Shown: in pieces, positions 1 through 64,000 of the stretch
Position numbering within the stretch: position 1 is the first letter of the stretch
How the letters are laid out: every line of letters begins with the position of its first letter
Source: Rhodothermales bacterium
GTDB lineage: Bacteria; Bacteroidota; Rhodothermia; Rhodothermales; VXPQ01
NCBI GenBank assembly: GCA_022825385.1
Contig: JAJDWX010000011.1
Location: 62,001 to 126,000, forward strand
Length of the DNA: 64,000 nucleotides
Direction: 5' to 3'
Translations under genes and position numbers: made by a program
Notes under the pieces: model-generated
Told to the model about the DNA's origin: nothing
Databases searched by the model: none
What the model saw: only the letters and a program-made list of their open reading frames with translations

Positions 1-164
1 GCGCCGCCTTGCGCAAGCGCATCGAGGCCCTGCTGGCAGAGCGCGAATCGTGCTATGCGCAAGCGGATATCGCGCTGGACGCGGACGCGGAAACGGTGGA
101 AACCCTCGTTTCGCGGGCGGCGGAAGCGCTGGAGGGCTTTGCCGCGCAGGCGAATAAGGAATAA
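1..164 (+). CDS. aroK: Shikimate kinase, C-terminal fragment (5' end outside window)
   Basis: The plus-strand frame beginning at base 3 is open from the window edge to a TAA at 162-164 and encodes the last 53 residues. It contains a Leu-Leu-x-Glu-Arg-x-x-x-Tyr pattern followed by an acidic Asp-Ala-Asp segment, which is the usual lid-distal end of shikimate kinases (phosphorylation of shikimate at O3 in the chorismate pathway). The P-loop lies outside the window, so the identification rests only on this tail. Another chorismate-pathway gene, aroA, lies at 25 kb, not in the same operon. The gene converges on rnhB; the 144 bases between them show no clear terminator. Confidence 0.7.
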   Translation, partial: AALRKRIEALLAERESCYAQADIALDADAETVETLVSRAAEALEGFAAQANKE

Positions 165-308
165 AGGCCTGCCGAAGGGCTCGTCACGTTCCCTATACGC
201 CGAATCTGCGTGGTTTCTGCGGATTTCAACGCGGGAATCATACCTTGCCTGTACGGGCGCCGCACCGGTCGAAATGAATTGGGCGAAAGGTTTTGACCAG
301 CGTATTCC

Positions 309-920
309 TTACGACAAACGGAACGAACGACGGTGATGCGGGCTGGGGCCGTGCCGGGCCAGCGCCGCGTAATGCTTTTTGACGGGATACCCTGCGTTCG
401 CATTCCACGCATACGCAGGATACGCTTCGTGTAGTTGGCGCATCATACGGTCTCGCTCCACCTTGGCGATAACAGACGCCGCCGCAATAGAACGGCACCG
501 GCGGTCGCCCTGCACGAGCGTTTCGGCAGGGCACGGCGGATCCGGAAAGCACCGATTCCCGTCGATCAGCAAATAATCCGGCGCAGCGGCCAAGTCCTGG
601 ACGGCCCGCCGCATGGCCTCCATCGCGGCATGAAGAATATTCAGCCGGTCTATTTCCTGCGGCGAACACAAGCCCACGCCGACCATGGACGCGCTGGCCC
701 GAATCGCTTCGGCCACTTGTTCGCGCAAAGGCCGCGAAAGCAATTTGCTGTCGGCCAGTTCCGGAAGACGCGCATCGGGCGCCAGCATGACCGCGGCGGC
801 GACCACGGGGCCCGCCAGGCATCCCCGCCCCGCTTCGTCTACGCCGGCAATGCGCTCGTAGCCCTGCGCGCGAAGCGCCTCTTCAAAACGCCGCGAAGGA
901 AGTCGGGACCGGGAAGCCAT
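309..920 (-). CDS. rnhB: Ribonuclease HII
   Basis: 203 residues, normal for the family. The enzyme cleaves the RNA strand of RNA/DNA hybrids and acts at single misincorporated ribonucleotides. The DEAGRG active-site motif is at 28-33 (Asp28, Glu29), an IDGN motif supplies Asp120 and a GD-R segment supplies Asp139; the C-terminal HHRRSF signature is present. I start at the ATG at 920: the frame is open further upstream, but that part lies inside murF and has no family similarity. It starts 13 bases after the murF stop, so the two are probably co-transcribed on the minus strand. Confidence 0.95.
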   Translation of the reverse strand: MASRSRLPSRRFEEALRAQGYERIAGVDEAGRGCLAGPVVAAAVMLAPDARLPELADSKLLSRPLREQVAEAIRASASMVGVGLCSPQEIDRLNILHAAMEAMRRAVQDLAAAPDYLLIDGNRCFPDPPCPAETLVQGDRRCRSIAAASVIAKVERDRMMRQLHEAYPAYAWNANAGYPVKKHYAALARHGPSPHHRRSFRLS

Positions 921-933
921 AGCGCGAAGGCAG

Positions 934-2556
934 TTATTCGTCGTACTGATCCGGCAGGTCGTTCTCGTACAGCACCACGTCTCCTTTCCGAAGAAACGTC
1001 GCCAGGAAGGCCTGCGCATCCCGCAAGGCATCGAAAACATGCAGATTTTCCTCGGGAAATCCTTTGCCGCGCAGCCCTTCCCGGATGGGCGCGGTTTGCT
1101 TGCGCCCCACCAGCAGCGCCACATCCGCATGGTCGGCGATATGTTCTCCCAGCACGCGATTTTCTTCCGCTTGCCGCTCGCCCAGCTCGATCATGCCGGG
1201 CGTTACGACAATGCGCCGCCCCGAACGGAACGCGCCCAGGATTTCCACCGCGTTCCGGGCGCCCACGGGATTGGCGTTGAACGCGTCGTCGATGACGGTT
1301 ACCGGGCCTTCTTGCCGCAACTGAAGCCGATGCGGCACGGGCGCAAGCCGCTCCACGGCATGTCTCATCTGGCGCAAACGCAATCCCGTCTCGCATCCGA
1401 CCGCCAGGGCAAGCAGGATGTTGGTTACGTTGTGCGCGCCCAGAAGCCGCGTCTGAAAACGCTGCTCCGCTGCGTTTTCGCCGCGGACGACAAAGGACGT
1501 TCCGCGATGGTCGTACCGGATATCGAAGGCGGCAAGGTCGGCCTCCGGGTTGCCCTTGGCGGAAACGCGCCATACCCGCCCGGGGGCCTGCGCCTGCATC
1601 GCCGCCACCCGCTCGTCGTCCAGATTCAGCACGGCCACGCCGCCGGCGTCCATGCGGGCGATCATGCGGCCTTTCTCTTCCGCAATGCGGTCTATCGTGC
1701 CCATGCTCTCCAGATGCGCAATCCCTATCGTCGTCACGACGCCGATATGCGGGCAGACGATATCGCACAATTCGTCCATGTCGCCCGGATGCCGGATGCC
1801 CATTTCCAGCACCAGCGCCTGATGCTCCGCCCGCAACATGGTATTGATCGCCAGGCAAAGGCCCATGGGCGTATTGTAGGAGCCGGGCGTAATCAGGGTT
1901 TGGCGGCGCAGGCCAAGCAGGTCTCCCAGAATGGCCTTGACGCTCGTTTTTCCGTAGGAACCCGTAACGGCGACGATTTTCAGGTCTGCACGGCGGGCAA
2001 GCCGACGGCGGGCCTGTCGTTTGAATCCCTCCTGAATGCGTCGTTCCGCCGGGGCCATAAGCGCAGCGGCGGCCAGCGTCCAGCCCGGCGCCAGCAAATC
2101 CGCCAGAAACAGCCCGCCCAGATACCAGAGGAGGTCCGCAAGGTCGCCCCAAAGCCACAAATAGGCGCCCGCCGCGACGGGAAGCGCCGCCAGCAGCGCG
2201 GCCATCGCCAGCAAACGCCGCAGGCGGGGGGTGTACTTCAGGGGTTTTTTCTCCCGGTCGCTCCGGTAGCGCCGCGAAGAAGCGAACGTACCGGCCCAAA
2301 GCGGCAAAAGAACCGCCAGGACGGGAAGCGGGTCGAACAGGGCGACGCAGACCGCCGCCAGAACCAGTTCCGCAAGCGCCAGCTGGTGCGACCGGCGAAA
2401 CGCCAGCGTCCGAAAACGACGGGCGACCCAGGCCCGAAACTCCCCGGACTTGTAGCCGTGCAACTGGAAAATATGCAGAAAATAGCGCAGCCGCCGCGCC
2501 GCGCGCCATCCCGCAAAAAGCGTTGCGACAAGAACCAGAAACGGAATAAGGAACAT
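934..2556 (-). CDS. murF: MurF-type Mur ligase with N-terminal membrane domain
   Basis: 540 residues. The C-terminal two thirds is a Mur ligase: P-loop TGSYGKTS at 198-205, a SYNTP segment where MurF proteins bind UDP-substrate, an EMG motif, NLDD, a HNVTN segment and DDAFNANP. The last matches the MurF signature, supporting ligation of D-Ala-D-Ala to the UDP-MurNAc-tripeptide. In place of the usual small N-terminal substrate domain, the first about 180 residues form hydrophobic segments (about 1-17, 58-90, 114-135, 139-170) separated by Arg-rich loops, suggesting a membrane-anchored enzyme. I chose the ATG at 2556, preceded by an AGGA; an upstream in-frame start would overlap the hydrolase gene. 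A paralogue with another peptide substrate is possible. Confidence 0.88.
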   Translation of the reverse strand: MFLIPFLVLVATLFAGWRAARRLRYFLHIFQLHGYKSGEFRAWVARRFRTLAFRRSHQLALAELVLAAVCVALFDPLPVLAVLLPLWAGTFASSRRYRSDREKKPLKYTPRLRRLLAMAALLAALPVAAGAYLWLWGDLADLLWYLGGLFLADLLAPGWTLAAAALMAPAERRIQEGFKRQARRRLARRADLKIVAVTGSYGKTSVKAILGDLLGLRRQTLITPGSYNTPMGLCLAINTMLRAEHQALVLEMGIRHPGDMDELCDIVCPHIGVVTTIGIAHLESMGTIDRIAEEKGRMIARMDAGGVAVLNLDDERVAAMQAQAPGRVWRVSAKGNPEADLAAFDIRYDHRGTSFVVRGENAAEQRFQTRLLGAHNVTNILLALAVGCETGLRLRQMRHAVERLAPVPHRLQLRQEGPVTVIDDAFNANPVGARNAVEILGAFRSGRRIVVTPGMIELGERQAEENRVLGEHIADHADVALLVGRKQTAPIREGLRGKGFPEENLHVFDALRDAQAFLATFLRKGDVVLYENDLPDQYDE

Positions 2557-2654
2557 AGTTAAAGCGTATCCTTCAGGAACCCGGAGCGGCGTCAGGTGTT
2601 TTGCAGCAAATCGGTTTTCGGAAGCAGCTTGCAAACGAAGTCTGCAAGACGACG

Positions 2655-3488
2655 TCAGCAATCTGTTTCGAGAAAGCGGCGGGTGGCGGCGATAAACGTG
2701 GCGAAATCGTCCATATAGCCGTAATGTCCCGCATTGCGGAGCGTAACAAGGCCCGCGTCGGGGATGGCGCGTACAAGATATTCCATCTGCCGTTGCGATA
2801 TGGCCGTATCCCGGTCGCCTCGAAAAAGCAGGACGGGAACGTCGATTTCCTGCACCTGCTCGTCGAGATGACAGGTAACCATGCGAACGAAAACGCGGCG
2901 CATGACCCCTGTGGCGGAACGGTAATCCGACGAACCCAGCATGCGCCAGAGCAGCGAATGCCGTAACCAGTCGAAGCCGTGCGCGCGAAGCGGTTCGGGC
3001 GCCAGCCGAAAAGGGGCTTTTAGCGCCTGGGCCGCGGTCCGGCGGACATAATATCCGAGGGACCTGCGGGGCGCGACGCCCGAAGGACTGACAAGCGCCA
3101 GACGACGAATCAACCGTTTATACGCCGGATGCGAAGCCATATAAAGCGCAATCCGCCCCCCGTTCGAATGCCCCACGATGGTGACCGGCTGCCCGATATG
3201 CGTATCCAGGACCTCCTTGACCAGCGCGGCGTGCTCCGGAACGCCCATCGCCTCCTCGGGCGGCGGCGAATGGCCGTGCCCGGGAAGATCGACGTTCACG
3301 ACCCGGCAGTCCGGGGCCAGCGCCTCGGCGATCGGGGCCATATGGGCTGCGCTGCTTCCCCAGCCATGAAGCAGGAGCACAGGCGCCCCCTCGGCGTTGC
3401 CCGTAATCGCGCAGCCCAGCCTGTCCGCGCCGTACGGCGCAGGCGCCGCGGCGCCGTTTTGCGCTTTCGACGACCCTGTGGAACCCAT
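2655..3488 (-). CDS. Alpha/beta-fold hydrolase
   Basis: 277 residues, no signal peptide. The oxyanion segment LLHGWGSS, the nucleophile elbow GHSNGG, an acid in GDRDTAI and a late AGHYGYMDD histidine give a complete Ser-Asp-His triad in the right order. The substrate cannot be read from sequence. It ends 98 bases upstream of murF on the same strand; hydrolases of this family are often found next to murF-like genes, so a role near the envelope is plausible but is only an inference. The first about 30 residues are Ala/Gly/Pro-rich and probably disordered, so a slightly later start is possible. Confidence 0.85.
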   Translation of the reverse strand: MGSTGSSKAQNGAAAPAPYGADRLGCAITGNAEGAPVLLLHGWGSSAAHMAPIAEALAPDCRVVNVDLPGHGHSPPPEEAMGVPEHAALVKEVLDTHIGQPVTIVGHSNGGRIALYMASHPAYKRLIRRLALVSPSGVAPRRSLGYYVRRTAAQALKAPFRLAPEPLRAHGFDWLRHSLLWRMLGSSDYRSATGVMRRVFVRMVTCHLDEQVQEIDVPVLLFRGDRDTAISQRQMEYLVRAIPDAGLVTLRNAGHYGYMDDFATFIAATRRFLETDC

Positions 3489-3752
3489 GGCCTTGCTATG
3501 TTGTTTGAGTACCGTACATCCTATCTTCCTCCAGGTTTTACGTTTTTCGGGCCGCTCGCCCTGGAAACCGGGATGCGGTCGCCCGGCGAGCCTTTGTCGG
3601 ACGCTTCATCGGTCGGTTTCCCGCCGCATGGCGTATGCGGTCCTAATGTACGAAGCGCGCCGCGCCCATTCCTGTTGCATCGAATTATTGTTGCCGCACA
3701 GCGCGGAATGCGCTTCCCGTAGTACGTTTTCGCGATCAATGCACTGAACTGT
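3489..3752 (+). promoter_or_regulatory. Intergenic region and probable 5' leader of rho
   Basis: This 264-base gap separates the divergent hydrolase and rho genes. On the plus strand a TATGTTG at 3497-3503 resembles the Bacteroidota -7 element. Further down are inverted repeats GCTCGCC (3554-3560) and GGCGAGC (3585-3591) with smaller nested repeats. A long structured leader would fit the autoregulation known for rho in other bacteria, but neither the start site nor the fold is proven. No Shine-Dalgarno precedes the rho ATG. Confidence 0.3.
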
Positions 3753-4871
3753 ATGCCAGAAAAAAACTTTGAAGGCATCCTCGAAATGATCGGGGGTAAA
3801 AAATTTGGCTTTATCCGCGCCTTCCGCCCGGATTTGCCAAAAGGGAACAGCGACCCCTTTACGTCGCCGCCTCTGGTGCGAAAATTTCATCTTCGGGACG
3901 GATGCCTCCTCGCGGGGACCCTGCGCCCGGGCCGAAAAGGCGCCTTGCAGGTCGCCCGCATCGACAGCGTGATGGGCATGCCGCCCGAAAAATGGGCCGA
4001 CGTCGCCGATTTCGACGGCGGGCAAACCATCTACCCGGACGAAAAGCTGGAGCTGGTCACCGCGCCGGGGGAGATTTCCATGCGCGTCGTGGACCTCGTT
4101 TCCCCCATCGGCAAGGGGCAACGCGCCCTGATCGTGGCGCCCCCCCGCACGGGCAAAACGATTCTGCTGAAAAAAATGGCCGCGGCGATCACGCAGAATC
4201 ACCCGGAAGTGGCGCTGGTGGCGCTCCTCGTCGACGAGCGGCCCGAGGAAGTCACCGACTTCAAGCGCGCCACGGCGGCCCAGGTGTTCGCCTCCTCGAA
4301 CGACCGGGAGGAGGACAACCATGTCCGCGTCTCCACGCTTGCGCTCGAATATTCGCGCCGCCTCGTGGAAACAGGCAAGGACGTCGTGCTGCTGCTGGAT
4401 TCGTTGACCAGGCTGGGACGGACCTTTAACCTGTACCTGGGCGGAAGCGGACGCACGCTTTCCGGCGGCCTGGACGCAAAGGCCCTGCAAATTCCCCGAC
4501 GGATATTCGGTTCGGCCCGGAATATCGAGGAAGGCGGGTCGCTGACCATCGTGGCTACGGCGCTCATCGAAACGGGCAGCCGCATGGACGACGTGATTTT
4601 CGAAGAATTCAAGGGCACGGGCAATTCGGAAATCGTGCTGGACCGGGAAATGGCCGACAAACGCATTTTCCCGGCGATCAACCTGCGCAAAAGCGGTACG
4701 CGCAACGAGGAGCGGCTCCTCGGGGACGCCATCGCGCAGCATCATCGGCTGTTCCGGGCGCTGAACTCGCGTCCTCCCATCGAGGCCATGCAGGCGCTGA
4801 TTCGGCATTTGCAGCAATCGCCCACGAACGCGCACCTGCTGAACGAACTGGTTCCAAGCGAGGCCTATTGA
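3753..4871 (+). CDS. rho: Transcription termination factor Rho, short form
   Basis: 372 residues. Rho is the hexameric RNA-dependent ATPase that ends transcription of untranslated RNA. The protein opens directly with the cold-shock-like RNA-binding domain (KKFGFIR, residues 16-22, and the SPPLVRKFHLRDG segment), followed by a RecA-type motor with Walker A APPRTGKT (129-136), Walker B VVLLLDS (211-217), the Q-loop region LSGGLDAKAL and the R-loop TGSRMDDVIFEEFKGTGN. E. coli Rho has 419 residues: the N-terminal helix bundle is absent here, and there is none of the long N-terminal insertion frequent in Bacteroidota. No in-frame upstream extension was seen. It could be the only Rho or a paralogue. 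Confidence 0.95.
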   Translation: MPEKNFEGILEMIGGKKFGFIRAFRPDLPKGNSDPFTSPPLVRKFHLRDGCLLAGTLRPGRKGALQVARIDSVMGMPPEKWADVADFDGGQTIYPDEKLELVTAPGEISMRVVDLVSPIGKGQRALIVAPPRTGKTILLKKMAAAITQNHPEVALVALLVDERPEEVTDFKRATAAQVFASSNDREEDNHVRVSTLALEYSRRLVETGKDVVLLLDSLTRLGRTFNLYLGGSGRTLSGGLDAKALQIPRRIFGSARNIEEGGSLTIVATALIETGSRMDDVIFEEFKGTGNSEIVLDREMADKRIFPAINLRKSGTRNEERLLGDAIAQHHRLFRALNSRPPIEAMQALIRHLQQSPTNAHLLNELVPSEAY

Positions 4872-4914
4872 GCGAAGGATACGGAGCCAAGCGGCGCAAC
4901 AAGCGAAAACTTGC

Positions 4915-4937
4915 GGCGGGAGGTTATATTTCCCGCC
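4915..4937 (+). terminator. Hairpin after rho, not followed by a T run
   Basis: GGCGGGA (4915-4921) and TCCCGCC (4931-4937) form a perfect 7-bp stem with a 9-base A/T-rich loop, 43 bases after the rho stop. There is no T tract, so it is not a classical intrinsic terminator; it may protect the 3' end or pause polymerase. Confidence 0.3.
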
Positions 4938-4982
4938 TTGCGGTGTCTATAGGGGAAACGCAGCACGTTTCCGTTCCACCGC

Positions 4983-5750
4983 TTGATCCACGTTTTCGCT
5001 ATCGTGCCGAACCCGCTTAAACGCATCGAACCCGCTTCCGACCCGGATATCCGACGCCAGGTCCCCATTCGCAACTGGGCGGAAAAAGAACGCCCCAGCG
5101 AGCGCATGCTGAGCGGGCAGCACAACGACCTCTCGGACGCCGAACTGATCGGCGTGTTGTTTCGATCGGGCACCCATACCCGTTCCGGCTCCGTATCGGC
5201 CATTCAACTGGGCCGTACGCTGCTGCATACCTTCGGCGGATTGCGCGATCTGTCCCGCCGCGACACGCGGGAAATGATGCGCGTGGCGGGCGTCGGCCCG
5301 GCCAAGGCGGCCCAGCTTGCCGCCGCGTTCGAAATCGGGCGGCGCGTGGAAGCGCAGCAACTGGACCGAAGGGAAATCCGGGTGTCCTCGCCCAACGACG
5401 TGGCGGCGGTGTACATACCGAAAATGCGCGATTTGCGCACGGAAGTATTCGACCTCGTTTTGCTCAATACGGCGAACGTCATTATCTCCAGTATCCGGCT
5501 GAGCGGAGGCGGCCTTTCGTCCAGCATCGTCGAGCCGAGGGCCGTGTTCCAGCAGGCCGTCCTGGAGAACGCCGCTTCGGTGATTTGCGTGCACAACCAT
5601 CCGTCCGGCAGCCCGGAACCCAGCCAGGAAGATATCCGAATCACCCGGCAACTGGTGTCCGCAGGCAAAATCATGGGCATCCCCATTCACGACCATCTCA
5701 TCGTGGGCGGAAACCAGTATGTCTCCATGGCGGAACGCCAGTTGCTGTAG
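4983..5750 (+). CDS. radC: RadC-family JAMM-domain protein
   Basis: 255 residues. The N-terminal part carries the helix-hairpin-helix-like VAGVGPAKAAQL segment (101-112); the C-terminal half is a RadC/MPN domain with the metal-binding pattern H204-x-H206 followed by D217 in HNHPSG...SQED. The original claim of a DNA-repair role is not well supported in the family, so function is uncertain; the JAMM motif suggests a Zn hydrolase fold. The start is unclear: the first in-frame start is TTG at 4983 and the next is GTG at 5004, and both precede the conserved RNW-ERP region. It follows rho by 111 bases. Confidence 0.85.
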   Translation: MIHVFAIVPNPLKRIEPASDPDIRRQVPIRNWAEKERPSERMLSGQHNDLSDAELIGVLFRSGTHTRSGSVSAIQLGRTLLHTFGGLRDLSRRDTREMMRVAGVGPAKAAQLAAAFEIGRRVEAQQLDRREIRVSSPNDVAAVYIPKMRDLRTEVFDLVLLNTANVIISSIRLSGGGLSSSIVEPRAVFQQAVLENAASVICVHNHPSGSPEPSQEDIRITRQLVSAGKIMGIPIHDHLIVGGNQYVSMAERQLL

Positions 5751-5869
5751 GCGTTTTGCAGCGCGGCAAGGCGGTTTCCGGCGCTTGTGGAATCATACGA
5801 GCGCCTTTCCCGGTATGAGGGCCGCATGCCGGCTTGCCCGGACGTTTCTTCCGTACCCGTTTGCCAGCC

Positions 5870-7306
5870 ATGGACCTTCTGGAAAAAATCGTTTCCCTTT
5901 CCAAGCGCCGCGGATTCGTTTTCCCGTCTTCGGATATTTACGGCGGCCTCGCCGCTACGTACGATTACGGCCCCCTCGGCGTGGAACTGAAACGCAACGC
6001 GAAAGAGCGGTGGTGGCGCGACATGGTGTACCGGAACGACAATATCGAGGGCCTGGACGCAGCCATTCTGATGCATCCGACGGTCTGGAAGGCGTCCGGG
6101 CACGTAGACGCTTTCCACGACCCCATGATCGACGACAAGGCGTCGAAGCGGCGGTACCGGGCGGACGAACTGATCGAACGGCACATCGAAAAACTGGAGG
6201 CTCGCGGCAAGGAGGAGCAGGCCGGCCGCGTCCGCGAGCGTTTCCTCGCAGCGCTGCACAGCGACAATATGCCGAAAGAACTCCACCGGATCATTCTCGA
6301 CGAAGAAATCAGGGGGCCGGACTCCGGCGCCTTCGACTGGACCGAAGTGCGGCAGTTCAATCTGATGTTCGAAACGCACGCCGGCGCGGTCGCAGACGAC
6401 GAAACGCGCATCTGGCTTCGCCCCGAAACGGCCCAGGGCATCTTCGTGAATTTTCGGCTGGCGCAAGAAACGTCCCGGCAGCAAATCCCCTTCGGCATTG
6501 CGCAAATAGGAAAAGCGTTCCGCAACGAAATCGTCGCCCGCCGCTTCATTTTTCGCATGCGCGAATTCGAGCAGATGGAGATGCAGTATTTCGTCGCCCC
6601 CGGTACGCAGATGGAGCATTTCGAGGACTGGCGGGAGCGGCGCATGCAGTGGCATATAGACAACGGCGTCCGCCCGGAACGCTTGCGCTGGCACGAGCAC
6701 GAAAAACTGGCGCACTACGCGGACGCGGCCTTCGACGTACAGTACGACTTTCCGATGGGATGGCAGGAAATAGAGGGTATTCACTCCCGCACCGATTTCG
6801 ACCTGAGGCGCCATCAGGAATTTTCCGGCAAAAAAATGGAATATTTCGATCCGAAGCGGCAGGAGAAATACATTCCCTACGTCGTGGAGACGTCCGCCGG
6901 GCTGGACCGCACCGTGCTCATGCTGCTGTGCGAAGCCTACGAAGAGGAAAAGGTGGAAGGCGAAGAGCGGGTCGTCATGAAATTTCATCCTGAAATAGCC
7001 CCCGTCAAAGCCGCTGTTTTCCCCCTGGTCAAGCGGGACGGGATGCCGGAGGCGGCCCGGGCGCTCGCCGCCGACCTGCGCGAGCATTTCAAGGCGTTCT
7101 ACGACGAAAGCGGATCCATCGGGAAACGCTACCGCCGCATGGACGAAGCCGGCACGCCGTTCTGCGTCACGGTGGACGGCGAAACCATGGAGACGGGAGC
7201 CGTAACCATCCGGGACAGGGATTCCATGGCGCAGGAGCGCGTGGCGACAGAACACGCGGCGGCCTGGATGAAAGACCGGATGAAAGCCTGGCGGCGGTCC
7301 GCGTAG
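5870..7306 (+). CDS. glyS: Glycyl-tRNA synthetase, alpha2 (eukaryote-like) type
   Basis: 478 residues, the length of single-chain dimeric GlyRS. The start region DLLEKIVSLSKRRGF and the YDYGPLG motif are typical. Class II core motifs include the FNLMFET segment, RPETAQGIF and FRNEIVARRFIFRMREFEQME; the anticodon-binding domain covers about the last 110 residues. It charges tRNA-Gly. The ATG at 5870 fits homologues; an upstream TTG in frame would add 12 unconserved residues. This type contrasts with the alpha2beta2 GlyRS (glyQ/glyS) of many bacteria. Confidence 0.95.
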   Translation: MDLLEKIVSLSKRRGFVFPSSDIYGGLAATYDYGPLGVELKRNAKERWWRDMVYRNDNIEGLDAAILMHPTVWKASGHVDAFHDPMIDDKASKRRYRADELIERHIEKLEARGKEEQAGRVRERFLAALHSDNMPKELHRIILDEEIRGPDSGAFDWTEVRQFNLMFETHAGAVADDETRIWLRPETAQGIFVNFRLAQETSRQQIPFGIAQIGKAFRNEIVARRFIFRMREFEQMEMQYFVAPGTQMEHFEDWRERRMQWHIDNGVRPERLRWHEHEKLAHYADAAFDVQYDFPMGWQEIEGIHSRTDFDLRRHQEFSGKKMEYFDPKRQEKYIPYVVETSAGLDRTVLMLLCEAYEEEKVEGEERVVMKFHPEIAPVKAAVFPLVKRDGMPEAARALAADLREHFKAFYDESGSIGKRYRRMDEAGTPFCVTVDGETMETGAVTIRDRDSMAQERVATEHAAAWMKDRMKAWRRSA

Positions 7307-7353
7307 CGGCGTCGGGAAAAAACGAAACGCCTGCGATGGCCTCCGCCGCGACG

Positions 7354-7360
7354 TATATTG
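7354..7360 (+). promoter_or_regulatory. Possible -7 promoter element just before tadA
   Basis: TATATTG ends 7 bases before the tadA ATG. It resembles the Bacteroidota -7 box (TAnnTTTG). If used, the transcript would be leaderless or nearly so. No convincing -33 element is visible. Confidence 0.25.
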
Positions 7361-7367
7361 CAACGCT

Positions 7368-7844
7368 ATGAGCCTGTCCGACTTCCTCGAACCGCATAAA
7401 AAGTGGATGCGCCTCGCCCTGAAGGAAGCCGAGGCGGCCTGGGACGAGGACGAAGTGCCCGTCGGCGCCGTGGTGGTGCACGCCGGCGAAATCGTCGGGC
7501 GGGGCCGCAACATGGTGGAGCGTCTTCAGGACCCCACCGCCCACGCCGAAATGATCGCCCTCACGGCGGCGTGCGAAACGCTCGGAGCGAAAATCCTGCG
7601 CGGATGCACGATGTACGTTACCCTCGAACCGTGTCCCATGTGCGCCGGCGCCCTGGTGTGGGCCCGCATCGACCGGCTCGTGTTCGGCGCCTTCGACGAA
7701 AAAGCGGGCAGCGCATCCACCTTGTACGACATTCCCCGGGACCCGCGGCTGAACCATCAGATGGAGGTGGTGTCCGGCGTAGAGGCGGACCGCGCCGCCG
7801 AACTCATGCGGGCGTTCTTTCAGAAACGCCGCATCGCCCTGTAG
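7368..7844 (+). CDS. tadA: tRNA adenosine(34) deaminase
   Basis: 158 residues. Zinc cytidine/adenosine deaminase fold with the HAE motif at 59-61 (His ligand and catalytic Glu) and PCPMCAGA with Cys89 and Cys92. TadA converts A34 to inosine in tRNA-Arg(ACG), which is essential in most bacteria. The spacing of the motifs, the FGAFDEKAG segment and the length match TadA better than guanine or cytosine deaminases. The ATG is 61 bases after glyS. Confidence 0.93.
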   Translation: MSLSDFLEPHKKWMRLALKEAEAAWDEDEVPVGAVVVHAGEIVGRGRNMVERLQDPTAHAEMIALTAACETLGAKILRGCTMYVTLEPCPMCAGALVWARIDRLVFGAFDEKAGSASTLYDIPRDPRLNHQMEVVSGVEADRAAELMRAFFQKRRIAL

Positions 7845-7853
7845 CTATATTAT

Positions 7854-7876
7854 TTGTACAATCATCCTTGTACAAT
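7854..7876 (+). promoter_or_regulatory. Tandem TTGTACAAT repeats upstream of ypdA
   Basis: TTGTACAAT occurs at 7854-7862 and again at 7868-7876, 14 bases apart. Each contains the 8-bp palindrome TTGTACAA. They lie between the tadA stop and the ypdA ATG at 7928, overlapping an A/T-rich stretch (TATATTATTTG from 7847). The arrangement looks like a two-site operator for a dimeric regulator; which regulator is unknown. Confidence 0.4.
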
Positions 7877-7927
7877 GCCCAAACGCGCCTGTACGATTTT
7901 CTTGCGTACTCTTCCTGTGCAAAGGCC

Positions 7928-8932
7928 ATGACGGACGTGGTCATCGTCGGCGGCGGCCCGGTGGGGCTGGCCTGCGCCATTCAAGCGCAGCGGGAAGGGC
8001 TGCGCGCCCTCGTCGTGGAGAAAGGAACCGTCGCCCAGTCGCTGGTCGGGTATCCCGTGAAGATGGAATTCTTCTCCACGCCCGAACTGATAGAAATCGG
8101 GGGGCATCCTTTCCCGGTACACGGGCAGAAGCCGCTTCGCGAGGAAGCCATCGAATACTACCACCGCGTAGCCCAGAACGAAGGCCTTGCGCTGCGCCTG
8201 TACGAGCGCGTCCTGCGCGTGGAAGGCGAATGCGACGACTTTCGGGTGGTAACGGACAAGGGTACGATCGGCGCCCGGCGCGTGGTGGTGGCCATCGGCT
8301 TCTTCGACCACCCGAACCTCTTGCGCGTCCCTGGAGAGGATTTGCCGAAAGTAACCCATTACTACAAGGAAGCCTATCCGTATTTCGGGCAGCGCGTAGC
8401 CGTGATCGGGGCGCGCAATTCGGCGGCGAAGGCGGCCCTGGACTGTTGCCGCCACGGCGCGCGCGTAACGCTGCTGGCGCGGGGGGCGGAACTATCGCGC
8501 CGCATCAAGTACTGGATCCGGCCCGACCTCGAAAACCGCATCGCGCAGGGCGCCATCGCGGCGCGTTTCAACACCGTCGTGCGGGAAATCCGGGCGTCGT
8601 CGCTCCTCGTCGAGGGGCCCGGCGGCATGGAAGAAATCGGGAACGACTATGTGCTGGCGCTCACGGGCTACCACCCGGACTATTCGTTGCTGCAGGCCGT
8701 CGGCGTAGCCATCGCCGACGACGAATGGAACACCCCGGTTTTCGACGCGCAATCTTTTGAAACGACGCGCAAGGGCGTGTACGTCGCGGGGACCGTCTGC
8801 GGCGGACGGCGGACAGGCCGGTGGTTCATCGAAAACGGGCGCGTCCATGCCGTGCAGATTATGCGGCATATCGCGGGACGGGACCTGGAGGCCGTCGATT
8901 TCGAGAATCGCCACTGGGTTACGGCGGAATAA
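7928..8932 (+). CDS. ypdA: YpdA-family FAD/NADPH oxidoreductase (putative bacillithiol disulfide reductase)
   Basis: 334 residues. FAD-binding GGGPVGL at 8-14, YPVKMEFFSTPELIEIGG-like segment and a second dinucleotide-binding motif VIGARNSAAKAAL are family features. It lacks the CxxC redox pair of thioredoxin reductase, as YpdA does. Members reduce oxidised bacillithiol with NADPH in Firmicutes. The presence of bshA in this window supports that role here. The start is the ATG at 7928; the frame is open far upstream but that part lies within tadA. The tandem palindromes just upstream may regulate it. Confidence 0.88.
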   Translation: MTDVVIVGGGPVGLACAIQAQREGLRALVVEKGTVAQSLVGYPVKMEFFSTPELIEIGGHPFPVHGQKPLREEAIEYYHRVAQNEGLALRLYERVLRVEGECDDFRVVTDKGTIGARRVVVAIGFFDHPNLLRVPGEDLPKVTHYYKEAYPYFGQRVAVIGARNSAAKAALDCCRHGARVTLLARGAELSRRIKYWIRPDLENRIAQGAIAARFNTVVREIRASSLLVEGPGGMEEIGNDYVLALTGYHPDYSLLQAVGVAIADDEWNTPVFDAQSFETTRKGVYVAGTVCGGRRTGRWFIENGRVHAVQIMRHIAGRDLEAVDFENRHWVTAE

Positions 8933-9064
8933 ACCGCCGGTTGCCGGGCGGCTTCCTGCCCTGCGCTTGCGAAAAGGGTATAGGGGCGCGCTCTTTATAC
9001 GGAGGACATAGCATACTTGTTACGCCCGCCCGCGCCCGACCGGCAACCAACGCGCCCCCTGCGG

Positions 9065-11224
9065 TTACGAGGCGTCAAGGATTTGCCGCGCTTGCGGATG
9101 ATTCGGCGCAAGGCGCAGCGCTTCCTGCGCATACTGGCGCGCGGCGGTGTCCTCGCCCAGCAAATACCAGGCAAGCGCCAGATTGACCAGCCCGTCCACG
9201 TACGACGGATCGAGTTCCACGGCCCTCGCAAACCATTGGACGGCGATCTCCGGGCGCCCGTCGTTCATGTGAAACGCGCCCAGATTCCCGTACGCCACCG
9301 GATTCCCCGGCTCGGCCCGCACCGCCTGCTCGAACCGGGCGCGGGCTTCGGTCAGGCGCCCGTCCTGCGCCAGCAGAAATCCCAGATTCCCCAATGCCTG
9401 CCCGCCGTCCGGGTCCAGAAGAATGGCTTCGCGGAGCGACCGTTCGGCAGCGGCGCGATCCCCCTGCCTGAGCCGGGCCGTTCCCAAATTGAAATGGGCC
9501 GGGGCCAGCCACGGATGCTCGGCGACCGCGGCCTCGTATTGCGCCGCCGCCGCGTCCAGTTCGCCTTGCGTCTCCAGATAGCGTCCGTAATTAACCCGAA
9601 TATCCGCCCGGGCAGGTTGCGCGGCCAGCGCCCGCTCGTACAAATCCCGAATCGATGCGCCCCCGCGCCCCAGCCGTTCGTACGTTTGCGCCAGGGCGTT
9701 AAGCCGCTCCGGTTTGGGCTGTAGCGCCACGGCCTGCTCCAGCGGCTCCACGGCGCGGGCCATTTCCCCCAGTTGCATGTACCCGTACCCCCGGAGATAC
9801 TGCGCTTCGCCGAACGCGCCCGCCGCGTCGTCAAGCAAGGTTACGCCCTGCCGGAGCGCCGTCGTGTCCCGATGCTGCAATCCCCGAATAACGTAGGCCA
9901 TGCCTGCATAGGCGCCCGCCGAGTCGTCCCGGGCGTAGTACGGACGGAGCCGAACGCGTTCGACGGGGGCTTCGCCGTCCGGCGCGGCGGCGCCCTGTTC
10001 CCGGACCACGCGAATATGGTGGTCCGTAAGCGCGGTATGCGGCGTGCCCGCCACAGACGCCTTGGGCATATGGCACGAAAAACAATGGGCGTCTTCCGCG
10101 TGCGCGGCGCGCAGCGACGCTTCAGGCAACGCGGCCTGCAATGCGGCGGGCGCGTGGCAGGTCATGCAGGCGGCGTTGAAATAATCGGGACCCGCCAGCC
10201 GGAACGCTTCGTGCGGATTGTGGCAGGTGGTGCAATCCATGGGCTGCTCCGAAGCCTGCGTTTCGATAAAACAGGCGCTTTGCTTCATCAGGTCCGCGTG
10301 AGAAATCGCATCGATCTCCTCCCCGGAATCCGCCGCGTCGGATACGTAGAACGCCATATGTTCGGAAAGCGGACGCGAGGGACGATAGTCGTAGGCTCCC
10401 CGACCCTCCCGCAGCATCGACGCCGTGGCGTGCAAATGGCATTGCTGGCACACGTCCAGCCGGCGTTCGAGCGAAAGATGCGCCGGGTTTACGATGGTCT
10501 CGTCGATGTCGCCCGCCGGTTCCGGGGAAGCAAGGCGGGCCTCGACGTGCACGGACCCCGGCCCGTGGCATCGTTCGCACCCGATCCCGTGCGGCACCGC
10601 CTCGTATTTGCCGTCCACAAACGGCGTCGAGCGCGGATAACTGTTGTGGCAAGCCATGCAGCGATCCGGAATAAGCCGGTCGAAACGGGTATTGGACGCC
10701 TCGTATCCAGGGCTGAGGTCCCATTTTCCCTCCTGGGCATACCAGGTCAGGGGAAGTTCGAAGTACCGTCCGCCTTCTTCCACGAGATACGTCCGCGCCG
10801 CCGTGCCGCTGCCCACGACGTACTCCATTTCGCGAACCAGGACGTGCGTTTTGCTTCCGTCTGGCCCCTGCCGGAATTCTTCGAGCCAGAAACGGTCGCC
10901 TTCGCGGTACGGACGATAGGAGAAACCCCGGTTCGGGTCCTCCACGATCACGCCGTCGAACTCCTCGACCACGGCGGCGGCGCGCATGGGATAGAACGAA
11001 TTCGCCATGCCGTGCTCCTCGAATCCGCGATACTGCTCCTCATGGCAATCGAAACAGGCTTCGTCCCCCGTAAAGTCGGCAGACAAGTTCCGAAAACGAA
11101 TCGCTCCCTCGGCGGCCTCCCCGGCAGGGGGGCTGTCCGGAGGGTCCGGGGCGTCTGCGCCGCATCCGGAAACCGCCGCGCCGCAAGCCAGCGCAACCAA
11201 CAGCAACAAGGCGGAACAGCGCAT
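9065..11224 (-). CDS. Heptahaem c-type cytochrome lipoprotein with C-terminal TPR domain
   Basis: 719 residues. A lipoprotein signal peptide ends in VSG-Cys21. Seven CxxCH haem-binding motifs start at residues 57, 189, 216, 259, 331, 353 and 381; this half resembles cytochrome c554/doubled-CxxCH proteins. From about residue 440 to the end are roughly eight TPR units, which usually bind protein partners. The probable location is the periplasmic face of a membrane. An electron-transfer role is clear, but donor, acceptor and any catalytic activity are not. It needs c-type cytochrome maturation; ccm genes are at 27.8-30 kb. It stands alone, separated from the upstream outer-membrane operon by a terminator. 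Confidence 0.85.
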   Translation of the reverse strand: MRCSALLLLVALACGAAVSGCGADAPDPPDSPPAGEAAEGAIRFRNLSADFTGDEACFDCHEEQYRGFEEHGMANSFYPMRAAAVVEEFDGVIVEDPNRGFSYRPYREGDRFWLEEFRQGPDGSKTHVLVREMEYVVGSGTAARTYLVEEGGRYFELPLTWYAQEGKWDLSPGYEASNTRFDRLIPDRCMACHNSYPRSTPFVDGKYEAVPHGIGCERCHGPGSVHVEARLASPEPAGDIDETIVNPAHLSLERRLDVCQQCHLHATASMLREGRGAYDYRPSRPLSEHMAFYVSDAADSGEEIDAISHADLMKQSACFIETQASEQPMDCTTCHNPHEAFRLAGPDYFNAACMTCHAPAALQAALPEASLRAAHAEDAHCFSCHMPKASVAGTPHTALTDHHIRVVREQGAAAPDGEAPVERVRLRPYYARDDSAGAYAGMAYVIRGLQHRDTTALRQGVTLLDDAAGAFGEAQYLRGYGYMQLGEMARAVEPLEQAVALQPKPERLNALAQTYERLGRGGASIRDLYERALAAQPARADIRVNYGRYLETQGELDAAAAQYEAAVAEHPWLAPAHFNLGTARLRQGDRAAAERSLREAILLDPDGGQALGNLGFLLAQDGRLTEARARFEQAVRAEPGNPVAYGNLGAFHMNDGRPEIAVQWFARAVELDPSYVDGLVNLALAWYLLGEDTAARQYAQEALRLAPNHPQARQILDAS

Positions 11225-11249
11225 GGGGACTGGAGAAAAGCCTGATGCA

Positions 11250-11285
11250 AAAAAGGGCAGACCGCATACGCGGCCCGCCCTTTTT
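11250..11285 (-). terminator. Intrinsic terminator of the outer-membrane operon
   Basis: AAAAAGGGC (11250-11258) pairs with GCCCTTTTT (11277-11285), with an inner CCGC/GCGG stem at 11262-11265/11270-11273. Read on the minus strand, it is a GC stem followed by T6, 28 bases after the PorV-like stop. The A run on the other side makes it potentially bidirectional, but no plus-strand gene enters it. Confidence 0.85.
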
Positions 11286-11312
11286 CAACCATGAAAAACG
11301 GATGGCGTTCGC

Positions 11313-12353
11313 TCAAAGCGTGAACGTTGCTGCGAACACGTTGACGCTGCTGAACACCTTCGAAGGACGGTAGGCGTAATCCACCATCAACCGGCTCGGG
11401 CCGATCGGAAGCAAAAGTCCGCCGCCTACGTTCCACTCGGACCAGTGCACCAGCTCCTGCTCGGTGGCGACGTCCACGCCCCCGCGCACGAAGAGCAGGT
11501 TCTGGAAATTCAATTCCAGCCCGCCTGCATACTGGTTCACGTCGTACGAATTAGACCGATAGTTCGCCAGCACCGTCGCGGTCATGTCGCTGGTGAACTC
11601 CCGCTCGTACACGGCCCCGAAATTCAGCATGGAGGGCAACTCCGATTTTACGTCCCGTATCTCGGCGGGCACTTCGTAGTCCCCAACCGTACTGCTCGAC
11701 GTAACGATCGGGTCCTGAAGCCCTACGCCATTGAAACTGAACTGAGGCCCGAAGTTGCGCAAGCTGACGCCGAAGCGCAACCCGGATTCGCCTACGATGT
11801 AGGTCATGCCCGCGTCCAGCGCCACGGTGCGGGCGTCGATATCGTCGATGCGCTGGCTAAGCCCCTTGAAGGTTATGCCCGCAGCGATGCGGTCCGTCAA
11901 CTGGCGGCCATACGTGAGGCCCACGGCGATGGTGGCGGCGGACCAGGTGTTGTTCGGGTCGATTTCGGGATTCTCCACCGTGGTCTCGGGAATGTCCCCG
12001 TAATCCCAGCTCGTTACCGTAAGCCCGATGTTGCTGGACCCGAAGCGCTGCGCCACGCCAAAGTAATTGACGCCCGTATCCGCTATGTAATTCATGCGGC
12101 TGAACATGGCGGTCGTACTTTGATTGACCAGAATGGCCGCCGGATTCGAGATCAGCGCTTCTACGCCCGAAGCGCCGTTCATCCCGCCGGTCATGGTGGA
12201 AGCGAGCGAAATCGTGCGCGGGGTAACCGGCACCGTCAACTCGGACAGCGCAGAGGTCCCGAACCGCTCGTTGCTTTGCCCCAGGGCCTCGAACGCAACG
12301 AGTCCCGGCAAGAGGGCCAACACGACGACAAGGTGTCGATATTGCTTTTTCAT
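11313..12353 (-). CDS. PorV/PorQ-family outer-membrane protein
   Basis: 346 residues with a signal peptide (MKKQ...ALG-Gln about residue 26). The segment GGMNGASGVEALISNPAA, with its SNPA turn, and alternating amphipathic strands ending in an aromatic residue are typical of PorV/PorQ (FadL-like barrels associated with type IX secretion). PorV in Bacteroidota escorts cargo to the cell-surface attachment complex. It is the last gene of a three-gene operon after a TonB receptor and a sorted surface protein, so a cargo-specific PorV-like role is a reasonable inference. The start ATG is 34 bases after the stop of the previous gene. Confidence 0.85.
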   Translation of the reverse strand: MKKQYRHLVVVLALLPGLVAFEALGQSNERFGTSALSELTVPVTPRTISLASTMTGGMNGASGVEALISNPAAILVNQSTTAMFSRMNYIADTGVNYFGVAQRFGSSNIGLTVTSWDYGDIPETTVENPEIDPNNTWSAATIAVGLTYGRQLTDRIAAGITFKGLSQRIDDIDARTVALDAGMTYIVGESGLRFGVSLRNFGPQFSFNGVGLQDPIVTSSSTVGDYEVPAEIRDVKSELPSMLNFGAVYEREFTSDMTATVLANYRSNSYDVNQYAGGLELNFQNLLFVRGGVDVATEQELVHWSEWNVGGGLLLPIGPSRLMVDYAYRPSKVFSSVNVFAATFTL

Positions 12354-12387
12354 GGTTTTGAGCCTTTAGGTCTCGTGTTCGGTTCGA

Positions 12388-15300
12388 TTAGAAGATGTTG
12401 ATGTTCGTTTCCCGGTTGATGACGCCGAACTTCATGACCTTCTCCCCGGCGCCCGGAACGTCGATATGCAGGAAGTACATGCCGCTCGCTACCGGCAAGT
12501 TGCTGTCCGTCGTCAGGTTCCAGTCCAGCGAGGGGCTCGGACCGTCCTTGTACAACGTGCGAACCAGCGTGCCGCTCACCGTATAGACGCGGATGGTCGC
12601 CGTCTGGGGCATGTTCGTGAAACGCACCCGACGATCCTCGTTGCCCGTCTCGTACGCCGAACGGCCGCGGTACGGGTTCGGTACGATGCCGATATCGTCG
12701 ATGGAGGCTTCCAGCACGGAAGCGTCGTTCGTCGAGCGGCCCAGGCCCGCGGTTACGATGCGGAACACGTCGCCCGGCTGGTGCGGCTTCGTGGTCGTGA
12801 TGCGAAACACGGTGCCGATCTCCGGCTCGGACTGAAGGTAGCTCTCAGGACCCGTAGCCGTCGTTACGTCTCCGCCGTTCCACAATACGAACACCGTGCG
12901 GGACATGTAATTCCATACGTCGCATTCCGGTATTTTCGCATTGCCCGACGGATAATACCAGTCCGAACAACCGGCTTCCAACGCGCCCGCGCCCAGCTCC
13001 TCGTACTTCGCCATCGCATCCTCGTAGCCCTGCTGCCCCGGCGTATCGTTCGTCGGATGCATTACGTACACCGGATCCGTCCAAGGATCGTTGAACGCGC
13101 CAGACACCTCGTGATCCGCCCAGTGCGCGTCCCCTGTTGGATTCAACGCATCGTACATAAGGCCCCACTTGCCGTCCTCGGCCACATCGAACAGGAACGG
13201 CACCAGGCGGACGTCATCCGAAGCGTCCGGGCTCGTGCCCACGTTCCACCACTCGAACGGCACGTCCACTACCTGGCCCTTGGTAGCGTCTGACCAGCCG
13301 GGCTTGATCCATGCCTTGCCATTGCCCGTGAAACGCACCTCTACGTCGTTCGGAACGATATGCCCAACCCCGTTGAACGACGCGCCAGCGCCGCCCGTAT
13401 ACTGAAGCGTTCTCCCCAGAAAAGCGGCGTAACTTCCGCGATTGCCGTTCGGCCAGGTGTGAACGAACCAACCGAAATTGCTATTGTTCGTGGATTGCTG
13501 CGTGGGTATGGCGACTGCGCTTGGCGGATCCACGCCGACCGGGCCAGGAAAACCTGGCCAGTTGGCAGCGCCCCAGGCCGGAGGCGAAAGCGGGCCCGCC
13601 GCATTCGCCACCACTTGAAAAGCGTCGAACGCAGGCGTCGGCGCATCGATCGTAACCGCAAGGCCGTCGAATATCATAACGTCTTTTCCAAGCGGGGTCT
13701 CGTCGCCCGTGCGCGCAAAATAATCGACCCCGTCGATGATCGCCTTCCCGTCGGAATCGCGCGTGATCGTGTAGGCCGATTTGCCTGCGCCGACTGCGCC
13801 GTCGGGACCAGCCACCTCGTCCAGCGACTTGAACTCTACCGTGTAACTCGCGCCGGTAACCGCCGCCGGGTCCACCACGCGCCAATGAACCACGCCCTGC
13901 CCGCTCTGCGTAACCGTAACCGCCGAGGAATCCTCCGTGGCGAAATCGCTGTTCAGCGACGAACCGCCTTCCGTGGAAGCAATCTTCGACGGACGAAACG
14001 TAATGTTCGTCGGCGCGCTTTCCAGAATCTTCGGCGTGGAGTTGGGACTGTAGGCGTACGCAGAAATCCCGTAGTAGTAATCCGTGTAGTTCGTCAGATT
14101 CGGCAACGCGAGATTATACCGTATCCCGCTATCCGTTCCCCGAGCCGATACCGCCGGGAGAAAATCGCCCACGTCTCCATCGAATACATCGTCCAGCACC
14201 TTGGTGACCCCGTTCGCCACATCGAAGGTGGCCACCAGCTCGCGCTTGTCCGAAGCAAACGACGACGTGGGATACCGATAGATATTAAATCCCTCGAACG
14301 TATACGTCTTGTCTTCGAGCTCGAATTCGTCCAGGAACCGGTCCGGCACGTCGTACGCCAGAAGGTAGTTATCGCTATTCGACGGATAGCCCCACACGAG
14401 ATGCGCCTGCCCGTCCAGTTCCGAAGCGTACAAGCAATGCCCCGAACCCGGATGCAACTCGGCGTTGGAGGAGTTCGGATTGCAAAGCGGCGGCGCAGGC
14501 GGCGGCAGCGGAATATCGAAGTCAGCGTCGTAGGCTGTCTGCGCCAGGATGTCCGCGGCGCGCAGCGCCGTAACGGAACTCAGGTTGTCCCCGGCCTGGG
14601 CAAACACCACCCCGAACACGATGTCCTGGCTATCTCCCGGCTGCACCGTAAACGGCCCGGTGGATACCACCAGACGACGGTCGCCTGACTGATTTCGTCC
14701 GCCGGAACCATCGTTGTTGACCTCGCTCCAGAACTCGCCGGTAACCGGATCGCCCGGATAGGCGAACTTGGTTCGCGGCCCATCCGTTTGAAAACCGTTT
14801 CCGCCCGTCGTAAGCGACTGTCCGCCACTCCAGAAACCCTGTTGTACGTTGTACACCTCCTGAGCGACACCCGGGTCCTCCGTACCATCGGGACCGCCGT
14901 TGATGAAATACATGAAACTGGTTACGCCCAGCGTATCGCCATCCTCCGTAATGGGTCCCTGAAAAAAGTCGTAGCCCGCCGCGGGCGCCGGACCGTACAC
15001 ATTGTCCATGGCGTTGTCGTTGTACACATAGCCCAGACTCAGCGTGGTGTCCACGCCCACGAAATCGTCCGACGCATTCCCCAAATCCGGATCGGAGAAA
15101 ATGGAAAGAAACGTATTGGTAAGCGGCTCGGTGCCCTTGTACGTTACGTTGTATCTGAAAAACGTCGTGTTGCCCAACGCGTCCGCCCGGTTAAACGCAA
15201 AGGCGTGCACCCGCACCTCTACGCCGATCGGCGCAGCCTGCGTTCTGCGGTGCGCGTTCCCCACGTCGTTCATGATCCACCAGACGGCCTGATCCCCGAT

Positions 15301-15918
15301 CAGGTCGGGACGGTCGCCCGCCGCAAGGTCGTAATTGCCCTCCGTGCCGTCCCCGTCTATCACCGGAGCGCCCAGATCGTACGGCCATTCCGCCAGATCC
15401 GCGGTAGCTTGCCCCGTCGCCTCGTAATTCTGAATATCGCTCCGACTCACCTTGTACAGGCGATCATACGCCGAGCAATCGTCCGGATTCACCGGGCGTC
15501 CGTCCGACCCCAAGGGACCCGGCCAGAATTCGAAGTTGCTGTACGTGGAGCCCGCGGTGCGTAACTCGTCCCCCACCATGCCGCCTATCCAGATGCCCAT
15601 CGCATAGATAGGCGAATGTCCGGAGGCTTTGGGCACAATGTATTGCGCCTCGGCGCCGTTGCCGTAGGCAATGCTCCCGATATTGAAAAGACGTACGCGG
15701 GCATTGTTGGCGTCCAGGTCTTTCTGCGCCAGGCCCAGCGTGCACTTTCCGGGATCCGGACCCGATCCGCTGGTGCGGAGCAGGGTGGATGAAGATTCTG
15801 CTTGCCGCTTCTTCTTGTCCTTGTCGTCCTTGTCCTTATCGGCGTCTGCGAAAGCGCTGGACGCAGGGATCAGGCATGCGGCGAAAATGAACGGCAGGTA
15901 TCGTGTAAGCTGCTTCAT
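12388..15918 (-). CDS. Large surface protein with type IX-like C-terminal sorting domain
   Basis: 1176 residues. A signal peptide (AFA-Asp about 24-25) is followed by a highly charged Lys/Asp linker at 25-44. The body is rich in Gly, Asn, Asp and Thr, with beta-sandwich-like segments, and has no catalytic motif I recognise. The last about 90 residues start with VPNPYRG, run through IRVYTVSGTLVRTL and LPVASGMYFLHI and end near MKFGVI: this is the Por secretion-system C-terminal (FlgD-like) sorting domain. It is therefore probably secreted and anchored at the surface. It sits between a TonB receptor and a PorV-like protein, as in other Rhodothermia-type operons. The substrate or ligand is unknown. 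Confidence 0.82.
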   Translation of the reverse strand: MKQLTRYLPFIFAACLIPASSAFADADKDKDDKDKKKRQAESSSTLLRTSGSGPDPGKCTLGLAQKDLDANNARVRLFNIGSIAYGNGAEAQYIVPKASGHSPIYAMGIWIGGMVGDELRTAGSTYSNFEFWPGPLGSDGRPVNPDDCSAYDRLYKVSRSDIQNYEATGQATADLAEWPYDLGAPVIDGDGTEGNYDLAAGDRPDLIGDQAVWWIMNDVGNAHRRTQAAPIGVEVRVHAFAFNRADALGNTTFFRYNVTYKGTEPLTNTFLSIFSDPDLGNASDDFVGVDTTLSLGYVYNDNAMDNVYGPAPAAGYDFFQGPITEDGDTLGVTSFMYFINGGPDGTEDPGVAQEVYNVQQGFWSGGQSLTTGGNGFQTDGPRTKFAYPGDPVTGEFWSEVNNDGSGGRNQSGDRRLVVSTGPFTVQPGDSQDIVFGVVFAQAGDNLSSVTALRAADILAQTAYDADFDIPLPPPAPPLCNPNSSNAELHPGSGHCLYASELDGQAHLVWGYPSNSDNYLLAYDVPDRFLDEFELEDKTYTFEGFNIYRYPTSSFASDKRELVATFDVANGVTKVLDDVFDGDVGDFLPAVSARGTDSGIRYNLALPNLTNYTDYYYGISAYAYSPNSTPKILESAPTNITFRPSKIASTEGGSSLNSDFATEDSSAVTVTQSGQGVVHWRVVDPAAVTGASYTVEFKSLDEVAGPDGAVGAGKSAYTITRDSDGKAIIDGVDYFARTGDETPLGKDVMIFDGLAVTIDAPTPAFDAFQVVANAAGPLSPPAWGAANWPGFPGPVGVDPPSAVAIPTQQSTNNSNFGWFVHTWPNGNRGSYAAFLGRTLQYTGGAGASFNGVGHIVPNDVEVRFTGNGKAWIKPGWSDATKGQVVDVPFEWWNVGTSPDASDDVRLVPFLFDVAEDGKWGLMYDALNPTGDAHWADHEVSGAFNDPWTDPVYVMHPTNDTPGQQGYEDAMAKYEELGAGALEAGCSDWYYPSGNAKIPECDVWNYMSRTVFVLWNGGDVTTATGPESYLQSEPEIGTVFRITTTKPHQPGDVFRIVTAGLGRSTNDASVLEASIDDIGIVPNPYRGRSAYETGNEDRRVRFTNMPQTATIRVYTVSGTLVRTLYKDGPSPSLDWNLTTDSNLPVASGMYFLHIDVPGAGEKVMKFGVINRETNINIF

Positions 15919-15960
15919 GAGCGTATGAGGCGTTGCGTTCGGTAAAATTTCCTGATCACG

Positions 15961-18900
15961 TTAAAAATTGAGCGCGAATCCCAGTCGGAACCGGCGGGGC
16001 CGGCTGTACATCAGGCTGGAAGCCGACGTATGCCTGCTGCCCACATTCACCGGGCCGCCAATGTACGTATTGTACAAAAACGCCGTAGAGGCAGGGTCCG
16101 GTTGCGTGGCAAGATACCCGCGTCCGCCATCGGTCATCAGATACCCGTCGGTGTTGGGCAGGCCGGTAGACCGGAAAACCGCCAGCACGTTCTGCGTATC
16201 GAACAGATTCTGTACGATCAGGTAGGCCGTGAGCGAAGAAGTCCCCACGCGGAAGCGACGATCCAGCCGCACATCGATGCGCGAGGTGGACGGAAGGCGC
16301 GCCGAATTTACGGAACCGATCGCGTCGTCGGTGAAACTGTCGTTCACATTGAACGACGAGCCGCCCAGCGCCGTGTACGCCATGCCGCTGCCATACCGGG
16401 CCAGAATATTCAGACCCATGTTCTGGAGCAAGCGATTCCCCCCGATGGAAGGCCCTTCGCCTTCGCCGAAGCGATAGTCCACCGAAGCGTTCATCGTATG
16501 CCGCTGATCGAAGTCCGCGGGAGCAATGGTGTTGGGAAACACCGAACCGCGCCAGACGATCACCGACGTGGCGCCGGCGTCCGATCCGGTGCCCTGCGCA
16601 AACGCCAGCGTATAGTTGGCCGTCACGGCCAGGTTGCGCGTCCGCCGCAGGTCAAAGCCAAACTCGACGCCCTTGGTGGTGGTGAAGTCCGCGTTCAGGT
16701 ACGTACCGTAGGAGGGAAAGCCCCCTATCAGGCGACGGTTGCTGATCTTGTTCTCCTGCGTCCGGTAGAACCCGGAAATCGTAAGGGCCGTGCTGGTTCC
16801 CAGCCGCTGCCGGAAGCCCAGTTCGTACTGCACGGTCCGTTCCGGCTTCAGTTTCGGATTCGCCGTACGGGAATTCTGCGTAGTGATTTCCTCGTAGGCC
16901 CGGAACGTCGTAAACGCATTTTCCGAGGGACGCTGGCTGGTTACGTTGTAGGAGGCGAAGAACACCGCCCGGTCGGTAACCGGGAAACTGACCCCGATCC
17001 GGGGCATGAACGTAGCCTGCGGCGTATACTCCTCGAACGCCGTGGAAATGGGTTCGTCGGTCGGCCGCACCTGACCGGAAAGGTCGTTTACGATGCGCAG
17101 CGCATCCACGCGGGAACCTGCGGCGTCGAAGAAATTCCCGTCCAGGTCTCGATATCCAACCACGTCGCCTGCATCGTTGAAGTACACCGCATCGCCCGAA
17201 CCAATGCCGGAGGGCGCGCCATCTACCGATCCCGCCCGGATAATGGGCCGCGGAGCGTAGATGTCCTTAAGCACCGGCGTGTTGTTGTCGAACACTTCGA
17301 GGCGTACGCCAAGGTTCAGGATCAGGTCGCGGTATTCGATCTTGTCCTGCAAATACCCGCCGTAGTAGATAGGCTGGCGCGGCTCGATATACAATGCCTC
17401 CTCTTCGTTCTCCCGATCAAAGTACGCCTGAATATTCTGCTCGTTCACCTCCTTCTGCCCCCGGAAATCGTAGCCGTAGTAGTTGGTGCGAGGCCGGAAG
17501 GCGTTGAACGGCAACTCGCCGTACGTGGCGTAGCAGGCATCCTGTTCGCAGTTATCGTCCTGGGCGTACCGGGACAGCCCGAAACCGCGTATGCTATACC
17601 AGCGCTGGGTAAACGTGCGGTATTCGCCGCCAAACTCCAGCTGATGCAAGCCAATCTGCGCCGTAGCGTTCCCGGATACCTGAAACGTTTTCCGATCCTG
17701 CTTCTGGAACGTGGCCAACGGACTGCCCGGCAAAGAGAACGTAATCCCCACAGCCGATCCCCCGCCTGCTGTGCCGTCCGCCCTGTACAGCGGGCCGTAC
17801 CCCTCGGACCGCAAAGCGAAATACCGGCTTACCGTCTCCAGATAATCGCCCTGAAGGTCTCCGTAGGCAAACGCTTCTTCCACCTCGCCGGAAAATCCGT
17901 TGGGATACAGGAGATAGTTGTAATCCTGGTACGACGCGTCGATCTGGTAGAAGAAATTCGAGGCGAAACGCTGGCGCAAGGTGCCGTAGACCCGCCAGGT
18001 ATCGTCCTCCCGGTGATAAAACGACTGCGTATTGAACACATGCCGGTGGTATCCAAGCTCTTCCTCTCTTTGGCGTTCGTATGCACCGCCCACGCGCAAC
18101 GTAATGGTTTGCGTAGGCTGGAGCGTGAGATTACCGGTTACGATTACTTCATTCCAGGGCCGATCTTTCGACGGCTCCAGCGTAAAGTCTTCCCGGCGGT
18201 ACGTGTCCGGCGCATTGATGAGACCGCCTCCATCCAGTGCGTACCCCTCGGGAAGGTTCAACAAGGAAGCCAGCGAATCCGGCTTTATGAGCTCCTTGTT
18301 GTCGAAGGCATCCTGGGCCGCGTCCCACGGGAAGGGCAGATACAGGGAGTCTCCGGCAGGCCCGATCGCCCGCACCACCTGCGGATTGGCGTTGAGCGCG
18401 GCCAGCTGGTCTTCGCTAAGCTGGTACGTGGATACGCCCCACGGACTGGCGTCGTTTTGTCGGGCGTACTGGGCGTTCACAATAAAGCTGAGGCGTCCGG
18501 GAAGAATGGGTCCGCCCAGCGAAATCTCGCCGAGGCTATGCCCGTAACTGTCCAGCCCTTGCGAAGTATAGGCCCCCACGGTGCCGAAAAAGCGGTCGGC
18601 GCCGCCCTTCGTGGTAATCGACACCACGCCCGCCTGGGCGTCGCCGTACTTGGCGGGAATGGTTCCGATCAGCATTTCCTGCTCCTGAATGGCGATGCGC
18701 GGAATGGCCTGCTCGCCCGATATCCGTACGCCGTCCACATAATACGTGAGTTCCTGTTCGCGACCGCCGCGCACAAACAGTCCCGTTCCCTCCGACGTAA
18801 CCACGCCGCTTTGCAAGGACGCCACATTGGCGACCCCGCGAATCGGGAGCAACACCAGCTCGTCGCTGTTCATCACGCGCGGCGCCCCGATCGCGTCCTT

Positions 18901-19278
18901 CTGGATAATCGGGCGTTCGTACTCGACCACGATTTCTTCCAGTTCGGCGCCGGGCGCGAGGCTGAAATTCAATTCCCGGGTATAGCCGGCGTTGATTTCC
19001 ACGTCGGATATCGTCTGGGCCTGATACCCCACGAAGGAAGCCGTCACGTCATACGTCCCCACAGGCACGCCAATGACGAAATAGTTGCCGTCTATGTCCG
19101 AAGCCGTCCCAAGCAGGGTCCCGACCAGCACGACATTGGCGCCGGGAAGCGGTTCGCCCGTGTCGGCGTCCGTAACGACGCCAGAGATTTTACCCGTATT
19201 TTGCGCCAGCGCGACGGCGGGCATGACGAGCAGAACGAATACGGTCGTAACGCACCGGAGCAGGGTCCGTCGCAACAT
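15961..19278 (-). CDS. TonB-dependent outer-membrane receptor with CarboxypepD-like domain
   Basis: 1105 residues. Signal peptide to about residue 25, a carboxypeptidase-regulatory-like domain (GVVTDADTGEPLPGANV, about 30-115), a plug (RGVANVASLQSGVV, LFVRGGREQE, about 130-240) and a large beta-barrel ending in LGFALNF with a C-terminal Phe. Such receptors import large or scarce ligands using TonB energy, and some work with a surface-exposed partner; the downstream sorted protein may be that partner. The start is supported by an AAGGAGG on the minus strand (19285-19291), six bases before the ATG. The ligand cannot be deduced. Confidence 0.93.
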   Translation of the reverse strand: MLRRTLLRCVTTVFVLLVMPAVALAQNTGKISGVVTDADTGEPLPGANVVLVGTLLGTASDIDGNYFVIGVPVGTYDVTASFVGYQAQTISDVEINAGYTRELNFSLAPGAELEEIVVEYERPIIQKDAIGAPRVMNSDELVLLPIRGVANVASLQSGVVTSEGTGLFVRGGREQELTYYVDGVRISGEQAIPRIAIQEQEMLIGTIPAKYGDAQAGVVSITTKGGADRFFGTVGAYTSQGLDSYGHSLGEISLGGPILPGRLSFIVNAQYARQNDASPWGVSTYQLSEDQLAALNANPQVVRAIGPAGDSLYLPFPWDAAQDAFDNKELIKPDSLASLLNLPEGYALDGGGLINAPDTYRREDFTLEPSKDRPWNEVIVTGNLTLQPTQTITLRVGGAYERQREEELGYHRHVFNTQSFYHREDDTWRVYGTLRQRFASNFFYQIDASYQDYNYLLYPNGFSGEVEEAFAYGDLQGDYLETVSRYFALRSEGYGPLYRADGTAGGGSAVGITFSLPGSPLATFQKQDRKTFQVSGNATAQIGLHQLEFGGEYRTFTQRWYSIRGFGLSRYAQDDNCEQDACYATYGELPFNAFRPRTNYYGYDFRGQKEVNEQNIQAYFDRENEEEALYIEPRQPIYYGGYLQDKIEYRDLILNLGVRLEVFDNNTPVLKDIYAPRPIIRAGSVDGAPSGIGSGDAVYFNDAGDVVGYRDLDGNFFDAAGSRVDALRIVNDLSGQVRPTDEPISTAFEEYTPQATFMPRIGVSFPVTDRAVFFASYNVTSQRPSENAFTTFRAYEEITTQNSRTANPKLKPERTVQYELGFRQRLGTSTALTISGFYRTQENKISNRRLIGGFPSYGTYLNADFTTTKGVEFGFDLRRTRNLAVTANYTLAFAQGTGSDAGATSVIVWRGSVFPNTIAPADFDQRHTMNASVDYRFGEGEGPSIGGNRLLQNMGLNILARYGSGMAYTALGGSSFNVNDSFTDDAIGSVNSARLPSTSRIDVRLDRRFRVGTSSLTAYLIVQNLFDTQNVLAVFRSTGLPNTDGYLMTDGGRGYLATQPDPASTAFLYNTYIGGPVNVGSRHTSASSLMYSRPRRFRLGFALNF

Positions 19279-19429
19279 GTGCTACCTCCTTTGATTGGTA
19301 TGGTGTGTGCCTGCAACGCCAAGCGCTTCAAGGGGAGCCCGCGCCGGGCGTTGCCGTGTGGAATATAACGTGTAATAGTATATTGAGGGGCGATTGTTCC
19401 ACAGGTATTCCGGGAACGCATCTTGCCCC

Positions 19430-19458
19430 ATGTTACGTTATTGTTACCATTTTGTCAA
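19430..19458 (-). promoter_or_regulatory. Sigma70-like promoter of the outer-membrane operon
   Basis: On the minus strand TTGACA (19458-19453) and TAACAT (19435-19430) are separated by exactly 17 bases, about 150 bases before the TonB receptor ATG. It is the most canonical promoter in the window, in an A/T-rich stretch between serA and the receptor gene. Confidence 0.7.
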
Positions 19459-19506
19459 GCGCTCCGGCGATTTAACCGCAAATATTTTTGAGAAAACCCC
19501 AAAAAA

Positions 19507-21090
19507 TCACACATCCACCCTGCATACGTCCTCTACGCCGTCCAGCGACGAAATATCCGCGACGACCGCCGCCGGAACTGCCTCGTCCACGGTAACCGCC
19601 GTCAGGGCCATTTCGCCCTTCCCGGCCCGCCCCAGCGCCAGCGCTCCGATGTTGATGTCGTTGCGGGCCAGAATCCCCCCCACCGCCGCCAACATGCCGG
19701 GCCGGTCCGCATTCTTGTACACGATCATGTGGCCTTCCGGCTTTATTTCCAGCCAGTAATTGTCTATCCGCACCAGGCGCGGCTCGTCCCGGTCGAACAC
19801 CGTGCCCGCCACCGTGCGGACGCCGTCGTCCGTCTTCAGTCCAATCTGCAACAAATTCATGTACCCGCCGGGCACCGTATCCCGCGCTTCCGTTACCCGT
19901 ATGCCCATGTCCTCCGCAAGAAACGGCGCATTGATCAGGTTCACCGGCTCCGTAACCCATTTCGACAGCACGCCGCGCACGGCGGCCACGGTCAACACTT
20001 CGGAATACCGCCGCGGAACCTCCCCCCGGCACCCTACGGTAATGCCGCGAATGCGCCCGCCTCCCAACTGGCCAACCAACTGTCCGAGGCGGTCCGACAA
20101 ACTCAAATAGGGCTGCGCGTCCGGCTGCGCCGCCATCTTGATCGCCAGCGCGTTCACCGGCGTCTGCACCGCCTCCCCGCATAGCGCGCGAATGACCTGC
20201 TCGGTAATCTGCACGGCCACCTTCTCCTGGGCCTCTTCCGTCGAGGCCGCGATATGGGGCGTAGCGATCACCTTGGGATGCCGAAGCAACGCGCGCAGTT
20301 CGGCGGGCGGCGGCTCCGCGGAATACACGTCCAGCGCCACGCCCCCCACCTGGCCGCTATCCAGCGCGGCAAGCAGGTCCTGTTCCTCGACGATGCCGCC
20401 CCGGGCGCAATTCACGATGCAAACCCCCTTGCGGCACTGCGCAAGCGTTTCCTCGCGCAGCAGGCCGCGCGTGGCGTCGTTCAGCGGCGTATGCACGGTA
20501 ATGAAATCGCTCTGGGCAAGGAGTTCGTCCATGCTCGCGAGCCGCACGCCGATGCGTTCGGCGGCCTCCCGCGACAACACCGGGTCGTACCCGACGAGGC
20601 GCATCCCGAACCCGGCCATGCGCGCGGCCACTTCCCGTCCGATCTTGCCCAGCCCCACGACGCCAAGCGTTTTCTCGTAGACTTCGGACCCGGTGAACGC
20701 CTTGCGCTCCCATTTGCCCTCCGCCACGGAGCGGTTCGCCTGCGGTACGCGGCGGGCCATGGAAAGCAGCAGGGCGCAGGTGTGCTCGGCGGTCGAAATC
20801 GTATTGCCGGACGGCGCATTGATTACCAGGACGCCCCGGCGAGTGGCCGCGGCCAGGTCGATATTGTCCACGCCGACCCCGGCGCGGCCTATGACCTGAA
20901 GTTTCTCGCTCGCCTCGATCAGGTCCGCCGTAATCGTAGTGCCGCTGCGAATGATCCAGCCGTCCGCCCCGGCGGCGAGTTCCCGCAACGCATCCCCGGA
21001 TTGCTTGAGCCGAACGACGGGCGTAATCCCGCGGGCCTCGAGCATGTCGATGCAGATCGGATCGACCGCATCGGTAATGAGCACCTTCAT
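19507..21090 (-). CDS. serA: D-3-phosphoglycerate dehydrogenase
   Basis: 527 residues, the long SerA type: catalytic and NAD-binding domains (VGLGKIGREVA, catalytic Arg in NCARGGI, Glu, and His in HIAASTEEAQ), an intervening domain and a C-terminal ACT domain (about 450-527) that usually binds serine for feedback inhibition. It catalyses the first step of serine synthesis. The ATG at 21090 fits homologues, whereas the open upstream part belongs to engB. It starts ten bases after the engB stop, so sucD, engB and serA probably form one operon. With pdxB and pdxJ nearby it may also bear on vitamin B6 synthesis. Confidence 0.95.
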   Translation of the reverse strand: MKVLITDAVDPICIDMLEARGITPVVRLKQSGDALRELAAGADGWIIRSGTTITADLIEASEKLQVIGRAGVGVDNIDLAAATRRGVLVINAPSGNTISTAEHTCALLLSMARRVPQANRSVAEGKWERKAFTGSEVYEKTLGVVGLGKIGREVAARMAGFGMRLVGYDPVLSREAAERIGVRLASMDELLAQSDFITVHTPLNDATRGLLREETLAQCRKGVCIVNCARGGIVEEQDLLAALDSGQVGGVALDVYSAEPPPAELRALLRHPKVIATPHIAASTEEAQEKVAVQITEQVIRALCGEAVQTPVNALAIKMAAQPDAQPYLSLSDRLGQLVGQLGGGRIRGITVGCRGEVPRRYSEVLTVAAVRGVLSKWVTEPVNLINAPFLAEDMGIRVTEARDTVPGGYMNLLQIGLKTDDGVRTVAGTVFDRDEPRLVRIDNYWLEIKPEGHMIVYKNADRPGMLAAVGGILARNDINIGALALGRAGKGEMALTAVTVDEAVPAAVVADISSLDGVEDVCRVDV

Positions 21091-21100
21091 CGTTTGTTGG

Positions 21101-21697
21101 TCATGTATGAATGGTTGCGATCGTCCCGATCCATTCCAGCAAGGCGGGCAAGCCCCGCTTCGTCTGCGAAGACGTCGAAAAAACCGGGATTTCCAGTCCA
21201 AGCGCCGCAAGCGCCTCGCGCATGCCGCGTTCTGACTTCGCGCGCTCGTTGCCGGAAAGTTTGTCGCATTTCGTAAGCGCGATAGCGTACGGAGCGTCTT
21301 GTCCGCGCATGAATTCGATAAAACTGCGGTCTATTTCCCCGGGCGCGCGGCGGCTGTCCACGAGATGCACAAGCAGTCGCAAGGGGTCGCGCTCCGTAAC
21401 ATAGCGTTCGATGAGCCGGGCCCAGCGCGCGCGCTCCTGTTTCGAGGTCTTCGCATAGCCGAAGCCCGGAAGGTCCACGAAATAGAGCCCGCCGTTGACC
21501 AGGTAATAATTGAATTCCCGGGTTTTGCCCGGCGTCCCGCTCGTCCGGGCCAGCGTCCGCCGCCCCGCCAGCGCGTTCAGCAACGAACTCTTGCCCACGT
21601 TCGAGCGGCCTGCGAACGCCACTTCGGGCAGTCCGTCCGAAGGCAGTCCGCTCCAGGACGCCGCGCCCTTGACGAAAGTGATGTCCCGTATACGCAA
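21101..21697 (-). CDS. engB: Ribosome biogenesis GTP-binding protein EngB/YsxC
   Basis: 198 residues. G1 GRSNVGKSS, G2 Thr in GTPGKTREFNYY, G3 DLPGFGYA and G4 TKCD are all present, with the length of EngB (large-subunit assembly). I start at TTG 21697, because translation from there gives a RIRDITFVKGA N terminus that matches the beta-strand start of homologues; another TTG at 21727 is possible. The gene begins about 36 bases after sucD and ends ten bases before serA. Confidence 0.92.
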   Translation of the reverse strand: MRIRDITFVKGAASWSGLPSDGLPEVAFAGRSNVGKSSLLNALAGRRTLARTSGTPGKTREFNYYLVNGGLYFVDLPGFGYAKTSKQERARWARLIERYVTERDPLRLLVHLVDSRRAPGEIDRSFIEFMRGQDAPYAIALTKCDKLSGNERAKSERGMREALAALGLEIPVFSTSSQTKRGLPALLEWIGTIATIHT

Positions 21698-21732
21698 GGG
21701 CCTCTGCGGATCGATCCCTGATTGCAAGCCTG

Positions 21733-22608
21733 TTACGCGGTCGCCAGTCGCTCCTTCACCGTCTCGCCAATCACCGCCGGGTTTTCGATGACCGTCACGC
21801 CCGCCGCCTGCAGCGCGGCGATCTTTTCCTCCGCCGTCCCCTTGCCCCCGGACACGATGGCCCCGGCGTGCCCCATCCGCCGTCCCGGAGGCGCCGTCCG
21901 GCCCGCAATGAATCCGAAAACCGGCTTCGTCATATGGTCCCGCGCAAAAGCCGCGGCTTCTTCTTCCGCCGTCCCCCCTATTTCGCCGATCATCACCACG
22001 GCCTCCGTCTCGCCGTCCGCCTCGAACAGCTGCAACACGTCCACGAAACTCGTTCCCGGCACAGGGTCCCCGCCGATGCCCACCGCCGTGCTCTGGCCAA
22101 GCCCCTGCCGCGTAAGCTGGTCCACGGCTTCGTACGTGAGCGTGCCGGAACGGGACGCCACGCCCACGGAGCCGGGCTTGAAAATCATGGCGGGCATGAT
22201 GCCGACCTTGGCCTCGTCGGGCGTCAGGGCGCCGGGGCAATTCGGTCCGATGAGCCGGACGCCGTTGCGCTGCATGGCGTGATAAACCGGAACCATATCC
22301 CCTGCGGGAATGCCTTCCGTAATGCATACGATTACCTGTATGCCCGCGTCCGCCGCCTCCAGAATGGCGTCCGGGGCGAACGCAGGGGGCACGAAAATCA
22401 CCGACGTATTCGCCCCCTCCTGCGCCACCGCCTCGGCCACCGTGTCGAACACGGGCTTGCCGAGATGCACGCGACCGCCCTTGCCGGGCGTCACGCCAGC
22501 CACCAGCGCGGTGCCGTACGCCAGCATTTGTTCGGAATGGAAAGTGCCCTCGGAACCCGTAAAGCCCTGCACGAGCAAGCGGGTGTTTTTATCGACGAGA
22601 ATCGCCAT
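21733..22608 (-). CDS. sucD: Succinyl-CoA synthetase, alpha subunit
   Basis: 291 residues. CoA-binding Rossmann domain ([13 protein letters not shown]), IGPNCPG, the SRSGTLTYE motif, [12 protein letters not shown] and the active-site phospho-histidine in GHAGAIV are all present. It joins succinate and CoA in the TCA cycle with the beta subunit SucC, which is not in this window; split sucC and sucD loci are common in Bacteroidota. GDP or ADP preference cannot be read. A TATCTTG element lies 37 bases upstream. Confidence 0.95.
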
Positions 22609-22645
22609 AACGATCAGAATAAGCGACGAAAAACCGGAACGCGCC

Positions 22646-22652
22646 CAAGATA
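22646..22652 (-). promoter_or_regulatory. Possible -7 promoter element of sucD
   Basis: TATCTTG on the minus strand, 37 bases before the sucD ATG, next to a TACGGA/TCCGTA inverted repeat. It has the same form as the elements before tadA and ccmC. The -33 part is not clear. Confidence 0.3.
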
Positions 22653-22720
22653 CGGACTATCCGTACGCAGAACCGGCGAAGATTTGGAAGATTCGCAAGA
22701 TTGCGCAAAGGCCCTGTCCC

Positions 22721-24226
22721 CTACCGCTGCAACCGCTCCGCCATGTCCCCGATGCGGAGAATCGTTTCCTCCCCGAAATGCGGCCCCAGAATCTGCATGC
22801 CTATGGGCAAGCGAGGCGGCGCGGGATGCAGGCCCAGCGGCACGACCAGGCCGGGGACGCCCGCCAGGTTGGCCGGCACGGTGTAGACGTCGCCCAGGTA
22901 CATCGCCATCGGATCGTCTACCCGGCTGCCAAGGCGGAACGGCGGGGCGGGCGTAGCGGGCGTAACCAGCGCGTCCACCTCTTCGAAAACCGCGTCGAAA
23001 TCGTTCCGGATGAGGGTGCGCGCCTGCTGCCCTTTCGCATAATAGGCTTCGTAGTAGCCGGAGGACAGGACGTACGCGCCAAGCATGATGCGGCGTTTCA
23101 CTTCGTCCCCGAAGCCTTCCGTGCGGGAAGCCGTATAGAATTCGCGCAGCATGGATTCCGCGTCCAGGCGTTCACCCGCGGATTCCCCGTTCGCTCCGGA
23201 AACCGCCGCCTGCTCGCTGCGCAGGGCGCCGCGAAGTTCGCCCGGCGCCGCCCGATGGCCATACCGGATGCCATCGTACCGGGCCAGATTGCTGGACGCT
23301 TCGGCGGTCGTCAGAATGTAGTACGCGGCGACGCCGTATTCCGTGCGGGGCAGGGACACCTCCCGCACGATGGCGCCCTCCCGTTCGAGGCCGCGTACGC
23401 ATTCCTCGATCATGCTCCGTATCCCGTCGTCGAGTCCGTCGGCGAAGTATTCCTTTGGCAACCCGATGCGCACGCCCCGCACGTCCCCCGTCAGCGCTTG
23501 CGCGTAATCGGGAACGCGGGCGGACGCGCTGGTGGAATCCCGCTCGTCCCGCCCCGCCATGTGGTTCAAAAGCAGCGCGCAATCTTCCACGGACTGCCCG
23601 ATGGGTCCCATGCAATCGAAAGACGACGCAAACGCCACCAGGCCGTTGCGGGATACGCGCCCGTAGGTGGGCTTCAGGCCCGCCACGCCGCAATGCGCGG
23701 CAGGCTGCCGGATGGAGCCGCCCGTATCGGTGCCCAGCGCGGCATGGCACAGGCCGGCGGCGACAGCGGCGGCGGACCCGCCGGAAGAACCGCCGGGCAC
23801 GTACTCCGCATTCGCGGGGTTTCGGACCGGCCCGAAATACGACGTTTCGTTGGACGACCCCATCGCAAACTCGTCGCAATTCGTTTTCCCGACGAAAATC
23901 GCCCCGGCGGCGCGGAGCCGTTCGATCGCGGTGGCGTCGTACAGCGATTCGAACTGTTCGAGCATGCGGGAGGAGCACGTGACCCGGCGCCCCTTCATGC
24001 AAATCACGTCCTTGACGGCCAGCGCCAGGCCCTTCAGCGGCAAATCGACGTCCGGGGATCGGTCCAGGCGGCGGGCTTGCGCAAGGGCGTCCGCTTCGTC
24101 CACCGAAATAAAGGCGTTGAGCGACGGGTTTCGCTCCCGAATGCGCGCCAAAAAGGACGAGACCAGGGTTTCGCAATCGGTCTCCCCGCGCTGCAAGGCT
24201 TTCCGGGCGTCCGCAAAAGAAGTCAT
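22721..24226 (-). CDS. gatA: Glutamyl-tRNA(Gln)/aspartyl-tRNA(Asn) amidotransferase subunit A
   Basis: 501 residues. Amidase-signature enzyme with the Lys72 - Ser147 - Ser171 triad (AVKDVI, GGSSGGS, DTGGSIRQPA), with spacing identical to GatA. It releases ammonia from glutamine to amidate misacylated tRNA with GatB and GatC, which are not in this window. The typical GatA segments GSSNETSYFG and YYILTTAEASSNLARYDGIRYG-like patterns distinguish it from general amidases. The ATG at 24226 matches the family N terminus; upstream open sequence overlaps tatA. It lies 136 bases after tatA. Confidence 0.95.
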   Translation of the reverse strand: MTSFADARKALQRGETDCETLVSSFLARIRERNPSLNAFISVDEADALAQARRLDRSPDVDLPLKGLALAVKDVICMKGRRVTCSSRMLEQFESLYDATAIERLRAAGAIFVGKTNCDEFAMGSSNETSYFGPVRNPANAEYVPGGSSGGSAAAVAAGLCHAALGTDTGGSIRQPAAHCGVAGLKPTYGRVSRNGLVAFASSFDCMGPIGQSVEDCALLLNHMAGRDERDSTSASARVPDYAQALTGDVRGVRIGLPKEYFADGLDDGIRSMIEECVRGLEREGAIVREVSLPRTEYGVAAYYILTTAEASSNLARYDGIRYGHRAAPGELRGALRSEQAAVSGANGESAGERLDAESMLREFYTASRTEGFGDEVKRRIMLGAYVLSSGYYEAYYAKGQQARTLIRNDFDAVFEEVDALVTPATPAPPFRLGSRVDDPMAMYLGDVYTVPANLAGVPGLVVPLGLHPAPPRLPIGMQILGPHFGEETILRIGDMAERLQR

Positions 24227-24362
24227 CGGACGAACGAGATTCAGAACCGACGAAAGAAGAAGGGGGCGGCAGGCAAGTCGCGCTATAGCCAGCGCCTGTT
24301 GGACGCCCTGCGCGGCGCAGGCCCGGCAGGAGGCTGGACCGATCCAGAGCCGCTTGCGCGGA

Positions 24363-24686
24363 TTATCCGGCGGCGGGCGGAGCGGGGTCGGCGGGCGCGG
24401 CGTCCGGGGCCGCAGCCGGCGGCGGAGCGGCTTGCGCAGGCTGGACCGGTTGCGCGGGAGGCGCCTGGGGCTGGGGAGCGGCCTGCGCAGGCGGCTGGGG
24501 ACGATACGACGTATTCCGGTTGTTCGCGTCCACCGTAAGTTCGCGCTGCACGTCCTTCGTAGCGTCCTTGAATTCCCGCAAGCCCTTGCCAAGGCCCCGG
24601 GCAATCTCCGGGATGCGCTTCGCGCCGAACACAAGGAGTACGAGCAAAAGAATCAGGCCTATTTCCATTGGTCCTAACGAACCCAT
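24363..24686 (-). CDS. tatA: Twin-arginine translocase subunit TatA/TatE
   Basis: 107 residues. One N-terminal membrane helix ([15 protein letters not shown]), the conserved FG-x-x-x-x-P hinge, and an amphipathic helix ([12 protein letters not shown]) give the TatA fold, the pore-forming part of the Tat pathway for folded proteins. The last about 50 residues are almost entirely Pro, Ala and Gln, a disordered tail longer than usual. The ATG at 24686 has an AAGGGG seven bases before it. No tatB or tatC is adjacent. Confidence 0.92.
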
Positions 24687-25028
24687 AATCAACCCCTTGT
24701 TATTATGTGTTTGATCTTGCGAGCGACCGGGCGAACGGCAGGAAAACAACGTAGCGACCAGCCTATCCGCCAGGGTACGAAAAACCTGTTCACAAAGCCT
24801 GTTCGCGGAGCCGCCGCCGCAAAACGCCCGCAACGAGACGCCCTGTCGCGAAACGATAGCAAAGACAACGGCCAAAAACATGGCTTTTACCCGTAAACGA
24901 AGCGCGGCGACCAGGGTTCCCCTCGAAAAAATACGGTCCGACAAACCGCAGGACGGACTGGAACATGCCGCCCCGCCCCGCTGTTCAGAAAGGTCCGTTT
25001 TTCATGGCGATTCGCACCCGTCCGTCTC
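24687..25028 (+). other. Intergenic region between divergent tatA and aroA
   Basis: 342 bases without a gene. It must hold the promoters of tatA (minus) and aroA (plus), but I see no convincing pair of promoter boxes. Only a weak inverted repeat (GTCCG/CGGAC around 24940-24960) stands out. No RNA gene was recognised. Confidence 0.5.
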
Positions 25029-26333
25029 GTGCACATCCGATATGACAAGGCAAGCGACCAGGCTATCGTAACGCCGTGCAAGCGCGTGGCGGGCATGATC
25101 GTTCCGCCGCCGGACAAGTCGATCGCGCAGCGGGCGGCGCTCCTCGCAGCCATCGGCGACGGGACCTCCCGACTGGTCAACTACCCCTCGTCCGCCGACC
25201 CGCTCTCCACGCTGCGCTGCCTCCGGCAACTGGGCATCCAGATAGAAAAGGACGGCAACGACCTGCTGGTGCGCGGCAAGGGACTGGACGGATTCTCCCC
25301 GCCCGCCGCCCCGCTCGACTGCGGCAATTCGGGCACGACGATGCGCCTTCTCTCCGGCCTGCTCGCCGGACAGCCTTTCGATAGCGTACTTACCGGCGAC
25401 GCCTCCCTGCGGGGCCGCCCCATGGAACGGGTGGCCGGACCGCTACGGGCCATGGGCGCAAAAATAACCCTGAACGACGGCTGCGCCCCCATGCGCATCG
25501 CGCGCAGCGAACGACTGCGGGGCATGGAGTACCGCCTCCCGATGCCTTCGGCGCAGGTCAAATCCTGCGTGCTGCTCGCCGGGCTGCGGGCCCAGGGACG
25601 CACCACCGTGATCGAAACCCTGCCCTCGCGCGACCACACCGAGCGCATGCTGAACCTGGCGACGCAGGAACAAGGAGGGGCCCGGCACATTTTCGTTACG
25701 GGAAACACGCCCGTCCCGGCCCGCGCCCGGGTGGTGCCAAACGATTTTTCCTCCGCCGCTTTCTTTATGGTCGCCGCCGCGATCGCCCCGCAAGGCGCCC
25801 TGCTCTTGAAAAATGTGGGCCTGAATCCGACCCGTAGCGCCCTCGTTGGCGCGCTGGAGGACATGGGCGCCCGTATCTGCATAAGCGACCTCAGGGAATC
25901 CGGGGGGGAGCCGGTGGGCGACATGCACATAACGGCGTCGGCGCTCCGGGGCGCGCGCGTGGACGGCGAACGCATCCCCCTGCTGATCGACGAAATCCCG
26001 ATCCTTGCCGTGGCGGCCGCGCGGGCGGAAGGGCGCACCGAAATACGGGACGCGCGCGAACTGCGCTTCAAGGAAACGGACCGCATCTCCGCCATGGCGG
26101 AAAACCTGCGGCGCCTCGGCGCTTCGGTGGAAGAATTCGACGACGGCCTAAGCGTGGACGGACCTGCCGAACTGCATGGAGAGAGGGTGTCGAGCCACCA
26201 TGATCACCGGGTGGCGATGGCCATGGCCGTGGCCGGGCTGATGGCCCGCGGCGAAACGGTCATCGAAGACGCTTCGTGCGCAGGCGTGTCGTTTCCGAAC
26301 TATTGGCAAGCGCTTGCGTCGGTGGCCTCATGA
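25029..26333 (+). CDS. aroA: 3-phosphoshikimate 1-carboxyvinyltransferase (EPSP synthase)
   Basis: 434 residues. Motifs in order: PDKSIAQRA near the N terminus, GNSGTTMRLL, LPMPSAQVKS, DEIPILAV with the catalytic Asp, RFKETDRI and HDHRVAMA. It transfers the enolpyruvyl group from PEP to shikimate 3-phosphate. In the first motif PP replaces the usual PG (PPDKS). The start is taken as GTG at 25029, leaving about 28 residues before the motif, as in homologues. Its 3' end overlaps the convergent MGMT-family gene by 34 bases. Confidence 0.93.
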   Translation: MHIRYDKASDQAIVTPCKRVAGMIVPPPDKSIAQRAALLAAIGDGTSRLVNYPSSADPLSTLRCLRQLGIQIEKDGNDLLVRGKGLDGFSPPAAPLDCGNSGTTMRLLSGLLAGQPFDSVLTGDASLRGRPMERVAGPLRAMGAKITLNDGCAPMRIARSERLRGMEYRLPMPSAQVKSCVLLAGLRAQGRTTVIETLPSRDHTERMLNLATQEQGGARHIFVTGNTPVPARARVVPNDFSSAAFFMVAAAIAPQGALLLKNVGLNPTRSALVGALEDMGARICISDLRESGGEPVGDMHITASALRGARVDGERIPLLIDEIPILAVAAARAEGRTEIRDARELRFKETDRISAMAENLRRLGASVEEFDDGLSVDGPAELHGERVSSHHDHRVAMAMAVAGLMARGETVIEDASCAGVSFPNYWQALASVAS

Positions 26334-26674
26334 TCGGTTTCCCTGGACGGGTCCCACAAATGCGCCTCCAGCGCCACGCATCCCTCCGCGTCGAACGTCA
26401 CCCCCTCGGCGCGCAAGCGTTCCTCCATGACGCGCGGCCCTTCGAACCGCATCTTGCCGGTGAGGGCGCCGAACCGGTTGACCACGCGGTGGCATGGAAG
26501 CCCCGTCCCCGCCGCCGCGCCCAGCGCCCAGCCTACCGTGCGGGCGGCGGAACGCGCGCCGAGATACCCGGCAATATGTCCGTAGGTCGTAACTTTACCG
26601 GAAGGAATCCGGGCCACCACAGCCCAGACCCGTTCGAAAAAAGCATCGTCGCTATGATTCTGCGAACTGCGCAT
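26300..26674 (-). CDS. MGMT-family DNA alkyl-transfer protein, C-terminal domain only
   Basis: 124 residues. It consists only of the DNA-binding/active-site domain of O6-alkylguanine-DNA alkyltransferases: VWAVVARIPSGKVTTYG, the recognition-helix Arg in SAARTVGWAL, and PCHRVV with Cys61. Retention of the acceptor Cys distinguishes it from alkyltransferase-like proteins (which have Trp at that site), so direct repair is possible despite the missing N-terminal domain. The last about 25 residues, after LWDP, are not part of the domain and come from the overlap with aroA. Divergent from murB. Confidence 0.82.
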   Translation of the reverse strand: MRSSQNHSDDAFFERVWAVVARIPSGKVTTYGHIAGYLGARSAARTVGWALGAAAGTGLPCHRVVNRFGALTGKMRFEGPRVMEERLRAEGVTFDAEGCVALEAHLWDPSRETDHEATDASACQ

Positions 26675-26772
26675 AGCCCATATACCCTGCGCCCGGCATT
26701 ATGTTGTGGCGGGCGGCGCGGCGATTTTTGCGGCGGCGAAGCGGAAGCGGCCACGGCAAACCGGGCGAAACG

Positions 26773-27825
26773 ATGACGCAAGCGCCGCTTTCGACGGATC
26801 GGTTCCATGCCGCGCTGGCGCAGGCGCTGGGGGCGGAACGCCTTGCGAGGCGGGTCGCGCTGGCTCCCTACACGACGTTCCGGATCGGCGGCGAGGCGGA
26901 CCTGTTCTACGAGGCGCGCACGCCGGAGGAGCTTGCGCAAGCGATCCAGGCGGCCCGGGACGGCGGCGTTCCGTATTTCCTGCTTGGATGCGGCGCGAAT
27001 ATTCTGGTGAGCGACCGGGGCGTCCGCGGACTCGTTATCCGCAACCGGGCGCGCCAGACGGACATCGACCCCGATACGGGCTGGGTGCGGGCGGCCTCCG
27101 GAGCCATTATGTACCCGGATGTGATCCAGGCGGCCGTGGAGGCGGGCCTCTCCGGGCTGGAGCACTACGTGGGCATTCCCTCCACGGTAGGCGGCGCCCT
27201 GTGGCAGAACCTGCATTTCCTGTCCCCGGCGCCGAAGCGGGAACGCACCATGTTCATAGAAGAGGTAGTGGTGGAGGCCGACCTCCTGACCGAAGAAGGC
27301 GAACGGCGGACGGTCGGGACGGACTATTTCGATTTCGGATACGACTATTCGGTGCTGCACGACCGGGACGATATCGTGCTTTCGGCCACGTTCCGGCTGG
27401 AACCGGGGGATCGGGCGCGGATGCGGGAAATCATGGCGGAGAATCTCGCATGGCGCCAGGCGCGGCACCCGCCGCTCGAAACGGAGCCCAGCGTGGGCTC
27501 CATTTTCAAGAAAATCGAGGGCATCGGGGCAGGGCGGCTTATCGACGAGGCCGGCCTCAAGGGCGCGCGCATCGGAGGCGTCGAAATCACGCGGCGGCAC
27601 GCCAACATCATGATCAACCGGGGCGGGGCCAAGGCGACCGACGTCATTGCCCTCATCCGGCGCGTACAGGAAATCGTGGCGAGCGAGGCGGGCTATCTGC
27701 TGGAAACGGAAATCGCTTTCGTGGGCGAGTACGACGAAACGCCCGACGCGCGGCCCTACACTGCGCAAACCTTTCCGAGGCAATACATAGAACGCGCCGC
27801 CGCCCGCCGCCCCGCCTTGCCATGA
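26773..27825 (+). CDS. murB: UDP-N-acetylenolpyruvoylglucosamine reductase
   Basis: 350 residues. FAD-binding motifs TTFRIGGEADLF and LGCGANILVSD, the G-x-P-S-T-V-G-G substrate loop, catalytic Ser in PSVGSIFKK and RHANIMINRGGA show MurB, the second step of UDP-MurNAc synthesis. The ATG at 26773 is favoured; an in-frame ATG at 26701 would add 24 Arg-rich residues without family similarity. The stop overlaps the ccmB ATG (ATGA), so they are translationally coupled although their functions differ. Confidence 0.93.
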   Translation: MTQAPLSTDRFHAALAQALGAERLARRVALAPYTTFRIGGEADLFYEARTPEELAQAIQAARDGGVPYFLLGCGANILVSDRGVRGLVIRNRARQTDIDPDTGWVRAASGAIMYPDVIQAAVEAGLSGLEHYVGIPSTVGGALWQNLHFLSPAPKRERTMFIEEVVVEADLLTEEGERRTVGTDYFDFGYDYSVLHDRDDIVLSATFRLEPGDRARMREIMAENLAWRQARHPPLETEPSVGSIFKKIEGIGAGRLIDEAGLKGARIGGVEITRRHANIMINRGGAKATDVIALIRRVQEIVASEAGYLLETEIAFVGEYDETPDARPYTAQTFPRQYIERAAARRPALP

Positions 27826-28508
27826 AAGAACCGTTCGCAAGATGGTTTGCCGGCGCGTGGGCCGTTTTCGAGAAAGACCTGCGCCTCGAACTCCGCAATC
27901 GCCATGCGGCGGGCATGTTGCTGATGTTCGTCCCCGCCTCGATCCTGCTCATCTTTTTTGCGGCGGGGCAAGAACCGCTTTCGCCCCGGATTCAGGCGGG
28001 CCTGCTCTGGATCGTGATTCTTTTTGCGGCGTCCATCGGCCTCGGGAGGTCGTTCGTAAGCGAGGCGGATCGGGATACGGCGCTCTTTTTGCGAATGCAC
28101 GCCCGGGCCAGCATGGTGTACGCGGGCAAACTGCTCTTCAATTTCCTTCTGATTCTGGCGCTGGACGTCGTAGCCGTGCTGACGATGATGCTGTTGCTGC
28201 ATCTTCAGGTGGCGCACGGGGGGTTGCTCGCCAGCGCAATCCTGCTCGGATCGCTGGGCCTGGCCGGGGCTGCGACGCTGCTTGCCGCGCTGATCGCCCA
28301 GGCCGCCACGCGCGGGCCGCTGCTTCCGGTGTTGCTTTTCCCCCTGCTTGTTCCGCTCCTCCTGTCGGCGGCGACGGCCACGCGCCATGCCCTGGAAGGC
28401 GGCGACGGGTGGGGCGCCAGCGCGGAATCCCTGACTACGCTGACGGCCTTCGCCGGGGTCGCCATTACCGCCGCCACGCTCCTTTTCGATTTCATCTGGA
28501 ACGATTAA
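27822..28508 (+). CDS. ccmB: Haem exporter membrane subunit CcmB
   Basis: 228 residues with six predicted membrane segments. The FEKDLRLELRNR N terminus and LGRSFVSEADRDT segment are typical of CcmB, which works with the ATPase CcmA in cytochrome c maturation system I. No ccmA is found next to it or in the window. The ATG overlaps the murB stop by four bases. c-type cytochrome clients in the window include the heptahaem lipoprotein. Confidence 0.92.
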   Translation: MKEPFARWFAGAWAVFEKDLRLELRNRHAAGMLLMFVPASILLIFFAAGQEPLSPRIQAGLLWIVILFAASIGLGRSFVSEADRDTALFLRMHARASMVYAGKLLFNFLLILALDVVAVLTMMLLLHLQVAHGGLLASAILLGSLGLAGAATLLAALIAQAATRGPLLPVLLFPLLVPLLLSAATATRHALEGGDGWGASAESLTTLTAFAGVAITAATLLFDFIWND

Positions 28509-28562
28509 GGCGCGCTGATCAAAACCGCTTCGCCAAACGCTTCCTTTTCGCACTCCGCGCCG

Positions 28563-28569
28563 TATCTTG
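28563..28569 (+). promoter_or_regulatory. Possible -7 promoter element before ccmC
   Basis: TATCTTG lies 32 bases before the ccmC ATG in the 93-base gap after ccmB. It has the same shape as the elements before tadA and sucD. Confidence 0.3.
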
Positions 28570-28601
28570 CAGCCTGCCGATTATTCCTTTATTTTCGCTC
28601 C

Positions 28602-29297
28602 ATGCCCGTTTCCGGGAAAACATACCGGCGTATCCGCAACATCGTCCTCGCGTGGCTGACGCTGGTCGCGCTGGCCGGATTTCTGCTGGATATTCCCCGC
28701 ATCAACATTCTGGAGCACACGGCGAGGAATCTGTATTTCCATGTGCCCATGTGGTTCACGATGATGGCTGCGTTCTTCGTATCGGCGTGGCGCTCGGGTC
28801 AATATCTTCGGTCCCGCGACCCCCTGCGCGACACGCAGGCGCTGGAGGCGGCGCGGGTCGGGGCGGCATTCGGCGTACTCGGACTGGCGACGGGCGTCGT
28901 ATGGGCGCGCTTTACCTGGTACGTGGGGCAAGGAATCTGGTGGAATTTCGATCCCAAACAAACCATGGCCGCCGTGCAGCTCCTGATTTACGGCGCCTAC
29001 TTCACCCTGCGGTCCAGCGTGGAAGAACCTGAAAAGCGAGGACGCATCGCTGCCGTATACAACCTGTTCGCGGCGGCCTGCGTACCGTTTCTGCTGTACG
29101 CGCTCCCCCGTCAGATGGAGAGCCTGCATCCCGGCGCCGAAGGGAACCCGGCCTTCAGCGACATTACCCACCCGACCATGCGCGTGGTGTTTTATGCGGC
29201 GGTCGTCGGATTCATCGGGCTTTTCTGGGTATTTTATACGCAGCGCGTCCGGCTGGCCATCCTCAAAGAACGCATCGAAGACGCCTTCAGGACATGA
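28602..29297 (+). CDS. ccmC: Haem-handling protein CcmC
   Basis: 231 residues, six membrane helices. The periplasmic Trp-rich loop reads GIWWNFDPKQT, a variant of the WGxxWxWDxRLT haem-binding motif, and the flanking histidines are in YFHVP (His47) and in ITHPTMR. CcmC loads haem onto CcmE. It follows ccmB after 93 bases and overlaps the next small gene by four bases (ATGA). Confidence 0.93.
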   Translation: MPVSGKTYRRIRNIVLAWLTLVALAGFLLDIPRINILEHTARNLYFHVPMWFTMMAAFFVSAWRSGQYLRSRDPLRDTQALEAARVGAAFGVLGLATGVVWARFTWYVGQGIWWNFDPKQTMAAVQLLIYGAYFTLRSSVEEPEKRGRIAAVYNLFAAACVPFLLYALPRQMESLHPGAEGNPAFSDITHPTMRVVFYAAVVGFIGLFWVFYTQRVRLAILKERIEDAFRT

Positions 29298-29557
29298 CGA
29301 TTCACCCGATTCAGGAAGCGGATACGACGAACGCCGCCCCGTACGATACGATCTGGACTTCGCAGGAAGTCCCGGTGCAACCGCCGGATGCGCTGGAACG
29401 AACCATGCTGGCCCAGGACAAACTCTATGTCGTGCTGGCGGTCGTGCTCATCATATGGATCGGGCTGGCGGCCTTCGTCCTTCGGACCGACCGAAAGATC
29501 GACCGGCTGGAACGGAAACTGGATGCAAGCATTTCACAGGAAACTTCCCCGGAATAA
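29294..29557 (+). CDS. Small CcmD-like membrane protein
   Basis: 87 residues with one hydrophobic segment (about 42-63: LYVVLAVVLIIWIGLAAFVL) followed by a charged helix DRKIDRLERKLDAS. Position and topology match CcmD, the small partner that helps holo-CcmE release from CcmAB-C; CcmD is too short and divergent for identification by motif alone. The N-terminal 35 residues are polar and longer than in most CcmD. It overlaps ccmC (ATGA) and precedes ccmE by 41 bases. Confidence 0.7.
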   Translation: MTIHPIQEADTTNAAPYDTIWTSQEVPVQPPDALERTMLAQDKLYVVLAVVLIIWIGLAAFVLRTDRKIDRLERKLDASISQETSPE

Positions 29558-29598
29558 GCCGCCGCCGGGATAACCAGCAGACTACGCCGCCTACGACC

Positions 29599-30000
29599 AT
29601 GAAGCCCAAAACCATCGCCGGTCTTGTCCTGATGCTTGGCTTCGCCGCCCTGTTGTTCCTGAATTTCGGGCGGCAGGTCGGGGGATACATGGATTTCGCC
29701 GAAGCCGAAAAGGCGGGCGTGGAAGCGCATGTGGTGGGGACCTGGGTGGAGGCGGAGCGGTATGCGTACGACCGAGACCGGAATATCTTCAGTTTCCATA
29801 TGCAGGACGAGGCGGGCGCCGTGCGCAAGGTGCATTACCCGCACCCGAAGCCCGCCAATTTCGAGGACGCCGAACGCCTGGTGGTGCAGGGCGCCGCGGA
29901 AGGAGAGGTGTTCGTGGCGCAACACATCCTCGTCAAATGCCCCTCCAAATACAACGACGGCTCCGAATTCGAGACGGCGTCGCAGGAATACGCCGGGTAG
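29599..30000 (+). CDS. ccmE: Periplasmic haem chaperone CcmE, Cys-type (CxxxY)
   Basis: 133 residues: an N-terminal membrane anchor (about 5-22), then a small beta-barrel domain. The haem-attachment motif of classical CcmE is HxxxY; here the equivalent site is CPSKY, Cys114 and Tyr118, after the segment QHILVKC. Cys-type CcmE proteins are known from archaea and Desulfovibrio, where they belong to a modified system I. The protein is intact, so the change is probably functional. It is the last gene of the ccm group; ccmF, ccmG and ccmH are not here. Confidence 0.88.
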   Translation: MKPKTIAGLVLMLGFAALLFLNFGRQVGGYMDFAEAEKAGVEAHVVGTWVEAERYAYDRDRNIFSFHMQDEAGAVRKVHYPHPKPANFEDAERLVVQGAAEGEVFVAQHILVKCPSKYNDGSEFETASQEYAG

Positions 30001-30021
30001 ATCAGCCGACGGCGTATTTTG

Positions 30022-31419
30022 CTACAAATAAATCAGCGTCGCCAGCAGGAAGAACACCCCCAGGCCCAGAATGTCGTTGCTCGTCGTGATGAACGGGCCT
30101 GTGGCGAGCGCGGGGTCTATCTTCATGCGTTGAAGCAGCAAGGGCACCGTGGCGCCAATGATCGTGGCCAGCACAATCACGGTCAACATGGACAGGGAAG
30201 CCGTCAACGCAAGCAATTCGAGCGTCGCGCCGCCGACCGGCAGCATCATGACCGCCGCGCCAAGGACAAGCGCCAGCGCCAGCCCGTTCAGAAGCGACAC
30301 GCTCAACTCCTTGCCGAGACGCCGCGCCACGTCGCTTGCCCACAACTCCCCGCTGGCCAGGCCCTGCACCACAATGGCCGAACTCTGAATGCCCGCATTG
30401 CCCGCCATCGCCATGACGACCGGAATGAACGCGGCCAGAATAACCGCTTGTTCGAGCGCATTTTCGAACTGCCCGATGACCAGGCCCGAAAGGCCCGCCC
30501 CCGCCATGCCGATAAGCAACCAGGGCAGCCGCCCGCGAATCACCCGAAACACGGAATCGGAGGGCTCCTCGCTGCCGGACATGCCGCTCATGCGCTGAAT
30601 GTCCTCCTCCGCCTCGTCCCGAATTACGTCCACAATGTCGTCGATGGTGATCCGGCCCAGCATTTCGCCGCTTGCGGCTGCCACGGGCAGGGACACCAGG
30701 TCGTATCGCTGCATGATGCGCCCCACTTCCTCCTGATCCATTTCCGGCGGAACCGCAACGAAATCCCGGTCCATGATGTCGGAGACGGGCGTATCCGCCA
30801 GCGTCAGCAACAGATTTTTCAGCGAAACGACGCCCTGCAATTTCCCCTCTGCGTCGCGCACGAACACGGCGAACACCGCCGCCACGGTTTCGGCGTTGCG
30901 GCGCACTTCCTCCGTCGCTTCCGCCACGGTCCACGTTTCGGGCACGATAACGTACTCCGTGCCCATGATCCCCCCGGCGGATTCCTCGTCGTAGTGGAGC
31001 AGCGACTGCACATCCTCGCTGCGGTCCAGCAAGGGGAGCACTTCGGCGGCCAATGCCTCCGGCAAACCCGCCAGGACGTCGGCGGCGTCGTCCGTTTCCA
31101 GGTGGCTTAGCAGTTCCTTGAGCCGCTCGGCAGGCGTTTCTTCGAGAAGCCGCATACGCAGCTCGTCGTCAAGGTCGGCCAGCACCAGTCCGGCCTGTTC
31201 GCCCGGCAACCACCCGAACAGGGTTTCGCGTTCTCCGGCGGGAAGATAATTCAATAGCCGGGCCAGGTCTGCCGGATGCAAACGGGCCGCTATGCGCACC
31301 GCGGCCTCCCGATCTTCCGACGCCATCAACGTTTCGAGACGCTCGGCCAATTCGTCGTCGACCGCGGGAGGAGACGCGGCAAGCACCTCGTCTCGAACGG
31401 TATCCTGAACATGCTCCAT
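30022..31419 (-). CDS. mgtE: Magnesium transporter MgtE
   Basis: 465 residues. N-terminal helical Mg-sensing domain (about 20-140, LHPADLARLL), paired CBS domains (about 150-275, MGTEYV and DIMDRDFVAVP), then five membrane helices (from about 300) with the pore motif GNAGIQSSA. Passive Mg2+ channel gated by cytosolic Mg2+. It converges with ccmE (21-base gap, no clear terminator) and follows rsmA by 47 bases. Confidence 0.94.
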   Translation of the reverse strand: MEHVQDTVRDEVLAASPPAVDDELAERLETLMASEDREAAVRIAARLHPADLARLLNYLPAGERETLFGWLPGEQAGLVLADLDDELRMRLLEETPAERLKELLSHLETDDAADVLAGLPEALAAEVLPLLDRSEDVQSLLHYDEESAGGIMGTEYVIVPETWTVAEATEEVRRNAETVAAVFAVFVRDAEGKLQGVVSLKNLLLTLADTPVSDIMDRDFVAVPPEMDQEEVGRIMQRYDLVSLPVAAASGEMLGRITIDDIVDVIRDEAEEDIQRMSGMSGSEEPSDSVFRVIRGRLPWLLIGMAGAGLSGLVIGQFENALEQAVILAAFIPVVMAMAGNAGIQSSAIVVQGLASGELWASDVARRLGKELSVSLLNGLALALVLGAAVMMLPVGGATLELLALTASLSMLTVIVLATIIGATVPLLLQRMKIDPALATGPFITTSNDILGLGVFFLLATLIYL

Positions 31420-31466
31420 GCGGGGCGAGAAGATTACGAGGAATGAATATCGGCGGTGCAGCGGCG

Positions 31467-32252
31467 CTACGTACGCGCCTTAAGATAACGCGCCAGCGCG
31501 ACAAACTCTTCAGGGGTCAATTCTTCGGGCCGCCGCGCCTCCAGCCCCTCGGGAAGAACGACGCCCGCCGCGCCTTTGGTCCAGCGTTCGAGGCTGTTGC
31601 GCAGCGTTTTGCGGCGACGGTTGAAAGCCGTCCGCACCACGTCGCGAAAAAACGCCGTCTCCACGCCCTCGGGCGCCGTTTGCTTGCCCGCAAAGCTCAG
31701 GCGCACCACGGCGCTGGTCACGGCGGGACGGGGATAAAACACCTGGGGAGACACCCGAAACAGATTTTCGGGGCGCGCCATCGCCTGAAAAAACACGCTC
31801 AAAATGCCGTAGGCCCGGGTCCGGGGAACCGCCACCAGCCGCTCGGCCACCTCCCGTTGCATCATCGCAACGACTTCCTGCACGACGTCCCGCGCATCCA
31901 GCAAGCGGAACAGGATAGGACTGGTCATATTGTACGGGAGATTCCCCACCACGAACATCGGCGCGCCTTTCTCTTGCGCCAGCGCCCGCCAGTCCGCCGC
32001 CAGCACATCCATCTGCCGCACGTCGATCCCCGGATGCGCATCCCGCAGGAACGCCACGGCCCGCGCGTCTATCTCGATCGCGGTAAACGCAGCGAACCGG
32101 TCCCGGAGCAATCCGGTTAGCGCCCCCTCGCCCGGCCCGATTTCCACGACATGCGCGGCGCGCGGCGCCCGCAGCGCAGCGACGATTTTGCGCGCCACGT
32201 TCGGATCGCGAAGAAAATGTTGTCCGAGCGATTTTCTGGGGGCGAAAGACAT
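31467..32252 (-). CDS. rsmA: 16S rRNA dimethyladenosine transferase (KsgA)
   Basis: 261 residues. SLGQHFLRD at the start, SAM-binding EIGPGEGALT, and the catalytic NLPYNM motif are diagnostic. It dimethylates A1518 and A1519 of 16S rRNA late in small-subunit assembly. The ATG at 32252 places MSFAPRKSLGQHF at the N terminus, as in the family. It is preceded by a secreted TPR gene (31-base gap) and followed by mgtE. Confidence 0.95.
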   Translation of the reverse strand: MSFAPRKSLGQHFLRDPNVARKIVAALRAPRAAHVVEIGPGEGALTGLLRDRFAAFTAIEIDARAVAFLRDAHPGIDVRQMDVLAADWRALAQEKGAPMFVVGNLPYNMTSPILFRLLDARDVVQEVVAMMQREVAERLVAVPRTRAYGILSVFFQAMARPENLFRVSPQVFYPRPAVTSAVVRLSFAGKQTAPEGVETAFFRDVVRTAFNRRRKTLRNSLERWTKGAAGVVLPEGLEARRPEELTPEEFVALARYLKART

Positions 32253-32283
32253 ACGTTCGGGAAGCTGCGCTCCATAATGAATA

Positions 32284-33444
32284 CTACTGTCCGTAAGGAT
32301 TTTCAAGATACTGCCTTGCCCGCTTGTGCGCACGGGACCAGTCTTTCCCGTCCAGCGCCTGCCGGTAGGCCGCCACGGCCTCGCTGCGGCGCCCCAGCGC
32401 GTCGTGGGCCATGCCCGCGTACAGCCGTCCCATCGTAACGAACCGGTAGTCCGCCGCCTCCCGTATCGCGGGTTCCTGCAAGGCGTTCAGATGCGGAAGG
32501 GCCGCTTCGTAGTCGCCGTACGCCATGCGGCTGCGCGCCAGGAAAAAAAGCGCCTGCCCGGCCAGCGAAGGATTGTATCCCGCGCGTCCGGCCCGGTAGC
32601 GGGCGTACGCCTCCTCGAAAACGGGGTCCGACAACGCCCATCTCCCCCACCGCGCGTACACGCGCCCTTCGATCGCATGAAAAAAGGAATTGTCGGGATA
32701 CCGCTCGCGAAGCCAGACCGCATATTCCACGCTCTTGTCGAAATCGTTTTCGAACAAATAATGTATCTGGAGCAGGAAGTAGACGGCTTCGGCGCGGACG
32801 AGCCGCCCGTCCCGCATGGTGCGCCGGAGCGCCTCGATGCCTCGCTGCCGATCCCCGTCCGGGAAAAACAGGGCCAGCGGCCTCAGGAAAGGATATTTCT
32901 CTGGAATCGCCGCGGCGTAGTAGTCGTACATGCCTTTCCCGAAGGCGTAATCCGCCACGTCCGGCTCCCGCTCCACCACCTCCAGCACGTAGTCCATCGC
33001 CCGGAGGCCGTCCCGCGCCGCCTTGAGCCATTGCCCGCGATTCGACCGAAGGCGCCCCCGAAACCCCAGCGCGGCCCCTTTGAAAAACATGGCGTCGAAC
33101 GCGTCGTCATCCTGCTTGAGCAAGCGATCCGAACGTTCGATCACCTCCTCCATGGCCGCAAAGAAGGCGTCGTCGTGCGCCTCGTTCGAAAGGTCGGGAA
33201 GAATTTTCCACCACAGATTGAGCGCTTCCAGAAAAGGTCCGGCGGGATGTTCCGGATACCGCTCGGCTATGCGCTCGAAACGACGGGCCGCCGCCTCGAA
33301 TTTCATATTGTAGAGATCGTCCAGTCCTGCGCTTACTTCGGCCAGCGCGACGGGATCGTCGAAAATGGATCCGGCGGGCTGCGCCCGGGCCGACCCAAAC
33401 CTCAGCAGCAAGACTACAGCCAGCCCGACCGTGGCAGGTCGCAT
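32284..33444 (-). CDS. Secreted TPR-like protein, function unknown
   Basis: 386 residues with a clear signal peptide (cleavage about ARA-Gln22). The body is all helical, with TPR-like repeats (FEAAARRFERIAERYPEHP; VEYAVWLRERYPDN; SEAVAAYRQALDGKDW) and aromatic-rich stretches. I do not recognise a catalytic motif. Its likely location is the periplasm or the outer membrane's inner face. It is 31 bases upstream of rsmA and thus probably in the same transcript, without an obvious functional tie. Confidence 0.7.
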   Translation of the reverse strand: MRPATVGLAVVLLLRFGSARAQPAGSIFDDPVALAEVSAGLDDLYNMKFEAAARRFERIAERYPEHPAGPFLEALNLWWKILPDLSNEAHDDAFFAAMEEVIERSDRLLKQDDDAFDAMFFKGAALGFRGRLRSNRGQWLKAARDGLRAMDYVLEVVEREPDVADYAFGKGMYDYYAAAIPEKYPFLRPLALFFPDGDRQRGIEALRRTMRDGRLVRAEAVYFLLQIHYLFENDFDKSVEYAVWLRERYPDNSFFHAIEGRVYARWGRWALSDPVFEEAYARYRAGRAGYNPSLAGQALFFLARSRMAYGDYEAALPHLNALQEPAIREAADYRFVTMGRLYAGMAHDALGRRSEAVAAYRQALDGKDWSRAHKRARQYLENPYGQ

Positions 33445-33529
33445 CGAAAAATCGTAAGGAGTACTCTGATAAAGAATGCGCAGAGTAAAGGATATTGCGG
33501 ATCAAAACCGCTGCGTTCGGCGCGACGGC

Positions 33530-34117
33530 CTATGCGCGCTGCTTGCCAAGCCGCCGCGTTCCGGAATAAAGCACGGCGACCAGCGCCACCTTGGCCAGGT
33601 CTGCGGGGATGAAACGCACGAACCCCTTGTCGATGGACTCTATCCAGGTGGCGTGGTCGGCGGCGTAGTGCAGCCAGACGACGCCCGTAGCGAAGAATAC
33701 CAGCGACCCGATCAGCATGGCCAGCCCGCTGCCCGGCAGCGTATTCCATCTCCTCGAAAGCCTGCCCACAACCAGCGCCGCCAGCGGGTACCCCAGCAAA
33801 TACCCCGCGCTCACCGCCCCGACGAGATACGAAAGTCCATATCCGTCCCCTGCGAAAACGGGTGCGGAAAGCCCCAGCGCAAGGTACAGCAACTGGGCGA
33901 GCATGCCGTTGCGCGCCCCCAGAAAAAGGCCGCTGCCGAATACGAACAGCGTCTGGAGCGTGAAGGGCACCTCCCACAAATAGACGCGGAGCTGGGCCCC
34001 GAGAGCGGTAAGCAAGGCGAATCCGACGATCCCAAGCGCCTGCACCAGCGTGGAGGCGCGTTCCTCCCGAAGGACGTCGATCAGCGAAGGGGCGGGCGCG
34101 TGCAGGCGTAGCAGCAT
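33530..34117 (-). CDS. bioY: BioY-family biotin transporter component
   Basis: 195 residues, about six membrane helices. Family features: VPFTLQTLFVFGSGLFLGARNG, the GLSAPVFA segment and GYLLGYPLAALVVG. BioY is the substrate-binding (S) component of biotin ECF transporters and can act with a shared energising module, which is not in this window. The ATG at 34117 is the likely start; an extended frame upstream has no family similarity. No BirA operator was recognised. Confidence 0.88.
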   Translation of the reverse strand: MLLRLHAPAPSLIDVLREERASTLVQALGIVGFALLTALGAQLRVYLWEVPFTLQTLFVFGSGLFLGARNGMLAQLLYLALGLSAPVFAGDGYGLSYLVGAVSAGYLLGYPLAALVVGRLSRRWNTLPGSGLAMLIGSLVFFATGVVWLHYAADHATWIESIDKGFVRFIPADLAKVALVAVLYSGTRRLGKQRA

Positions 34118-34432
34118 GGGAAAGGGTATGTTAACGAGTGAGAGCGAAACAAGAGAACGATCGCGCCGGGGCAGTATCCCGATATGCCGTAATATCGGCT
34201 TTTTCGAGACGTCCGCGCAAGTCCGATTCGCAGGAAACCGGCGCATCGCAGCGTACGGCGATACCAAACCCGCTCCTGCGCTATGGCATGGAACGTTCCA
34301 GACAAGCGAAACGTTTTGTGGTCAGGCTTTTCGGGGCGATATTGAGATTTTATTCGTTTTTCCGCAAGGCGTCCGCCCTCGCCGCAGCCTGCGAACCCTC
34401 TCCGCATCCGTCCCGCGCACTTTTGCTCCGCC
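34118..34432 (+). other. Intergenic region between divergent bioY and CPBP-family gene
   Basis: 315 bases. It holds a plus-strand intrinsic terminator (34179-34204) with no recognised plus-strand gene before it, and an A/T-rich part around 34340-34365 that could serve the downstream gene. No coding frame with recognisable features or known RNA was found. Confidence 0.5.
34179..34204 (+). terminator. Orphan intrinsic terminator or attenuator
   Basis: CCGATAT (34179-34185) and ATATCGG (34192-34198) form a perfect 7-bp stem with loop GCCGTA, followed by C and T5 (34199-34204) on the plus strand. The nearest plus-strand gene begins 228 bases downstream and the upstream gene is on the minus strand, so what it terminates is unclear. 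Confidence 0.55.
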
Positions 34433-35221
34433 ATGCGTACCTGGATCCGACTGGAAACAGCGCGTCTGGCGACCGCGCTCAGGCGACTCGACCGCCAGGC
34501 GGCAACCGTTCTCGTAGCGGTCGGCGCGCTGGTCATTCTGCAGGACGCCATCGGAAGCCGCCGGTTCTTTTACGCCCATGCGGCCCATATTTTCCCGGCG
34601 GAATACGCCGACCTGCTCGCCTGGATATGGCGATTCGGCGTACAGGGCGTTACGGGATTCGCGCTTCCGCTGGCGATCCTGCGCGGCCTGTTCCGGCAAT
34701 CTCCGGGCAAGGCGGGCCTGGGGCGAGGAGACTGGAAGTTCGGGAGCATGGCCATGGGGCTCTACCTGCCGGCGGTCATGGCGGGCACATGGATTCTGTC
34801 GGCCAGCCCGGCCTTTCAGGCGCAGTACCCGCACTACGCGCCCGCAGCAACGGACTGGACCCTTTTCCTCGTCTACGAAGCCTGCTTCCTGTTCTACTGG
34901 ATCGGCTGGGAATACCTGTGGCGCGGCTTCATGCTTTTCGGGACGGCCCCGGCGATCGGGCCGTACGCCATCTTCGCGCAAGCCATCCCGTTCGCCTTGC
35001 TGCACCTGAACAAGCCGTTGCCGGAAACCGTGCTGTCCCTGATAGGGGGCATCGTCCTGGGCGCTCTCGTGTGGCGCTGCCGATCATTCTGGATCGCCGT
35101 GCCCATTCACGCCGCCCAAATGATGGCGATAGACTTCTGGTGCGCGTTGCGCGCCCGTTCCGGCGCAGACGGCGTCGGGCTGGAGGCGCTGGGGAACGCG
35201 CTGCGCAGCCTCGGCGGATAA
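34433..35221 (+). CDS. CPBP-family (Rce1-like) intramembrane protease homologue
   Basis: 262 residues, about seven membrane segments. Motif 1 is GWEYLWRGF, motif 2 is FALLHLNKP (Phe and His) and a further His is in VPIHAAQM. The family motif EExxxR here has Trp at the first Glu position (W-E-Y-L-W-R), so one of the two acidic residues is missing; this variant also occurs in other members of the family, and activity is uncertain. Bacterial members act in bacteriocin immunity or protein processing, but no substrate is suggested by the neighbours. Confidence 0.78.
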   Translation: MRTWIRLETARLATALRRLDRQAATVLVAVGALVILQDAIGSRRFFYAHAAHIFPAEYADLLAWIWRFGVQGVTGFALPLAILRGLFRQSPGKAGLGRGDWKFGSMAMGLYLPAVMAGTWILSASPAFQAQYPHYAPAATDWTLFLVYEACFLFYWIGWEYLWRGFMLFGTAPAIGPYAIFAQAIPFALLHLNKPLPETVLSLIGGIVLGALVWRCRSFWIAVPIHAAQMMAIDFWCALRARSGADGVGLEALGNALRSLGG

Positions 35222-35265
35222 CCTGCCGAAAGGCAACCCCTGAAGCCAGACCCTGCCCGGTCCGT

Positions 35266-36198
35266 TCACCACTGGTAGGTAAGCGTCAGGATATGGCCCG
35301 GCCCTTCATAGCCGCTCTGGAACGCCACGTAGGCGTAATCGAAGAGCGCCTTGTCCAGGTTCAGCCCGATCCCGAAAGACGGCCCCCGAAGCGCGTCGTG
35401 GGTGACGAAGCCGCCGCGCAGCGTAACCATGTCCAGCGCCTCCGCTCCCAAACCAAAATGCCATTGCGTACGCTTCGAATCCAGGAATCGGGAAATTTCC
35501 ACCGTGGCGAACAGCTGCGCCAGCGTCGCGTCGTCTTCCTGCAGCCGGATATGGAAAGGGTGCGCCGCCACCCCCGCCCGCAGCGCGCGCGGCAGCCGGG
35601 TAGCCTCTGACGCAAGGCGAGACATCCTGCCTATGTTCTGCACCGCCGCGCCGAACTGCATCCCCCGGATCGGGAGGTCGGCCTGCACGCCTGCGTCGAA
35701 AGCATACCCCCGGGAAGAATTCGTAAAAATGCGCTCAAGCAAATATTTGGCCGTGATCCCCGCCCGAAAAGGTCCGAACCGGCGCCCATAGGACGCTCCG
35801 CTGCTTACGAATTGCACATCGAAAAACCCTTCCGGCTCGCCGGGACCGGAGCGGGCTTCCAGGTCGCCGCTTTCCATCGCCGTAACGAACAATCCGACCG
35901 CCGCCTTCTCGCCCACGCCCAGCCGCGAAGCCGCGGCGTAACTCCCCGTGCCCAGCACCCACGAATAGTAAGACAACGAGGCCGTATTTCGTTCGGCGGC
36001 GGCCAATCCCGCCGGATTCCAGAACGTGCTGAACGCATCCTGGCTCCACGCCACCTGTCCGTCGCCCAGGGCGCCTGCTTCGGCGTTGACGCCATTGCGC
36101 AAAAACGCAAACCCGCCGTTCTGCGCCGCGGACGACCCGGCGGCGACAAACGCAACGATTCCCAATATGCACAAACGCCTGGCCATGGATTGCGTCAC
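35266..36198 (-). CDS. PorV/PorQ-family outer-membrane protein (envelope operon, gene 4)
   Basis: 310 residues with a signal peptide (SSA-Ala-Gln about 25). FAFLRNGVNAEAGALGDGQVA and FSTFWNPAGLA form the typical N-terminal hatch, with WNPAG in place of SNPA; amphipathic strands follow and the C terminus ends in TLTYQW. The first possible start is GTG at 36198, overlapping the TGA of the previous gene (GTGA); an ATG at 36186 would shorten it by four residues. It is the last of four coupled genes and has a sister barrel immediately before it. Confidence 0.82.
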   Translation of the reverse strand: MTQSMARRLCILGIVAFVAAGSSAAQNGGFAFLRNGVNAEAGALGDGQVAWSQDAFSTFWNPAGLAAAERNTASLSYYSWVLGTGSYAAASRLGVGEKAAVGLFVTAMESGDLEARSGPGEPEGFFDVQFVSSGASYGRRFGPFRAGITAKYLLERIFTNSSRGYAFDAGVQADLPIRGMQFGAAVQNIGRMSRLASEATRLPRALRAGVAAHPFHIRLQEDDATLAQLFATVEISRFLDSKRTQWHFGLGAEALDMVTLRGGFVTHDALRGPSFGIGLNLDKALFDYAYVAFQSGYEGPGHILTLTYQW

Positions 36199-37232
36199 AA
36201 AAGGATGCGGAGCGTAACGAGGTGCAGCATGCCTGCGTCGTGCGGCTCCAGAAGCAGGCCGTACTCGGCCCGCAAGGTCAGGTTTCCTATGGGTCTGTCT
36301 ATGGCGAACCCGGCGGAAGGCGCCTGCCCCGAAAGAGCGCGGCCCATGCGATCCAGCCCGGCGCGCAACGTCAGGAACTCTGCGATTTCGTACTCGGCCC
36401 CTGCCCGAAAACCCGCTTCGTGTACGGTTGCCCGCCGCGCCTCGAACGCTTCGAGCGGCACGGAGCCGATCCGTTGCATACTGCGGACCCGGTATTCCAG
36501 ATCCGAAACGCGCGATTCGTATTCGGCGAGCACTTGCAAACGATACGCCGGAAAACGGTACGACGCGCCCACGCGCAAACGCAAGGGAAACCGGTCGGAA
36601 GTCGCGCCGCCCTCCGAACCGTACAGGCCGGAAGTGTCCCAGGAATAGCGGGCAAGGAGGTCGTCCATCGCAAAAGCAACGCGGAGGCGATCCGTGGCGT
36701 CGAACAGGAGACCCGCATCGACGCCAATGCTGTTCTCCGGATCGAGGCCCTCGTTCAGGTCCGTACGGAAAAGCTGCAACCCGAGGCCTGCCGTCAATCG
36801 AGACCCGAAGCGCGCGCCGAAAGCAAGGAAAAACGCGAATTCGTCCGTCGAATACGTTTGCGTGTGGTACCCGCTGGCGTCCCGCCCGTCGATATCGGAC
36901 ACCCCGGCATGGATCAATCCCGCGGCCAGGCCCGCGTGGGGCTGAATGGGCGTGGCGAATTGCACAAACTGCATCTCCCGGTCAAACCGCATGAACGCGG
37001 ACGAGAGGAGTATCTGCTGTTGCATGGTTTGCGGAGCGAGGGCCGGATTGTAGTACGGCGAGGCGTTGCCGCTCGCGTCCGCAACCAGCGCATTCCCCAT
37101 CGCAATGCCCCGCGCGCCAAAACCCATGCGCGAAAAAGCCCCCGCCGCCGATTGCCCCCATGCGGCGGCGACCGGAAGCAGCGCCAGCGCGCAGGCGGCG
37201 CAAATCGTTATGTACGCCCTGCGCGGCGTCAT
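36195..37232 (-). CDS. PorV/PorQ-like outer-membrane barrel protein (envelope operon, gene 3)
   Basis: 345 residues, signal peptide to about AWG-Gln27. FSRMGFGARGIAMGNALVAD with SPYYNPALAP is the FadL/PorV-type N-terminal signature, and the rest is alternating strands typical of a barrel. The ATG at 37232 overlaps the end of the propeller gene (ATGA). With the downstream barrel it forms a tandem pair of related but divergent proteins, suggesting separate partners or a two-barrel complex; this is an inference. Confidence 0.82.
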   Translation of the reverse strand: MTPRRAYITICAACALALLPVAAAWGQSAAGAFSRMGFGARGIAMGNALVADASGNASPYYNPALAPQTMQQQILLSSAFMRFDREMQFVQFATPIQPHAGLAAGLIHAGVSDIDGRDASGYHTQTYSTDEFAFFLAFGARFGSRLTAGLGLQLFRTDLNEGLDPENSIGVDAGLLFDATDRLRVAFAMDDLLARYSWDTSGLYGSEGGATSDRFPLRLRVGASYRFPAYRLQVLAEYESRVSDLEYRVRSMQRIGSVPLEAFEARRATVHEAGFRAGAEYEIAEFLTLRAGLDRMGRALSGQAPSAGFAIDRPIGNLTLRAEYGLLLEPHDAGMLHLVTLRILL

Positions 37233-38797
37233 TCGAGCACCTGAATTTTGCCGTGCGCGGCGCGCGCGCCCGCGACGGTATAGAAATACACGCCGTTCGC
37301 CACGCGAAAACCGTTGCGGTCGGTTCCGTCCCAGGTCGCTTCCCGCTCGCCTGCCGAGCCTACGCTTGCCGTCAGTTCGCGGACGAGATGCATCTGAAAA
37401 TCGAATATGCGAATGCGGTCGGCGCCGCCGTCCGAATCGTACCGGATGCGCACGAACCGGTCGCTGGCGGGCGAAAACGGATTCGGGTAGGCGTACGTGT
37501 CTACGTCCGGGCGGTCGTCCGTGGGCGTCTCCGGGTGCAGCGGCACGTCGGTCCGGTAAATGCGCCACGTGTCGCCGCCATTCTCGCTCTTCATAAGTCC
37601 GTCCGACGTGCCCGCCCATAACGCATTGGACGTCCGCGCGACGGCGTACACGGACAGGTCCGGGCGAATCATTCGATCCGGGTCCTCGGCGTCCCGAAAA
37701 TGCCGGATCGTCCGCCAGGTGACGCCGGCGTCGCGCGTAACGAAAAGGCCGTTTTCCCCGGCGACATACACCGTCCTGGCGTCCTCGAAGGCAAAGTCGT
37801 GCACCCGCTCGCCGATCAGAACCTGTTCGAACGTTTCGCCTCCGTCCCGGGTCACCGTAACGCCGTATTTCTCCGACGGCCCGGCCTCGGCGGGATCGTT
37901 CACTGGCCAGGTAGCCATCCAGATCGGATTCCGGGCTCCGGGCAAGGGCTGCTCCTCTATGGAAGTAACCCAGTTGCCCGTCAGGGACCAGGACGTGCCG
38001 TCCGCAACGAAACGCCGCCACGCCAACCCGTCCGAAGACCGATTCAGCCCGCCCGCCGTGCCGGCCCAGATGGTCCCGTCCTCGGCGACAAGGACGCTAA
38101 ATCCCCGGTGGTTCAAGTGTCCGTCCAGGCCATCCCGCGATATGGGCGACACGGAAAAATCGTACGACGAATCCGGGTGAATCGAATGCAGGAAATCCGG
38201 CGGAAGCACAACCCGCTCCCAGGTCTGCCCATCGTCCCGCGACCGGCGCACGCCGCTGGCCCAGGCGGCCACCCACACCTCTTTCCGCACCGGGTCGTAG
38301 TCGATGTCGAAAGGCGGGCTTTGCTCCGGCACGATCACCGGCAACGCGGGCAGCACGGATACGCCATATTCTTCGGTCGTATCGTCCGGGTCGTCGAGAT
38401 GGGGCGGGCGCCAGTGAAACATCTCGCTTCCGGCCGGATGCGGCGCAAAACCCGTGAAAAAGACATACCCTTCCACGCTGTTGACCGTCTGGCCGTCTTC
38501 CGTTCTGGAGGAACCGACGCCCGCCCACACCACAGGGCCTTCCACGTCCAGCGAATACACGCTCAGTTGTCGCGTCGCCAGCGAATCGACGTCGGCTACA
38601 AGCCAGGTGCGCCCGCCATCCGGCGTCATATTCAGAAACGGCCCGACCCAGAGCGCGTCGCCTTCCGCGTGCAGGTTCGTCACGCTGTTGCGCAAAATGC
38701 CGGGAACGGGCAAGAGTCCCTCCGGCCCATCGACTTGCGCCTGCGCCTGCGAAACAAGCAGTAAACCGGCGAATATGCCAAACAGCGCGCGCCTCAT
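37229..38797 (-). CDS. Secreted beta-propeller (BNR/sortilin-like) with C-terminal sorting domain (envelope operon, gene 2)
   Basis: 522 residues. Signal peptide to about AQA-Gln21. Repeated Asp-x-Gly-x-Thr-Trp blades (SRDDGQTWERV, TRDGGETFEQV, TRDAGVTWRTI, SENGGDTWRIY) show an Asp-box propeller of the BNR/Vps10 type. The end YPNPFSP...IRIFDFQMHLVREL...NGVYFYTV is a FlgD-like type IX-type sorting domain. No sialidase catalytic residues are evident, so binding is more likely than hydrolysis. It overlaps both neighbours by four bases. Confidence 0.8.
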   Translation of the reverse strand: MRRALFGIFAGLLLVSQAQAQVDGPEGLLPVPGILRNSVTNLHAEGDALWVGPFLNMTPDGGRTWLVADVDSLATRQLSVYSLDVEGPVVWAGVGSSRTEDGQTVNSVEGYVFFTGFAPHPAGSEMFHWRPPHLDDPDDTTEEYGVSVLPALPVIVPEQSPPFDIDYDPVRKEVWVAAWASGVRRSRDDGQTWERVVLPPDFLHSIHPDSSYDFSVSPISRDGLDGHLNHRGFSVLVAEDGTIWAGTAGGLNRSSDGLAWRRFVADGTSWSLTGNWVTSIEEQPLPGARNPIWMATWPVNDPAEAGPSEKYGVTVTRDGGETFEQVLIGERVHDFAFEDARTVYVAGENGLFVTRDAGVTWRTIRHFRDAEDPDRMIRPDLSVYAVARTSNALWAGTSDGLMKSENGGDTWRIYRTDVPLHPETPTDDRPDVDTYAYPNPFSPASDRFVRIRYDSDGGADRIRIFDFQMHLVRELTASVGSAGEREATWDGTDRNGFRVANGVYFYTVAGARAAHGKIQVLE

Positions 38798-39579
38798 TCC
38801 ACCACCGTCTTTGCTTCCGCGACATTGCTGAGCAAACCGGCCCGGTCTCGCGCCTGGAAAGCAAACGTAACGATTCCCGGATTATTCGACGACTCGATCT
38901 GCACGATGCGCGTATAGCGACCGTCGGCGGCGGCCGCATCCCCGCCCACTCCGTCGTCAAGCATCGCAATCCGGTCGGCGGGCCTGTCCGTATTCCAGAA
39001 TTCGACGGCGGCGATATTGGAAAGCCCGTCGGGATCGGAAACCACGGCGGCGATTTCCAGCAAAACAGGGTCTTCGCCCTCCTCAGGCCGATGCAAGGTG
39101 TCCGGCGCCGAAACCGCATGAATGACCGGCGGCGAACCGTCTCCCGAAACAAGCAACGTGCCGCGCACCGTATTGCTCAACATGCCTTCCCGGTCTTCCG
39201 CAAAAACCAGCACGGTGTACGCGCCGAGTTCGCCCGCCGGAATCGTCACGTCGGAACGGCCCGTGTACCGCCCGCCGTTTCCGTAGTCCAGCAGGCCCTC
39301 GGCAAGCGTCGTATCTCCAAATACGACGAAGGAGACCGCAGCAATGTCCTGGTCCGGGTCCCGCGCCGTAACCTCCATGGAAAGGGGAATGACCGCATCG
39401 GCGGCGTCGTCGCCAAGCGGGGCGATAAATTCTTGCGGCGAGAAGGAGAATTCGGACAACGCCGGCGGCGAGTCCGCAGGATCCAGCGGGCCGGGCGCCT
39501 GATCGCACGCGCCGAGAACCAGGGCGCCTGCAAAAATCCCCGAGGCAAGCGCCGTCGTATAGCGAAAGGAACGGAACAA
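38794..39579 (-). CDS. Lipoprotein with Ig-like domains (envelope operon, gene 1)
   Basis: 261 residues with a lipoprotein signal (LVLGA-Cys25). Two beta-sandwich-like parts follow (about 40-145 and 150-261); the second contains MLDDGVGGDAAAADGRYT, a pattern seen in choice-of-anchor-type Ig domains. No catalytic motif. The gene opens a four-gene minus-strand operon whose members overlap at every junction. The 294 bases before it, up to the M50 protease, contain no gene and no certain promoter. Confidence 0.72.
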   Translation of the reverse strand: MFRSFRYTTALASGIFAGALVLGACDQAPGPLDPADSPPALSEFSFSPQEFIAPLGDDAADAVIPLSMEVTARDPDQDIAAVSFVVFGDTTLAEGLLDYGNGGRYTGRSDVTIPAGELGAYTVLVFAEDREGMLSNTVRGTLLVSGDGSPPVIHAVSAPDTLHRPEEGEDPVLLEIAAVVSDPDGLSNIAAVEFWNTDRPADRIAMLDDGVGGDAAAADGRYTRIVQIESSNNPGIVTFAFQARDRAGLLSNVAEAKTVVE

Positions 39580-39873
39580 GATGAAGCGTCCCGAAGGGTC
39601 TGGATTCGTTCGAAAAAAGGCGACCGTATCAGTTTACGCTTATCGAGGCTCCGTAAGATTCGGCGGGACAGAAACAGGAACGAGCAACCGGAATGCGCCA
39701 GGGACGACTGGAATAACCGGGAAATGCGCGACACAGGGCGAAAGGCTGCGAACAAACAGGGGGCGTACTATAAACGGGTCCCGAACAAAAAAGATCCCGG
39801 CGGGCGAAACAGGGTCCTGCGCGCAGGAGCATGGCCAGAAAACGCTATGCGACCGCAAGGCAAGCGCATCGGG

Positions 39874-41085
39874 TCACGCCACGTACAGAGGCCGGAAACT
39901 GAAACACAGGATAAAAATCAGTATGCCGAGCAAACCCAGCGCCATGCGTCCGGGCGTGAGGGGCTCCTCGCGAAGGACGGGCGGGTGGTCGATCTTCACC
40001 AGAAAGACGAGCAACAGGCCCCATAGCAGCCACCCCGTGTAGGCAAAATCCTGCATCCAAGGGAAAACGTACCTCGCCAGGGCGGCCAACGCCATGAGGC
40101 CCGCCAGCGCCAGGGCAATGCGTTTCAGGTTTCCGGGAAAAATTTTCGACAGATAGAAATACAATATGCCCGCCAGAATGAACCAGGAACCGCTCCCGAG
40201 CGGGGAATACAGCGCGTAAAGCAACGGCGGGATTTCGAGCGCGAACCCGATGGCGCCCGACAGCAGGAGCGCAAGCAGGAAAGCCCGGGCGAGGCGGGCA
40301 TGCCAAACCCGTCCGAATAAGGCGTACGTAATGTGTCCCCCGTCAAGTTGTCCGACAGGCAACAGGTTCAACGCCGTAAAAAACAGGCCCAGCCATCCGG
40401 CGAACAACATGGGATAATGATACATCTCCCAGTTGGGAGGCGCGTCGGCGAAGAATTGCCGGAGGAATTTGTACAACAGCGTATCGCCTACGACCAGCGT
40501 AATCGCTCCGTCGCCCGCTCCGGGCAAGCGGTCCGGATAGCGCCCGAATTGCTCCACATACCGATGGATGGCTTCGTGCCCCGGACCCACGTCGAAGATA
40601 TACGTGACGGGCGGCAGGGTAGCGAAGGCCGCAAGCAGGAGCGCAAGGGCGACCGCGAAACCGGCAAGCGGCCCGGCGGCCCCTATGTCGAACAGTTTCC
40701 GCAACGAGGGCACGGGTTCCCGAATGCGAATCACCGCGCCCAGCGTACCCACCCCGAAATACGGGAGCGGAATGTAGTAGGGCAGCGACGCAGCCACCCC
40801 ATGATACCGGGCGGCGAAATAATGCCCGAACTCGTGCACGGTCAAAAAAAGCAAGAGGGACAACCCGAAACGCAAGCCGTCCGCCAGATACGCCGACCAC
40901 CCTTCGCTTGCGTACGCCGCCAACCGACCGGTAAGGTTGCCCCCCTCCCATACCGTGGTCGCCAGCGTACACGCGAAAAGCAGGGCGTGGAACCAGTAGC
41001 GATCCCGGGGCTTCCGCGCAGCGGGGCGGGCGGGCGGGTCCGCCTCGGAAAACAATGCGCGGGGTTCGCTATGCGACGGATACAT
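39874..41085 (-). CDS. Site-2-protease-like M50 membrane metalloprotease
   Basis: 403 residues, about nine membrane segments. The zinc motif HEFGH at 84-88 and the second motif NLLPVGQLDGGH (Asp ligand) are intact, and a GTLGAVIRI segment follows the first. It resembles the EGY/S2P group more than RseP, because no PDZ domain is visible. About 70 extra residues lie between the motifs (after the Asp-x-Gly-Pro-Gly segment). Substrate unknown; S2P enzymes release membrane-bound regulators. 41 bases after aspC. Confidence 0.88.
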   Translation of the reverse strand: MYPSHSEPRALFSEADPPARPAARKPRDRYWFHALLFACTLATTVWEGGNLTGRLAAYASEGWSAYLADGLRFGLSLLLFLTVHEFGHYFAARYHGVAASLPYYIPLPYFGVGTLGAVIRIREPVPSLRKLFDIGAAGPLAGFAVALALLLAAFATLPPVTYIFDVGPGHEAIHRYVEQFGRYPDRLPGAGDGAITLVVGDTLLYKFLRQFFADAPPNWEMYHYPMLFAGWLGLFFTALNLLPVGQLDGGHITYALFGRVWHARLARAFLLALLLSGAIGFALEIPPLLYALYSPLGSGSWFILAGILYFYLSKIFPGNLKRIALALAGLMALAALARYVFPWMQDFAYTGWLLWGLLLVFLVKIDHPPVLREEPLTPGRMALGLLGILIFILCFSFRPLYVA

Positions 41086-41127
41086 GCAGACGTACGCGGT
41101 AAAAAACGCGAAAGGAAACGCCGGGCG

Positions 41128-42324
41128 TCACCGGAGATCGGAAAGCCCTCGGACGATCCGCCGCATGGCTTCCTCCAGATCTTCCATGGAGGCGGCGTAC
41201 GAAATGCGCAGTCCGCGCGGATCGCCGAACGCGTTCCCGGGCACGAGCGCCACATGATGTTCCTCCAGCAAATAGAAACACAGGTCCTCGCTGGTCCGAA
41301 TCGCTCTGCCGGAAGCAGACGTCGAATCGAGATAACGGGATATGTCCGGGAAAAGATAAAATGCGCCTTCGGGACGCGGGCAACGGACCCCTTCGATGGC
41401 GTTCAGTTGTTCCAGCATGAAGTCCCGGCGGGTCCGAAAACGGCGCACCATGTCCGTTACGTACCGCTTGTCCATTTCCAGCGCGGCGATCCCCGCCTTT
41501 TGGGCGATGCTGCACGGAGCCGAGGTGGTCTGCCCCTGTATTTTCGCCGCTGCTTTTACGATGGCCGGATCGGCCGCCATGTACCCGAGGCGCCAGCCGG
41601 TCATGGCGTAGGCCTTGGAGAAGCCGTTCACCGTAATCGTTCGCTCCTTCATGCCGGGCAGCGAAGCGAACGCGACGTGTTCCGCGTCGAAAAGAATGTG
41701 TTCGTAAATCTCGTCCGAAAGCACGAATGCTTGCGGACGCCGCCGCAACACCTCGGCCAGCGCTTCCAGTTCTTCCCGGGGATACACCGATCCGGTGGGA
41801 TTGGAGGGCGAACACAAGATCACAAGGCGCGTGGCGTCGTCGATGGCGGCCTCCAGATCGGACGCGGCAAGGCGATATTCTCCGGCGGCGGTGGTGGGCA
41901 AGGGTTTGGGCGCCGCGCCTGCAAGGCGGACCATTTCCGGGTAACTTACCCAGTACGGCGCCGGAATGAGAACCTCGTCCCCGGGACGGCAAAGGGCCGC
42001 CACGGCCAACGCGACGGACTGCTTCGCGCCTGTGGAGCAAAGCACCTCGTTCGGCGCGTACGAAAGTCCGTTGTCTGCCTCCAGTTTTTGGCAAATCGCC
42101 TCGCGCAAGGGAAGCATTCCCATATTTTCGGTATACCGGGTATAGCCTTCCCGGATGGCGGCTTGTCCGGCTTCGCGGATCGGCGCCGGCGTATCGAAGT
42201 CGGGTTCCCCGGCGCTGAGGCCAATGACGGGGAACCCCTCGCGCCGCAACTGCTTGGCGCGCCCGGTCATCGCCAGGGTGGCGGAGGGCTGAACGGCTTC
42301 CACGTTGGGATTGAAACGAATCAT
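41128..42324 (-). CDS. aspC: Aspartate (class I) aminotransferase
   Basis: 398 residues. Fold type I PLP enzyme: SAGEPDFDTP, NPTG (175-178), SDEIYEH, PLP Lys237 in GFSKAYAMTGWRLGY and a C-terminal substrate-binding Arg in LRISYA. The Thermus-like AspAT subgroup is the best match; prephenate or other keto-acid transamination is possible. Start ATG 42324, 18 bases after coaD. Confidence 0.9.
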   Translation of the reverse strand: MIRFNPNVEAVQPSATLAMTGRAKQLRREGFPVIGLSAGEPDFDTPAPIREAGQAAIREGYTRYTENMGMLPLREAICQKLEADNGLSYAPNEVLCSTGAKQSVALAVAALCRPGDEVLIPAPYWVSYPEMVRLAGAAPKPLPTTAAGEYRLAASDLEAAIDDATRLVILCSPSNPTGSVYPREELEALAEVLRRRPQAFVLSDEIYEHILFDAEHVAFASLPGMKERTITVNGFSKAYAMTGWRLGYMAADPAIVKAAAKIQGQTTSAPCSIAQKAGIAALEMDKRYVTDMVRRFRTRRDFMLEQLNAIEGVRCPRPEGAFYLFPDISRYLDSTSASGRAIRTSEDLCFYLLEEHHVALVPGNAFGDPRGLRISYAASMEDLEEAMRRIVRGLSDLR

Positions 42325-42342
42325 GGCGGTAGACGCAAAGGA

Positions 42343-42837
42343 TCAGGGACGGCGGCGCGCAAGCGCGCGCAAAACAGGTTCGGGTACGAAAGCGGACACG
42401 TCGCCGTTCCAGCGGAGAATATCGCGCACCAGCGTACCGCTTACGAGGGCATGCCGCCCCGAAGCGGGCAGAAAAACCGTTTCGAGCCCCTCCCGGAGCG
42501 CCCGATTCGCCAGCGCCATGGGCAATTCGTACTCGAAATCGCGGGCTTGCCGCAGCCCCCGAATCAGCGCCGCGGCGCCGGTTTCCCGGGCGCGATCCGC
42601 AATCAGCCCTTCGTGCGCCACGACTTCCACGCCCGGCAAATGCGGAATACACTGGCGAATCAGCGCGCAGCGCTCCTCGATGGGAAAAAGCGTTGCCTTG
42701 TCGGCGTTCACGGCGACGGTCACTTCCACCTGGTCGAACAACGCCGCCGCGCGTTCGAGGATATCGAGATGTCCGAACGTAAACGGATCGAACGTGCCGG
42801 GGTACAACGCCCGTTTTATGGAAGGAGAGCGGGACAA
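42343..42837 (-). CDS. coaD: Phosphopantetheine adenylyltransferase
   Basis: 164 residues. Nucleotidyltransferase motif PGTFDPFTFGH near the N terminus, RGLRQARDFEYE, and SGTLVR at the position of the usual ISSTxVR. CoaD makes dephospho-CoA in CoA synthesis. No ATG or GTG is available before the conserved core, so a TTG start at 42837 is proposed. It begins 12 bases after rsmD; the coaD-rsmD adjacency is common in Bacteroidota. Confidence 0.93.
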   Translation of the reverse strand: MSRSPSIKRALYPGTFDPFTFGHLDILERAAALFDQVEVTVAVNADKATLFPIEERCALIRQCIPHLPGVEVVAHEGLIADRARETGAAALIRGLRQARDFEYELPMALANRALREGLETVFLPASGRHALVSGTLVRDILRWNGDVSAFVPEPVLRALARRRP

Positions 42838-42849
42838 GATCGAAAAAAG

Positions 42850-43452
42850 TCAGGAGGAAACAGGCGGCGAGGCGGGCTCGGCGGCGTCGCGCTCCGGGGC
42901 GCCGGCGGGCTTGCGGCGAAACACCGACACGATGGTGCGTCCGTACGAACGGGATGCGTCCAGGTCGGGATGCGCCGGTTCCCGGTCAAAGAAGATACGC
43001 CGATCATGTTCGAGAATAAACAGGCCCCCTTCCTTTACGCACGGCAGCGCCAGCGAAGGCATGTCCGGCATATCTTCCAGGTCGTACGGCGGATCGGCGA
43101 AGACGAAGTCGAACGGCGGCCCCGTGTAGCGACGCACATAGCGTACGGCGTCCGTCCGTAAAAAGATGCATTGCGCTTCCACGCCGAGGAGGCGGGCGTT
43201 GCGGCGGGCTACCTGAAGCGCGCGTCCTTCTTTTTCCGCGAAGACCACCGAGCGGGCGCCCCGGGAAAGCGCTTCGAACCCTATGGTTCCGGCCCCGGCG
43301 AACAGATCCAGCACGGACGCGTCCGCAAAATCTTTCCTGTTTTCCGCAAGATGGAAAAGCGACTCGCGCGTCCGGTTCATGGTCGGACGGGTCTGGAGGC
43401 CTTTCGGGGCGAAAAGCTGCCTGCGCGCGAATTTTCCTGCAATAATTCTCAC
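42850..43452 (-). CDS. rsmD: 16S rRNA (guanine966-N2)-methyltransferase
   Basis: 200 residues. RIIAGKFARRQL start, TRPTMNRTRESLF, SAM-binding LDLFAGAGTIGFEALSRGA and the catalytic DPPY motif identify RsmD. A GTG start at 43452 overlaps the previous stop (GTGA). The last about 20 residues, Ala/Pro/Ser-rich, extend beyond the usual end. Confidence 0.93.
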   Translation of the reverse strand: MRIIAGKFARRQLFAPKGLQTRPTMNRTRESLFHLAENRKDFADASVLDLFAGAGTIGFEALSRGARSVVFAEKEGRALQVARRNARLLGVEAQCIFLRTDAVRYVRRYTGPPFDFVFADPPYDLEDMPDMPSLALPCVKEGGLFILEHDRRIFFDREPAHPDLDASRSYGRTIVSVFRRKPAGAPERDAAEPASPPVSS

Positions 43453-44420
43453 GACGAAACCGGGGGATCGGCCTGAAAAAAGAGCCCCTCGCCGTCGTAC
43501 AGGGCGGCGCCCACGCACGCGACATAGGCGGGATCGTCCGCCTCGGACGGCGAACAAGCGACGGAAACGCCGGACAGGGCCGACGGGCGCAACGTCCGGA
43601 TATCCCCGCCGAACACCGCTTCCATTTCGGAAAACAGGGCGTCGGGGACCGGGTCTCCGTACGCATAGATCGTACGCACGTTCGCCGGAGGAATGCCGAA
43701 GCGGGCCGCCGCCGCCGCGCCCAGATACGCCGCGTCGATGGGCGCCACGCCTTCCGCAAACCCGCCGAAACGCCATGCGTCGCCAACGAAAAAAACGTAG
43801 TCGAGCCGATCCGTACGCCAGCCCAGGCCCAGGGCGCAGGCCGCTTCGCCGGCGGGTTCTCGCGCCGCTTCCGCATGTCTGATGGCGCGGGCGGCCGCAT
43901 GGGCGGCGGACATAAGCCGTACGCGCTTCGCTGGCACGCCCCGAACAAGCTGCCGCAAGCGCGCTGCAATCTGCGCTTCCACCGCCAGGACATGCATCCA
44001 TTCCAACGCGCCGCCGCTCTCCAGGGCCTCCCGATGCACCGCGTCGGCGACGATGCGCAAGGGCCGTTTCGGGGCCAAGAGCAGATCGATTTCCTGCCGC
44101 AAGCGCTGTCGCCGAATGTCCGGCCCGGCTTCCGCAGCGAGCGGCGCGCGAAAAGCATGGCTTGTCCGGGGAGCAATAGCAATGCGCAGATCGTCCAGCC
44201 CGCGCGCGCCCCCGGAATCGGAAAAAACGTCGGCAAGCGCTTCGGAAACCGCGCGAAGGCGCCCGTCTTCCCGCCCGGCGAACAGATTGCGAAGCGCGCC
44301 TTCGCCCGCATCGATGCATCCAAGGCGCGAAAGCCTGCATCCCGACGCATCCCGCGCTACTTCGGCGTACCGAATCGTTCGCCTGGAAAAATCGATCCCC
44401 GCCCGTACGTACGCGTCCAT
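43449..44420 (-). CDS. Possible actin-like (ASKHA) protein, DUF3822/PilM-like
   Basis: 323 residues. The N terminus reads RAGIDFSRRTIRYAEV, matching a phosphate-1-like strand of actin/PilM-type proteins, and near the end comes YVACVGAALY, like the terminal helix of the same fold. No ATP-binding consensus is strong enough to assert. In many Bacteroidota a DUF3822 gene sits between coaD/rsmD and neighbours, so position supports this identification. Start: ATG at 44420; a TTG at 44444 is less likely. It overlaps rsmD. With the pseudopilin-like gene upstream a pilus-like assembly role is possible but unproven. Confidence 0.55.
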   Translation of the reverse strand: MDAYVRAGIDFSRRTIRYAEVARDASGCRLSRLGCIDAGEGALRNLFAGREDGRLRAVSEALADVFSDSGGARGLDDLRIAIAPRTSHAFRAPLAAEAGPDIRRQRLRQEIDLLLAPKRPLRIVADAVHREALESGGALEWMHVLAVEAQIAARLRQLVRGVPAKRVRLMSAAHAAARAIRHAEAAREPAGEAACALGLGWRTDRLDYVFFVGDAWRFGGFAEGVAPIDAAYLGAAAAARFGIPPANVRTIYAYGDPVPDALFSEMEAVFGGDIRTLRPSALSGVSVACSPSEADDPAYVACVGAALYDGEGLFFQADPPVSS

Positions 44421-44472
44421 GAATCCGCTCGTCGGCGCAAGCAATGCGCGGCGTGAACCGTCGCCCGCGAAG

Positions 44473-44934
44473 CTACTCCCAGCTTGCGGCGTTCAGCCCG
44501 GTGGGGTCCGGCTCAAGGGTTCCGATTTCGTCGTCGGAATCCGGATCGCGGAGCAGATACACCATGACGCGCGACGTATCGTTCACCTCGTACTCGAAGG
44601 CCGCGCCCGTACGCGGCGAAAAAATGAAGGAGTCGAGGTTCGCGCCGCTGCCGAAAAGGCTGTCGCGGTGCGCCTGCATCGCCGAATCCGTCCGGACCCA
44701 GGTATGCAAGCTGTCCAGCGTACCCGGGAAACGCCCGTTGCTTTCGTCGTAGCGGATAAGCGCCGCCCGGACGTTGCTCATGCGCATGCGCGTGCGCTCG
44801 GTGAGTTCCTCCTGGCGCTCCACCGCCGCCCAGGGTTCGGTAATGGAATGATAGAGGTAATACCCCATGCAGAGGATCAGTATCCCCAAAGCCACCTGAA
44901 TAATGGTGCGTGTGTTCTGGCTGCCTGCCGCCAT
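44473..44934 (-). CDS. Single-pass membrane protein, pseudopilin-like C-terminal pattern
   Basis: 153 residues. A membrane segment at about 11-30 (IIQVALGILILCMGYYLYH) is followed by a heptad-like stretch and RAALIRYDESNGRFPGTLDSLHTW, which resembles the region after the helix in GspG-type pseudopilins. There is no prepilin peptidase site before the hydrophobic segment (no G-F-T-L-x-E), so it is not a normal pilin. It starts on the ATG at 44934 and lies 52 bases before the actin-like candidate, divergent from pdxJ. Function unknown. Confidence 0.6.
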   Translation of the reverse strand: MAAGSQNTRTIIQVALGILILCMGYYLYHSITEPWAAVERQEELTERTRMRMSNVRAALIRYDESNGRFPGTLDSLHTWVRTDSAMQAHRDSLFGSGANLDSFIFSPRTGAAFEYEVNDTSRVMVYLLRDPDSDDEIGTLEPDPTGLNAASWE

Positions 44935-45169
44935 AGTTGCGCTCCGGTTCCCGCAGTGTATGATTGTATAACGAATTAGGACGAAACGGGAACCCTGCGC
45001 ACGGTACATGCGCACAAAGGAACCCGCATCTGCGCAAAAATACATGAATGCAACCCGAAAAGCAACAACCCGGGCATTATCTGTGTAGAGAACGGAATTT
45101 CTTGCGCGGATTGCGGTATTATTATCGCATGCGCCCCCTGCTCCAGCAAGGCCTGATCCCGTACGCCCC

Positions 45170-45895
45170 ATGTCCACCGACCTGCTCGTCAACATAGACC
45201 ATGTGGCCACGCTGCGCAACGCCCGACGGGAAACGATACCCGATCCCGCCCAGGCCGCCATGGCCGTAGAGGCCGCGGGCGCCGACGGCGTGGTGTTTCA
45301 TTTGCGGGAAGATCGTCGCCATATCACCGACCGGGACGTGCGCCTCCTGAAAGAAGTCGTGCGGACGAAGATGGATTTCGAATTGTCCACGAACCCGGAT
45401 GTCGTGCGGATTTGCTGCGAGACGCAGCCGGAACTGGCTACGCTGGTGCCGGAGCGGCGCGAGGAGGTCACGACGGAAAACGGCCTGGACGTGACCGCCC
45501 GCAAGGAACAGCTCCGGGACGTCGTCGCGCAACTGCGGGACGCGGGCATAGCCGAAGTGGCCCTGTTCGTCGATCCCGTGGATAAAGAGATCGACGCGGC
45601 GCGGGAAACCGGCGCCGATTGCATTGAACTGCACACGGGGGATTTCGCCAATGCGAAAAGCCGGTTAGCGCGCGCCCGATGCGCGGCGGACCTGGCCCGC
45701 GCCGCCGAACGCGCCCACGCCCTTGGGCTCGTCGTGCACGCCGGTCACGGACTGGATTACCGCAACTACGGGGCGTTTCGGGCCGCCGTGCCCCATGTGC
45801 GGGAGGTTTCCATCGGCTTCGCCGTCGTGGCGCGGGCCATCCTCGTGGGAATGGAGCAGGCCGTACGGGAAATGCGGACGCTGGTGAAAGGGTGA
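45170..45895 (+). CDS. pdxJ: Pyridoxine 5'-phosphate synthase
   Basis: 241 residues. LLVNIDHVATLRNAR at the N terminus, HLREDRRHI, FELSTN, GADCIELHTG and VHAGHGLDYRN are diagnostic. PdxJ condenses deoxyxylulose 5-phosphate with aminoacetone phosphate. Its product pathway also includes PdxB, encoded 1.5 kb away on the other strand. It is followed by hicA after 96 bases, with a TGGGG/CCCCA hairpin between. Confidence 0.95.
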   Translation: MSTDLLVNIDHVATLRNARRETIPDPAQAAMAVEAAGADGVVFHLREDRRHITDRDVRLLKEVVRTKMDFELSTNPDVVRICCETQPELATLVPERREEVTTENGLDVTARKEQLRDVVAQLRDAGIAEVALFVDPVDKEIDAARETGADCIELHTGDFANAKSRLARARCAADLARAAERAHALGLVVHAGHGLDYRNYGAFRAAVPHVREVSIGFAVVARAILVGMEQAVREMRTLVKG

Positions 45896-45991
45896 TTGTG
45901 GGGGGATAATCCCCAGGCCACGCTGGAACAGCGCGGCGTTGGGGGGCGTTTGGGATTTGTGCGCGGCGAACGATTTTCAACAAAGCGACCC

Positions 45992-46246
45992 ATGAACCGA
46001 CATGAGCGATTATTGCAGACCATCCTCCGAGGACAGTCGGACGCGAATATTCGCTTCGCCGAGTTGCGAACATTACTATTCCGTCTCGGCTTCTCGGAAC
46101 GGATTCGAGGCAGTCACCATCTTTTCGACAAGGAAGGCATTACAGAAATCGTCAACCTGCAGAATAAAGGTGGACACGCCAAACCGTACCAGGTAAGACA
46201 AATCCGCCGCCTGATCCTGAAATACAACCTCAAGGAGGAAAACTGA
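45992..46246 (+). CDS. hicA: HicA-family mRNA interferase toxin
   Basis: 84 residues. Features: LLFRLGFSERIRGSHHLF, with the catalytic His in GSH, and KPYQVRQIRRLILKYNL at the C terminus. HicA proteins are double-stranded-RNA-binding-fold RNases that cleave mRNA until bound by HicB. The ATG at 45992 gives a family-like N terminus; the open frame before it begins at the pdxJ stop. Toxin and antitoxin overlap by one base (TGATG). The sequence is slightly richer in A/T than its neighbours. Confidence 0.88.
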   Translation: MNRHERLLQTILRGQSDANIRFAELRTLLFRLGFSERIRGSHHLFDKEGITEIVNLQNKGGHAKPYQVRQIRRLILKYNLKEEN

Positions 46247-46458
46247 TGCACAAGTACGAAATCATCCTCTACTGGAGCAACGAAGATCAAGCCTTCATCG
46301 CGGAAGTCCCGGAGTTGCCGGGATGCATGGCGCATGGCGACGATCAGGAAACCGCCTTGCGCAACGTCAACGACGCAATGCAATTCTGGATCGACAGAGC
46401 CCGGGAACTGCGCCGTTCTGTCCCGGAACCCAAAGGCGAGCGCTTGATATTCGCATGA
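46246..46458 (+). CDS. hicB: HicB-family antitoxin, short form
   Basis: 70 residues. The pattern YEIILYWSNEDQAFIAEVPELPGC is the degenerate RNase-H-like HicB (UPF0150) domain. The family's C-terminal ribbon-helix-helix or HTH DNA-binding domain is missing, so it can neutralise HicA but probably cannot by itself repress the operon. A strong ribosome site AAGGAGG (46232-46238) precedes the ATG by seven bases inside hicA. Only one base separates its stop from the era ATG. Confidence 0.88.
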   Translation: MHKYEIILYWSNEDQAFIAEVPELPGCMAHGDDQETALRNVNDAMQFWIDRARELRRSVPEPKGERLIFA

Positions 46459-46459
46459 C

Positions 46460-47371
46460 ATGAACCCCCCGCTCCTCATGCCCGAAGCCGCGACCGAAGG
46501 CCACAGGTGCGGCTATGTCGCGCTGGCGGGGGCGCCCAATGTGGGCAAAAGTACGCTGCTGAACGCGCTCGTCGGACAAAAACTGTCCATCGTAACCCGG
46601 AAACCGCAAACCACGCGGCACCGGATCCTCGCCATGCTGACCGAGGACGATCACCAGATCATTTTCCTCGATACGCCCGGCATCGTGACCCCTCGGTACG
46701 GCCTGCACAAGGCCATGATGCATGCGGCGAGCAATGCGGTCGGCGACGCGGACTTGCTGGTGTTCATTGCGGACGCTTCGCGCAGCGCGCCCGACGCCGC
46801 CGGCATAGACATGATTCGGGACCGCCCCGCCCTGCTTGCGCTGAACAAAATGGACCTCGTCCGGCAGCCAGACGCCCTGCCGCTCGCAGAAGCCTGGCTT
46901 GCGCTCGGCGATTTCGACGAAGTCGTGCCGATTTCGGCCCGGAAGAAAACGAATCTGGACATTCTGCTGAAGACCATCCGGCAACGCCTCCCCCTCGGCC
47001 CGCCGCTCTACCCGCGAAACATGATCACCGACCGGCCCGAACGCTTCTTCGTGGCCGAGATCGTCCGGGAGAAGATATTCAATCTGTACCGACAGGAAAT
47101 TCCGTACTCCACGGAAGTGCGCATTGTGCGTTTCGAGGAGCGGAAGAACGAAAAGGATTTCATCTCCGCTGAAATCGTGCTGACGGCGGATACGCAAAAG
47201 GGCATCCTGATCGGCAAAAAAGGACAGGCCCTGAAGCGGCTGGGCACGGCGGCGAGAAAGGATATCGAGGCCTTTCTGGACCGTCCCGTATACCTGGACC
47301 TGCACGTGAAGGTCCGCAGCGACTGGCGCAATCGCGCGACGTTCCTGCGCTCGTTCGGGTACCGGACCTGA
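46460..47371 (+). CDS. era: GTPase Era
   Basis: 303 residues. G1 GAPNVGKST (24-32), G2 in PQTTRHR, G3 DTPGI, G4 NKMD, G5-like ISAR, and a C-terminal KH domain with GILIGKKGQALKRLG. Era binds 16S rRNA during small-subunit assembly. The first 15 residues are an unconserved extension before the conserved CGYVAL. Translation is probably coupled to hicB (one-base gap). It converges with pdxB after 20 bases. Confidence 0.95.
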   Translation: MNPPLLMPEAATEGHRCGYVALAGAPNVGKSTLLNALVGQKLSIVTRKPQTTRHRILAMLTEDDHQIIFLDTPGIVTPRYGLHKAMMHAASNAVGDADLLVFIADASRSAPDAAGIDMIRDRPALLALNKMDLVRQPDALPLAEAWLALGDFDEVVPISARKKTNLDILLKTIRQRLPLGPPLYPRNMITDRPERFFVAEIVREKIFNLYRQEIPYSTEVRIVRFEERKNEKDFISAEIVLTADTQKGILIGKKGQALKRLGTAARKDIEAFLDRPVYLDLHVKVRSDWRNRATFLRSFGYRT

Positions 47372-47391
47372 CCGCCGCGCCTTGCGCGGAA

Positions 47392-48570
47392 TCAGGGGTC
47401 GAGTCGTACGCCCAGCCCGTCCCGAACCGCCTCGCGCAGCCCGTCCGGTACATGCCCCCGGGGCGCTCGCCGCATCGAAAAAGCGCGCCGTTCGGGATAC
47501 GTTCGGCGAAGCATGACGAATCGGCGGGCGGCTTCCTCCTCTGAGGCAGGCCAGCCACGCCGCATCCGGCGGTCGTCGCGCCTTATGTCGTACATGCCTC
47601 GAACCATATGGCAAAGCCAGTCCGTTTCCGGCAGGCAAGGGTCGGGCGCGTACGCCGAAAGCCTGTCCGCTTCGCCCGCCGCAGGGTCCGCCGCGTTTTC
47701 TACGGCGAATGCTTCCAGGCCCGGCAGGGCAAGCATCGCGTCGCGCAACATGCGGGCGCCCGCCGCCTTGCCGTCGTACGAATACCCGGCGATATGGGGC
47801 GTAGCGACGTCCACGCGCTCGAGCAGCGCCGCGGGAGGCGCGGGTTCGCCCTCCCATACGTCGAGCGCCACGGCGGCAGGCCGCTGCGGCGAACGGCGCA
47901 ACGCCTCCAGAAGCGCTTCGTTGTCGATCACGCCGCCGCGGGACGTATTGACGAGCCAGGCGCCCGCGCGGCACGCAGCCAGTTCGTCGCGACCAATCAT
48001 GTGCCAGGTGGGATGTGGCCCTCCCCGGACCAGCGGCACATGCAAGGTCAGTATGTCCGCCTGCCGGATCAGGGCGTTCAGCGAAAGATAGGCCCCGGCT
48101 GCGCCCGCCTCCGCAAGCGGCGGGTCGCACAACAGCGCCTGCATCCCCAGCGCCGCCGCCCGCCGCGCCAGTCGGCTCCCTATACGCCCGCACCCGGCGA
48201 TGCCCAGCGTCTTGCCCCGAAGCGCGGCGCCCCGGATCGTCGCCAGATGCAAAAGCGCAGCCAACACATATTCGACCACGGAATCCGCATTGGCGCCCGG
48301 CGCGCAGGCGAACGGAATCCCGCGCCGACGCAAATAATCCAGGTCGATATGATCCAGGCCGGACGTCGCCGACCCCACGAACCGGACGGCGCTGCCGTCC
48401 AGCAAGGCGGCGTCTACGCGGGTAACGCTGCGCACGAGCAGCATGTCCGCATGGCGTACCGTTTCGGGGGATATATCCCGCCCTGGCGCCAGGCGAACAG
48501 GCCCCATCGAACCGAACAGCGCGCTGGCCAGCGGAATATTTTCGTCCGCTACGATGTCAAGGGGACGCAT
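47392..48570 (-). CDS. pdxB: Erythronate-4-phosphate dehydrogenase
   Basis: 392 residues. LDIVADENIPLASALF at the N terminus, SVTRVDAALLDG, NAD-binding IAGCGRIGSRLA, NTSRGGVID (Arg), a Glu and His in TPHIAGYSYDGKA, and the C-terminal PdxB dimerisation domain. This fits PdxB better than other 2-hydroxyacid dehydrogenases. It serves the vitamin B6 route that ends with PdxJ. The ATG at 48570 is favoured because upstream residues lie in the barrel gene. Confidence 0.92.
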   Translation of the reverse strand: MRPLDIVADENIPLASALFGSMGPVRLAPGRDISPETVRHADMLLVRSVTRVDAALLDGSAVRFVGSATSGLDHIDLDYLRRRGIPFACAPGANADSVVEYVLAALLHLATIRGAALRGKTLGIAGCGRIGSRLARRAAALGMQALLCDPPLAEAGAAGAYLSLNALIRQADILTLHVPLVRGGPHPTWHMIGRDELAACRAGAWLVNTSRGGVIDNEALLEALRRSPQRPAAVALDVWEGEPAPPAALLERVDVATPHIAGYSYDGKAAGARMLRDAMLALPGLEAFAVENAADPAAGEADRLSAYAPDPCLPETDWLCHMVRGMYDIRRDDRRMRRGWPASEEEAARRFVMLRRTYPERRAFSMRRAPRGHVPDGLREAVRDGLGVRLDP

Positions 48571-48592
48571 GGCGTACCGAAATCCGCCAAGG

Positions 48593-49270
48593 TCAAAAAC
48601 CAATGCCGAGACTGAGCACCGTCGCATTCAGGCGCTGCTCGTCGGGCCGGATGACGACGTCGGCGAATTCGTACTCCTTATTGGTAAACCTCGACACCCC
48701 GAAGGCGCGCTTCGCCTCGGGATAGAACCGCAAGCCGAGCAACCGGATTTCCACGCCCACGCCCACGGCGGCCGCCATGGTGAGCGTACGGAGGCGGTCC
48801 TGATTGTTGGTGTCCGTAGCGAATCTCAGTACAGGCCCGGCCACCACATACGGAGACGCCGTGGGCAAATCGTATTGATACCGGACATCAAGCGGAATTT
48901 CGATGTAGGTTACGAAGTGTTCGTCGTTCACCGAACCGGTAATGTCGGGAATCCCGCCGCCCGGGCCGCCGAAAACCGACCCCGGGTCCGGCGACGTGTC
49001 GAACCCCGCCGTATCGGACGGATCGAAAAGCCGCCCTGCGTCCATATACCGCAATCCCGGACGCAGCGAGAACGACCCCAGCGGCAAATCAACCCACAGG
49101 TGAACATGCCAGCCGGGCACCCGCTGAAGAGAAGCCGACTGGTCCTCCGTAGCAATGTCGCCCAACTCGGAAAACATGACGCCCGCGGAAACGCCCACCT
49201 GCGCGCGCGCGGAGATCGCCGCAACGCAGCAAAGCGCCGAAACGATGATAACACCCAGTCCTTTTCGCAT
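48593..49270 (-). CDS. Outer-membrane beta-barrel protein (PorT/OMP_b-brl-like)
   Basis: 225 residues with a signal peptide (ARA-Gln about 24). QVGVSAGVMFSELG, then alternating strands with the pattern TYIEIPLDVRYQY and PYVVAGPVLRF, a short eight-stranded barrel. Matches the general barrel family that includes PorT; a specific type IX role cannot be assigned. Start ATG 49270, divergent from bshA. 22 bases before pdxB. Confidence 0.75.
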   Translation of the reverse strand: MRKGLGVIIVSALCCVAAISARAQVGVSAGVMFSELGDIATEDQSASLQRVPGWHVHLWVDLPLGSFSLRPGLRYMDAGRLFDPSDTAGFDTSPDPGSVFGGPGGGIPDITGSVNDEHFVTYIEIPLDVRYQYDLPTASPYVVAGPVLRFATDTNNQDRLRTLTMAAAVGVGVEIRLLGLRFYPEAKRAFGVSRFTNKEYEFADVVIRPDEQRLNATVLSLGIGF

Positions 49271-49448
49271 AAAATGCCCCGTAAAAGATAGTTTGCGCAA
49301 TCCGGCGTGCGGCGACATGACATGGCGCTTCGCGCAGAAGCCGGCAAAAGACGCCTATTGCAACCTTACTCGCAGAAGCAAGTTTCTGAGGTACGCATAT
49401 CGAACATGCATTCCCGCTCCGCAACCCGGACCCACAGCAAAAGCGCCC

Positions 49449-50582
49449 GTGAATATCGGCATTACGTGTTACCCGGTGTACGGCGGGAGCGGGGTCGTCG
49501 CCACAGAATTAGGCAAGGCCCTCGCGCTCCGGGGGCATCAGATTCATTTCATCGCCTACTCCATGCCGTTCCGGCTGGCGCACGTTACGGAGAACATCTC
49601 CTTTCACGAGGTGGCCGTCAATACCTATCCCCTGTTCGAATATCCCCCCTATTCGCTGGCGCTTACGGGAAAAATGGCGGACGTGGCGCAGTTCGAGCGC
49701 CTGGACTTGCTCCATGTGCACTACGCCATACCCCACGCCACAAGCGCCGTGCTGGCGCGGGAAATTCTGCGCGAGCAAGGGCTGCGCGTTCCGGTGTTCA
49801 CCACGCTCCACGGCACGGACATTACGCTGGTGGGGCAAGACCCGGGGTTCGCGCCCGTGGTAAATCACGCCATCAACCATTCCGACGGGGTAACGGCGGT
49901 TTCCGAATACCTCCGCAGCGAAACGGAGCGGCATTTTCAGGTCGATGCGCCCATCGAAGTCATTCCCAATTTCATCGACACGACGCGCTTTCGGCGCAAC
50001 GAAAACGCGGCTTTCAAACAAGCGGTGTGTCCGGATGGGGGAAAAATCATCGTGCATGTCTCGAATTTTCGGCCCGTGAAGCGCGTCGAAGACGTAATCC
50101 GCGTTTTTCATCGCCTTGCGCAGGAGGGCATGGCGGTGAACCTGCTGATGGCGGGGGACGGACCGGACCGCGCGTCCGCCGAGCGGCTGGCGCGCGAACT
50201 GGGCGTATGCGGACGGATTCGCTTCCTCGGCAAACAGGAACCCATCGAGGAACTCTTGTCCATCGCCGACGTGTTTCTCATTCCCAGCGGCTCGGAAACA
50301 TTCGGGCTGGCCGCGCTGGAAGCCATGGCGTGCAGCGTCCCGATCGTATCAAGCCATATCGGCGGATTGCCGGAGCTGAACGTGGACGGCGAGACCGGAT
50401 TTCTGTGTCCGCTGGGCGACATCGACGCGCTGACGGAAAAAACCCGCGCCATTCTGAGCGACGACGCGCTGCAACGGCGGCTTGCGAAAAATGCCCGACG
50501 GCGGGCCGTAGAAATGTTCGACCAGGACCAGATCGTACCTGTGTACGAGGCCTACTACGAGCGGATTCTGGAACAAGCCTGA
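49449..50582 (+). CDS. bshA: N-acetyl-alpha-D-glucosaminyl L-malate synthase BshA
   Basis: 377 residues. GT4 glycosyltransferase with the BshA-type start NIGITCYPVYGGSGVVATELGKALA, HFIAYSMPFRL, TLHGTDITLVG, SNFRPVKRVEDV and the donor-site motif GSETFGLAALEAMAC. BshA makes the first intermediate of bacillithiol from UDP-GlcNAc and malate. No ATG precedes the core, so a GTG start at 49449 is proposed. BshB and BshC are not here, but the ypdA homologue at 8 kb fits the same thiol system. Confidence 0.95.
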   Translation: MNIGITCYPVYGGSGVVATELGKALALRGHQIHFIAYSMPFRLAHVTENISFHEVAVNTYPLFEYPPYSLALTGKMADVAQFERLDLLHVHYAIPHATSAVLAREILREQGLRVPVFTTLHGTDITLVGQDPGFAPVVNHAINHSDGVTAVSEYLRSETERHFQVDAPIEVIPNFIDTTRFRRNENAAFKQAVCPDGGKIIVHVSNFRPVKRVEDVIRVFHRLAQEGMAVNLLMAGDGPDRASAERLARELGVCGRIRFLGKQEPIEELLSIADVFLIPSGSETFGLAALEAMACSVPIVSSHIGGLPELNVDGETGFLCPLGDIDALTEKTRAILSDDALQRRLAKNARRRAVEMFDQDQIVPVYEAYYERILEQA

Positions 50583-50668
50583 AACGCCGCCAGCGGCCTT
50601 GCGCGTCTATCGAAAACGCAGAAGGCCGCGCCTGGCCGGTTCATACGCAAAAATTCGACTGAAAATCA

Positions 50669-50686
50669 CCTGAAAAGGTTTTTTTC
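50669..50686 (+). terminator. Weak intrinsic terminator after bshA
   Basis: ACCT (50669-50672), GAAA loop, AGGT (50677-50680) and T run through 50686, 86 bases after the bshA stop. The short stem makes it weak. Confidence 0.45.
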
Positions 50687-50775
50687 TGTTGCGGTTTTCG
50701 AGGAAAACGCCTATTCATACCAAGTAGCAGTAGTAGAGCCACCGCAGATTCACGCACCCAAACCCCGAGAACGTC

Positions 50776-51255
50776 ATGCTGAGCAACCTGATGAAGAACA
50801 GAATCGTTATTGCCGCGGTCGCGCTTTTCGCCGGATTCGCACTGGCGTATCTCGTCTTGCCGCAACCCGATTCGGGGTACCCGGACATTGACATTGTCGT
50901 GAACGACCCCGCCGACGATATCCCGGACCATCTGACGGAGACGAAGGACGACATATATTTCGTGGTAGAAGAAATGCCCACGCTGGTCGGAGGCCTCAAG
51001 GCGATCGCGAAACAAGTGAAATACCCTGAGATCGCCCATAAAGCGGGCATAGAAGGGCGCGTATTCGTGCAATTCGTCGTGAACGAGGAAGGCAGCGTGG
51101 AAGACGTGGTCGTTACGCGCGGCATTGGAGCCGGTTGCGACGAAGAGGCCGTGCGGGTCGTGCGCAACGCCAAATTCACGCCCGGCATACAGGAAGGCGA
51201 ACCGGTCAAGGTGCGCATGACGCTACCCGTTACCTTCAAACTCGCGAAGACATAG
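50776..51255 (+). CDS. Short TonB-family protein
   Basis: 159 residues. An N-terminal membrane anchor (about 8-28) is followed by an acidic linker of only about 40 residues and a TonB C-terminal domain: YPEIAHKAGIEGRVFVQFVVNEEGSVEDV, AVRVVRNAKFTPG. TonB transmits proton-motive force to outer-membrane receptors. The Pro-rich spanning region of classical TonB is missing, so it may not cross the periplasm unaided, or may serve another function. No exbB/exbD adjacent. A TTGCGG-17-TATTCA motif upstream is only a weak promoter candidate. Confidence 0.82.
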   Translation: MLSNLMKNRIVIAAVALFAGFALAYLVLPQPDSGYPDIDIVVNDPADDIPDHLTETKDDIYFVVEEMPTLVGGLKAIAKQVKYPEIAHKAGIEGRVFVQFVVNEEGSVEDVVVTRGIGAGCDEEAVRVVRNAKFTPGIQEGEPVKVRMTLPVTFKLAKT

Positions 51256-51267
51256 TTTGCCTGGGCG

Positions 51268-51293
51268 GCCTTGCATGTTTTTCCTTGCAAGGC
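51268..51293 (+). terminator. Hairpin after tonB-like gene
   Basis: GCCTTGCA (51268-51275) and TGCAAGGC (51286-51293) form a perfect 8-bp stem with a 10-base pyrimidine-rich loop, 12 bases after the stop. No T tract follows, so it is at most a weak terminator. Confidence 0.35.
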
Positions 51294-51376
51294 ACGCTGT
51301 CAAGTCAAACTTGTAAAGACGGACGCCGGGCGCCTCGCGCCTTTGGGATTGGTTGGCCAGAAAATCCCGTCTTGCC

Positions 51377-52018
51377 ATGCACATTCAGGGGTTTACCTGC
51401 AACCCGTTCCAGACGAATTGCTATGTCTGCCACAGCGATGGCGAAGGCGTATTGATCGATGCGTCCTGCTCGACCCCGGAAGAATGCGCCGAGGTCGAGC
51501 GCTATATCGGCGATCATGGCTTGACGATCCGGCGCCTGCTGCTGACGCACGGGCATATAGACCATATCCTGGGCTGCGCGCACCTTGCGCGGACGTTCGG
51601 CATGGGCTTCTGGATGCATCGGGACGATCAGGCGTTCGTCCTCCAGGCAGAAGAGCAAGCCCGGGTTTTCGGAACCTGGATCGAAAAGCCGCCCGCGCCG
51701 GAAGGCTTTCTGGACGAGGGGGACTGCGTATCGTTCGGCGGCGCATCCCTTGAGGTCCTGCATACGCCAGGACATTCTCCGGGATCGATTGCCTTCTACC
51801 ATGCCGATTCGCAGGCCGTGATTTCCGGGGACGCGCTGTTTCAGGGCTCCATCGGGCGGACGGACCTGTGGCGAGGCAGCCTGCCTGAACTGATGCAATC
51901 CATTTTCGGGAAAATCCTTGCGCTTGGGGACGCCGTGCGCGTCTACCCCGGACACGGCCCGGACACGACCGCGGGAATCGAGCGGCAAACCAACCCGTTT
52001 CTTCTATCCGCCCCATGA
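51377..52018 (+). CDS. Metallo-beta-lactamase-fold hydrolase (glyoxalase II-like)
   Basis: 213 residues. Zinc ligands THGHIDH (His58, His60, Asp62, His63), a later His in TPGHSPGS, Asp in SGDALFQGSIGRTD and a final His in PGHGPDTT give a two-metal site. The FQTNCYV and GSIGRTDL segments are shared with YcbL-type and thioester-hydrolysing members. A glyoxalase II or low-molecular-weight-thiol-linked role fits a bacillithiol organism but is only inferred. The ATG at 51377 is preferred to a TTG at 51353. It overlaps the next gene by four bases. Confidence 0.85.
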   Translation: MHIQGFTCNPFQTNCYVCHSDGEGVLIDASCSTPEECAEVERYIGDHGLTIRRLLLTHGHIDHILGCAHLARTFGMGFWMHRDDQAFVLQAEEQARVFGTWIEKPPAPEGFLDEGDCVSFGGASLEVLHTPGHSPGSIAFYHADSQAVISGDALFQGSIGRTDLWRGSLPELMQSIFGKILALGDAVRVYPGHGPDTTAGIERQTNPFLLSAP

Positions 52019-53448
52019 AACGGCTGCACGGACTTATTCTGCGCATGCTCCCGGGGCGCGCGCTCGGGTGGCTGGCGACGCTCATGTTTCTGCTGGTGCT
52101 GCAGTTCCTGATCAAGTACCTGCCCGATCTGGCGGGGAAGGGACTGCCGCTCGGGGTATTGCTCGAACTGATCGCCTACAACCTGGCCTACATGGTGGTG
52201 CTCGCCGTACCCATGTCGCTCCTCATCGGAACGATGATGACGTTCGGCCGCATCGCCGAATCCCGGGCCTGGGCGGTGATCAAGGCGTCCGGCGTGTCGC
52301 CTTTTCGGCTGATCTGGCCCACCTTGCTGGTCGGTGCCTTCGTTGCCGTCGGCATGACGTATTTCAACAACCGCGTACTCCCCGAAGCAAACTTTCGCGC
52401 CCGCAACCTGTGGTACGACATCCGCCGCAAGCGCCCGGACTTCGAACTGCGCCCGGGCAGGTTCTACGAGGGGATACGAGGGTACAGCATGCTCGTGCAG
52501 CGGGTGGCCCCCGGCGACGGCGCGCTGGAAGATATTCTTATTTACGACTATACGGACAATGCCCAGACCGTGATCAAGGCGCGCGCAGGGCGTTTGCTCC
52601 CCCTTGCGGATCGACCGGAGCTGACGCTCACCCTGTTCGACGGCGAAATACACCGCACGCCGGAGGGACAAGCATTCTCCCGAACGGAAGAACGCTACGA
52701 GCGGCTTGCCTTCGAGCGGTACCGGATGACGCTGGACGCTTCCGAGTTCGCTTTCGAGCGCACGGCGGAGGGGCGTACAAACCGCTCGGACCGCACGATG
52801 CCCACGCAGGACATGGTCCGGTTCGTGGATTCCCTGCGGCAAAGCATCGATTCCTCGCTGGTCTATCTGGCCGCGCATTTCACGCCGGAGCATTTCGGCA
52901 GACACGCTTCGCCAAACGGGGCGGCGGGCGGCAAGGAACCCTTCCTGGGCGCGCGCCCGGCGGCGCCGGAGCAAGCCGAATCGGGGGCCGGACGCTCCCC
53001 GCCCGACCGCGACGCCATCCTTTCCCAGGCCATCGAACAAGCCCGAAACGTACGCATGATCCTGGACGATACGCAGCGGGGGACGGCCTGGGAATCGCAG
53101 CGGGCGGACCGGTTTCTGGTGGAAATCCATAAAAAATACTCGATCGCCGTGGCGTGCCTTATCTTCATGCTGATTGGCGCGCCCCTCGGGTTGACGACCC
53201 GGCGCGGCGGCCTGAGTTCGGCGGGCATTCCGGCGGCGGGCATTTTCCTGTTTTACTGGGTAACGCTCGTGCAGGGAGAAAAACTGGCGGACCGCGGCTT
53301 TCTCGATCCCTGGATCGGTATGTGGATCGCCAACCTGGCGATGCTCGCCGCAGGGCTATGGCTGATGGTGTACGTAACGCTGGATCTGCGCGCCACGCCC
53401 CCGCTCCGCGCGCGGCTCCTGCGGCGTTTGCGCAAACAGGCTTCCTGA
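52015..53448 (+). CDS. LptF/LptG-family permease
   Basis: 477 residues. Three N-terminal and three C-terminal membrane segments with a beta-rich periplasmic domain between (about 120-290), VPMSLLIGTMMTFGRI and KASGVSPFRLI motifs, and IAVACLIFMLIGAPLGLTT. LptF/G form the inner-membrane part of the lipopolysaccharide exporter with LptB and LptC. An extra about 60-residue stretch, rich in Ala, Gly and Pro (about 295-355), interrupts the domain and makes it longer than usual. LptF and LptG cannot be told apart here. Translationally coupled to the hydrolase gene (ATGA). Confidence 0.88.
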   Translation: MKRLHGLILRMLPGRALGWLATLMFLLVLQFLIKYLPDLAGKGLPLGVLLELIAYNLAYMVVLAVPMSLLIGTMMTFGRIAESRAWAVIKASGVSPFRLIWPTLLVGAFVAVGMTYFNNRVLPEANFRARNLWYDIRRKRPDFELRPGRFYEGIRGYSMLVQRVAPGDGALEDILIYDYTDNAQTVIKARAGRLLPLADRPELTLTLFDGEIHRTPEGQAFSRTEERYERLAFERYRMTLDASEFAFERTAEGRTNRSDRTMPTQDMVRFVDSLRQSIDSSLVYLAAHFTPEHFGRHASPNGAAGGKEPFLGARPAAPEQAESGAGRSPPDRDAILSQAIEQARNVRMILDDTQRGTAWESQRADRFLVEIHKKYSIAVACLIFMLIGAPLGLTTRRGGLSSAGIPAAGIFLFYWVTLVQGEKLADRGFLDPWIGMWIANLAMLAAGLWLMVYVTLDLRATPPLRARLLRRLRKQAS

Positions 53449-53473
53449 CGACCGCCTTCTGCTCCCCGCCCCC

Positions 53474-54166
53474 ATGCTGTACCTCGTCCCCACGCCCATC
53501 GGCAACCTGGAGGATATTACGCTTCGCGCCCTCCGCATTCTGAAGGAGGCAGACCTGATCGCCTGCGAGGACACGCGGACTTCGGGCGTCCTCCTGGCCC
53601 GCTATGAAATCGACGTCCCGACCATCAGTTACCATGCGCACAACGAACGGCGGCGGACGGCGGACCTCATTGCGAGGATGCAGGCGGGACAGCGCATCGC
53701 CCTCGTCAGCGACGCCGGATCGCCGGGGATTTCGGACCCGGGGTTCTATCTGGTGCGGGCCTGCATGCAGCACGGCATTCCGGTAGAGGCGCTGCCCGGT
53801 CCCACAGCTATCGTACCAGCGCTCACCGTTTCGGCGCTGCCTGCGGAGCGATTCGTTTTCGAAGGCTTCTTGCCCGCGAAAAAGGGGCGGCGGACGCGGC
53901 TCGAAGCGCTCCGGGACGAATCCCGGACCATGGTTTTTTACGAATCCCCGCACCGGGCCGCCGCCGCAATGCGCCAGTTTGCGGAAATATTCGGACCGGA
54001 CCGCCCGGCGGCCATCGCGCGGGAACTGACCAAAAAGTTCGAGGAAGTCCAGCGGGGCACGACAGGCGAACTGGCGGACTTACTCGAAGAAAAACCCCGC
54101 GTCCGGGGAGAAATCGTGCTGGTCGTGGCGGGCGCAGGGGTTACGACGGCGTTGTGGGAAGGGTGA
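53474..54166 (+). CDS. rsmI: 16S rRNA (cytidine1402-2'-O)-methyltransferase
   Basis: 230 residues. VPTPIGNLEDITLRAL, ACEDTRTSGVLL, SDAGSPGISDPGF and GFLPAKKGRR are diagnostic of RsmI, a tetrapyrrole-methylase-fold enzyme acting on 16S rRNA. The family's C-terminal helical domain is absent or short, as often seen. It is 25 bases after the permease and converges on a small unknown gene. Confidence 0.94.
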   Translation: MLYLVPTPIGNLEDITLRALRILKEADLIACEDTRTSGVLLARYEIDVPTISYHAHNERRRTADLIARMQAGQRIALVSDAGSPGISDPGFYLVRACMQHGIPVEALPGPTAIVPALTVSALPAERFVFEGFLPAKKGRRTRLEALRDESRTMVFYESPHRAAAAMRQFAEIFGPDRPAAIARELTKKFEEVQRGTTGELADLLEEKPRVRGEIVLVVAGAGVTTALWEG

Positions 54167-54175
54167 GGCTGGGGG

Positions 54176-54388
54176 TCATGATTCCGGGGATGGCGCATCC
54201 TGGTCGGATCCATTCGACAGATCGGGCTCCGGGGGTTGCAACGGCGCGTCGGGTCCCTCGAAAACCACGCGACCATCGCGCCAGAACACGGCGTACTGGC
54301 CCAGTCTACGCTTGCGCTCCAAAGCCTCGGCTACTGCTTGCCGCAGGCACTCGAGTCCTTCCTGTGCAATGTGATCAATCTCGGGCAT
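54176..54388 (-). CDS. Small protein, unknown (possible second gene of a two-gene unit)
   Basis: 70 residues. The N-terminal half is helical (MPEIDHIAQEGLECLRQAVAEALERKRRLGQ), followed by YAVFWRDGRVVFEGP and an acidic, Pro/Ser-rich tail. No known domain was recognised. Its ATG overlaps the end of the upstream small gene by 14 bases, an arrangement like toxin-antitoxin pairs, though no toxin fold is visible. It converges with rsmI (9-base gap). Confidence 0.55.
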   Translation of the reverse strand: MPEIDHIAQEGLECLRQAVAEALERKRRLGQYAVFWRDGRVVFEGPDAPLQPPEPDLSNGSDQDAPSPES

Positions 54389-54545
54389 AGCGTCGTATCT
54401 CCTCCAACGTTTTCAGCATCGCAGGCTGGACTATTTCCCGCCGCTCGCCGTACTGCGAAAATACCCATATCGGCTTCCTGTCGGCATTGCAGTAACAAAC
54501 CGCATGATCCGCCAGAAACACATATTCGCCGAAAAAGTTGTCCAA
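54375..54545 (-). CDS. Small protein, unknown (possible first gene of a two-gene unit)
   Basis: 56 residues from a TTG at 54545 (a GTG at 54521 would give 48). It contains FFGEYVFLADHAVCYCNADRKPIW followed by ALLK-like MLKTLEEIRRYARD helix. The frame is open much further upstream, across the C run and into the DoxX gene, so the true start is unclear. The overlap with the following gene and the shared low GC are the reasons to believe it. No family recognised. Confidence 0.35.
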   Translation of the reverse strand: MDNFFGEYVFLADHAVCYCNADRKPIWVFSQYGERREIVQPAMLKTLEEIRRYARD

Positions 54546-54570
54546 ACTACGAAAATATCGCCGCTCGACA

Positions 54571-54580
54571 CCCCCCCCCC
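54571..54580. repeat. Homopolymer run of ten C (ten G on the minus strand)
   Basis: Exactly ten C, flanked by A and T. On the minus strand the run begins with the last G of the DoxX stop codon and lies before the small-gene pair. Runs of this length slip during replication in phase-variable loci, but the next in-frame effects are uncertain; it is also the kind of site where sequencing errors occur. Confidence 0.9.
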
Positions 54581-55740
54581 TACCGCTGATACCGATACTG
54601 CCGCAAAGCCTCTGGCTTTTTCGTTCTGGACACGATCTCTCCGCAATCCCGGCAGCGAAATACGACTTCCCGAGGGGGGCCGGTGACGCCCACCAGAAAA
54701 TACACCGCGCTGAACATGCCGTAGCGAATATGCGGGAAGACCCGGGCGTGCTCCTGCCCATGGCCGCAGGGACAGGCCGCCGCGGGCGCCGGCGCGAAAT
54801 CCGAAGGCAGGAGCGCTTCCGGCTCGGTCGCCGCCTTGCCCAGCGCCTGCGCGTGGCGATAGTGCTCCGCGCCCGCCGGACGCTCCACTATGTGCTTGTC
54901 CACCGAGAGCCTGCCGGAACCCCACAGCACAAGCAAAATCAGCAGGAACAACACCAGGGCCGAAAATTCCAGCGACTGCGTAGCGGCCAGGAGCCCGCCC
55001 TGCAAGTGCACAACGAACACGGCCCCGACCAGAATGGGCAGTTGCGCCAGCGCAGCAACGCGCGTAAAGAGGCCAACGGCGATCATAACCCCGCCCACAA
55101 GGTGCGAAAGCGCCACGTAATGAATCAGCACGACGGACGTAAGCCAGGCCGAGGACGAAGAGCCGATCAGGTCGATAAACGCAGACGAGTTCGAAATAAA
55201 CAGCACGCCCCGCGCAAAAAGCCCGACGCCGAGATAGATTCTGAGTAGTTCGAACGCAATGTTGCCGAGCCGTTCCAGCCGCTCGCCAATCGAGCGAAAC
55301 GGCACGAAGCGCCGCGTACTCCAGGAGGCGTCCACGGACCAGCGCCCGGCGCCATGCAAAAAAATCGGAATCAGCAAAAACAGCACCAGCGCCGAAAATT
55401 CGAAGGATTGGCCTGCGGTAAACAAGCCGCCTCGGAGATGAACCAGGAAAACGGCGCCTGCGAGAATCGGTACTTGCGACAAGGCCGCCAGGCGGGTATA
55501 CAATCCAATGGCCAGCATGGCTCCGCCCAAGAGGTGTACGCCCGCCACGATATGCATAACGGCGGGCGAAGCAAGAACAGTGGCTTCGCTACCGGCCACC
55601 AGCGCCGCGAAAGCGTCGGGACGAATCAAAAAAAACAGGCCCCGGACCAGGAGTCCAGCCCCAAGATAGATGCGCAGCAGATCGAAGGCGAGATCGCGAT
55701 TCGCCTCAAGGCGCTGCGCCAGCGTCATGGACACAGGCAT
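54580..55740 (-). CDS. Tandem DoxX-domain membrane protein with Cys-rich tail
   Basis: 386 residues. Two DoxX domains follow each other: the first (about 14-137) contains FDLLRIYLGAGLLVRG, the second (about 160-280) FELLRIYLGVGLFARG, so it is a duplication of a four-helix unit. After residue 320 comes a soluble tail with CPCGH (Cys323, Cys325) and CRDC (Cys363, Cys366), possibly a zinc site. DoxX proteins are linked to redox, thiosulfate or quinone systems in other species, but this fusion has no known function. An ATG at 55728 is an alternative start. hpf ends two bases upstream, and a C10 run touches the stop codon. Confidence 0.78.
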   Translation of the reverse strand: MPVSMTLAQRLEANRDLAFDLLRIYLGAGLLVRGLFFLIRPDAFAALVAGSEATVLASPAVMHIVAGVHLLGGAMLAIGLYTRLAALSQVPILAGAVFLVHLRGGLFTAGQSFEFSALVLFLLIPIFLHGAGRWSVDASWSTRRFVPFRSIGERLERLGNIAFELLRIYLGVGLFARGVLFISNSSAFIDLIGSSSSAWLTSVVLIHYVALSHLVGGVMIAVGLFTRVAALAQLPILVGAVFVVHLQGGLLAATQSLEFSALVLFLLILLVLWGSGRLSVDKHIVERPAGAEHYRHAQALGKAATEPEALLPSDFAPAPAAACPCGHGQEHARVFPHIRYGMFSAVYFLVGVTGPPREVVFRCRDCGEIVSRTKKPEALRQYRYQR

Positions 55741-55742
55741 AA

Positions 55743-56057
55743 CTATTTTTGATAATGTTGAGTGGTGGAACGCAACCGCGCCTTGTACTTCTTGAGCCGT
55801 CGGCGAAGGATCCGCGTACATTCGTCGAGCGCCTCCTCGTGCGTAGCGCCGTCGCTCGTCGCGGCGAGCGTCTGCTGGTACACATGCACGATAACCTCCG
55901 CGGATTTGACCTTGTCCGGGTGGCCATTCCCGGAGAATACGATGCGCGCCTCTGTAATGCCGTCGTACACCCGCTCCAGTTTCGCCAATCGGGCTTCGGC
56001 ATATTCCTTAAGCGTCGGAGACGCATCGAAATGACGGGCCGTAATCTGTGTTTGCAT
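55743..56057 (-). CDS. hpf: Ribosome hibernation-promoting factor, short type
   Basis: 104 residues. ITARHFDASPTLKEYAEARLAKLE and VKSAEVIVHV, then an acidic/Arg-rich helix, match short HPF/YfiA. It binds the 30S decoding region in stationary phase. The ATG at 56057 is supported by AAGGAGG (minus strand 56064-56070), six bases upstream; an in-frame ATG further up is disfavoured. It shares a transcript with the DoxX gene two bases downstream and has a good promoter. Confidence 0.92.
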   Translation of the reverse strand: MQTQITARHFDASPTLKEYAEARLAKLERVYDGITEARIVFSGNGHPDKVKSAEVIVHVYQQTLAATSDGATHEEALDECTRILRRRLKKYKARLRSTTQHYQK

Positions 56058-56114
56058 AGGATACCTCCTTGCGTCGAACAACTTTAGCGATGCCGCGCAA
56101 ACGCGTACCCTCTC

Positions 56115-56143
56115 GTATTACGGAATTGACAGGAAATTATCAA
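56115..56143 (-). promoter_or_regulatory. Sigma70-like promoter of hpf
   Basis: Minus strand TTGATA (56143-56138), 17-base spacer, TAATAC (56120-56115). It lies about 58 bases before the hpf ATG in the gap after ybeY. Confidence 0.6.
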
Positions 56144-56177
56144 TGGATAAGGCGATTAAAACGGAAATTTCTGTCCA

Positions 56178-56630
56178 TTATGCGGAAAAATACCCCGTTG
56201 CGCGCAAGTACCGATCTTCGATTGCGCGCATTTGGGCTTTGTCCGCCGGGGCTTTGTCCCGGTAGCCCATGAGATGCAGAAGGCCATGGATCGCGTAGCG
56301 CATGGCTTCTTCCTCTTCGTCCGCCCCGAATTCCCGGCAACGTTCGCGGGCCGTATCGAAATCGATGTAGATTTCCCCGTCCACCGCAGGGGCGTTCGGA
56401 TCCGCTTGCTCGGCGCCATAGTCGAAGGCCAGTACGTCCGTAGGCGCGTCGCGGTCCAGATAGCGCCGATGCAGGTCCTGCACCGTCTCGCGAGAAGCCA
56501 CCACCAACGCAAGGCAGCGAACCGCAACCCCCTCGGCAGACAGCACATGGGTCAGTACGCGGCGAAAACGATCCGCCGGAAGGCCGCAGGACGCATGCTG
56601 CAACGCTACCGTGACCTCGCCCCCGGACAT
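56178..56630 (-). CDS. ybeY: Endoribonuclease YbeY (rRNA maturation factor)
   Basis: 150 residues. The TDVLAFDYG segment and the zinc-binding HGLLHLMGYRD are present. The classical motif H-x-x-x-H-x5-H has only the first two His here: the third position is Arg-Asp (GYRD in place of GYDH), a change also common in Bacteroidota. YbeY takes part in 16S rRNA 3'-end maturation. Its ATG shares one base with the stop of the unknown gene upstream (TGATG), so the pair is translationally coupled. Confidence 0.88.
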   Translation of the reverse strand: MSGGEVTVALQHASCGLPADRFRRVLTHVLSAEGVAVRCLALVVASRETVQDLHRRYLDRDAPTDVLAFDYGAEQADPNAPAVDGEIYIDFDTARERCREFGADEEEEAMRYAIHGLLHLMGYRDKAPADKAQMRAIEDRYLRATGYFSA

Positions 56631-57085
56631 CAACGAAGGTCGTCGAAGAGCGTCTCGGTCATCGAAAGCGCAACGCTGCTCATGACGAGTTCCGGGGCCA
56701 GCTGCGTGAAATCGGCGGACAGCAGGCGTTCGTCCACGTTCGAATACAACGAACATCCCGCCTCCCGTTCGATCACGAGGCCATGCGCAACCCCTGCGCG
56801 GCGCGCAAAGAAAAGGACTTCGCCCAGCTCCTCGCTGGCGATAAATCCCGTGCATCCCTGGAGTTGCAGGAACGAACCGATAGCGTATACGGAAATGAGG
56901 TTATTGGCCTGATCTTCCCCTACCGCGCCAGGAAGGTCCAGGTCGGGCGTGATTTCCAGCGAGAGTCGCCGACCGCTTGCCTCGTCCAGCAGTTCATAGC
57001 GGACCATAGCAGGTTCGCGCCGAGCCGGTACGCCCAGCACGGTAGCGATGCGATCGAAGTCCTTGTCGGAAAATGCGAACGGCAT
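56630..57085 (-). CDS. Protein of unknown function coupled to ybeY
   Basis: 151 residues, soluble, no signal or membrane segment. It begins PFAFSDKDFDRIATVLGVP, has SLEITPDLDLPGAV, then FIASEELGEVLFFARRAGVAHGLVIEREAGCSLYSNVDERLLSADF. No family was recognised. Its stop overlaps the ybeY ATG by one base. The ATG at 57085 is preferred to an upstream in-frame start. The coupling suggests a role near ribosome maturation, an inference only. Confidence 0.7.
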   Translation of the reverse strand: MPFAFSDKDFDRIATVLGVPARREPAMVRYELLDEASGRRLSLEITPDLDLPGAVGEDQANNLISVYAIGSFLQLQGCTGFIASEELGEVLFFARRAGVAHGLVIEREAGCSLYSNVDERLLSADFTQLAPELVMSSVALSMTETLFDDLR

Positions 57086-57128
57086 AACAGGAACGGCGCC
57101 TGCAAAAAACAAACGATCGCCTAAGGAA

Positions 57129-57144
57129 AAGGCCGGCCGGCCTT
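57129..57144 (-). terminator. Palindromic terminator at the end of the cold-shock gene
   Basis: AAGGCCGGCCGGCCTT (57129-57144) is a perfect palindrome; on the minus strand it is followed by TT and CC-rich sequence (TTTTCCTT). Stem of six GC-rich pairs with GGCC loop, overlapping the stop codon of the cold-shock gene. Confidence 0.55.
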
Positions 57145-57445
57145 AGTACGGCTCCTCGGGATATTCCTCCTCTTCCCCTTCGGCAGGGGCATCGCCTTCT
57201 TCCCAGGAGGAGTATTCGTCATAATGCTCCTGCTCGTCGGGAATGACGTTCACGGCGTGCAAACCCTTGGAGCCTTCCTCCAGATCGAACGCAACGCCTT
57301 GCTCCTTGCGCAAGGTTTTGAAGCGTTCTTCTGTCTGGATCGAGGAGTAATGTACGAAAATGTCTGCTCCTCCGTCCGGGTTCACGATAAATCCGTAACC
57401 TCTTTTGGCGTCGAACCATTTCACGACGCTCTGGTGCGTACTCAT
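57143..57445 (-). CDS. Cold-shock-domain protein with acidic tail
   Basis: 100 residues. The cold-shock domain has KWFDAKRGYGFIV (RNP1) and DIFVHYSSI (RNP2); after about residue 70 comes an acidic tail (EEGDAPAEGEEEEYPEEPY), not found in typical CspA. It is an RNA/ssDNA-binding chaperone. The ATG at 57445 follows about 200 bases without a gene, which may be a long leader. Name within the family cannot be fixed. Confidence 0.88.
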   Translation of the reverse strand: MSTHQSVVKWFDAKRGYGFIVNPDGGADIFVHYSSIQTEERFKTLRKEQGVAFDLEEGSKGLHAVNVIPDEQEHYDEYSSWEEGDAPAEGEEEEYPEEPY

Positions 57446-57610
57446 GATACTGTTTTTGAAATTCAGGATGGTTTGGGGGAATGCGGCTGGGTGACGGCGC
57501 GCAATGTTTGGGCTTGCTCCGAATTTCTCGCAGAAATCCGGTACATACTGAATATACGACAAGAAATGCTATAAGGCCACCCCTCGTATGTAATTTTTTC
57601 ATTTTTATTC

Positions 57611-57631
57611 AAAAAAACCGTGCGTCCACGG
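57611..57631 (-). terminator. Intrinsic terminator after the DUF2723 gene
   Basis: On the minus strand CCGTG, loop GACG, CACGG and T7: + strand A run 57611-57617, stems 57618-57622 and 57627-57631. It lies 23 bases after the DUF2723 stop, ending the oxidase transcription unit. Confidence 0.8.
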
Positions 57632-57653
57632 GCGCCCGCCCCTTGCCTGCAGG

Positions 57654-60599
57654 CTATTCGGGACTGGTTTCCCCGGCAAGCGCTTCTTCGTATCGCTCGT
57701 CCGCCGTCCGGTATTCTTCCGCAGACCGCCTGAGCGTAGAGTCCTCGAAAATGTCCGCAAGGCGTCCGCTGAGCGCCGCCGCGGCTTCGTAATCGTTCAC
57801 CTGGAGATAAATGCCCCGGAGTATTTGCAAATACGATCCGGCGCGTTCCAGTTCGCGGGTCGTAACCGCCCGTTCGAGGCGGCGCAGCAGCATCGGTTCG
57901 GCGCCTTTCGCCACATCCACCGCCTTTGTGACATAACCGGCTTCGAAATAGGCCCGCGCCAGCAACAGGTACGACTGCTCGTCGCCGGGAATCGTATCGA
58001 AGGGAACCTTGGCCATGAGCGTATCGAGCAAGGCGCCCGCCTGCTCCGCTTCTCCGGCCAACGCAAGGGACTGGGCGGTATGGGCGAAAATATTCCGGTA
58101 ATTGTCCACCATCCTCCGGGTGGTTTCGTCGTAATAGACGGTCGGATCGTTCAGGTTGCGGAACCGGAACTGCTCCAGAATGCGCGGCGCGACGGACGGC
58201 ACCACGCGCCCGAACGGCTCTCCATGCCGGACAGGCGCGACCTTCAGCGCCTGGCCTTCAAGATGGAAAAATTCCTGCAAGTCCAGTTGGCCGTCCGGGC
58301 TGACCGTCACCGCGAAATACACAGGCCGCCGCCACCCTTCGCGCGCATTGGTGGCCACAATGTCCAGCGAGGCCTGGTCGGCGACGTACAACATGCCGTA
58401 TTCGTCGTTATAGGGCCGGCCCTCCAGCCGCCAGCGCATCGGGTTCATGATCAAACTGGAGTCGACGCCGGGAAGAGACATCTCGGATTCTGCGGCGAAC
58501 CGATCCGTATTCGCCGGTATTTCGATCTCCCGCGGGGTCCAGGGCGCCACGCGAATCTGGTCGATCATGTCATCCGACATGGTGAAGGAAACCGGCGGCG
58601 AGTCCCGCGACCATTGATGCTTGAGCTGCCGGATGTACCAGGGCGTATTGAGCAACGACAGGTTCACGACGCGCACATCCCTTCGCGTGCCCTCGACTTC
58701 CTGCAAATACCAGAGCGGAAACGTGTCGTTGTCCCCATTGGTGAACAGGAGGGCCTCTTCTTCCAGCCCGTTCAGCAGGTTCCAGGCGTAATCCGGCGCC
58801 ACGTAATGGCCGGAACGGTCGTGCTCGAACCAGTTTTCCTGAATCATCCAGGCAGGCACGGCAAGAAACAGGAGCGCGCCCAACGCCAGCATGGCGGCGC
58901 GAACCTTGGGCCCGCTCCACCTGTTTTCGAGCAGTCCGCGCAAGGAATAGAGCAGACTGACCGCACCCAATCCTGTCCAGAAGGAAAAAGCGAAGAAACT
59001 GGCCACATAGGCATAGTCCCGCTCCCGGGGCTGCAACGGCGTCTGGTTCAGATACACCACAATGCCGAGGCCGGTGATAAGAAACAGCGTAAGTACGCTT
59101 GACGCCCGCCGCCAGTCCCGACGGAAGTGAAATCCGGCGCCGAGCAGCCCGAGCAGCAAGGGCAACGCATAATATCCGTTGCGGGACGCCCGCGAGGAAG
59201 GCGTTGTCGCAATCTGCGCGCCGCTCCCGGCCTCCTCGGCGGCAGAGGGGTACGCCTCCGGCAAGCACAGGTCCTGACCGGAGGCCAGGCGGTAATTTTC
59301 GCAAATACGCCGGTCGATAAACCCGAACCCGGTCGCGTACGGCGCATTCTGCTCGTCGCTTGCCCGGCCCACGAATTGCCACAGGAAATAGCGGACGTAC
59401 ATATGTTGAATCTGGTAGTCCCAGAAGAACTGCCAGTCCGAATCGTACCGGGCGTACGAGGCGTGATGCGACGGTTCCGGCGAATACCTGCGGGGAAAGA
59501 ATTTCTCCTGCGAAAAATCGATGGATCGGGTGCGGTCGTCGAAAGAATGTCCTTTCAGCAGGGGCAGTTGGCCGTATTGTTCGCGTTTCAGGTAGGAAAC
59601 GATGGCCTCGGTCGTTTCCGGGTCGTTCTCGTCGATGGGCGGATCGGCGGCGCTGCGAATGAAAATCAGGGCATAGGTCGAATATCCGATCAGCACCACC
59701 ACGAAACTCAAGGCCGCCAGGTTGGCTGCGGCCCACCCTCGCTTGTGCGTGTACCATACGCCGAACGCGGCGGCGGCCACAACGAACAGCGCAAACAGCA
59801 CGGGGCTCCCGGTCTGCCCGGCTATGGAAGGCAGATACTGCACAACGCCGGGATAGACGACCAGAAAAACGACCACCGAAATACATCCGGTCCACAGGAT
59901 GCCCCGCCATCGCTGCGCCATGCCCCAGGAGGGCTTGTCTATTTCCGTAAAATAAACGATGAGGGCAATATAGAATACGGCCAGCAGGTTGAGCAGATGC
60001 ACCCCGATGGCAAGGCCCACCAGGTAGGAAATGAGCACCAGGTAGCGGTGCGCGTACCGTCCCGCCGGGCGCGGGTCCCCGGCGAAGGCCCGCTCTTCCT
60101 TGCGGGTTTCCTCGCTCCATTTCATAACCAGCCACACCACGAGGGCCGTAAAGCACATGGACAGACCGTATACTTCGGCCTCGACGGCGTTGAACCAGAA
60201 CGAATCCGTGGCGGCGAACGCGATGGCGCCCACGACGCCGCCCGTCAGGGTTGCGATGCGGTGTTCGGGAGACGGGTCTTCTTCGCCGCGTTCCTGCACG
60301 TGCCATTCGCGGACGAGGCGGACGATAATCAGGTGCGTGAGGAGCACCGTGACGGCGCTGGACAGCACGGACACGAAGTTCACGGAAAGCGCCACGTACG
60401 CCGTGGGCGCGAACATCGAAAAGAGGCGTCCGACCAGCATGTAGAACGGCGCGCCCGGCGGGTGAGATACTTCGAGCAGGTTGGCGATGGCGATAAATTC
60501 GCCCGCATCCCAGAAAGAGGCCGTCGGCGCTACGGTAAGCCCGTACAACGCGAGCGCGAACAGAAAAACGGCGCCCGCAACGATTCTATGCGTGGTCAT
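57654..60599 (-). CDS. DUF2723-family membrane protein (TMEM260/glycosyltransferase-like)
   Basis: 981 residues. An N-terminal multi-helix membrane domain with FALALYGLTVAPTASFWDAGEFIAIANLLEVSHPPGAPFY (DAGEF and HPPGAP are typical of DUF2723 and GT-C enzymes) and about 12 helices to residue 560; then a long soluble part with TPR-like helices at the end. Relatives include the mammalian TMEM260 O-mannosyltransferase, so an O-glycosylation role is plausible but not shown. It follows coxB by 205 bases on the same strand and ends at a terminator. Confidence 0.85.
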   Translation of the reverse strand: MTTHRIVAGAVFLFALALYGLTVAPTASFWDAGEFIAIANLLEVSHPPGAPFYMLVGRLFSMFAPTAYVALSVNFVSVLSSAVTVLLTHLIIVRLVREWHVQERGEEDPSPEHRIATLTGGVVGAIAFAATDSFWFNAVEAEVYGLSMCFTALVVWLVMKWSEETRKEERAFAGDPRPAGRYAHRYLVLISYLVGLAIGVHLLNLLAVFYIALIVYFTEIDKPSWGMAQRWRGILWTGCISVVVFLVVYPGVVQYLPSIAGQTGSPVLFALFVVAAAAFGVWYTHKRGWAAANLAALSFVVVLIGYSTYALIFIRSAADPPIDENDPETTEAIVSYLKREQYGQLPLLKGHSFDDRTRSIDFSQEKFFPRRYSPEPSHHASYARYDSDWQFFWDYQIQHMYVRYFLWQFVGRASDEQNAPYATGFGFIDRRICENYRLASGQDLCLPEAYPSAAEEAGSGAQIATTPSSRASRNGYYALPLLLGLLGAGFHFRRDWRRASSVLTLFLITGLGIVVYLNQTPLQPRERDYAYVASFFAFSFWTGLGAVSLLYSLRGLLENRWSGPKVRAAMLALGALLFLAVPAWMIQENWFEHDRSGHYVAPDYAWNLLNGLEEEALLFTNGDNDTFPLWYLQEVEGTRRDVRVVNLSLLNTPWYIRQLKHQWSRDSPPVSFTMSDDMIDQIRVAPWTPREIEIPANTDRFAAESEMSLPGVDSSLIMNPMRWRLEGRPYNDEYGMLYVADQASLDIVATNAREGWRRPVYFAVTVSPDGQLDLQEFFHLEGQALKVAPVRHGEPFGRVVPSVAPRILEQFRFRNLNDPTVYYDETTRRMVDNYRNIFAHTAQSLALAGEAEQAGALLDTLMAKVPFDTIPGDEQSYLLLARAYFEAGYVTKAVDVAKGAEPMLLRRLERAVTTRELERAGSYLQILRGIYLQVNDYEAAAALSGRLADIFEDSTLRRSAEEYRTADERYEEALAGETSPE

Positions 60600-60716
60600 G
60601 GGTGGAGGACATGTACGGGAATAAACATGCTACTGCTAACGCCGACCGGCGGCGGGCGTTTCATGGAGGCGGGGGCAAAAGACCGGAAAAGACGGGGCTT
60701 TGCCAAGGTTGCGCGG

Positions 60717-60743
60717 CAGTTATTCAGAATTTCCTAATAACTG
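60717..60743. repeat. Inverted repeat between coxB and the DUF2723 gene
   Basis: CAGTTATT (60717-60724) and AATAACTG (60736-60743), perfect 8-bp arms with an 11-base spacer. It lies in the 205-base gap. It may form a hairpin or an operator; no T tract follows on either strand. Confidence 0.5.
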
Positions 60744-60804
60744 ATTCGGCGCGTGCATATCCCCGCTGCAAGCCCCGCGCCGCTCCATATTCCGTAGCAA
60801 CCCC

Positions 60805-61575
60805 CTACGCCCCGGCCCGCTCGTACTGCTCCGCCAGCCAGGCGGCGTAGCCCTCCGCCGTGTGCACCGTAAAGTAGCCGCGCATGCGATAATGCCCCAC
60901 GCCGCAGAGTTGCGCGCACGCGATTTCCCAATCGCCCGTGCGGATGGGCGTGAAATACAACGGAATGGACAATCCTGGAATCGCGTCCTGCTTCACCCGC
61001 ATTTCCGTAAGGGTGAAACTGTGGATCACATCCTTGGACGTAAGGTGCACGATGACCGGCTTGTCCACGGGTACGTGCATCTCGTTGACGGTCACGATGT
61101 CGTCCGCCGCCGCCGGGTCGTCCGGCTTTAACCCGATCGGGTTGGTTTGCAGGTCCACCAGATGGATGTCCCGCTCGCCGAATACGCCGTCGGGTCCCGG
61201 ATAATGGATATTCCACGCGAACTGCTCCGCAATCACATGCACCACCGTGGATTCTTCCTCGGACGGATAGTTCGCCTCGGCGCGCAGCGTCGCCCAGGTA
61301 GGAATCGCGAACGCAAAAAGCAGCACCAGTTCCGCCACGACCACGCCCACCTCCTGATAGGTCGAGAAGTGCGACTTGGCGCCGTAGTAGTCCGCTTTGG
61401 GGTTTCTGGAAGCCCGGAACCGGTACAACGTGTAGAGAAAGAACGGCGCCCAAATGAGGAAAAGCACCAGCATCAACCAGTGCACCAGCCCCATCATGGC
61501 GTCGATTTCCGCGCTGTGCGCCGACGCCGCTTCGGGCAACCCAAGGTAATTTGTAAGATCAAGCCACTTTAGCAT
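60805..61575 (-). CDS. coxB: Cytochrome c oxidase subunit II
   Basis: 256 residues. Two N-terminal membrane helices, then a CuA cupredoxin domain with IHSFTL and the CuA loop CAQLCGVGHYRM, in which the usual Glu of CxExC is Gln (its backbone carbonyl is a ligand, so CuA can still form). No C-terminal haem c domain, so it is an aa3-like oxidase without fused cytochrome. It lies last in the oxidase cluster, separated from coxA by four genes. Confidence 0.93.
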   Translation of the reverse strand: MLKWLDLTNYLGLPEAASAHSAEIDAMMGLVHWLMLVLFLIWAPFFLYTLYRFRASRNPKADYYGAKSHFSTYQEVGVVVAELVLLFAFAIPTWATLRAEANYPSEEESTVVHVIAEQFAWNIHYPGPDGVFGERDIHLVDLQTNPIGLKPDDPAAADDIVTVNEMHVPVDKPVIVHLTSKDVIHSFTLTEMRVKQDAIPGLSIPLYFTPIRTGDWEIACAQLCGVGHYRMRGYFTVHTAEGYAAWLAEQYERAGA

Positions 61576-61602
61576 GGGAACGATCAGGCGGATGGATTGG
61601 CG

Positions 61603-61926
61603 TTATAAGTCGGTTGCGCTCATGCGGTCGCGCGCATTTTCCCCTACCGGGCGGAGCGCGCCCTCCTCCGTCATGACCGCCTCTCCCCGGGCAAGCAGCC
61701 GGGCGCGGCGGCGCATACGCAGAAAAAACGCCCCGACGCCCCCGCCCACGACGCCGGTCACGCCGATGAGAAGCAGCATGGCCATGCTGATGCCCTGCGT
61801 CACGGGGTTGTCCCCGGCGCCGGCGCCCCAGCACATCTCGCAAGCAACCGCCGCATGAGGAAATAGCGCGAGGCACGCCAACGCGAGCGGCGGAAACAAG
61901 GCGGCGATACGACAAACGACGCGCAT
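61603..61926 (-). CDS. Small CxxC membrane protein in the oxidase cluster
   Basis: 107 residues. A signal-like N terminus is followed by CEMCWGAGAGDNPVTQG and a membrane segment SMAMLLLIGVTGVVGGGVGAFFL, then a basic cytosolic tail. The CxxC and the position suggest copper or redox handling for oxidase assembly, not proven. The ATG at 61926 shares a base with the TAA of the previous gene. Confidence 0.65.
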   Translation of the reverse strand: MRVVCRIAALFPPLALACLALFPHAAVACEMCWGAGAGDNPVTQGISMAMLLLIGVTGVVGGGVGAFFLRMRRRARLLARGEAVMTEEGALRPVGENARDRMSATDL

Positions 61927-62135
61927 TACAACCTGCCTCCGGCGATGTACCCCGTACGCGCCACTTTTTTCAGGAAACGCCTGCCGTAGAACGCCAGCGC
62001 GGCGGCAAGCGCAAAGGCAACCGCGGCGGCCGCGATAGACAGCGCGCCGCCGTCCGCAAGCGCCCATGCCCCGAAACCGAGGGACAGCAGCGCCGAGGCC
62101 GCGATGAACACGATATGGAAGGCTTTCAACGACAC
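61926..62135 (-). CDS. Small two-helix membrane protein in the oxidase cluster
   Basis: 69 residues. Two hydrophobic segments (about 4-22 and 28-48) followed by a basic end (YGRRFLKKVARTGYIAGGRL). The start is a GTG at 62135, just after the subunit IV stop. No family recognised; small hydrophobic proteins often accompany oxidase genes. Confidence 0.6.
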   Translation of the reverse strand: MSLKAFHIVFIAASALLSLGFGAWALADGGALSIAAAAVAFALAAALAFYGRRFLKKVARTGYIAGGRL

Positions 62136-62137
62136 GG

Positions 62138-62461
62138 TCAGAATCCGAAAATTTCGGTGCCCCCCTGGTCTACGTAATACACGCTCAGGATCAGAAACAT
62201 CGCCAGCAAAAGTCCCAGGCTCAGCCACACCAGCCATCGGACGATCTGCTCCTCCGAAACAAGGTGCATGAAATACGCCGCCACGAGCCCGGCCTTGACG
62301 GTCGCGATCAGCAAGGCGACAATGAGCGCGGGCGCGAAGGGCAGTTCAAGATACCCCACGACGACGGTGACCACCGTAAGGACGGCCAACGACGCAAAAA
62401 CGAACATGTACACGCGAACGTGCTTTTTTATTTCCTCGATGGAATGTCCTGTATCGCTCAT
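62138..62461 (-). CDS. Cytochrome c oxidase subunit IV, bacterial type
   Basis: 107 residues, three membrane helices. HIREYMFVF-like start (KKHVRVYMFVF), KAGLVAAYFMHL and the short length match the bacterial subunit IV/COX4_pro family of aa3/caa3 oxidases. It lies directly downstream of coxC, 38 bases away. Confidence 0.85.
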   Translation of the reverse strand: MSDTGHSIEEIKKHVRVYMFVFASLAVLTVVTVVVGYLELPFAPALIVALLIATVKAGLVAAYFMHLVSEEQIVRWLVWLSLGLLLAMFLILSVYYVDQGGTEIFGF

Positions 62462-62499
62462 AATGCGCGGTATGTTGTCCAGGCTGCGCGCCCGGCGTG

Positions 62500-63150
62500 T
62501 TAAAGCAGATAAATCGTCGGAAAGAGGAATATCCAAACGAGATCGACGAAATGCCAGTACAGCCCGGCGATCTCGATCCGGTTCGTGAACCGTTTCGGGT
62601 CGGTCTTCCACATGCGGGCGCCCGGCCACATGAAATACATGTTGACGAGAATGCCGCCGATCACGTGCAAGCCGTGCAAGCCGGTCAGCACGAAGTAGAT
62701 GGCGAGAAAATTATTCTCGGCGGGAAGATACCCGTGGCTGAACTTTTCGCCGTACTCGAAGGCCTTTACGACAAGAAAGACGAAGCCGAGGGCAATGGTT
62801 GCGCCCATGTACAACCGGTACCGGTCGAAGCGCTGCATGGCGAGGGAGGCCCACGACATCACCATCGTGACGCTCGATCCGATAAGCACCATCGTGTTGA
62901 GCGTAGCCAGCGGCACGTTCAGAATGTCCGACGCCCGTTCGTACGCATGTCCCCCAACCATGCCGGGCCATTCGGGCGCCCCGATGCGCAGAAAAATATA
63001 CGCCGAGAACAGCCCCCCGAAGAGCATGACTTCGGAGGCAAGGAAAAGCCACACGCCGAGCTTTGCATTATTCACGCCCGTATCGGGGCGCGGGGCGACG
63101 GTGAATGGAATTTGCATGGCGGTCTGGATTCGCGAAACGGATGCTTGCAT
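62500..63150 (-). CDS. coxC: Cytochrome c oxidase subunit III
   Basis: 216 residues. Five-helix bacterial subunit III: KLGVWLFLASEVMLFGGLF, LNTMVLIGSSVTM, a Glu in LTGLHGLHVIGG and the end YWHFVDLVWIFLFPTIYL. It stabilises the catalytic core. Follows coxA by 24 bases. Confidence 0.94.
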   Translation of the reverse strand: MQASVSRIQTAMQIPFTVAPRPDTGVNNAKLGVWLFLASEVMLFGGLFSAYIFLRIGAPEWPGMVGGHAYERASDILNVPLATLNTMVLIGSSVTMVMSWASLAMQRFDRYRLYMGATIALGFVFLVVKAFEYGEKFSHGYLPAENNFLAIYFVLTGLHGLHVIGGILVNMYFMWPGARMWKTDPKRFTNRIEIAGLYWHFVDLVWIFLFPTIYLL

Positions 63151-63174
63151 AGGTAGGAAGGTTCCGGCGGCGGA

Positions 63175-64000
63175 CTAATTTTCCGACGCTTCGGCAGGCG
63201 GAACATCCTGCGGCCAGTAATCTTCGTCGTGGTCCGGGTGGCTGTATTCGTACGGATCCCGGTACACGGTCGGCAGGTCGCGGAAGTTGCCGTGTCCGAC
63301 CGGCGGCGACGGCGCGGCGGACCATTCGAGCGTCGTGGCGTTCCAGTGGTTGTCCGCGGCGGCCTTGCCCTTCTTCATGCTGACGAGCAGATTCACGATA
63401 AACGGAATCTGGAAAACGAACAGCACCCACGCGGCGATCGACATCACTTCGTTGTAAACGAGCACGTCCTGCGCATGGGCATAGATTTGCCCCCCGTCGT
63501 ACAGCCGTCGCGACACGCCGGCCAGCCCCTGAATGAGCATGGGGAAGAAAATAAAATTCATGCTGACGAGGGTGCCCCAGAAATGAATTTTTCCGAGGGT
63601 ATCGTTCATCGTTCGCCCGGTCATCTTCGGGAACCAGTAATAGATCCCGCCCATGAGCGCGAGAATGGTGCCCGGCGCCACCACGTAATGGAAATGTCCG
63701 ATCACGTAATAGGTGTCGTGCAGGGGAATGTCCGTGGCGGCCAGTCCCAGCGGCAACCCGGTAAGCCCGCCAATGCCGAACATGGGCAGAAAGCCCAGCG
63801 CAAAAAGCATGGGCGTCGTAAATCGAATGGAACCGCCCCACAGCGAAAGAAATAGCGCCGTGAGAATAATCACCGACGGGATCGATATGATCATCGTGGT
63901 GGTCTGGAAGAAGGTGCTCATCACCTGGCCCATGCCGGTAATGAACATGTGGTGCGCCCAGACGATGAACGACATGAACCCGAGGAAAACAAGCGAGTAG
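63175..64000 (-). CDS. coxA: Cytochrome c oxidase subunit I, C-terminal part (5' end outside window)
   Basis: The minus-strand frame is open to the window edge; 275 residues are visible. The motif WAHHMF, GLTGLPLGLAATDIPLHDTYYVIGHFHYVVAPG supplies the haem a/a3 ligand histidines, typical of the aa3 superfamily. The first about 290 residues, with the CuB cross-linked tyrosine region, are missing. It is the first gene of the visible oxidase cluster. Confidence 0.95.
   Translation of the reverse strand, partial: YSLVFLGFMSFIVWAHHMFITGMGQVMSTFFQTTTMIISIPSVIILTALFLSLWGGSIRFTTPMLFALGFLPMFGIGGLTGLPLGLAATDIPLHDTYYVIGHFHYVVAPGTILALMGGIYYWFPKMTGRTMNDTLGKIHFWGTLVSMNFIFFPMLIQGLAGVSRRLYDGGQIYAHAQDVLVYNEVMSIAAWVLFVFQIPFIVNLLVSMKKGKAAADNHWNATTLEWSAAPSPPVGHGNFRDLPTVYRDPYEYSHPDHDEDYWPQDVPPAEASEN

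Follow-up and report, generated by a model that had tools for sequence, protein, structure and literature searches.

Genes and Predicted Proteins of the Locus

The analyzed window, i.e., the whole stretch of 64,000 nucleotides of a Rhodothermales contig (JAJDWX010000011.1), carries at positions 35266–39579 four open reading frames, termed here LIP, PROP, BAR1 and BAR2, which were all found on the minus strand at the place where the initial annotation had put them (Table 1). The nature predicted there for the four proteins was also recovered, since LIP has a lipobox and an Ig-like model, PROP comprises a propeller and a C-terminal domain, and both barrels score over the PorV/PorQ-family cut-off. 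No description of the LIP-PROP-BAR1-BAR2 gene order, or of PorV paralogues, was found in the open-access literature, and the operon is counted here as apparently undescribed.

Table 1. Features of the LIP-PROP-BAR1-BAR2 locus (positions within the window).
Feature	Position	Strand	Description
LIP	38794..39579	-	Predicted outer-membrane lipoprotein of 261 aa starting with TTG; Cys25 within the lipobox LGAC; Ig/FN3-like domains, two in tandem
PROP	37229..38797	-	522 aa; one propeller between a signal peptide and a C-terminal type IX sorting-type domain
PROP propeller domain	37568..38704	-	Residues about 32–410; basis: model and structural alignments
PROP C-terminal sorting-type domain	37232..37498	-	Residues 434–522, first residues AYPNPF; basis: FlgD_ig, C-terminus of the PorZ model, PorU C-terminal domain
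BAR1	36195..37232	-	PorV/PorQ-family outer-membrane barrel, 345 aa; own clade
BAR2	35266..36186	-	PorV/PorQ-family barrel; 306 aa with the ATG start, the likelier one; own clade; accessory
BAR2 alternative start	GTG at 36198	-	Would give 310 aa
ATGA overlap LIP/PROP	38794..38797	-	
ATGA overlap PROP/BAR1	37229..37232	-	
GTGA at BAR1/BAR2	36195..36198	-	True overlap only with the GTG start of BAR2
M50 (site-2 type) membrane protease gene	39874..41085	-	Upstream of the operon; conserved neighbor in Rhodothermales

The TTG start codon of LIP is the same in all four congener genomes that were compared. The predicted structure of this protein (mean pLDDT 91.3) resolves both Ig/FN3-like domains, for which the fold search returned generic matches of that type only (best Z about 9), and none of the Pfam and NCBIfam models placed an OmpA domain in it. 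The residues that follow the lipobox cysteine were listed in search of a surface-export signal and gave no clear answer. In Salinibacteraceae LIP is shorter, about 150–180 aa.

The model of PROP, which is without a lipobox, is of comparable quality (mean pLDDT 90.9) and shows a single propeller and, after it, a β-sandwich domain. The propeller alone matches many seven-bladed propellers, while the model as a whole finds its best PDB match in PorZ. The C-terminal domain reaches 38.2 bits against FlgD_ig of Pfam (cut-off 27) and only 16.8 bits against TIGR04183, which is under the cut-off of 23; it also matches the C-terminus of the PorZ model (E 1.2e-9), and the C-terminal domain of PorU is among the matches of a profile search with PROP. 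On this basis it is classified, by sequence similarity, as a FlgD_ig/type A-like sorting-type domain, and with FlgD_ig over its cut-off PROP has the C-terminal sorting domain expected of proteins exported by the type IX secretion system (T9SS). This domain is somewhat better conserved than the propeller (51% vs. 46%). The difference was considered as a sign of a fixed partner and set aside, because conservation of this domain is equal or higher in a C25 peptidase and in PorZ.

It was initially claimed that the genes overlap by four bases at every junction and that such coupling suggests a stoichiometric complex. The ATGA overlaps of LIP/PROP and PROP/BAR1 were confirmed and occur likewise in four congeners, whereas the third, GTGA, is probably no overlap. 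The ATG of BAR2 lies 12 bases past the GTG and 8 bases after the BAR1 stop; it is taken as the likelier start because three congeners (L032–L034) have the ATG 17–23 bases after the stop and two of these three (L032 and L034) are without the overlapping GTG, which is present in L031 and L033. By these start assignments, only the first two overlaps are secure. A rough gene list covering part of the window shows a gap of -4 between same-strand genes at the operon junctions and at no others. However, across 80 named loci the junctions stand at -4 or -1 in just 26 of 67 cases for LIP-PROP, 18 of 71 for PROP-BAR1 and 12 of 57 for BAR1-BAR2. The conserved feature is the gene order and not the overlap, which gives no sign of stoichiometry, and the argument from coupling was dropped.

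Conservation of the Gene Order

The gene order was sought in other Bacteroidota, and it recurs far beyond the genus and the class. LIP-PROP-BAR1, often accompanied by BAR2 and by the upstream M50 gene, was found across Rhodothermia, in Melioribacter roseus (Ignavibacteria) and in other families of the phylum. Most of 40 loci, drawn from 39 other genomes of the order, show M50-LIP-PROP-BAR1, and in many families BAR2 comes next. In the 80 named loci the genes adjoin each other in 67 of 67 cases for LIP-PROP, 71 of 72 for PROP-BAR1 and 57 of 57 for BAR1-BAR2.

Within Rhodothermales the synteny reaches unrelated genes, e.g., an aminotransferase and a CPBP protease, as would be the case if the four genes were mere neighbors that form no complex. 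Such a reading is hardly plausible, since those flanking genes vanish outside the order whereas LIP-PROP-BAR1(-BAR2) stay together. Among 24 loci of other classes, which include one of M. roseus, PROP was found in 24, LIP in 22, BAR1 in 22, BAR2 in 19 and M50 in 17, whereas the outer flanking genes of Rhodothermales occur in 0 to 3 of them (AAT, CPBP and BioY in 0–1 each). That the core genes remain together outside the class while the flanking genes drop away is the strongest evidence that the operon is a unit. Moreover, three loci (L101, L104, and L107) are rearranged and the genes are still clustered, which also speaks against mere neighborhood. BAR1 lies upstream of LIP in three loci of families f24 and f40.

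There are also loci that depart from this arrangement. PROP has no BAR1 beside it in L045, L055, and L124; L055 (genome G056, contig C124) is a second copy of PROP that stands alone, and the complete operon is present in that genome as well. The M50 gene was not found beside the operon in Balneolaceae. As for BAR2, the best match in families f3, f10, f11, f13, and f14 is at most 125 bits, i.e., at the level of paralogues, compared with 416–432 bits for true BAR2, so that the gene seems to be lost in the genomes of these families; in one genome each of f24 and f40 a BAR2-like protein (212 and 217 bits) is encoded away from the operon. Judging by these matches, BAR2 is dispensable and accessory. 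The four genes would not form a unit if they were unlinked elsewhere: the linkage holds across classes for LIP-PROP-BAR1 and fails in several families for BAR2, which is lost or unlinked there. The durable core of the operon is LIP-PROP-BAR1, often with the M50 protease gene before it. The first observation made on this locus was mostly right; its argument from overlaps is weak, and the argument from conservation, which was not available to it, is strong.

The Barrels and the Type IX Secretion Genes

Both barrels pass the subfamily cut-off (90 bits) of the PorV/PorQ family NF033709, BAR1 with 97.1 and BAR2 with 128.9 bits. Both fail the PorQ equivalog NF033711 (BAR2 82.9 and BAR1 43.4 bits, cut-off 220) and the PorV equivalog NF033710 (BAR2 45.1 and BAR1 24.9 bits, cut-off 250). 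No match to the PorP/SprF model was present among the Pfam and NCBIfam results for the barrels, where PorV_fam matches instead. In profile searches of solved sequences, a set that may not include BamG, BAR1 and BAR2 returned PorV and TbuX and no BamG, the nearest solved protein to both being PorV. In the maximum-likelihood tree BAR1 and BAR2 each form one clade (support 100/100 and 100/98, respectively), which is separate from PorV and PorQ and includes sequences from Rhodothermia as well as from outside it.

The same genome encodes true PorU with PorV adjoining (contig C35), true PorQ (C29, 250 bits), true PorZ (C8, 369 bits) and SprA (C3, 1876 bits). The assignment of PROP as PorZ and of the barrels as PorQ/PorV was therefore ruled out; PROP reaches only 37.1 bits, over its C-terminal domain alone, against the full-length, two-propeller PorZ equivalog NF052228 (cut-off 260 bits). 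The possibility that BAR1 and BAR2 are ordinary PorV/PorQ was checked and did not hold, given their own clades and the true PorV and PorQ genes elsewhere.

Further barrels of this family were noticed. In the tree, BAR1 is most closely related (support 88/76) to a PorV-family barrel that has no sorting-domain neighbor and is common to this genome (L214, G000:C20:30846-31808) and Salinibacteraceae (L217, G018:C1:1130556). The window itself contains a second pair on the minus strand, a 1176-aa protein with a sorting-domain-like end (12388–15918) followed by a PorV-family barrel (11313–12353). Three more loci of the same genome (L205, L210, and L212) hold proteins with sorting-domain-like ends directly adjoining PorV-family barrels, one such arrangement being PorU-PorV with a 1043-aa protein after it. 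Given these additional pairs, it may be common in these bacteria for such proteins to have dedicated PorV-type partners.

The distribution of PROP and SprA was compared across 394 sampled genomes of the phylum. SprA was taken as the marker of T9SS because none of the 12 genomes tested from the order matched the GldM model over cut-off, though SprA is present; the motor protein of those 12 genomes must be divergent or different. PROP is present in 166 of the 394 genomes, nearly always as a single copy, and all 166 are among the 302 genomes with SprA, so that the genomes encoding PROP do have the translocon gene that a T9SS-exported protein calls for. This is the pattern expected of a SprA-exported protein, shared descent weakening it as statistics.

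Strict co-occurrence with SprA would also suit an operon that belongs to the T9SS machine as an accessory, e.g., as a second unit that delivers or attaches LPS or glycans and acts on other cargos, and so would the structural match of PROP to PorZ and the retention of the operon in Salinibacteraceae, where PorU and PorZ were not found over cut-off. We consider this decidedly unlikely, since 136 of the 302 sampled genomes with SprA lack PROP. Most Bacteroidota with SprA lack the operon, which is thus no general T9SS part.

The Salinibacteraceae (family f14, inferred via matching loci with Salinibacter altiplanensis, L193) appear to have a reduced type IX system. In seven genomes (G018, G028, G037, G043, G049, G055, and G406) PorU and PorZ were not found over cut-off, while SprA is kept and PROP is kept with its C-terminal domain. 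BAR1 and PorV are present in all six genomes checked for barrels, and PorQ is absent over cut-off in all three checked for it. Six of the seven encode a larger C25-type peptidase with partial similarity to PorU, which might act as a sortase in Salinibacteraceae; in other families a peptidase of that kind occurs alongside true PorU.

These data bear on the view that PROP is an ordinary T9SS cargo, i.e., that it is collected by PorV, cleaved by PorU at its C-terminal domain and then LPS-anchored or released, BAR1 and BAR2 being mere helpers or unrelated transporters. PorU, PorV, PorQ, and PorZ are all at hand in the genome studied, and the C-terminal domain of PROP is of the general cargo kind, with nothing special in its conservation. 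This explanation is nevertheless unlikely, as the seven Salinibacteraceae genomes retain PROP together with that domain though PorU is missing, and BAR1 still adjoins PROP across classes.

Proposed Mechanism and Comparison With Known Systems

What can be read from the sequences, i.e., the gene order and its conservation, the protein families, the sorting-type domain and the co-occurrence with SprA, makes us lean towards a model in which the type IX system exports PROP, BAR1 (optionally together with BAR2) holds it, and LIP serves as a partner. Beyond that, we infer the export route, the binding of PROP by BAR1, its non-cleavage, any propeller ligand and the placement of LIP. PROP would cross the inner membrane by Sec and exit through the SprA/Sov translocon via its C-terminal domain. 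BAR1 would be a dedicated PorV-type barrel that takes over PROP at the surface with the C-terminal domain still attached, in a way likened to PorZ held by PorQ and PorU held by PorV; PROP is probably held uncleaved. BAR2, where present, would be the second barrel of the same putative complex, and LIP, with its one or two Ig-like domains, a structural partner.

There are published precedents. In Porphyromonas gingivalis integral barrels of the PorV/PorQ family anchor the surface proteins PorZ and PorU, and the sorting domain of PorZ is not cleaved (PMC8545088). In Flavobacterium johnsoniae type B proteins have cognate SprF barrels for their export; some of the operons add a PorE-like lipoprotein, possibly anchoring a static complex (PMC12618676). 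The operon agrees with this logic, its parts being type A-like. Counting against the model are the three loci with PROP and no adjoining BAR1, the families in which BAR2 is lost or unlinked, the absence of the operon from most SprA-bearing Bacteroidota, the shared descent that weakens the co-occurrence with SprA, and the C25-type peptidase, a possible sortase, of six Salinibacteraceae genomes. A bolder proposal, which we regard as doubtful, is that the operon represents a third, sortase-independent type IX attachment complex, older than the split of Rhodothermia and Ignavibacteria, that holds surface proteins non-covalently by dedicated PorV-type barrels and replaces PorU-PorZ-PorQ in Salinibacteraceae.

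One may ask how the operon relates to other surface complexes of Bacteroidota. The BAM complex (BamG-BamK) likewise combines a FadL-type, 14-stranded barrel, BamG, with surface lipoproteins, one of which has a propeller (PMC12578637), so that the barrels and LIP could be thought to serve outer-membrane biogenesis in a similar way. A role of this kind is highly improbable: PROP is no lipoprotein and carries a T9SS-type domain, the barrel profiles lead to PorV and not to BamG (which is possibly not in the set searched), and some Balneolaceae have lost the module, which would not be expected of an essential BAM component. The operons for type B sorting-domain proteins, SprF (PorP-like) barrels and PorE-like proteins of F. 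johnsoniae are similar in that a sorting-domain protein, a cognate barrel and an outer-membrane lipoprotein are proposed to form a static surface complex (PMC12618676; PMC9143113). Here, in contrast, the barrels are of the PorV family, the domain is FlgD_ig/type A-like, and LIP is Ig-like with no OmpA domain detected.

The likeness to PorZ-PorQ and PorU-PorV of P. gingivalis consists in PorZ being a propeller surface protein with a retained type A-like C-terminal domain that is held by a PorV-family barrel (PMC8545088), and in PorZ being the best PDB match of PROP. However, PROP has one propeller whereas PorZ has two, it falls far short of the PorZ cut-off (37 vs. 260 bits, C-terminal domain only), BAR1 and BAR2 lie outside the clades of PorV and PorQ, the true PorZ, PorQ, PorU, and PorV are encoded elsewhere in the genome, and a lipoprotein gene is part of the unit. 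The biology of T9SS rests largely on Porphyromonas and Flavobacterium, with one shuttle, PorV, for all type A domains. The Salinibacteraceae, with SprA and PorV and without PorU/PorZ over cut-off, offer a natural test of type A-like surface retention without a sortase. Set beside the single-shuttle scheme, the operon and the other pairs of sorting-domain proteins and PorV-like barrels in the same genome suggest that, in deep branches of the phylum, individual surface proteins have PorV-type barrels dedicated to them.
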